A stretch of 25,962 bases of DNA, from the IMG/VR virus record IMGVR_UViG_3300047562_004335, positions 1-25,962 of that record. One strand, 5' to 3'. Below, one piece after another: positions 1-25,962 of this stretch. The notes below the pieces were generated by a model, which did not search any database, was not told where the DNA came from, and worked only from the letters and a program-made list of their open reading frames with translations. Numbering within the stretch: position 1 is the first letter of the stretch; each line of letters opens with the position of its first letter. A program made the position numbers and the translations under genes. This DNA comes from a virus.

Positions 1-2010
1 GAATATTCACAAAACTCTCTTGTAATGGATTATGGTTATGATATTGTTACCAATAAACTATCTCCACAACTTATTTCAAAAATAATAAGAGAATATCGCA
101 CTCGCGAATATCCCAACGGGATTGTCAATCCGCAAGCACCTTGGAACACTTGTTCTGCTACTCTTGCTTATATTTTAGATATTTTTAGTTCTGAAATATC
201 TACAGAGCAAGATAGAGAAGAAATAGCGCGCTCTATTTTTGATATGTTGAGTCCCAACTCTACCAATCCACAAATAGTTACCAGAACAATAGAGATGATA
301 GACTATTTTATAACTAATATATCAAAAACATTTGACATAACTGTTGGTGATAATAGTTTTGCCTCTAATGCAACTTCAACTGTTAGTTCAAAAACTAACA
401 AAACTTTCAAAATAACAAAAGTTCTTGAAGGTGTTGCTGATACATCTATATCAAAATCATTTGGTATAGACTACCTGTCTAACACAACTTCTCAACCAAC
501 CGGAGAAGAAGGCTTACTTATTTTATCTTCCCAGCATATGTTGACAAGAATTCAAAATGAAATGTCAAAGTTTTTTACAACACAAGATCCAAATATCTCT
601 TTCTCTAATACTGGCGATAACTTTCAAGACTTGAAATATTCCTATTTTACTCCAACAAGAATAGACTTCCCAAACAAAACGACTGTTTTATCAAGACTTG
701 ACAACGACAACTCGCAGGGGAATACAAGAAATATAGATTATTTTTATGAAAATACAAATAACTTCACAAAAGCAGTTTCTTTGCAGGCGGACATAATCAA
801 CTTCAAGCTTGATGTTGGCGGAAAGAATAGGTTTTTGCCGGAAACAAAAAAACAAGCTTCACAAGATCAACTGACACCGGCACAAAGAAGAGGTCAAGCA
901 TTAGAACAAAAAGAGATTTCAATAAATAAAATGAAACAAGTTTTTGCTGAATATTCCAGCACAACATTTATGGGATATTCTGTATCACGAGAAGTGAATA
1001 TAGAGGGGCAACAAAACATAAATCAACTTGAAAGATTTATGAGTTCTTTGAGTTCCGATGCTCTTCGCTTGAAACAAACATCCGGTTATAAAAAATCAAA
1101 AAATAGTAATACATTTATTCCAAACTATGTTGAAGAAGACTACATAAGAAAACTATCTGAACTAAATCCCACAAGCATAAGAGTATCAAATAATCGCGTG
1201 TCGGGTTTTAGAAAGGTTTTTCCAACTGAATTACTTGGAAATATTCCCAATCAGCTAAGAGCAATCATATTCAAGCCACAAGAACTACAAGCAGACATAG
1301 CAAGTTCTATAACTAATACAAATAACGATTATGGCATAAATGTTGTGAATAAGGCAAAAAACTATTTTCATTTTGAAATGATCGCCGAGATTCAATATCT
1401 TGATGGTTTTGACACAACACAAAGTTCAAGCGATCAATCAACTATGAATCCAGTTTGGAAAACTCTTACAAAAGCCTATATTGACAATATTCAAGCAGAA
1501 AAAGAAATACTTTGTCGTATTAGATCTTTTGGTAATACAAATATAGGAATAAAAGCAAACGCAGAGGTTGAAAATAGAAGTTATGATAAATATTTCATAA
1601 TAAGAACAACAAGAACATCAGTTCAAAGACCTGTCAATCCGTTTGACGACAACCCACTTGTCAATAGGTTTATAGATACTATAAAAATAAATCTACCAGG
1701 TATACAAATAAAAGAATCAAGCGATATAACAAGGAGACTTGTCCTGCCTCCTTCGTCAATACAAATAATAAAAACAGATACAACTGGAAAAAGACAAGTT
1801 GTTGAAGTAAAAGATATCAGGGATGTTACTGCAAGGGACATTTCCGTAGTTCAAAATACAAAAGTTGGAGACACAAGAACTCCTGCATCTGTAACAGCAG
1901 CGGTAAATGTTATTTCTCTTGCTTTTCAAGGTGCCAACATAAGTAATAATGTAAGAAGCAGCAACTTTGTTCCAAATACAAATCTAAGAATAGCAGGCAG
2001 GAGAGTGTAA
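1..2010 (+). CDS. Large phage structural protein, 5' end outside the window
   Basis: The frame is open to the first base: codons before the first ATG (position 25) read EYSQNSLV without a stop, and there is no ribosome binding site in front of that ATG. I therefore treat the gene as truncated by the window edge, with 669 residues visible. I do not recognise a named family. The first ~100 visible residues look helical, the middle is rich in Asn/Thr/Ser, and the C-terminal part is beta-rich, as in virion proteins. No signal peptide, membrane segment or catalytic motif is seen. It ends 1 base before the next structural gene, so the two are probably co-translated. A baseplate, neck or tail component is an inference from position and composition only. 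Confidence 0.8.
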   Translation, partial: EYSQNSLVMDYGYDIVTNKLSPQLISKIIREYRTREYPNGIVNPQAPWNTCSATLAYILDIFSSEISTEQDREEIARSIFDMLSPNSTNPQIVTRTIEMIDYFITNISKTFDITVGDNSFASNATSTVSSKTNKTFKITKVLEGVADTSISKSFGIDYLSNTTSQPTGEEGLLILSSQHMLTRIQNEMSKFFTTQDPNISFSNTGDNFQDLKYSYFTPTRIDFPNKTTVLSRLDNDNSQGNTRNIDYFYENTNNFTKAVSLQADIINFKLDVGGKNRFLPETKKQASQDQLTPAQRRGQALEQKEISINKMKQVFAEYSSTTFMGYSVSREVNIEGQQNINQLERFMSSLSSDALRLKQTSGYKKSKNSNTFIPNYVEEDYIRKLSELNPTSIRVSNNRVSGFRKVFPTELLGNIPNQLRAIIFKPQELQADIASSITNTNNDYGINVVNKAKNYFHFEMIAEIQYLDGFDTTQSSSDQSTMNPVWKTLTKAYIDNIQAEKEILCRIRSFGNTNIGIKANAEVENRSYDKYFIIRTTRTSVQRPVNPFDDNPLVNRFIDTIKINLPGIQIKESSDITRRLVLPPSSIQIIKTDTTGKRQVVEVKDIRDVTARDISVVQNTKVGDTRTPASVTAAVNVISLAFQGANISNNVRSSNFVPNTNLRIAGRRV

Positions 2011-2011
2011 T

Positions 2012-4759
2012 ATGGCAACCAGAAGAATATCTTGCAGAGATTTGGACTCTCTTAGTCAAATAGAGCAAACCGAAATACAAGACGACCGCGCATCTGGTCG
2101 GGAAAATGTTTCACAAATAATAGGAGACAGCCTTACTATTGGTCGGACTGCTGGTGGCGGAAGACCAAGAGGCACACCCATAATACCAAGAGACACTCTT
2201 AACGAAATAGAAGATAGACTAAGAGAAAATCCACCTCCTACAATAACTATCACAGAGCCGCAACCTCCACCAAGAGAAGATTCGCTAAACTCTCTTGATT
2301 CTGGCGAAGACGATGATCCGCAAGATATTCCAGGACAGTTTTTGTCTTCTCCTTTTCTTGGCCTTGGCAAAGCAGTAACAATAATAGATATAGAAAACTA
2401 TGCAGATTCGTATCAAAGAATATTACAACAATATGGTATTGAAAGAAGCAGCATAAACGATCATATAAAATATTATAATGGTTCTTTTTATGTATTGAGA
2501 AACGATTCGCTGGTTTTTTATCGTAATATTTCAAATAGAAAAAGATATATCAGCCTTAGAAACTCGTCTATCCCTCAAAAGACAACTCTCACTTCGCCTT
2601 CAAATGAAATTTACAGATTTTCTTTTGATAGAGATCTAAGTGTATCAAATGGCCGACTTGCTGGTCCGCTAAAACAAAGATTTACCGCCGGCGGTTCTTT
2701 CACTGGCACCATTCAGGGACAAAACAAAGATAGTTTCAACTTTCAAGGAATAATAGGACAGCAAAATAATATTATAGACAATTCTTTTGCGATGCAGTTT
2801 CCTTTTGAAAACTCTGAATTATTAGATACCTTGAATCTTGTTGGGACATCTATTGTAGATATAAAACAACAATATCGTTTTTATATTGAAGAATATGAAA
2901 AAATAGCCAACTCTGTGAATGAAACTTCGCAAGAAAATGTATTTCCAAATCTTTATGTTTTGAACGCAATAATAGAAGACAAAACAAATGAAAAACAGTT
3001 TTTATCCTCTATTGCAAATATGAACGATAGAATAAGATCTGGTGAAAGATTTTTGTTGAATAAATCAGAAAAAACCGTTTTTGGAATAAAAGATGGAATA
3101 GGCGAATATTTTGATTTGTTTGGAATAAACTATGAAAGTCTAAGACAGCAAAACGGCGGTTCCGTCCACGATTCATTCGCAAAGAAAATGCAAAATATTG
3201 TTTTTCTTGCTGACACATCAGCAAAGATGGCAGAAATAAGTAAAAAGAAATATCTTTTTCCTATGTCTGTTGATTTTTCTATACCAACAGATAAAACAAC
3301 AAATGTGACAAGAATGCTTCTTGATGCCGAACTTATGGATAGTTTTATGATGCAGCTTTTGAATCTGTATAAAAATAACCAGTTTGATTCAAAAGAAACA
3401 GCAATATCAGAAAGACTTTATTCACAAAAAATAGAGCCAAGCACGCAGCAAAATGTTGTCAACTCATCTTATTCTTCTAAGAGAAAAACAATAAAATATG
3501 AAGACATTTCCAAGATGTTGGAAGACATAAAGCAACAACCATTGCAACCAAGTGGCCCTGATTATGTTGTCATAGGCGATACAACAAAATATCTTAGAAC
3601 CAATAAAGAAAGTATGAGTTTTGTAAATGGTCTAAGAAATATAATATTCAATTCAAAACTAAACACATTTGTTAGAAACAACCACAGAACATATAAAGAT
3701 ATTCTAAATGGCAGAATGTGCTACAATGAAACGGTAGCATTTAGAGTAGCAAAATATGATACAAATGGAATAACACCAATACAAAACTACTGGATACCAA
3801 ACAGCCCAGATCTTGATTATATTGATTTGATTGATACGCAAGTGAAATATGAAAAAGAATATACATATAAAATATTTGCATATCAGTTTGTATTGGGAAA
3901 CAAAATAACGCAATCCCTGTCTGATACTACAACTGGAAATACAGAGTTTGCAATCAATATAACAAATCTACCACAAGCAAGTTTGATGGAAGTAGAAATA
4001 CTATCGTCAAACAAGATGGTTGCTGATACTCCACCTTTATCGCCAGAAGTATTATTTGTTCCATATTTTGATGTTGATAATAAAATCGGTTTATTTTTGA
4101 ATAGCAGAACTGGTGAAGAAAAACTTGAGCCAATAAACATACTTGCAACCGATGAAGAAAAAACATCAAAATATAAAAAAATGCTTGATAATAGTGTATT
4201 ATACAAATCAGATGATGTGGCAAGTAGATTTGAAATAATGAAACTTGATAGAAAGCCAAACTCATATGGAGACTTTGCAAGCGGCTTTGTAAAAGCAGTA
4301 TTAACAGATGTAGATCCAGAAGCACCACAAAAAGCAACTGCTGCTTCATATATTGATATAATAGAGCCAAATAAAAAATACTATTATTGCTTTAGAACAG
4401 TTGATGTGCATGAAAAAATATCAAACCCAACACAAGTATTTGAACTTGAAATGCTGAATGAAAAAGGCATGATATATCCAATAATAAAAAACTATGAGTT
4501 TGAAAAACCAGCATATCAAAATAATATTGAAATGAGAAGATTTATAAAAATAAAACCAAGTTCACAACACACATTTATAAACAGTAACACTTCTGGTATA
4601 CAAGAAGATACAACTGCCGAACAATCACTACCAAAAATAAAACTTGGCGTATCTGATGTAGCAGTTCCTTGGGGTAAAAAGTTCAAAATGGTTATTACTT
4701 CAAAACAAACTGGAAAAAAATGTGAGTTCAAGTTTATAATGAAATACAAAACAGAATAA
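2012..4759 (+). CDS. Large structural protein with C-terminal fibronectin-like segments
   Basis: 915 residues. It starts 1 base after the previous stop, with a GGCAGGAGA ribosome binding site in the end of that gene. Residues ~45-115 form a Pro/Asp/Ser-rich, probably disordered linker (including NPPPTITITEPQPPP). The middle is mixed alpha/beta. Between about residues 575 and 830 there are two stretches with fibronectin-III-like strand patterns (VKYEKEYTYKIFAYQF and IEPNKKYYYCFRTVDV). These look like the G-strand region of FN3 folds commonly attached to phage tail proteins. No enzymatic motif is seen. Size, FN3-like segments and position next to other virion genes suggest a tail, baseplate or neck protein. 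The exact role is unknown. Confidence 0.8.
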   Translation: MATRRISCRDLDSLSQIEQTEIQDDRASGRENVSQIIGDSLTIGRTAGGGRPRGTPIIPRDTLNEIEDRLRENPPPTITITEPQPPPREDSLNSLDSGEDDDPQDIPGQFLSSPFLGLGKAVTIIDIENYADSYQRILQQYGIERSSINDHIKYYNGSFYVLRNDSLVFYRNISNRKRYISLRNSSIPQKTTLTSPSNEIYRFSFDRDLSVSNGRLAGPLKQRFTAGGSFTGTIQGQNKDSFNFQGIIGQQNNIIDNSFAMQFPFENSELLDTLNLVGTSIVDIKQQYRFYIEEYEKIANSVNETSQENVFPNLYVLNAIIEDKTNEKQFLSSIANMNDRIRSGERFLLNKSEKTVFGIKDGIGEYFDLFGINYESLRQQNGGSVHDSFAKKMQNIVFLADTSAKMAEISKKKYLFPMSVDFSIPTDKTTNVTRMLLDAELMDSFMMQLLNLYKNNQFDSKETAISERLYSQKIEPSTQQNVVNSSYSSKRKTIKYEDISKMLEDIKQQPLQPSGPDYVVIGDTTKYLRTNKESMSFVNGLRNIIFNSKLNTFVRNNHRTYKDILNGRMCYNETVAFRVAKYDTNGITPIQNYWIPNSPDLDYIDLIDTQVKYEKEYTYKIFAYQFVLGNKITQSLSDTTTGNTEFAINITNLPQASLMEVEILSSNKMVADTPPLSPEVLFVPYFDVDNKIGLFLNSRTGEEKLEPINILATDEEKTSKYKKMLDNSVLYKSDDVASRFEIMKLDRKPNSYGDFASGFVKAVLTDVDPEAPQKATAASYIDIIEPNKKYYYCFRTVDVHEKISNPTQVFELEMLNEKGMIYPIIKNYEFEKPAYQNNIEMRRFIKIKPSSQHTFINSNTSGIQEDTTAEQSLPKIKLGVSDVAVPWGKKFKMVITSKQTGKKCEFKFIMKYKTE

Positions 4760-4772
4760 TGTTTATAAAACA

Positions 4773-4781
4773 CTATTTATA
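4773..4781 (+). promoter_or_regulatory. CTATTTATA motif upstream of a structural gene
   Basis: CTATTTATA lies in the 40-base gap before the 301-residue structural gene. The same 9-mer is found in the gap at 12937-12945. Its first eight bases also occur in the loop of the hairpin at 6825-6851. Here the motif is part of an AT-rich inverted repeat (TATAAA...TTTATA, 4764-4781). The reverse complement resembles the T4 late promoter core TATAAATA, but the orientation is wrong for the downstream gene. The role is unproven, and the 8-mer also occurs inside the primase gene near 14847. Confidence 0.2.
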
Positions 4782-4799
4782 GCGTAGGAGAATAAATAA

Positions 4800-5705
4800 A
4801 TGGCTTTTCTTGATAATAGCGGTGACATAATATTAGACGCTGTATTGACCGATACGGGAAGATACAGGTTGGCAAAAGGTGACGGAAGTTTCCGTGTTGC
4901 TAAGTTTGCTCTTGGTGACGACGAAATAAACTACCGTTTATACGATAAAACAAATGCAAGCGGTTCTGCTTACTACGATCTAAGCATACTACAAACACCT
5001 GTTCTTGAAGCATTCACTGATAATGCCGCAAGCCTAAAGTCAAAACTAATGACTATATCAAGAAACAATCTACTTTATCTCCCAGTGTTGAAACTAAACG
5101 AAACCAATCCCAATACCCAGAAATATGTAGAAGGTGCATTTCTTGTTGCAGTTGACCCAGATACGCTAGAAGAGACAGAAAATATTGTCGGAGTTCTAAA
5201 CGGTTTGAGTGTAACAAATTCAGAAAAATTTGTGCGAGTAGATCAAGGTCTTGATACAAATTATGAAATATCACCCATAAACTCAATCGATCCGGATCTT
5301 GTAGAGACACAATATATTGTTGAAATTGACAATCGTCTTGGAAGTATAATTAGTATCCAAAACACACCAGCAAGAGCATCTTATATTGATGATGACAACA
5401 TTGCGAGTTATTTCTTTTCACAAGGAAGCGACACGCAGTTTGTCGACAAAATAGAAACAGATACCGATAATCAAAACTCTAATCAAGTTATAAGCGGTCC
5501 ACGAGGAACAAAATTTCAATTTTGCATAAGAGCATCAATTGAATTGCAAAACTCTACATTCCTGTTTGATCAACTCGGCGGTGAAGATACTGTAAATGGC
5601 GCTACTGGAAACTATCAGTATATTGATACAACAGTGAGAGTAATGGGTGCTACAACTGGCTATCGTATTGATATACCAGTTAGATTTATCAAAAAAGCAA
5701 CCTGA
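4800..5705 (+). CDS. Conserved-type phage structural protein (301 aa)
   Basis: A clean start: AGGAG at 4786-4790 lies 9 bases before the ATG. The N-terminus (MAFLDNSGDIILDAVLTDTG) is of a type I associate with uncharacterised virion proteins of marine T4-like phages and metagenomic contigs. That is a memory-based family impression, not a search. The protein opens with a short helical/beta segment describing a 'tGRyRLAKGDGSF' strand pair, then mixed beta-rich sequence ending in a compact strand-rich domain. It has no membrane segment, signal peptide or catalytic motif. It lies between large structural genes and a pair of paralogous structural genes, so a tail or baseplate-associated role is the best guess. 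Confidence 0.8.
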   Translation: MAFLDNSGDIILDAVLTDTGRYRLAKGDGSFRVAKFALGDDEINYRLYDKTNASGSAYYDLSILQTPVLEAFTDNAASLKSKLMTISRNNLLYLPVLKLNETNPNTQKYVEGAFLVAVDPDTLEETENIVGVLNGLSVTNSEKFVRVDQGLDTNYEISPINSIDPDLVETQYIVEIDNRLGSIISIQNTPARASYIDDDNIASYFFSQGSDTQFVDKIETDTDNQNSNQVISGPRGTKFQFCIRASIELQNSTFLFDQLGGEDTVNGATGNYQYIDTTVRVMGATTGYRIDIPVRFIKKAT

Positions 5706-5720
5706 TATTAGGAGAATAAA

Positions 5721-6740
5721 ATGGCAACAATATATAAAACATTTCTAAATAACGATGTTGTATCAACAAGAACACTTCTACACGAAGCCATTCCGATTAC
5801 AGGTTCAATCATATCGGGAACATATAGTGATAACAACATAAAAAACTATGCACACGGTATGTTTCAGTCAGTATATGACTACCCATATCTTAGTTCATCT
5901 GCAAATCACATATTTGACATAACAGTTGGTCTGAGTCCCAACTCGGCACTTTCAAGTTCGACAAACCAACAAAATGCTAAAAAAATAAATGTGTATAATC
6001 AAATGGCACAAGTTCTTGCTGGAAACGATGTAAACGGCAATATACTTGAGTTTGATAGAGATGGCAACATTCTTGCAGCTGAAGATAAACTACAAGAAGT
6101 ATTCTTTGTAAACTTTTCAAGACTGCTTGTAAAAGACGAGATAAAGAAAGATAGTTTCAGACTTGTTCTTGGAACCGGTTCATTTGGAACTCCATTTGAC
6201 GGAACACTAAAGACAGTTGGCGACTATGGTGCTCAAAATGAATACCGTGTAAATTCTCCAGCAGGAGAATATGGTATACTCTATACTGGTTCAGCGGCTG
6301 TTGAAGGAACTGGTGTTGGTTTACTCTTTTATCAAGCGGGTATCGCTGTTCTAACTGCATCTCTTTTTGATGGTGCTACAATGACTGGTTCAACCGGCGA
6401 TGTAAGCAATCTTTTCCAAACAAGTTCAATGCAAGATGCAGCAGATGCATTACGAAGCAGAATATATGATATTGATTTCAACAACACAACAGAACTAAAT
6501 TCAACAATATATTTCTGTCGTCTAAATCACAATGAGTTCAACTATAGTTCAAATCCAACTTATTTGAGTTCAAGCAAGATAGTTGTAAAAAATACTGCGC
6601 TTGATAATCCAGTATCTTATATAACATCAGTTGGTCTTTATTCAGCAGACAATGAACTTCTTGCTGTTGCTAAATTGAGCGAACCATTGAAAAAAGATCC
6701 AACCAATGAGATGATATTAAGAGTGCGTTTGGACTTTTAG
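5721..6740 (+). CDS. Structural protein, first member of a paralogous pair (339 aa)
   Basis: AGGAG (5710-5714) lies 6 bases before the ATG. The N-terminus contains LLHEAIPITGSIISGTY and a Tyr-rich MFQSVYDYPYLSSSAN stretch, again typical in style of marine myovirus virion proteins. The last ~40 residues (from YITSVGLYSADNELL) align without gaps to the C-terminus of the next protein (from YISKIAIYDEEKNLI): both share Y-I, VAKL, a following Pro and Lys, and end D-hydrophobic. An upstream LLFYQAGIAVLTAS matches VVLYKEGFIILTGS in the neighbour. The two genes are therefore diverged duplicates with a common beta-rich fold. The gene is followed by the largest intergenic gap in the window and a terminator. 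The precise virion position is unknown. Confidence 0.8.
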   Translation: MATIYKTFLNNDVVSTRTLLHEAIPITGSIISGTYSDNNIKNYAHGMFQSVYDYPYLSSSANHIFDITVGLSPNSALSSSTNQQNAKKINVYNQMAQVLAGNDVNGNILEFDRDGNILAAEDKLQEVFFVNFSRLLVKDEIKKDSFRLVLGTGSFGTPFDGTLKTVGDYGAQNEYRVNSPAGEYGILYTGSAAVEGTGVGLLFYQAGIAVLTASLFDGATMTGSTGDVSNLFQTSSMQDAADALRSRIYDIDFNNTTELNSTIYFCRLNHNEFNYSSNPTYLSSSKIVVKNTALDNPVSYITSVGLYSADNELLAVAKLSEPLKKDPTNEMILRVRLDF

Positions 6741-6741
6741 T

Positions 6742-6775
6742 TTTACACCTGTGTAAATACTCACGCCTTTACACA
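6742..6775 (+). promoter_or_regulatory. Competing hairpins built from TTTACAC / GTGTAAA
   Basis: Just after the stop of the upstream gene lie TTTACAC (6742-6748), TGTGTAAA (6750-6757) and TTTACACA (6768-6775). The central arm can pair with the second copy as an 8-bp stem with a 10-base loop. It could also pair with the first copy, but the 2-base gap makes that less likely. The dyad could be an mRNA 3'-end structure, a transcript-protecting hairpin or a DNA operator. There is no U-run after it, so it is not a simple terminator. Confidence 0.4.
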
Positions 6776-6824
6776 TCACAAGTTTTCTGCTATCGTGCTG
6801 AAACAAAAAATATAACAAATAAAG

Positions 6825-6856
6825 AAACTGCCTATTTATTTTAGGCAGTTTTTATT
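6825..6856 (+). terminator. Rho-independent terminator abutting the next start codon
   Basis: AAACTGCCTA (6825-6834) and TAGGCAGTTT (6842-6851) form a perfect 10-bp stem with a 7-base loop. The stem runs into a T-rich tail (TTTTTATT, 6849-6856). This is a classical intrinsic terminator. Unusually, the ATG of the next gene begins at 6857, the very next base. The only Shine-Dalgarno-like bases for that gene (AGG, 6843-6845) lie inside the 3' arm. The hairpin could therefore both end upstream transcripts and mask initiation on read-through mRNA. Confidence 0.8.
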
Positions 6857-7816
6857 ATGACAAGACCAAAACAGTTTATAACAAAAGACGGAAATCTAAA
6901 CAACTTCAGAACAGTTTCCACAAACGATTTCAGTCAGTTTCAATATGGCGACATAATAACAGGATCAGAATATCCATATGTTTCAAATGTTTTGAGATAT
7001 CATGTATATGAAGGTCAAAATAGAAACTACATAAAAGCATTAGAAAATACACTAAATCACTATACTTTTATAAGCCCACATTATTCTTATAGTTCTTCGC
7101 TGGGAAATAAAGACACACAAGAGTTGAGTTTTATAAGTATACCATCTATTTTTTATGGCTCCTCAATAAGAAAAGGCTCAATAAACTGTAAGTGGTATCT
7201 CACCGGAAGTGTTATAGCAGAACTACAAGATATAAATCAAAATGGAGAACTTATTCAAGTTGGTCCAAGTGGAAGTGTTGGTTCTGGTAGTGTTGCTGGT
7301 GTTGTTCTTTATAAAGAAGGTTTCATAATACTAACTGGATCTTGGAGCCTTCATCCAACATATACTGATTTATTTGGCATAGGAACAACAACCGGTTCTT
7401 CGCCGGCTTGGAAATATTTTATGCATACCGGTTCTGATGATACAAATCGCGCTGTATCTTCAAGTTTTCTTCTTGATTTTGAAGGAACCAACTATATCCC
7501 AACAATAACAATGCTTGCTCACGCAGAACAAGGCGAACTAAATCATTCAAATAATCCAACATATATTGAATATGGACAAAATACGCAGCCGATAACTGGT
7601 GCATACGGCTTTATAGAAAATATCAACAATACTATAAAAAATATAGTTAGTTCATCTTATGTTGACGAAGAACCAGAGTTCAAAAAAACAACATATATTT
7701 CAAAAATTGCTATTTACGACGAAGAAAAGAACCTGATTGGTGTTGCTAAATTGGCAAATCCTGTAAGAAAAAGAGAAGTTGACTCTTATACATTCAAAAT
7801 AAAAATGGATCTATAA
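6857..7816 (+). CDS. Structural protein, second member of the paralogous pair (319 aa)
   Basis: The start codon follows directly on the terminator tail, with no independent ribosome binding site. An internal start is possible, but MTRPKQFITKDGNLNNF is hydrophilic and looks like a genuine N-terminus. The C-terminal ~40 residues and a central strand motif (VVLYKEGFIILTGSW) match the preceding 339-residue protein, as does a NPTY motif followed by the C-terminal module. The overall character is beta-rich with many Ser/Thr/Gly, and no enzyme motif is seen. It ends 1 base before the small gene at 7818. Role: virion protein, probably tail-associated, inferred from context and from its paralogue. Confidence 0.8.
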   Translation: MTRPKQFITKDGNLNNFRTVSTNDFSQFQYGDIITGSEYPYVSNVLRYHVYEGQNRNYIKALENTLNHYTFISPHYSYSSSLGNKDTQELSFISIPSIFYGSSIRKGSINCKWYLTGSVIAELQDINQNGELIQVGPSGSVGSGSVAGVVLYKEGFIILTGSWSLHPTYTDLFGIGTTTGSSPAWKYFMHTGSDDTNRAVSSSFLLDFEGTNYIPTITMLAHAEQGELNHSNNPTYIEYGQNTQPITGAYGFIENINNTIKNIVSSSYVDEEPEFKKTTYISKIAIYDEEKNLIGVAKLANPVRKREVDSYTFKIKMDL

Positions 7817-7817
7817 A

Positions 7818-8069
7818 ATGCTAAAAAAGTTTGAAAGTAACGACTTGTTTGTAAACAGAATAAAAACTTATCCAAAGGTAAGAGTTTTCACTTATTCTGG
7901 CAGTATGTATTACAACAATGGTGCTGTTCCCGACGATGGTGTAAAACTGTTTGATTTCCTAATGGAACCACAAGCACCAGAAAGTCCAATAGTTCCAGTT
8001 ACTACTATCGCAACAGAAGACGGTCAATTTTTACTAACAGAAAATTCAGAGTTTATTCTTGTAGAATAA
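7818..8069 (+). CDS. Small tail-associated protein (83 aa)
   Basis: It starts 1 base after the preceding stop, so translational coupling is likely. The N-terminal half (KTYPKVRVFTYSGSMYYNN) predicts a compact beta-hairpin domain, and the middle is Pro-rich. The C-terminus has a duplicated pattern, TEDGQFLLTE then NSEFILVE. I recognise that Thr-Glu-x-Gly-x-Phe-Leu-type repeat as a common tail-end motif of small phage structural and fibre proteins. There is no signal peptide or membrane helix. It sits between structural genes and the fibre cassette, so it may be a small connector or fibre accessory protein. The function is not known. Confidence 0.7.
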   Translation: MLKKFESNDLFVNRIKTYPKVRVFTYSGSMYYNNGAVPDDGVKLFDFLMEPQAPESPIVPVTTIATEDGQFLLTENSEFILVE

Positions 8070-8078
8070 AACACAGTT

Positions 8079-8106
8079 TTATCAGTTTTATTCGGCTATA
8101 TATAAT
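8079..8106 (+). promoter_or_regulatory. Possible sigma70-type promoter before the first fibre gene
   Basis: TTATCA (8079-8084) and a perfect TATAAT (8101-8106) are separated by 16 bases, upstream of the fibre gene with ATG at 8124. Against it, the predicted start of transcription (~8113) would fall inside the ribosome binding site (TGAGGA, 8111-8116), and AT-rich DNA produces such boxes by chance. Confidence 0.3.
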
Positions 8107-8123
8107 ATATTGAGGAAATATAA

Positions 8124-8942
8124 ATGTCAGTAAAAATATCAGAACTTTCAGCATCGGTAGACATAACATCGGATGATTTTTTTCCTATTGTTGATAGTGG
8201 AAGCCTGACAACCAAAAGAGCAAATGCACAGCAGATGCTTGATTATATTACAGGTTCAACTTTTGATACTCTTACTGTAACCAGTCTTGACGGAACAACA
8301 GCACAATTCACAACAATAACTGGTTCAACCGTAACTGGAACAACAGCACAATTCACAACAATAACTGGTTCAACCGTAACTGGAACAACAGCACAATTCA
8401 CAACATTTAGCGCAAGCAATTTAGCTGTTTCTGGTGGAAGCGCAGTGTTCTATGAATCCGCAATTATTGATGATTATGCGTATATTCTTTACAATTCAAG
8501 TATTGATAAATTAGCAATATTCCCAGGTTTATATATAACAGGTGCTCTAACTGCTTCAACTGTTGTCAGTGCTCCAACTGGTGCTTTTGATAACATAACA
8601 GGCCCTACTGGTAATATGATTGTTTCTGGTTCTTTATCGGGAATGATTGCGGCACTAACTTCTTCTGCTTCAAATTACACATTTGTTCCAGCAGATAGCG
8701 GAAAAGTGGTTGTATTGAGTTCCTCTTCCGATATTACTGCTTCTGTACCGACTGGTCTTCCGATTGGATTTACTACAACCATAGTTCAAAATGGCTCTGG
8801 TTCAATATTTGTCAGCGCCAGTTCTGGTGTTGCAATAAGAAACAGGCAAAATCATACCAAAACTGCAGGTCTTTATGCTGTTGCAACGCTTATAGGAACT
8901 GGCAGTAATTCTTATATATTCGCAGGTGATACGACCACATGA
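8124..8942 (+). CDS. Tail-fibre-like protein with 15-residue tandem repeats (272 aa)
   Basis: TGAGGA at 8111-8116 precedes the ATG. The N-terminus (KISELSASVDITSDDFFPIV...) is the short 'KISELP..D.FPVVD' attachment module that I know from many phage fibres. Residues ~57-94 are a tandem repeat of GTTAQFTTITGSTVT, encoded by a perfect 45-bp DNA repeat. It probably forms a trimeric beta-fibre shaft. The C-terminal ~90 residues (ADSGKVVVLSSSSDITASVP, later RNRQNHTKTAGLYAVATLIG) are a beta-sandwich tip domain commonly found at the end of fibre and appendage proteins. The ATG of the next gene overlaps the stop. Role: host-contacting fibre or fibre segment. Confidence 0.82.
   Translation: MSVKISELSASVDITSDDFFPIVDSGSLTTKRANAQQMLDYITGSTFDTLTVTSLDGTTAQFTTITGSTVTGTTAQFTTITGSTVTGTTAQFTTFSASNLAVSGGSAVFYESAIIDDYAYILYNSSIDKLAIFPGLYITGALTASTVVSAPTGAFDNITGPTGNMIVSGSLSGMIAALTSSASNYTFVPADSGKVVVLSSSSDITASVPTGLPIGFTTTIVQNGSGSIFVSASSGVAIRNRQNHTKTAGLYAVATLIGTGSNSYIFAGDTTT
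8292..8405 (+). repeat. Perfect 45-bp tandem repeat inside a fibre gene
   Basis: Two identical 45-base units (8292-8336 and 8337-8381) are followed by 24 identical bases of a third (8382-8405). Each unit encodes 15 residues beginning GTTAQFTT. The lack of any synonymous change implies recent expansion or ongoing homogenisation. In-frame gain or loss of units would alter fibre length without breaking the gene. Confidence 0.95.
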
Positions 8943-9361
8943 TAATCTTTCCTGGTTTAATTGGTAGTGTTGCGGCTTCCGGAAAAGGCTCTGTCTCACC
9001 TCCTTCTTCTTCTTTGTTAAATTTACAAGTCAGCAAAGATGGGTTTACTTGGGAAGAAGGAAATCCATTTGCTTTAGACGCCACTTTTCCAATATATACA
9101 TTTGCCGGAGAAAGCAAAACTTATTATATAAGAGCAATTGGTACAACCACCGAAGAGATTAATATTACCAGTTTCAGTATTGAGTTTACTATCTCTCCTT
9201 CTTTTATGACATTAACCGGTGGAGATACTGCTTCTTTTACTGTTACTTTAAATAATACACCATTTTTTGAATCCAGTGAAACTATAAGAGCGCAAAGTGC
9301 CACTTCTGGTGGAGACTATGCGGATATAACCATCTCATATGGAACTGATTTTCCAGTATAA
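8939..9361 (+). CDS. Ig-like appendage protein (140 aa)
   Basis: Its ATG overlaps the TGA of the fibre gene (ATGA), so it is translationally coupled. The N-terminus (MIIFPGLIGSVAASGKGS) is a Gly/Ser-rich hydrophobic leader that I associate with small phage appendage proteins rather than with cleaved signal peptides. The rest alternates strand patterns typical of an Ig-like beta-sandwich, e.g. ISPSFMTLTGGDTASFTVTL and the terminal GGDYADITISYGTDFPV. There is no catalytic motif. A capsid or fibre decoration that adheres to cell surfaces or glycans is plausible. The function is inferred from fold impression and neighbours only. Confidence 0.65.
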   Translation: MIIFPGLIGSVAASGKGSVSPPSSSLLNLQVSKDGFTWEEGNPFALDATFPIYTFAGESKTYYIRAIGTTTEEINITSFSIEFTISPSFMTLTGGDTASFTVTLNNTPFFESSETIRAQSATSGGDYADITISYGTDFPV

Positions 9362-9403
9362 CTACAATAAAATACCTAACTACTTATTACAGAGGATAAA
9401 CAA

Positions 9404-9802
9404 ATGACAGATTTCATGAAACTACACAGACCGGGAATAGGAAATGCAGCCAGCTATCAAGTATCTGGTATTCCATGGGTTTCAAGTTCGCTTGCAGTTC
9501 CAGCAAGCGGCTCCACCACTTTAGAGATAAGTTTTCCGCAAGTAACCAAAAGCATTATTATAAAAAATGTTAGTACAGGTTCTGTGCAAATGCGTGTTGG
9601 TTTTAGTGAAAATGGAGTAAAGGGTACAAACTTTTTCTTATTATCTGCCAGTGAAAGTTTTGCAGCAGATCTAAAAGTTACACGAGTTTATCTCATGAGC
9701 AATAATGGCACAGCACTAACTGCAAGTGTTATCGCGGGCCTAACAAACATTCCAGCAACCGAACTTGTCAATAATTGGTCTGGTTCATTAGGAGTAGGTT
9801 GA
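9404..9802 (+). CDS. Beta-sandwich virion protein in the fibre cassette (132 aa)
   Basis: AGAGGA (9391-9396) precedes the ATG. The sequence contains SYQVSGIPWVSSS, then an ISFPQVTKSIIIKNV strand and a MRVGFSENGVKGTNFFLL strand. This pattern is familiar from small jelly-roll-like structural proteins of marine T4-like phages (memory, not a search). The protein is soluble, with no membrane helix or signal peptide. It ends 1 base before the 710-residue fibre gene, whose ribosome binding site (GGAGTAGG) lies in its last codons. A fibre-base, decoration or receptor-contact role is possible; none is demonstrated. Confidence 0.7.
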   Translation: MTDFMKLHRPGIGNAASYQVSGIPWVSSSLAVPASGSTTLEISFPQVTKSIIIKNVSTGSVQMRVGFSENGVKGTNFFLLSASESFAADLKVTRVYLMSNNGTALTASVIAGLTNIPATELVNNWSGSLGVG

Positions 9803-9803
9803 A

Positions 9804-11936
9804 ATGAGTTTTAATGACGGTTTCAATATCAGAGCGGTTCCGTGGCCACAAAATACGCCAGTAAGCGGCAATTCACTTGTTTATGATGGAACAAAATGGG
9901 TTGCTGCTAATGTAAGTAGCTCTGGCGGTGGTGGAAGCGGAGATATTACAGCCGTCAATGCCGGAACAAATCTAACAGGCGGTGGAGATAGTGGTGATGT
10001 AACGGTTTCTCTTTCTTCATCTGTTATTGGTTTAACAAACCTACAAACAGCGGTTTTAACTGCTTCTAATATAACCGGTAGTGAATTAAATATTGATCAT
10101 ATTGATTTTGCTACTGAAAATGCAACAAACCCAACATTTCAAACTGGTAGATTATATTATGATGTTGACACACTTGATTTACAATATAATACAGTTGTTA
10201 GTGGTACGTCAATCAATTTAGGACAACAACTTGTTGTAAAAGTTAAAAATGATACCAATACAACAATAAATAAAGGAAAACTTGTTAGAATAAGTGGTGG
10301 CCTTGGAAACAATCCAACAATTGCAACAGCAAGTTGGGAAAACGACGCCAATTCAGCCAATACCCTTGGGATGTTGATGAGCACTTTGGATCATAATGAT
10401 TTTGGTTATGTATTACTAAATGGCATTCTCTTGGGTGTTAATACCGACACTTACTCTGCTGGACAAACACTATATTTATCATCAAGTGGAGACTACACAA
10501 ACATCAAGCCAGTTGCGCCAAGACACATGGTTAGAATTGGCGAGGTTGTAAGAGTTGGCAATAGCGAAGTTGGCTCTGTCTTTGTAAATGTTCAAAATGG
10601 ATATGAACTTGATGAACTTCACGATGTTCTTTTTTCTTCTGCTTCTAATGGTGATTTGCTGGTTTGGGACGATTCCGTTTCTCTTTGGAAAAATGGAAAG
10701 ACATTAAGTGGAAGTTATGTAATTAGTGGAACACTAACTGCTTCAAATGTTTCTTCAATAAATTATTATGTTCAAAATACAAGTTCCAACGATCAAAGTG
10801 TTTATATAAGACGCGATCAATTTAATAATATGATATTTGTTGATCCAAATGTTGGTTCAAAATCACTACAAACATTATCATCTTTTGCTCCCAGTTTTAG
10901 CTTTATTGCTATAACCTCGTCTGCAGAAGTATTGGTACCAGCAAGTCGTAATATCAGATATGATCTGCTGCAATATGCAGGTGAAACAGCTTCATTAAAA
11001 CTTTCTTCTCCAGCACAAGGAACTCTGAACGGAGATACTATAACATTTGACTACGCAACAGGTGGTCCGGAAATAATTAATGTTTATACCGATTATGCTC
11101 CAATAGTTATAGGAACTTTGTTAAGTGACGAACAAAAAACATTTACATACAGACAGGGACAAGGTGGTTGGGTACAAAGAGAAGTTGATACTCATCAGCA
11201 GGTTACAACACTTACTGCTGGTTCAAATATAAGCGGAAGCGCAATAGAAGGTAATGTTACTATAGCACTTTCTTCTTCTGTCACAGGTTTAACTAATTTA
11301 GAAACAACCGTTCTAACAGCCTCAAATGTTACAGGGACAATAGCAGAATTTACATCTGTTACTGCATCATTTAGTGGAAGTGGAAACAATATAACAAGCA
11401 TAACTGCTTCAAATATTTCAAATTTCACGAATGATGTTAGAGCGCAATTTAGTGCTGGAACAAATATAAAAATTTCAAGTGGACAAATAAACTCAAGTCC
11501 CGTCATAGGCCCAGGACAAATTGTTGAATTATCAAATACACTGTTCCAAAATAGTGGTTATACTCCTGGAATATTATCTGGCAGCACTCCATTGGCATTT
11601 GGATTTTTTCCAGTTCAAAATGCTAATTTTGTTATCAATACTGGCGATATGTTTGGAGTTGGAAATTCCTATAGAATAAGAATGATTGTTCGCGTTACAG
11701 GAGCATTTAACGACGGTTTACACTGTATGTTAAGAGTAGTGACTATTGGTGTTGGAGAAGTTGGTGTTCCTGGATTAATTGATTTCGGTTCTGGTGTTTT
11801 GGAAATTTATTCAGCAGTTAGCAACACCTTGACAGCAAGTGCTCAATGGCAATATTTTATTCCTTATTTTGCAGCCTATAACGGCGGCAATGGGGCAACT
11901 TTGCAAGATGTAACACTTTATTTTGAAGAGGTTTGA
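9804..11936 (+). CDS. Long tail-fibre protein with an internal domain duplication (710 aa)
   Basis: GGAGTAGG just upstream supports the ATG. Residues 1-45 form a short attachment region (SLVYDGTKWVAAN is typical of phage fibres) ending in a Gly-rich hinge. Residues 47-93 and 466-512 are a gapless duplicate with 27 identical positions of 47, including LSSSV, GLTNL and VLTASN. Between them lie a compact domain (~115-265) ending in VNVQNGYELDELHDV, a module seen in many fibres, and a strand-rich segment. The last ~190 residues form a beta-sandwich, a plausible receptor-binding tip. No peptidase or lyase active site was recognised. It is followed at once by a small gene that could be an accessory or chaperone. 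Confidence 0.82.
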   Translation: MSFNDGFNIRAVPWPQNTPVSGNSLVYDGTKWVAANVSSSGGGGSGDITAVNAGTNLTGGGDSGDVTVSLSSSVIGLTNLQTAVLTASNITGSELNIDHIDFATENATNPTFQTGRLYYDVDTLDLQYNTVVSGTSINLGQQLVVKVKNDTNTTINKGKLVRISGGLGNNPTIATASWENDANSANTLGMLMSTLDHNDFGYVLLNGILLGVNTDTYSAGQTLYLSSSGDYTNIKPVAPRHMVRIGEVVRVGNSEVGSVFVNVQNGYELDELHDVLFSSASNGDLLVWDDSVSLWKNGKTLSGSYVISGTLTASNVSSINYYVQNTSSNDQSVYIRRDQFNNMIFVDPNVGSKSLQTLSSFAPSFSFIAITSSAEVLVPASRNIRYDLLQYAGETASLKLSSPAQGTLNGDTITFDYATGGPEIINVYTDYAPIVIGTLLSDEQKTFTYRQGQGGWVQREVDTHQQVTTLTAGSNISGSAIEGNVTIALSSSVTGLTNLETTVLTASNVTGTIAEFTSVTASFSGSGNNITSITASNISNFTNDVRAQFSAGTNIKISSGQINSSPVIGPGQIVELSNTLFQNSGYTPGILSGSTPLAFGFFPVQNANFVINTGDMFGVGNSYRIRMIVRVTGAFNDGLHCMLRVVTIGVGEVGVPGLIDFGSGVLEIYSAVSNTLTASAQWQYFIPYFAAYNGGNGATLQDVTLYFEEV

Positions 11937-11937
11937 G

Positions 11938-12375
11938 ATGAATAAACAACAAATTATTACAAAAATATCAGAAGATATATTTCCTAGTGGACCAAACGTT
12001 GAAAAAACACTTTTAGCAGTAAAAAATAATGATTTAATTTTATTTGATGGTGTTGATACCGAAGTAGAAACTGTTTATGAGTTTTCTCAAGCAAATGGTT
12101 TTGTTTCCTTGGAAGAAAAACCAAAAATTTCAATGCAAGAATGGCTTGAATTACAGGGATTTTCATCAACTAATTTAGCAATTTTTTTTGATTTAGAATC
12201 AAGATTGGCAGGATTAAGTAGAAGTTCATCAAAAATGTCTGCTGTGCGCGGATGGATAAATAATATTATTTCTTCTTATGCAAGCAATCCATTACCTCGT
12301 CATGTTTGGACAGATTCTCCCCATACTTATAGCGAGACGGTAACTGAAGCGGTAACAGCTTTAGAAGCACCTTAA
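11938..12375 (+). CDS. Unknown protein downstream of the long fibre (145 aa)
   Basis: I place the start at ATG 11938: GAAGAGG (11925-11931) sits 6 bases upstream. The in-frame TTG at 11923 would lie inside that binding site and be poorly served. The protein is soluble, mostly helical in its C-terminal two thirds, and carries MSAVRGWINNIISSYASNP near the end. It overlaps no domain I recognise. Many phages keep a fibre-assembly chaperone or fibre cap directly after the fibre gene, so that role is possible. The sequence itself does not show it. Confidence 0.7.
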   Translation: MNKQQIITKISEDIFPSGPNVEKTLLAVKNNDLILFDGVDTEVETVYEFSQANGFVSLEEKPKISMQEWLELQGFSSTNLAIFFDLESRLAGLSRSSSKMSAVRGWINNIISSYASNPLPRHVWTDSPHTYSETVTEAVTALEAP

Positions 12376-12383
12376 ATTTTAAA

Positions 12384-12411
12384 TTAAAAATAAAGTATAT
12401 TTTGCTATAAA
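12384..12411 (+). promoter_or_regulatory. Extended -10 promoter candidate in front of the resolvase gene
   Basis: TGC immediately before TATAAA (12406-12411) gives an extended -10 element. A weak TTAAAA (12384-12389) lies 16 bases upstream. Transcription would start about 7 bases after the -10 box, at or next to the ATG (12418). This would give a leaderless or nearly leaderless mRNA, consistent with the absence of any Shine-Dalgarno sequence in the gap. Confidence 0.4.
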
Positions 12412-12417
12412 ACATAA

Positions 12418-12936
12418 ATGATCCTTGGTTTAGATATATCAACTTCGTGTACCGGCGTAACCATTTTGGACTACGCTGGTCGCGTTGTTCTCAATGCCTG
12501 CTGGAAATTCAAGCAAGAAGAAATGATTGACAAACTCCAAGCAGCAAAAGAATATATTTTAGAACTACGAAAGAAATATCCAATAACAGAAGTGTTTATA
12601 GAAGAAAGTTTGCAAGCATTTCGTCCTGGTTTTTCATCAGCAAAAACTATTTTATCTCTTGCCAAGTTCAATGGAACTCTATCTTGGATGATATGGGAAC
12701 ATTTAGGCATAAAACCACAGTATATTGGATCAGGAACAGCAAGAAAACTTTGTGGAATAAAAGTAATAAAAGGTATTCCAGCAAAACAGCAAGTTATGGA
12801 TTGGATGTTGGAAAATCAAAAATGGTTCAAAGTTGAAAAGAAAAAAAATAGTGAAAATATAAAAGATCACTTTTATGATATGGCCGATAGTTGGGTGATC
12901 GCAAAAGCAGGTTTGCTGCAAGTAAAAAATAAATGA
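12418..12936 (+). CDS. RuvC-like Holliday junction resolvase
   Basis: 172 residues, the usual RuvC size. An RNase H-like fold is indicated by the first strand GLDISTSCTG (Asp6), a second-site acidic pair VFIEES (Glu62/Glu63), and the C-terminal YDMADSWVIA with Asp154 and Asp157. Together these match the four-acid metal site of RuvC-type resolvases. The conserved mid-section AKFNGTLSWMIW and IGSGTARK also fits. Known family role: cutting four-way and branched DNA; in phages, trimming branched concatemers before packaging. Oddly, it sits inside the tail-fibre cassette, has no ribosome binding site and may have its own promoter, so it looks like an independently inserted gene. A junction nuclease is near certain; the exact substrate is not. 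Confidence 0.88.
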   Translation: MILGLDISTSCTGVTILDYAGRVVLNACWKFKQEEMIDKLQAAKEYILELRKKYPITEVFIEESLQAFRPGFSSAKTILSLAKFNGTLSWMIWEHLGIKPQYIGSGTARKLCGIKVIKGIPAKQQVMDWMLENQKWFKVEKKKNSENIKDHFYDMADSWVIAKAGLLQVKNK

Positions 12937-12945
12937 CTATTTATA
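12937..12945 (+). promoter_or_regulatory. CTATTTATA motif, second copy
   Basis: This is the same 9-mer as at 4773-4781. It begins at the first base after the resolvase stop and lies 34 bases before the repeat-protein ATG. A GGAGAG ribosome binding site follows at 12964-12969. Recurrence in gene gaps suggests a promoter or processing element, but two copies are weak evidence. Confidence 0.2.
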
Positions 12946-12978
12946 TAACAACAGCATTTTACCGGAGAGATAAATAAT

Positions 12979-13227
12979 ATGTTTTTTTATCGTGAAAATC
13001 CAATCAAAACCTTTAGAGAATCATTTGAATATCCAAGTTGGACTGGAACATACGATACTGGCTCAATAGTTATTCCAACTTTTACTGGTTCTGCATTATT
13101 TTCAGAATCATTTGAATTTCCAAGTTGGACCGGAACATATGATACTGGTTCAATAGTTGTTCCAGCCTTTACCGGTTCTGCACTATTTACTGAACAATTT
13201 GAATCTGGCTCATGGCCAAATCCATGA
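12979..13227 (+). CDS. Small repeat protein of the fibre cassette (82 aa)
   Basis: GGAGAG (12964-12969) supports the ATG. After a 13-residue lead, the protein is a 29-residue unit twice over: residues 14-42 begin ESFEYPSWTGTYDTGS and residues 43-71 begin ESFEFPSWTGTYDTGS. A broken third copy (EQFESGSWPNP) completes it. The E-x-F-E...W start resembles the first strand of LamG-like and appendage domains, and the next gene carries such a domain. It is thus either a short beta-repeat spike or the remnant of a longer repeat fibre. It has no cysteine, membrane helix or signal peptide. A structural role is inferred. Confidence 0.75.
   Translation: MFFYRENPIKTFRESFEYPSWTGTYDTGSIVIPTFTGSALFSESFEFPSWTGTYDTGSIVVPAFTGSALFTEQFESGSWPNP
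13018..13224 (+). repeat. 87-bp coding tandem repeat
   Basis: Two full 87-base units (13018-13104 and 13105-13191) are followed by a partial third (13192-13224). The two full units differ at scattered, mostly synonymous positions. At protein level only Y/F, I/V, T/A and a last S/T differ. Unlike the 45-bp repeat at 8292, these copies have diverged under protein-level constraint, so the duplication is older. Confidence 0.92.
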
Positions 13228-13251
13228 TAAATATTTTAGGAGATATAAACA

Positions 13252-14055
13252 ATGGCACAAAGTGATTGGACTTTTATACTTAGACCTACCGACGCAGCAG
13301 CTGGAAGAACTTTTCTTGGCGGCACTTCCGGAAGTGCATTTCAACACAGCACACTAACAAATCCAATAACAGGCGCAGGAGATTGGTGTCGTGGATTTTT
13401 TGCATCTGGTGCGCTGAGCCAGTATAGATATGTTGGTTTGTTACCAATAAACAATTCAGAGCTAACAAGTTCAACTGGATATGAATATGGCTATGGATAT
13501 TCCATCCGATGCTGGGCAAGAGCAGGAGGCACGAGTTCTGGCCAAAATATTTCTGGCGTAATGCTTAGTTTTAAAAATCAATCAAATTTGAGTGTTGACG
13601 CTCTTGTACATAGTTCCAACAGAGCCACTGGTTATTGTTTGATTTTAAATGAAAACTATTTCCAACTTCGTTGTGCAAACTCTAGTTCAATCACCAATTT
13701 TACTGACAATCTTTCACCTTTCTATAATTCCTATGGCTACTCAAAAGATATAACATTTTCAAATTTGTTCAACCGATGGATTCGCTTACGAATGGATGTT
13801 TCACCTGTTTCCGGTGCATATGATAGAATAACTGTTTTCACAGCAAGTCAAGCACAAGAAAATGATTGGCAGCAAGTTCATACAGTTGATATACCAAGAG
13901 AAAAAGTTGGCGCTTATGTCCCGTGGGCAAATAATCCAAATGGTGATGGCGCAGCAGCAGCAGAAAAAGGCTATCTTGGTGCCATGGTGTATTCCTATAC
14001 CAACACTGCTGCAGCCTATATAGATGAATTTGAAGTAATCAAACAACCGATATAG
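13252..14055 (+). CDS. LamG/concanavalin-like candidate receptor-binding protein (267 aa)
   Basis: AGGAG (13238-13242) lies 9 bases before the ATG. The protein is almost all beta-strand, with aromatic/Gly strands (SQYRYVGLLPINNSE, GYEYGYGYSIRCWAR, NRWIRLRMDV) and a closing strand AAAYIDEFEVIKQPI. That last strand is typical of the end of LamG-like jelly-roll domains. Such domains usually bind glycans. It is the last gene of the fibre cassette, and the preceding gene carries repeats resembling its first strands. The most economical reading is a tail-tip adhesin that sets host specificity. The fold assignment is by pattern; there are no catalytic residues to test. Confidence 0.7.
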   Translation: MAQSDWTFILRPTDAAAGRTFLGGTSGSAFQHSTLTNPITGAGDWCRGFFASGALSQYRYVGLLPINNSELTSSTGYEYGYGYSIRCWARAGGTSSGQNISGVMLSFKNQSNLSVDALVHSSNRATGYCLILNENYFQLRCANSSSITNFTDNLSPFYNSYGYSKDITFSNLFNRWIRLRMDVSPVSGAYDRITVFTASQAQENDWQQVHTVDIPREKVGAYVPWANNPNGDGAAAAEKGYLGAMVYSYTNTAAAYIDEFEVIKQPI

Positions 14056-14070
14056 TCTCTTTGTAATATA

Positions 14071-14113
14071 CAGCGCAGCCACTTGACAACACGCTGCTTT
14101 CGCAGTAGGCTGC
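14071..14113 (+). promoter_or_regulatory. GC-rich foldable island with a consensus -35 box before the primase
   Basis: About 60% G+C in an otherwise AT-rich window. GCAGCC (14075-14080) can pair with GGCTGC (14108-14113), enclosing a small CTGC/GCAG hairpin. Alternatively CAGCG (14071-14075) pairs with CGCTG (14092-14096). The two folds exclude each other, and the first hides the AGG used by the primase. TTGACA (14083-14088) is a perfect -35 box, with only a weak TAGGCT 17 bases downstream. It could be a promoter, an RNA switch or an origin-like element. Confidence 0.4.
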
Positions 14114-14119
14114 TTGGAA

Positions 14120-15061
14120 ATGTCGGAAGTTCAAAAGGCAGAAATATTAGCAGATATATTTGGCACTCCTCAACGATCCGGTGAGGAGTTGCTTTTTTAT
14201 TGTCCCAAGTGCAAACATCAAAAAAAGAAACTCTCCTGTAATGTCCGTAAAAACGCTTTCAAATGTTGGGTATGCAACTTTACGGGAAATAACATAGGAA
14301 GGCTGGTAAAGCGTTATGGCTCGTATAAACAGAAACAAGAATGGGGTAGGTATGATGATAAAATTGATTTGTCTTCCGTTTCGTTTGCAGATACTTTATT
14401 TGGAGAACGAGAAGCAGATCAAACAAGCATTTCGCTACCTAAAGAGTTTGTTACACTGACTGGAAAATACAATCCAGTAAGTTCTATTCCATTGAGATAT
14501 TTGCATGAACGAGGAATAAACAAAGAAGATATTCTAAAATGGAAAATAGGTTATTGTCCCGATGGAGAATATGCTGGTCGCGTTGTTGTTCCAAGTTTCA
14601 ATAATGAAGGAAAGATAAACTATTTTATTGCTCGTTCATACCGCGATGACTGGATGAAATATAAAAACCCACCTGCTCACAAGAATGAAATAATATTCAA
14701 TCAACTTTATATTGATTGGTCCAGCGACCTTGTATTGACAGAGGGCGTATTTGATGCTATTGTTGCTGGCAACGCTGTGCCTCTCCTTGGTTCAACTCTG
14801 CCAGAAACAAGTAAGTTATTCCAAGAAATAGCAAAACACGACACGCCTATTTATGTGGCGCTTGATCCGGATGCAGAAAAGAAAGCAAAACATCTGATAA
14901 AAGACATGATTCAGTATGGTATAGAAACTTACAAAGTTGATGTAAGAGGTTTCCAGGATGTTGGAAGTATGACAAAGGCAGAGTTTCAAGAAAGAAAAGC
15001 CGCAGCACTTCCAATGACACAAGAAACCTTATTCAGATATCAAATACAGGGTATTATATGA
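14120..15061 (+). CDS. DnaG-type primase with zinc finger and Toprim domain
   Basis: I use ATG 14120, 10 bases after AGG (14107-14109); the in-frame TTG at 14114 is too close to that site. 313 residues. The zinc-binding N-terminus has Cys28, Cys31 or His33, Cys40 and the pair Cys49/Cys52 (CWVC). A catalytic-core segment follows (RYLHERGINKEDILKWKIGY). The Toprim site has Glu208 in TEGVFDAI and the DPD motif at residues 249-251 (ALDPDAEKKA). Known family role: RNA primer synthesis for lagging-strand replication. It is shorter than bacterial DnaG and lacks a helicase-interaction domain; the size is usual for phage primases. It opens the coupled operon that continues to the right edge; its stop overlaps the next ATG. 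Confidence 0.92.
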   Translation: MSEVQKAEILADIFGTPQRSGEELLFYCPKCKHQKKKLSCNVRKNAFKCWVCNFTGNNIGRLVKRYGSYKQKQEWGRYDDKIDLSSVSFADTLFGEREADQTSISLPKEFVTLTGKYNPVSSIPLRYLHERGINKEDILKWKIGYCPDGEYAGRVVVPSFNNEGKINYFIARSYRDDWMKYKNPPAHKNEIIFNQLYIDWSSDLVLTEGVFDAIVAGNAVPLLGSTLPETSKLFQEIAKHDTPIYVALDPDAEKKAKHLIKDMIQYGIETYKVDVRGFQDVGSMTKAEFQERKAAALPMTQETLFRYQIQGII

Positions 15062-15204
15062 AAAAAGTATATGTTGTAACAGAAACTTGGTATTCAAACA
15101 AAACCGTAGTTGCGGTCTTTGAGAAAAAAGAAGATGCTTTAGACTTTGTAGTAAAGCAAAATAAGCCAACAAACTTTCTAATAAATGAAATGGAAGTGAA
15201 ATGA
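15058..15204 (+). CDS. Small unknown protein between primase and Mre11-Rad50 fusion (48 aa)
   Basis: ATG overlaps the primase stop (ATGA), and its TGA overlaps the next ATG (ATGA). CAGGG (15047-15051) lies 6 bases upstream, a good binding site. The product starts MKKVYVVTETWYSNKTVVAV and continues with a short helix rich in Lys/Glu/Asp and a final strand. This beta-hairpin/helix plan is common among tiny phage and bacterial proteins that begin MK.VYVVT and have a 'vFe..edA' helix. I cannot assign a function. The perfect coupling on both sides is the main evidence that it is real. Confidence 0.75.
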   Translation: MKKVYVVTETWYSNKTVVAVFEKKEDALDFVVKQNKPTNFLINEMEVK

Positions 15205-18200
15205 TAAAACTGATACATTTAGCAGACACACATATCCGTAACCTAAAATATCACGAAGAATATCGCGAGATATTCAATAAAATGTTTTCTATTATCCGCG
15301 AAGAAAAGCCAGACCACATTGTCCATTGCGGAGATATAGCGCACACAAAAAATCAAATATCACCAGAGTTTGTTGAAATGTGTTCTTGGTTTCTAAAAGA
15401 ACTTGCAGACATCGCTCCAACATATGTTATTCTTGGAAACCACGACTGTAACCTCAAAAATGATACTCGCCAAGATAGTATTTCTCCTATCGTTACAGCA
15501 CTAAATCATCCAAACCTCAAACTTTGGAAATATTCAGGCGAGAGAGTTGTTGATGAAAAACTTGCTTTCAATGTTCTTTCACTTATTGATGAAGACAAGT
15601 GGGTAAAGCCAAGCGATCCAAGTAAGATCAACATTGCTCTTTATCACGGTGCTATTGCTGGTGTATCCACAGATGTAGGATATACCATGGAACATTCAGA
15701 TCACGATGTTGCCATTTTTGAAGGGCACGACTATGCTTTTCTTGGTGATATTCATAAAACAAATCAAATAGTGGACACAGTTGGTCGCGTAAGATATCCC
15801 GGCAGCACTGTTCAGCAGAACCATGGCGAAACTGACGACAAGGGTTTTCTCATTTGGGAAATAGAAGATCAAGACAAGTTTGATGTTCGCCATGTTGTTA
15901 TTCCTCATCCAAAGCCATTTGTAACAATAAAACTTGATGAAAGTGGCAAGTTTGATGAAACAGCAAACATAAAAGCAAATGCACGCATTCGTGTTATGGC
16001 TGAAAGCAATATTGCAGCAAATGAAATAAGAAAAACACTTGATATTATCAAGGTAAAGTTTCAGCCAGAAAGCGTTACTTTTCTCAATAAGGCAACTGAC
16101 AGGATAGATATTTCAGAAACCATTAGCAAAATGGAAGATGAAGATCTGCGCTCAATAGAGACACAAGAAAAACTTCTTGCTGAATATCTAAAAGACTACA
16201 ACCCAACACAAGAAATACTACAAAAAGTATATGAACTAAATAAAAAATATAACTCTCTCGCAGAAGAAAACGAAGAGGTAAGTAGAAACATTCGTTGGTC
16301 TATCAAGTCTCTAAAATGGAACAATATGTTCAACTATGGCAGCGGTAATAGCATAGACTTTCAAAAACTAAATGGAGTCGTTGGAATATTTGGTAAGAAC
16401 TATTGTGGCAAAAGTTCTATTGTTGACAGTATGCTTTGGGGCATTCAAAACTCAACAAGCAAAAATGTTCGCAAGAATGTAAATATCATCAATCAAAACA
16501 AAGACAACTGCTCTGTTGTAACAGAGTTGCTTGTTGATGGAAAACAATACAGTATTGAAAGAACCGCTGAAAAATATACCAAAAAACTAAATGGAGAAGA
16601 AACACTTGAAGCCAAAACAGATGTTTCTTTCAGTGTTTGTGATATTGGAGAAACCGAAGACTGCGACAAGTATGAAAAAGGAAATCTAAATGGTCTTGAC
16701 CGTAATGAAACAGATAAAAATATTCGTAAAATATTTGGAACATTGGAAGACTTTCTTTTTACTTCTATGTCTTCGCAACTTGGCTCACTTGACTTTATCA
16801 ACGAGGGTTCAACTCGTCGCAAAGAAATACTTGGAAAGTTTCTTGATCTTGATATTTTTGCGAAAAAACACAAACTTTCTAACAATGAAGCAACAGAGCT
16901 AAAAGCTGCCCTAAAAAGACTTGAGGCAAAAAACCACGATCAAGAAATACTGGAAGCTTCTATAAAATTGGTAGAACTAAAAAGCAAAGCAGACCAACAA
17001 GTCGCAGAATGCGAAGAGATAAAAAGCGAGATAAAAGAACTAACTGAAAGTATAAACAATATAAATATAGAAATAGCATCTATGCCAAAAATAGATGTTG
17101 TAGATATAGATACAGCCAAGGCTTCGCTGTCTAAAATATATGCGGACATAGAAAAACTTGGAAAAACCATGAAGGAAAATAGCGACTTTTTTACAGAAAA
17201 GCAAATAGCGCTTGATAGTGCCAAAAAAGTTGTTGCTGATATAAACATAGAAGAAATAAATAAAAATAAAAATATAATAACAGAAAAAAATAAAGAACTT
17301 GAAAAGACATTGAGGCAAATAAATGACCTTGAAAAAGATATTATCCGCGACAAAAAAGATATACAGATCCTGGATGAAGTCCCATGTGGAGATAGTTTTC
17401 CTACTTGTAAGTTTCTCACCAATGCCTTTCAAAAGAAAAACGAAATGGCTGATAAAAAAGATCTTGTGGTTATAGCAAACAAAAGAAAAGAAGAAATACA
17501 AAAGATTATAGCCGAGCTAAACCCGGAAGAAATAGAAAAGTCTATCTCTATTCGCAATGTTATATTAGATAAAATAAGAAACATGGAAAATGTTATTGCC
17601 AACAAGAAACTTGAAAATGAACAACTAAATGGGAAAATAATAGTTTCCCAGAGCCTTATAGAAAAACTGGAACAAAAAATAGAAAACTATTATAAAAATG
17701 AAGAAGTCGCACTAAAACTAAATGATCTAAATAAAACAAAAGAAAGTTTTGTTGAGAAAAACGATAAACTAACAAAACAACTAAACATTTGTGAAACCAG
17801 CATAATAAAACTACATCGCGAACAGGGTTCGCTTGAACAAAAGAAAACTGATTTAGAAGAAGCAAAAGAAGAACTTGCTAAACTACGAGAAGAATACTCT
17901 GCCATTTCTATGTTTGAAAGAGCAATGCACAGCAACGGAATAAGTTATGATATTATTCGTAAAAAACTACCAGTTATAAACGAAGAAATAGCAAAAGTCC
18001 TTGCCAATATTGTAAGTTTTGAAATATTTTTTGAAGATGATGGCAAGAAACTTGACATTCTTATCAAGCATCCAAAATACGAAAAGCGACCAATAGAGTT
18101 GGCAAGTGGGGCAGAAAAGAGTTTGGCAGCAATGGCTATAAGACTTGCCTTGACAAAAATAACTTCTCTACCAGTTGGCGACATAATGATACTTGACGAA

Positions 18201-18377
18201 CCAGCAACCTCGCTTGATGAAGAAAATATGGAAGGCTTTACAAGAATACTTGATATGCTGAAAACCCACTATAAGACAATATTGTTGATTTCTCACCTCC
18301 CAGAACTAAAAGATATTGCAGATACGCAGATACTTATAAATAACGACAATGGTTATGCACATGTGGAGGTAAAATGA
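15201..18377 (+). CDS. Fused Mre11/SbcD-like nuclease and Rad50/SbcC-like ATPase
   Basis: 1058 residues. Residues 1 to ~330 are a calcineurin-like phosphoesterase: DTH (Asp9, His11), CGDIAH (Asp45), GNHD (79-82), LYHGAI and LGDIHK. A helical joint follows (~300-365). The ATPase half has Walker A GKNYCGKSS (398-406), long coiled coils, a central hook CGDSFPTC (Cys729/Cys736), an ASGAEKS signature (968-974) and Walker B LDEPATS (Asp999, Glu1000). In T4 these are separate genes, gp47 and gp46, which resect DNA ends for recombination-dependent replication. Here one polypeptide gives fixed 1:1 stoichiometry. The hook is C-x6-C instead of the usual C-x2-C of Rad50. No frameshift or stop divides the two halves. 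Confidence 0.93.
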   Translation: MIKLIHLADTHIRNLKYHEEYREIFNKMFSIIREEKPDHIVHCGDIAHTKNQISPEFVEMCSWFLKELADIAPTYVILGNHDCNLKNDTRQDSISPIVTALNHPNLKLWKYSGERVVDEKLAFNVLSLIDEDKWVKPSDPSKINIALYHGAIAGVSTDVGYTMEHSDHDVAIFEGHDYAFLGDIHKTNQIVDTVGRVRYPGSTVQQNHGETDDKGFLIWEIEDQDKFDVRHVVIPHPKPFVTIKLDESGKFDETANIKANARIRVMAESNIAANEIRKTLDIIKVKFQPESVTFLNKATDRIDISETISKMEDEDLRSIETQEKLLAEYLKDYNPTQEILQKVYELNKKYNSLAEENEEVSRNIRWSIKSLKWNNMFNYGSGNSIDFQKLNGVVGIFGKNYCGKSSIVDSMLWGIQNSTSKNVRKNVNIINQNKDNCSVVTELLVDGKQYSIERTAEKYTKKLNGEETLEAKTDVSFSVCDIGETEDCDKYEKGNLNGLDRNETDKNIRKIFGTLEDFLFTSMSSQLGSLDFINEGSTRRKEILGKFLDLDIFAKKHKLSNNEATELKAALKRLEAKNHDQEILEASIKLVELKSKADQQVAECEEIKSEIKELTESINNINIEIASMPKIDVVDIDTAKASLSKIYADIEKLGKTMKENSDFFTEKQIALDSAKKVVADINIEEINKNKNIITEKNKELEKTLRQINDLEKDIIRDKKDIQILDEVPCGDSFPTCKFLTNAFQKKNEMADKKDLVVIANKRKEEIQKIIAELNPEEIEKSISIRNVILDKIRNMENVIANKKLENEQLNGKIIVSQSLIEKLEQKIENYYKNEEVALKLNDLNKTKESFVEKNDKLTKQLNICETSIIKLHREQGSLEQKKTDLEEAKEELAKLREEYSAISMFERAMHSNGISYDIIRKKLPVINEEIAKVLANIVSFEIFFEDDGKKLDILIKHPKYEKRPIELASGAEKSLAAMAIRLALTKITSLPVGDIMILDEPATSLDEENMEGFTRILDMLKTHYKTILLISHLPELKDIADTQILINNDNGYAHVEVK

Positions 18378-18601
18378 TAATGGCCAGACTAAAAAAAGAA
18401 ATACTTGATAGAGGCATATCAAAGCTTGTTAGTAGAAAACTACTTGTTTGGATTGTGGCCACTGTGGGCGTTCCACTACAGCTTATTGATGGAGAACAAT
18501 GGCTACAAATAAGCATGGTTTATATTGGTTCACAAGCGGCGAAAGATTTTATCATAGAATATGTCAAAGCAAAAGCAGGCCAAAATACACCACCTGTATA
18601 G
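18374..18601 (+). CDS. Holin-like small membrane protein (75 aa)
   Basis: The start overlaps the preceding TGA (ATGA), with GGAGG at 18365-18369. The N-terminus is MIMARLKK: two Met codons two codons apart, 4 and 10 bases from the binding site. A basic region with SRK is followed by LLVWIVATVGVPLQLI (first hydrophobic segment) and WLQISMVYIGSQAAKDFII (second, amphipathic), then a charged tail. The SRK-hydrophobic-YxGxQ plan resembles small class II-type holins, which open the inner membrane at lysis. Its position just before spanin-like genes supports this. No endolysin gene lies in the window. A non-lysis membrane protein remains possible. Confidence 0.6.
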   Translation: MIMARLKKEILDRGISKLVSRKLLVWIVATVGVPLQLIDGEQWLQISMVYIGSQAAKDFIIEYVKAKAGQNTPPV

Positions 18602-18602
18602 T

Positions 18603-18698
18603 GTGCTAAAAAACGGACTGGTCATGGCCATTATATTGATGGCTGTGATCGGTCTTATTTTAGAAATAATGAGAAATAGGGAAATAAATGTTAGATAA
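18603..18698 (+). CDS. Possible 31-residue single-span membrane peptide
   Basis: An open frame begins at GTG 18603 (31 residues) or, with a GGA 6 bases before it, at ATG 18624 (24 residues). The core is MAIILMAVIGLILEIM, a perfect transmembrane helix, followed by the basic tail RNREINVR. It overlaps the start of the next gene by 11 bases. Composition and position in the lysis block suggest a pinholin- or antiholin-like regulator. Short length, a GTG or weak-SD start and lack of comparison keep confidence low. Confidence 0.4.
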   Translation: MLKNGLVMAIILMAVIGLILEIMRNREINVR

Positions 18699-19056
18699 AA
18701 TATTAAAAACAATAAAAAAATATTGGTATATGTTTGCCATATTAGCACTAACTATTTTTGTTTTATTTGTAAGTTTTGCCGAAAATGCAAAAGTGGCAGG
18801 ACTAACTAATATGATAAAAAAAGTTACTGATGGATATAAAAAGCAGTTTGATAAAATTGAAGAACTAAATGATAAAAAAACTGAAAAAGATAAAAAAACT
18901 ATTACCGAAGCAGAAAAAAATGCGGAAGAAATAGAGGCTAAAAAACAACAAGAAATACAAAAAGCCCTGGAAGATAAACAAAAATCAATAGATGAGCTAA
19001 AAAAGAAAACAGCACAAGAACTTGCTGATAAGATGAAAGACGAGTTCAAACTATGA
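18688..19056 (+). CDS. N-anchored coiled-coil protein, inner-membrane spanin-like (122 aa)
   Basis: AGGGA (18678-18682) lies 5 bases before the ATG. A short basic N-terminus (LDKILKTIKKYW) precedes one transmembrane helix (~14-31, MFAILALTIFVLFVSF). From residue ~45 to the end runs a highly charged Lys/Glu coiled coil with many QQEIQKALEDKQK-type heptads. This is the architecture of Rz-type i-spanins, which sit in the inner membrane and reach across the periplasm to an outer-membrane partner. The next gene overlaps its stop (ATGA) and encodes an exported coiled-coil protein. An i-spanin role is inferred from topology; length and sequence are not diagnostic. Confidence 0.6.
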   Translation: MLDKILKTIKKYWYMFAILALTIFVLFVSFAENAKVAGLTNMIKKVTDGYKKQFDKIEELNDKKTEKDKKTITEAEKNAEEIEAKKQQEIQKALEDKQKSIDELKKKTAQELADKMKDEFKL

Positions 19057-19481
19057 AGGCATTATGTATAATATTATCATTTATTTTTTCAGCCAACTCT
19101 TTGGCTCAAACAGCGGTCGTCAAAGGACAACCATCTCCCGAAGACGGCATCTTTCTAACAAAGGAAGAAGCTGCAAAAATACTGGCAGACAAGGCACTAA
19201 CAGAAAAAATATGTAAAATAGAAAAAGAAGCAGCCATTGAGGTAGAAAAAAATAAATGTTCACTTGATAATGGTTTGCTAAAAAACGAACTTGAACTGGA
19301 AAAGAAAAAGTTTGACGAAATAAACAGGCTGAGAAATGAACAGGACAAAGTTTTCTTGGACCGTATTGATGATGGCGGCGATAATACATATTATTTTTTT
19401 GGTGGACTCGCTGCCGGCGCGATAATAACTGGCGCTGCCATAGTGGGCACAATAGTTTTAGTGAAACAGGTTCAGCAATGA
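19053..19481 (+). CDS. Exported coiled-coil protein with C-terminal membrane anchor (142 aa)
   Basis: The N-terminus MKALCIILSFIFSANSLAQ is a Sec signal peptide with a likely signal peptidase I site after SLA. There is no Cys at a lipobox position. The mature part begins TAVVKGQPSPEDGIFLTKEE, a 'KG.P.P..G.L.t.eeA' opening I associate with phage proteins near lysis genes. It then forms a Lys/Glu coiled coil with Cys64 and Cys75. Residues ~112-138 (FFGGLAAGAIITGAAIVGTI) make a C-terminal membrane helix. The protein should be mostly periplasmic, anchored at its end. It resembles neither a lipoprotein o-spanin nor a classic u-spanin. A lysis or envelope-disruption role is inferred. Confidence 0.6.
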   Translation: MKALCIILSFIFSANSLAQTAVVKGQPSPEDGIFLTKEEAAKILADKALTEKICKIEKEAAIEVEKNKCSLDNGLLKNELELEKKKFDEINRLRNEQDKVFLDRIDDGGDNTYYFFGGLAAGAIITGAAIVGTIVLVKQVQQ

Positions 19482-19870
19482 CAACTGATTGGGATAAAAT
19501 AGCCGCAGTAGAAAGAGCCGTAAAAGAAAAATACGGAGAAAATGCTATTGCTAATCCAAAGGCAAACTGGAGCGAAGAAAAAGAAAAAAACTACATAGAA
19601 CAAGTAAAAGAACAAGCAGAAATAGTTAGACAAAAAGCAGAAAAACAAGAAATAGTTGAGGAAAATGGGTTTTTAGTAAAGAAAAAACTATTTACTACCA
19701 AACCCAACAGGGTTTGTCCAGTCTTGGAATGTAAGCGTTATTCTTTTAGTATAAAAGATGATGTGTATATGAACAAGTTTGGATGTTGTTATGAATGTTA
19801 TATAAAACACATTGAAGGTCGCGAAGACCTTTGGGAAGAAAGAAAGAAGGTGATTACAAATGGTAGTTGA
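19478..19870 (+). CDS. Small Cys-rich, zinc-ribbon-like protein (130 aa)
   Basis: ATG overlaps the preceding TGA. The first half is a charged helix (residues ~30-60). The second half contains Cys80-x4-Cys85 (CPVLEC) and, after KDDVYMNKFG, Cys103-Cys104-x2-Cys107 (CCYEC), followed by YIKHIEGRE. This spacing suggests a single zinc-binding knuckle. I have an impression of similar small proteins in marine T4-like phages but cannot name the family. It lies between lysis genes and the histone-like gene. Possible roles are DNA or RNA binding, or a small regulator of the late genes; none is shown. Confidence 0.65.
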   Translation: MTTDWDKIAAVERAVKEKYGENAIANPKANWSEEKEKNYIEQVKEQAEIVRQKAEKQEIVEENGFLVKKKLFTTKPNRVCPVLECKRYSFSIKDDVYMNKFGCCYECYIKHIEGREDLWEERKKVITNGS

Positions 19871-20054
19871 TAAACTTGAAGAAGTAGCGAAAGCACTTGA
19901 AGCATGTAAAGCAGACGCAGTAAAAGTTGACAAAGGTAATCGTTCGGCAGCAACCCGTCTTCGTAAAGATCTCGGCGCAGTCGCAAAGATGCTAAAAGAA
20001 CTTCGTAATGCAGCGCTTGAAAAAGTTCGTGAAGTAAAATCAAAAGAAGACTGA
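19860..20054 (+). CDS. Histone H1/Hc1-like DNA-binding protein (64 aa)
   Basis: It overlaps the previous gene by 11 bases, with AAGG about 9 bases upstream of the ATG. The product is two amphipathic helices around KGNRSAATRLRKDLGAV (residues 25-41), then LKELRNAALEKVREVK. That pattern (K-G-N-[KR]-x-A-x-T-R-x-R-K, then aliphatic/basic helix) matches my memory of the helical domain of Hc1/bacterial H1-like proteins of Chlamydiae, Bacteroidetes and others. The Lys/Ala/Pro-rich tail of cellular versions is missing. Net charge is only mildly basic (calculable from the sequence). Expected role: binding or bridging DNA, perhaps to compact phage DNA before packaging; its place between lysis and packaging genes fits late expression. 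Confidence 0.7.
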   Translation: MVVDKLEEVAKALEACKADAVKVDKGNRSAATRLRKDLGAVAKMLKELRNAALEKVREVKSKED

Positions 20055-20077
20055 AACCTACAAGGAGAAGATAATAA

Positions 20078-20608
20078 ATGGCTGAACTATTAGATGTAAT
20101 AAAGGGTATTTCACAAGTAATGGCTCAAACCTATGATGGTGCAACCGATAAAGACGGTAAGCCAATGAAAGCAGGTCTACGCCGAGAAGAAGTATCAGCA
20201 TTTACCAGTTGTGAGTGTCGTCTCCTTGATGGTTTTCGTGCGCGTGTAACTCATCACGCAGCAAAAGATGGTTCTTTTCCATGTTTGATAGTCTCTTATC
20301 ACAGCGAACTCAAACTTGAAGAAGCGCACAGTCCAAAACTTGGCGAACAAGTTGAAGAACATATAGCAGAAGCGCTAAAATATCTAAAAAAAGAGTTCAA
20401 AAAAGTTGCTGGCAAAGAACTGAATGTTGAAAAATATGGCGAAGTAAAAATGCTTGTTGAAGAAACATCAAGAATCCGAGTTTTTGTAACAGCACAATGT
20501 CATTACAAAATAAAAGATGTTGATATGCCAAAACTTGAAGATCAAAAAGATGTTGAACGCAGCGAACAACTTCAAAAATGGTTGGCATTGGGTGGGCTAA
20601 AGAAATGA
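20078..20608 (+). CDS. Unknown conserved-type phage protein (176 aa)
   Basis: AAGGAGAAG precedes the ATG, the strongest binding site in this part of the operon and the only real gap (23 bases) in the coupled run, so it may be made in larger amounts. The sequence is alpha/beta: a short N-terminal helix, a segment GKPMKAGLRREEVSAF, a strand pair around CLIVSYHSELKLEE, a long helix and a strand near SRIRVFVTAQCHYKI. No enzyme motif, signal or membrane helix is seen. I associate similar proteins with marine phage packaging neighbourhoods but cannot name a family. Being next to the terminase, a packaging or neck role is possible. Confidence 0.65.
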   Translation: MAELLDVIKGISQVMAQTYDGATDKDGKPMKAGLRREEVSAFTSCECRLLDGFRARVTHHAAKDGSFPCLIVSYHSELKLEEAHSPKLGEQVEEHIAEALKYLKKEFKKVAGKELNVEKYGEVKMLVEETSRIRVFVTAQCHYKIKDVDMPKLEDQKDVERSEQLQKWLALGGLKK

Positions 20609-20880
20609 AAATAACAAAAGCAAGACTTTTACAGATCATTCGTGAAGAGGTAGAACTCCACGAAAAGTATGTTGAAGAAAATTTTATTGAACTTGACGAA
20701 GAAACTCTTGAAGAACTTTCAAAAGAAGCCGGTATAAAAGCTATTGAAGGCGAAATAGACACCGATGAAGAAGCTGGAAACCTTGAACAAGATAGTGGTG
20801 TTGATGAAGACCGACTTTTTGATCCCAAAACAGGAAAACCAGTAAAACCAGACGATGGCACAAACCAAGATGATATATGA
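20605..20880 (+). CDS. Small acidic phage protein upstream of terminase (91 aa)
   Basis: I choose ATG 20605, which overlaps the preceding TGA. The reading frame continues upstream to 20578, but that extension overlaps the previous gene more and lacks a better site. The N-terminus MKITKARLLQIIREEVELHE is a basic-then-acidic helix, a beginning very common among small phage proteins. The rest is strongly acidic and Asp/Glu-rich, probably disordered, ending DDGTNQDDI. Position and size would suit a small terminase subunit or accessory factor, but no DNA-binding helix-turn-helix is visible. Its TGA overlaps the terminase ATG. Confidence 0.6.
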   Translation: MKITKARLLQIIREEVELHEKYVEENFIELDEETLEELSKEAGIKAIEGEIDTDEEAGNLEQDSGVDEDRLFDPKTGKPVKPDDGTNQDDI

Positions 20881-22475
20881 GCTATGTTCTTACAAAAGAT
20901 CAGGTAAAGGAAGAGATAAAGAAGTGCGGGCGTGATCCTGTATACTTCATTACAAACTATTGTAAAATATCACATCCAGAAAAAGGCTTGATACCATTTA
21001 GTTTATATGGCTATCAGCAAAAAACAATAAAAGATTTTGAAGACTATCGCTTCAATATAGTTCTAAAAGCCCGCCAGTTAGGTTTATCAACCGCTGTTGC
21101 GGGTTATATTGCTTGGATGCTTCTTTATCGCAGACAAAAAAGTGTTCTTGTTGTCGCAACAAAACTTGATGTAGCGGCCAACCTTGTAAAAAAAGTAAAA
21201 AAAATGATAAAAAGTCTGCCAAGTTGGATGAATATAGCAGACATATCAATAGACAATAGAAATAGTTTTGAGCTAAACAATGGTTCGTGGATCAAAGCAT
21301 CATCAACAAGCGAAAGTGCTGGCCGTTCAGAAGCATTGAGTCTTCTTGTTATTGACGAAGCGGCATTCGTTGAAGGCATGGAAGACCTATGGAAAAGTAT
21401 ATTCCCAACACTTTCAACCGGTGGTCGCTGTATTGCTATCAGCACACCAAATGGTGTTGGAAACTGGTTCCATGAAACATATATAAATGCTGAAAATAAC
21501 ACAAACGATTTCCACGCTATAAAACTAAACTGGGATGCTCATCCAGAACGAGATCGCGACTGGTTTGAAGCAGCCACTCGCAATATGAATAGGCGAGATA
21601 TAGCGCAAGAATATGAATGCTCTTTCAATGCATCTGGTGAAGGAGTCATAAACTCGCAAGATTTACAAGAAATAAGAGAAGGCGTTTTAGAACCCAAATA
21701 TCGCACAGGTTTTGACAGAAATTATTGGATATGGGAAGAGGCAAGAGTTGATTTCACATATCTTCTTGTAGCAGACGTCGCCCGAGGCGACGGAAAAGAT
21801 TTTTCTGCTTTCCATGTTGTAAAACTTGAAACAATGGAACAAGTAGCGGAATATCAAGGAAAAATAGCCCCCGATATTTATGCTGACATGTTGTTTCAAA
21901 CAGGAAAAGAATACAATAATGCTCTTCTTGTTGTTGAAAATAATAACATTGGATATAATGTTCTTGATAAACTTATAGAAAGAAAATATCCAAATATTTA
22001 TTTCTCAATAAAATCAACACACGAATACATAGAGCAAGTTCAAGCAGAAAGTATGACAAACAGTGTTCCAGGGTTTACAACAACTCAAAAAACACGACCT
22101 CTTATCGTCGCAAAACTTGAAGAGTTTATTAGAAACAAGTTGATAAAAATATATTCTAATAGAACAGTAGAAGAACTATCTACATTTATATGGAATAATG
22201 GACGACCAGAGGCAATGAAAAACAGAAACGACGATCTAACAATGTCTCTTGCTATTGCTTGCTGGGTGAGAGATACTGCCCTAACAGTTTCTCAACGAGA
22301 TGTTGAGTATACAAAAGCTATGTTTAATGCTATAACTGTGGCGAATACCAGAGTTCAAACTAAAATACCCGGACAAGTAGGTTATAATAGCAACTATTCA
22401 ATGGATGAAAAAAGGGTAAACCAAAAAGAACTAAAAGAGTTCTATAAAATGTATGACTGGCTTTATAAAGGATAA
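20877..22475 (+). CDS. Terminase large subunit (T4 gp17-like)
   Basis: 532 residues. ATPase half: adenine-contacting Gln47 (LYGYQQ), Walker A ARQLGLST (65-72), Walker B LLVIDEAAF (156-164, Asp160/Glu161) and coupling motif ISTPNG (188-193). Nuclease half: Asp300 in VADVARGDGKD, Glu354 in VVENNN and Asp452/Asp453 in RNDDLTM, the RNase H-like metal site. Known role: a pentameric motor docks on the portal, cuts concatemeric DNA and pumps it into the head using ATP. The Walker A form RQLGxST is the usual deviant of the T4 group. No intein or split is present. ATG overlaps the stop of the acidic protein upstream. A clear small subunit is not evident in the window; one may be absent, distant or be one of the small neighbours. 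Confidence 0.95.
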   Translation: MSYVLTKDQVKEEIKKCGRDPVYFITNYCKISHPEKGLIPFSLYGYQQKTIKDFEDYRFNIVLKARQLGLSTAVAGYIAWMLLYRRQKSVLVVATKLDVAANLVKKVKKMIKSLPSWMNIADISIDNRNSFELNNGSWIKASSTSESAGRSEALSLLVIDEAAFVEGMEDLWKSIFPTLSTGGRCIAISTPNGVGNWFHETYINAENNTNDFHAIKLNWDAHPERDRDWFEAATRNMNRRDIAQEYECSFNASGEGVINSQDLQEIREGVLEPKYRTGFDRNYWIWEEARVDFTYLLVADVARGDGKDFSAFHVVKLETMEQVAEYQGKIAPDIYADMLFQTGKEYNNALLVVENNNIGYNVLDKLIERKYPNIYFSIKSTHEYIEQVQAESMTNSVPGFTTTQKTRPLIVAKLEEFIRNKLIKIYSNRTVEELSTFIWNNGRPEAMKNRNDDLTMSLAIACWVRDTALTVSQRDVEYTKAMFNAITVANTRVQTKIPGQVGYNSNYSMDEKRVNQKELKEFYKMYDWLYKG

Positions 22476-22479
22476 ATAA

Positions 22480-24570
22480 ATGGCTGACAATAGTAGACCA
22501 ATAAACAGAAGCGATCTTCGCAATATACCTACCTCAAAAAGAGGCAGAGTAAATCAGGAAAAAAGTCCATATAACCCAGATAATAGTCTTTTCAAAAGAC
22601 TTACAAAACTATTTTCTGGTCCTATTGTCAATCGTCGCCAACAAAACTATAAAGGCGAACGTCGTCGGCGTTTAGATAAATATCGCTTTCAATCAGCGCA
22701 AGGCCAACAGTTCAAAAAATCTTCTTACAACCCATTTGATTATGTTCATTCACAAAGCATGGCAAATCAAAACCGTGCCGAAAGATATGTCGACTTTGAA
22801 CAAATGGAATATTCACCAGAACTTGCTTCTGCATTAGACATATATGCTGATGAAATGACCACAAGCAACTCGCTTGAAAAAGTTCTCACAATAGATTGTC
22901 CTAATGAAGAAATAAAAACTATCTTACACACTCTTTATTACGATGTTTTGAATATTGAGTTCAACCTTTTTGGTTGGTCAAGAAATATGTGTAAGTTTGG
23001 AGACTTTTTCTTATATCTTGATATTGATGAACGCGATGGTGTTAGAAATGCAATAGGTCTGCCACCATATGAAGTTGAACGCATTGAAGGCGAAGATGAA
23101 AAAAATCCCAACTATGTCCAGTTTCAATGGAATAGTGGTGGAATGACTTTTGAAAACTGGCAGTTAGGACACTTCCGTATTCTTGGTAATGACAAATATG
23201 CGCCATATGGAACAAGTGTATTAGAGCCAGCCCGTCGTATTTGGCGACAACTAACCCTGCTTGAAGATGCCATGATGGCTTATCGTATTGTTCGCTCTGC
23301 CGAGCGTCGTGTATTCTATGTTGATGTAGGAAATGTTGCTCCTAATGATGTAGAGCAGTTCATGCAAAAAGCAATGACTGCGCTAAAAAGAAATCAAGTT
23401 GTTGATGAAAAAACCGGTCGTGTAGATCTTCGCTATAATCCACTTTCAATTGAAGAAGATTATTTTATTCCAGTTCGTGGCCAACAATCAACAAAGATAG
23501 AAAGTCTTTCTGGCGGTCAATATACTGGCGACATAGAAGATGTAAAATATCTACGAGATAAACTATTCTCTGCTATAAAAATACCACAGTCTTATCTTGC
23601 TCGTGGCGAAGGCGGCGATGAAGATAAAACAACATTAGCTCAAAAAGATATTCGTTTTGCGAGAACCATTCAAAGACTACAAAGATCAGTTATAAGCGAA
23701 CTTGAAAAAATAGGTGTTATACATCTTTTCGTTCTGGGATACAGAAGCGAAGATCTTATCAAGTTCAAGCTAAAACTAAATAACCCAAGTAAGATAGCAG
23801 AACTACAAGAGCTTGAAACTTGGAAAACAAAGTTTGAAGTTGCCAGTGCTGCAACCGAAGGATATTTCTCCAAGCGTTGGGTTGCTAAAAAAATATTTGG
23901 TCTTTCCGACGAAGAGTTCCTGCGAAATCAGCGTGAAATGTTCTTCGACTTCAAGTTCAAGGCTGCGGTTGAGAAAGCAGGAACAGAACAAGAATCTGCT
24001 GCCGGTGATGCAGATGCATTTGGTGCGGCTGCTACCAGTGGTGGAGCAGGTGTCTCTGGTCAAGATGCTACTTCCGGTTTAGATTTGAGCACTCTTACAG
24101 CGGAACCGGAAGGTGCAGCAACACCAGAAACACCAACACCAGAAACACCCGCTGGTGGAGAAGAAGAAGTTGGACCGTTAATAGCAGCGCCAGGTAAAAG
24201 AGATGATAAACTAACAACTACTCCTGCTTCAAGAGGCAAAATGTATATGCCTGTAAAATATCGTGGAGGAGATAGCAGACCAACAGGGGCAAGAACAAGA
24301 AGCTATCAATCAAAGTTCAGCAAAGAGTTGGGCGGCGGTTCTAATAGAAATATTTGGGGAAGCGGAACGCAAGATTTATTTGGTCTTGGTAATGGCATTT
24401 ACGAACAATATGAAAATAGTTATAGTGAAGAGATAGTAGAAGAGATAAATAAAAAACAAGACAACGATATTATAGAACAAAAAATATTATCTAATAACGA
24501 TAGCTTGAAACAACTAATAAGTTCTTTGGAGAAGAAAAATGCAACAAACAAAGAAAATAGCGAAGACTAA
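22480..24570 (+). CDS. Portal protein (T4 gp20-like) with long C-terminal extension
   Basis: 696 residues, AAAGGA just before the ATG, 4 bases after terminase. The gp20-like core is seen in YSPELASALDIYADEMTTSN (~109-128), then a MCKFGDFFLYLDIDE strand region, YAPYGTSVLEPARRIWRQL (~240-258), SIEEDYFIPVRG and IKIPQSYL (~366-373). Known role: a dodecameric ring at one capsid vertex through which DNA enters and leaves. After residue ~505 comes an Ala/Gly/Thr/Pro-rich low-complexity stretch (about 508-567), followed by a basic segment (KMYMPVKYRGGDSRPTGART) and a Glu/Lys-rich end. T4 gp20 is ~520 residues, so this tail is extra. Its last codons overlap the next gene by 32 bases. Confidence 0.92.
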   Translation: MADNSRPINRSDLRNIPTSKRGRVNQEKSPYNPDNSLFKRLTKLFSGPIVNRRQQNYKGERRRRLDKYRFQSAQGQQFKKSSYNPFDYVHSQSMANQNRAERYVDFEQMEYSPELASALDIYADEMTTSNSLEKVLTIDCPNEEIKTILHTLYYDVLNIEFNLFGWSRNMCKFGDFFLYLDIDERDGVRNAIGLPPYEVERIEGEDEKNPNYVQFQWNSGGMTFENWQLGHFRILGNDKYAPYGTSVLEPARRIWRQLTLLEDAMMAYRIVRSAERRVFYVDVGNVAPNDVEQFMQKAMTALKRNQVVDEKTGRVDLRYNPLSIEEDYFIPVRGQQSTKIESLSGGQYTGDIEDVKYLRDKLFSAIKIPQSYLARGEGGDEDKTTLAQKDIRFARTIQRLQRSVISELEKIGVIHLFVLGYRSEDLIKFKLKLNNPSKIAELQELETWKTKFEVASAATEGYFSKRWVAKKIFGLSDEEFLRNQREMFFDFKFKAAVEKAGTEQESAAGDADAFGAAATSGGAGVSGQDATSGLDLSTLTAEPEGAATPETPTPETPAGGEEEVGPLIAAPGKRDDKLTTTPASRGKMYMPVKYRGGDSRPTGARTRSYQSKFSKELGGGSNRNIWGSGTQDLFGLGNGIYEQYENSYSEEIVEEINKKQDNDIIEQKILSNNDSLKQLISSLEKKNATNKENSED

Positions 24571-25405
24571 ACACAATAAAAAAAGAAATACAGCGTTTTT
24601 ATACGAAGTTATTATCCGCGAAATAACAAACGCTGTATTACAAAAAAATGAAGAACAAAAAAAGTTTCTTGTAAAAGTTTGTAAGTCTTTTTTCTCAAGT
24701 GGTAAGGTTCTAAAAAAAGAACTTGATTTATATCGTGCAGTTCACGAATCGCACGAAGTTTCAAGCGATATAGCACAAAGAATACTAAATGAAGCAAAGT
24801 TTCAATATGAAAGTTTGGATAAAAAAGCCATATTCAACGAACAAACAAAGCTTATAAATATTCTAAATAAAATATCTAACGGAACGATGTTCAACACTTT
24901 TGTATCAGATTATAAAAACCTTGCTACAATATCTCAGATATTCAACAATAGTGTTCCGGTAAAAGAAAAAGTTTTATTAGAAACAGCGATAATAAACAAA
25001 ATGACTTCATCCCCAGAAGATGCTGAAAAAGATAAACTTGCTACACTTGATTCTCTAACATATAAGTTGTTTGTAAAGAAGTTCAACGAGCAATATAGTA
25101 ATACTCTTTTTGCAGAACAAAAAGAACTTCTAACAAAATATGTAATGAGTTTCGCCGATGGCGGAACCGAGTTCAAACTATATCTAAATGAAGAAATAGA
25201 AAGAATAAAAACTTCTCTAAAAACAAGTCTTCAACAAAAACAGTTTGCAGAAGACCGTTTTCTAAAAGATAAAACAGGTATTGTATTAGAAAGAGTAGAA
25301 AACTATAAAGAAAAGAGTATTGACAACTCTCTAATAGAAGAAGTTATGAAAATACAAAGTTTGATAAAAGAAATAGAATCAAAGGAAGAAACAAACAATG
25401 GCTGA
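24539..25405 (+). CDS. Helical head-region protein after portal (288 aa)
   Basis: GGAGA upstream of the ATG lies inside the portal gene; the 32-base overlap implies coupled translation. A Lys-rich N-terminus (QQTKKIAKTKHNKKRNTAFL) precedes an almost entirely helical, Lys/Glu-rich protein, with no Cys-based or enzymatic motifs. In T4-type gene order the slots after gp20 hold prohead core and scaffold components (gp67, gp68) and the protease (gp21). By position, a core or scaffold protein is plausible. The sequence has no Ser protease signature, so it is probably not the protease. I have an impression of marine relatives but no family name. Confidence 0.65.
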   Translation: MQQTKKIAKTKHNKKRNTAFLYEVIIREITNAVLQKNEEQKKFLVKVCKSFFSSGKVLKKELDLYRAVHESHEVSSDIAQRILNEAKFQYESLDKKAIFNEQTKLINILNKISNGTMFNTFVSDYKNLATISQIFNNSVPVKEKVLLETAIINKMTSSPEDAEKDKLATLDSLTYKLFVKKFNEQYSNTLFAEQKELLTKYVMSFADGGTEFKLYLNEEIERIKTSLKTSLQQKQFAEDRFLKDKTGIVLERVENYKEKSIDNSLIEEVMKIQSLIKEIESKEETNNG

Positions 25406-25962
25406 CCTAAAAGTAAAGATCACAAGCACAGATCCACAGCCAGATCAAGCCTTTGATGATATTCCGGCAGAAGAAACACCTGAAAAGAAAAAACAACTTT
25501 TTACAATAAAAGTAAAAGCAAGAAGAACTCTTGACGGCAATATTATTGTTTCAGATCATCCCGAGATTGATATTGTTATCATGCCTGACAAAATGCGAGT
25601 TATAACTTTTTCAAAAGAAAACTTTGACGATCATATTTACCAAACTCAAGATCGTTTTATGAAATATCTAACAAAAAAAGGCACAATAGTTTTTGACAGC
25701 ATAGCCAGCGGAAATGTATATGGTTCATTAGAAGCAAAAATAATAAAACCAATACAAGACATGCCAATAGACAATCTAATGTTGATGCTTGTATCTAAAT
25801 GGATAGATAGCGAAAAACCATCCGTTGTTTATCAACAAGCAGTTGCAGATGCATATATAGACAGCGTTACTGAACCAAACGACAAAGAAAGCACAGAGCT
25901 TGGAAAGGTTCCAGCAGCACAAGAAAAAGGTTCAGTTCCAATACACCAGGTTCGTCGCTATG
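25398..25962 (+). CDS. Unknown head-region protein, 3' end outside the window
   Basis: ATG 25398 overlaps the previous gene by 8 bases, and the frame stays open to the last base (188 residues visible). It begins MADLKVKITSTDPQPDQAFD, a short Pro/Asp/Glu-rich lead. Strand-rich sequence follows: KQLFTIKVKARRTLDGNIIV, an HPEIDIVIMPDKMRVITF pair, then VFDSIASGNVYGSLEAKI. A helix and a polar, probably flexible segment come after. No catalytic motif or membrane span is seen. It follows the scaffold-like gene in the packaging/head run and so is probably a head or neck component; marine phages seem to carry similar proteins near portal. Function unknown. Confidence 0.7.
   Translation, partial: MADLKVKITSTDPQPDQAFDDIPAEETPEKKKQLFTIKVKARRTLDGNIIVSDHPEIDIVIMPDKMRVITFSKENFDDHIYQTQDRFMKYLTKKGTIVFDSIASGNVYGSLEAKIIKPIQDMPIDNLMLMLVSKWIDSEKPSVVYQQAVADAYIDSVTEPNDKESTELGKVPAAQEKGSVPIHQVRRY

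Follow-up and report, generated by a model that had tools for sequence, protein, structure and literature searches.

The window, by which we mean the whole stretch of 25,962 nucleotides analysed here, is from an uncultivated T4-like phage. The nearest annotated phages by the large subunit of terminase (TerL) and the portal protein are Microcystis phage Mel-JY01 and Flavobacterium phages (immuto), with 41-44% identity. An open frame on the + strand (positions 19860-20054) begins with ATG and encodes a protein of 64 amino acid residues with the Hc1 domain (PF07432). It lies between recombination/lysis-like genes and packaging genes, all on one strand. On the upstream side are a primase-like gene and a conserved fused gp47/gp46-like (SbcD/SbcC) nuclease gene (15201-18377, +; Metallophos and AAA_23), followed by three small proteins (18374-19481) that may form a lysis cassette: they contain membrane segments or begin with a signal-like sequence, and one of them matches Rz-spanin weakly. 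The next gene, p130 (19478-19870, +; 130 residues), showed no family match and is kept in relatives in the same arrangement with 73-91% identity; its C-terminal half is Cys-rich (CPVLEC...CCYEC), possibly a zinc site. The end of p130 overlaps the start of the Hc1 gene by 11 nucleotides, likewise in the relatives, suggesting translational coupling of the two genes. On the downstream side are p176 (20078-20608, +), a conserved neighbour by synteny without an assigned family, of which the fold matches were insignificant, several being to tail-terminator/neck proteins; p100 (20578-20880, +), a variable small frame without a family match directly before TerL, in the small-terminase position; TerL of T4 type (20877-22475, +; PF03237, 52.6 bits; phrog_2, 183 bits); and the portal of T4 gp20 type (22480-24570, +; PF07230, 261 bits). 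Elsewhere in the window, the frame at 8124-8942 encodes a unit of about 15 residues repeated in tandem (TTITGSTVTGTTAQF).

The preliminary description had assigned the 64-residue product to Hc1/H1-like proteins from a motif. In the Pfam search it matched PF07432 with 43 bits (E = 4.1e-11), well above the gathering cut-off of 23.5 bits, and the match spans residues 4-55 of 64 and profile positions 2-54 of 57. Neither nine composition shuffles nor the reversed sequence of the protein gave an Hc1 match at E<=10. The motif KGNRSAATRLRK corresponds to residues 25-36 and contains the signature KGN..A.TR.RK (alignment A3); the DNA pattern of the motif occurs once in the window and in none of 100 shuffles. 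In an alignment of diverse viral and bacterial relatives, PF07432 was matched by 22/22 members, while searches of PHROGs and NCBIfam with the protein gave no usable match. These results show that the frame belongs to the Hc1-domain family, as had been proposed.

The structure of the protein was predicted by AlphaFold2 with a 10-sequence alignment, and the model (mean pLDDT 90.5) consists of two helices (residues 2-24 and 28-63) without strands, consistent with the helical hairpin expected earlier. Fold searches with this hairpin against PDB and a viral library returned generic helical hairpins only; in the viral library the Foldseek match of rank 2 carries the name Histone H1 (E = 0.046), which is not significant alone. 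Since a two-helix hairpin is very common and the matches in PDB were all unrelated, the fold gives no functional clue. The protein ends nine residues past the Hc1 domain and has no basic tail, with a net charge of only about +3.5 and a pI of 9.4. The charge is unevenly placed. The tip of the hairpin (residues 22-36, KVDKGNRSAATRLRK; 19923-19967, +), comprising the turn and the start of helix 2, carries about +5 and the remainder is negative. Among the viral matches listed (84 distinct proteins), the mean charge is +4.85 in the tip (12 residues) and -1.83 in the rest, and the values for 29 Bacteroidota proteins are +4.62 and -1.07. The tip is also the most conserved stretch of the family (alignments A1 and A3), and in the window clade, which was collected by whole-protein search, alignment A1 shows no variation over residues 19-33. 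Note that the conservation of the tip is partly built in for the viral and Bacteroidota sets, because the motif had served to select or filter these sets; this does not apply to the acidic remainder. A basic tip on a slightly acidic body would fit contact with nucleic acid.

Searches of viral contigs recovered 19 contigs of the same clade, in which the Hc1 proteins have 66-100% identity; one of them (L001) shows no difference from the window and could come from the same virus. Wherever the contigs reach, the gene order is SbcCD-p75-p122-p142-p130-Hc1-p176-p100-TerL-portal-p288-p188, and the placement of Hc1 ahead of p176-p100-TerL-portal is kept in all 19, about 0.8 kb upstream of TerL, or more where inserts occur. 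The pairwise pN/pS was about 0.20 over 163 homologue pairs, indicating purifying selection, and this value together with the synteny shows that the frame is a real gene. A tree built from 113 sequences, each of about 56 residues, gave good support to the window clade (0.99) but did not resolve its place among the viral and bacterial groups (0.65 and 0.52), so that it points to no particular source of the gene. Some relatives have in-frame inteins in the portal gene, one at L008:3272-4747 (Intein_splicing, 58.5 bits, with HNH) and one at L002:8821-10320, recognized by the same CLHGDTKIA junction, and TerL of L006 (7033-8961) gave weak matches to the Hint domain; the portal and TerL of the window do not have these inserts.

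Relatives outside the clade are numerous. The stringent DNA pattern of the motif gave at least 120 matches in the viral collection, and the 84 distinct viral proteins among the matches listed, including that of the window, have a median length of 62 residues and are almost all tailless. Of 198 Bacteroidota genomes sampled, 117 carry PF07432, mostly in one copy, and of 14 control genomes only the Bacteroides does; 29 distinct Bacteroidota proteins, the best-scoring ones rather than a random draw, have a median length of 58 residues. The absence of the basic tail from the window protein, pointed out in the preliminary description, is thus correct but is no peculiarity, because most of the viral relatives listed and of the Bacteroidota relatives are also tailless. 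Of the 29, one Hymenobacter protein has a Lys/Ala/Pro-rich tail of about 40 residues. The genome of Hymenobacter polaris (L151, L148) holds a pair of Hc1 genes, for such a tailed protein and for a tailless one with the AATR motif variant, as in the window clade. Flavobacterium phage immuto encodes a divergent Hc1-like protein of 58 residues without the KGN turn (L149:1426-1662), directly after a phage GroEL gene, which scored 21 bits in a genome scan, below the PF07432 cut-off.

The start of the Hc1 gene overlaps p130 and the gene precedes p176, p100, TerL and portal, so its product is most probably synthesised together with those of the late/packaging genes. Against this timing, recombination and primase genes, as found here upstream of Hc1, are early in T4. 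A T4-like late promoter TATAAATA at 18335-18342, well placed before p75, was considered and rejected as evidence of late expression: the window has five copies of TATAAATA against 2.7 expected, and the copy at this site is missing in most relatives. No conserved late promoter was found in the window and its relatives. Late expression, as in the 'late operon' described earlier, is likely from the gene order only.

As the best explanation, we consider the product to be a small architectural protein in contact with DNA (or RNA), that is, a tailless nucleoid-type form of Hc1, with a probability of roughly 0.5. The hairpin would dimerise, by analogy with this domain in chlamydial Hc1, and the dimer would bring two basic tips together, would make weak, non-sequence-specific contact with nucleic acid, and could thereby bridge or bend phage and/or host DNA during infection. 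Against this stand the net charge of only +3.5, the commonness of the two-helix hairpin and the absence of a DNA-binding tail of the type described for chlamydial Hc1 (PMC2848022). Homology alone would predict dimerisation and not compaction of DNA, because only the N-terminal part is kept and the tail to which the same source assigns DNA binding is gone. The preliminary description suggested that the protein could compact concatemers, cover host DNA or be packaged; none of these follows from the homology, and a role in the handling of DNA is plausible, though unproven. Our literature search found nothing on DNA binding, dimerisation or presence in the virion for a tailless Hc1 protein.

The main rival to contact with nucleic acid is that the domain is a protein-protein module without direct binding to DNA, which would dimerise with itself or with the host Hc1 and act as a decoy or competitor, or as a scaffold for another phage protein. 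We regard this as possible but clearly less probable. It would draw on the role of this domain as the dimerisation part of chlamydial Hc1, according to PMC2848022, on the wide occurrence of PF07432 genes in Bacteroidota noted above, and on the Flavobacterium phages being among the closest by TerL and portal; however, the strongest conservation is in the basic tip, no hydrophobic interface is evident, the other nearest phage infects Microcystis, and the window phage is not known to infect Bacteroidota. A rather improbable alternative is an RNA-directed role, in which binding of RNA by the basic tip would adjust translation at a late stage of infection. According to PMC2848022, chlamydial Hc1 and Hc2 act on RNA and translation in addition to DNA, but nothing here points to RNA specifically, and the lysine-rich region to which that account assigns DNA binding is absent.

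The fixed position of the gene close to TerL in the clade contigs could also indicate a clade-specific packaging accessory, such as a small-terminase-like protein or a cofactor of the portal or terminase. This neighbourhood, emphasized in the preliminary description, does hold in the window, where the T4-type TerL and the portal are nearby, but it is not general: in six other phage records with a locatable TerL of this family, Hc1 is about 150, 203, 33, 56, 53 and 41 kb from TerL (as the records are linear as stored, circular maps could shorten some of these distances). Accordingly, the packaging neighbourhood is specific to the window clade. In cyanophage S-SRM01 the gene annotated as 'histone H1' is beside porin and DNA starvation protein genes, and the divergent copy of immuto is beside GroEL; moreover, a separate frame, p100, stands directly before TerL, and the Hc1-type protein matched no small-terminase (TerS) family in Pfam, PHROGs or NCBIfam, although TerS proteins are divergent. 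A small-terminase role was considered and found no support in these searches, and the wider accessory role is hardly likely. The shortness of the frame might still suggest a chance reading frame or a decayed host gene without function, which is extremely improbable: the purifying selection and the kept synteny, across contigs with 68-100% protein identity, already refute it, and the Pfam score well above the cut-off likewise speaks against it.

Returning to the tailless architectural protein, a more specific version is that this clade recruited a host-type Hc1 beside its packaging genes to organise replicated DNA for the terminase, possibly mixing with host Hc1, and that the protein may enter the virion; we consider this version unlikely. 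Phage Hc1 genes had been called little studied; PF07432 proteins of phages have already been noted in a publication (PMC12619734) and in the record of a cultured cyanophage. The window gene adds a new and divergent member to the already described Hc1 genes of phages and Bacteroidota, and its clade, with a fixed gene order, would be well suited to the study of a kind of gene that is itself not new. The tailless form occurs in the majority of the Bacteroidota genomes sampled and in numerous environmental phages, and our search of the literature found no biochemistry for these proteins. Whether the bare domain binds DNA, once settled, would define what 'histone H1-like' annotations mean in phages and Bacteroidota.

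The window protein has nothing in common with the eukaryotic linker histone H1 beyond the name and the broad notion of a basic protein of chromatin. The globular domain of linker histone H1 is a winged helix, whereas the window protein is predicted to be a two-helix hairpin, and it gave no Pfam match to the linker-histone family at E<=1. With chlamydial Hc1 (HctA) the window protein has the N-terminal domain family in common; according to PMC2848022, which cites earlier domain mapping (J Bacteriol 1996), the N-terminal part of HctA dimerises and a lysine-rich C-terminal domain, which the window protein does not have, binds DNA. The H1-like proteins of phages are closer in kind, being of PF07432 type and from large tailed phages, like the window gene. 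They include those of moraphages, reported in 2025 in four complete genomes with a speculated role in genome compaction (PMC12619734), and those of S-SRM01 and many IMG/VR contigs. The likeness to the moraphage proteins is by published description, the identity to viral relatives outside the clade is only about 27-40%, and in the measurable records these relatives do not adjoin the terminase, whereas the gene of the window clade is near TerL. The tailless Hc1 proteins of Bacteroidota (about 58 residues) share with the window protein the PF07432 match over the full length, the length class and the KGN..A.TR.RK tip, with about 26-43% identity. Their genes are chromosomal and the window gene is phage-borne, and their tip is usually KF..KGN..AGTR, whereas that of the window clade is KV.KGNRSAATR, one residue shorter before KGN.
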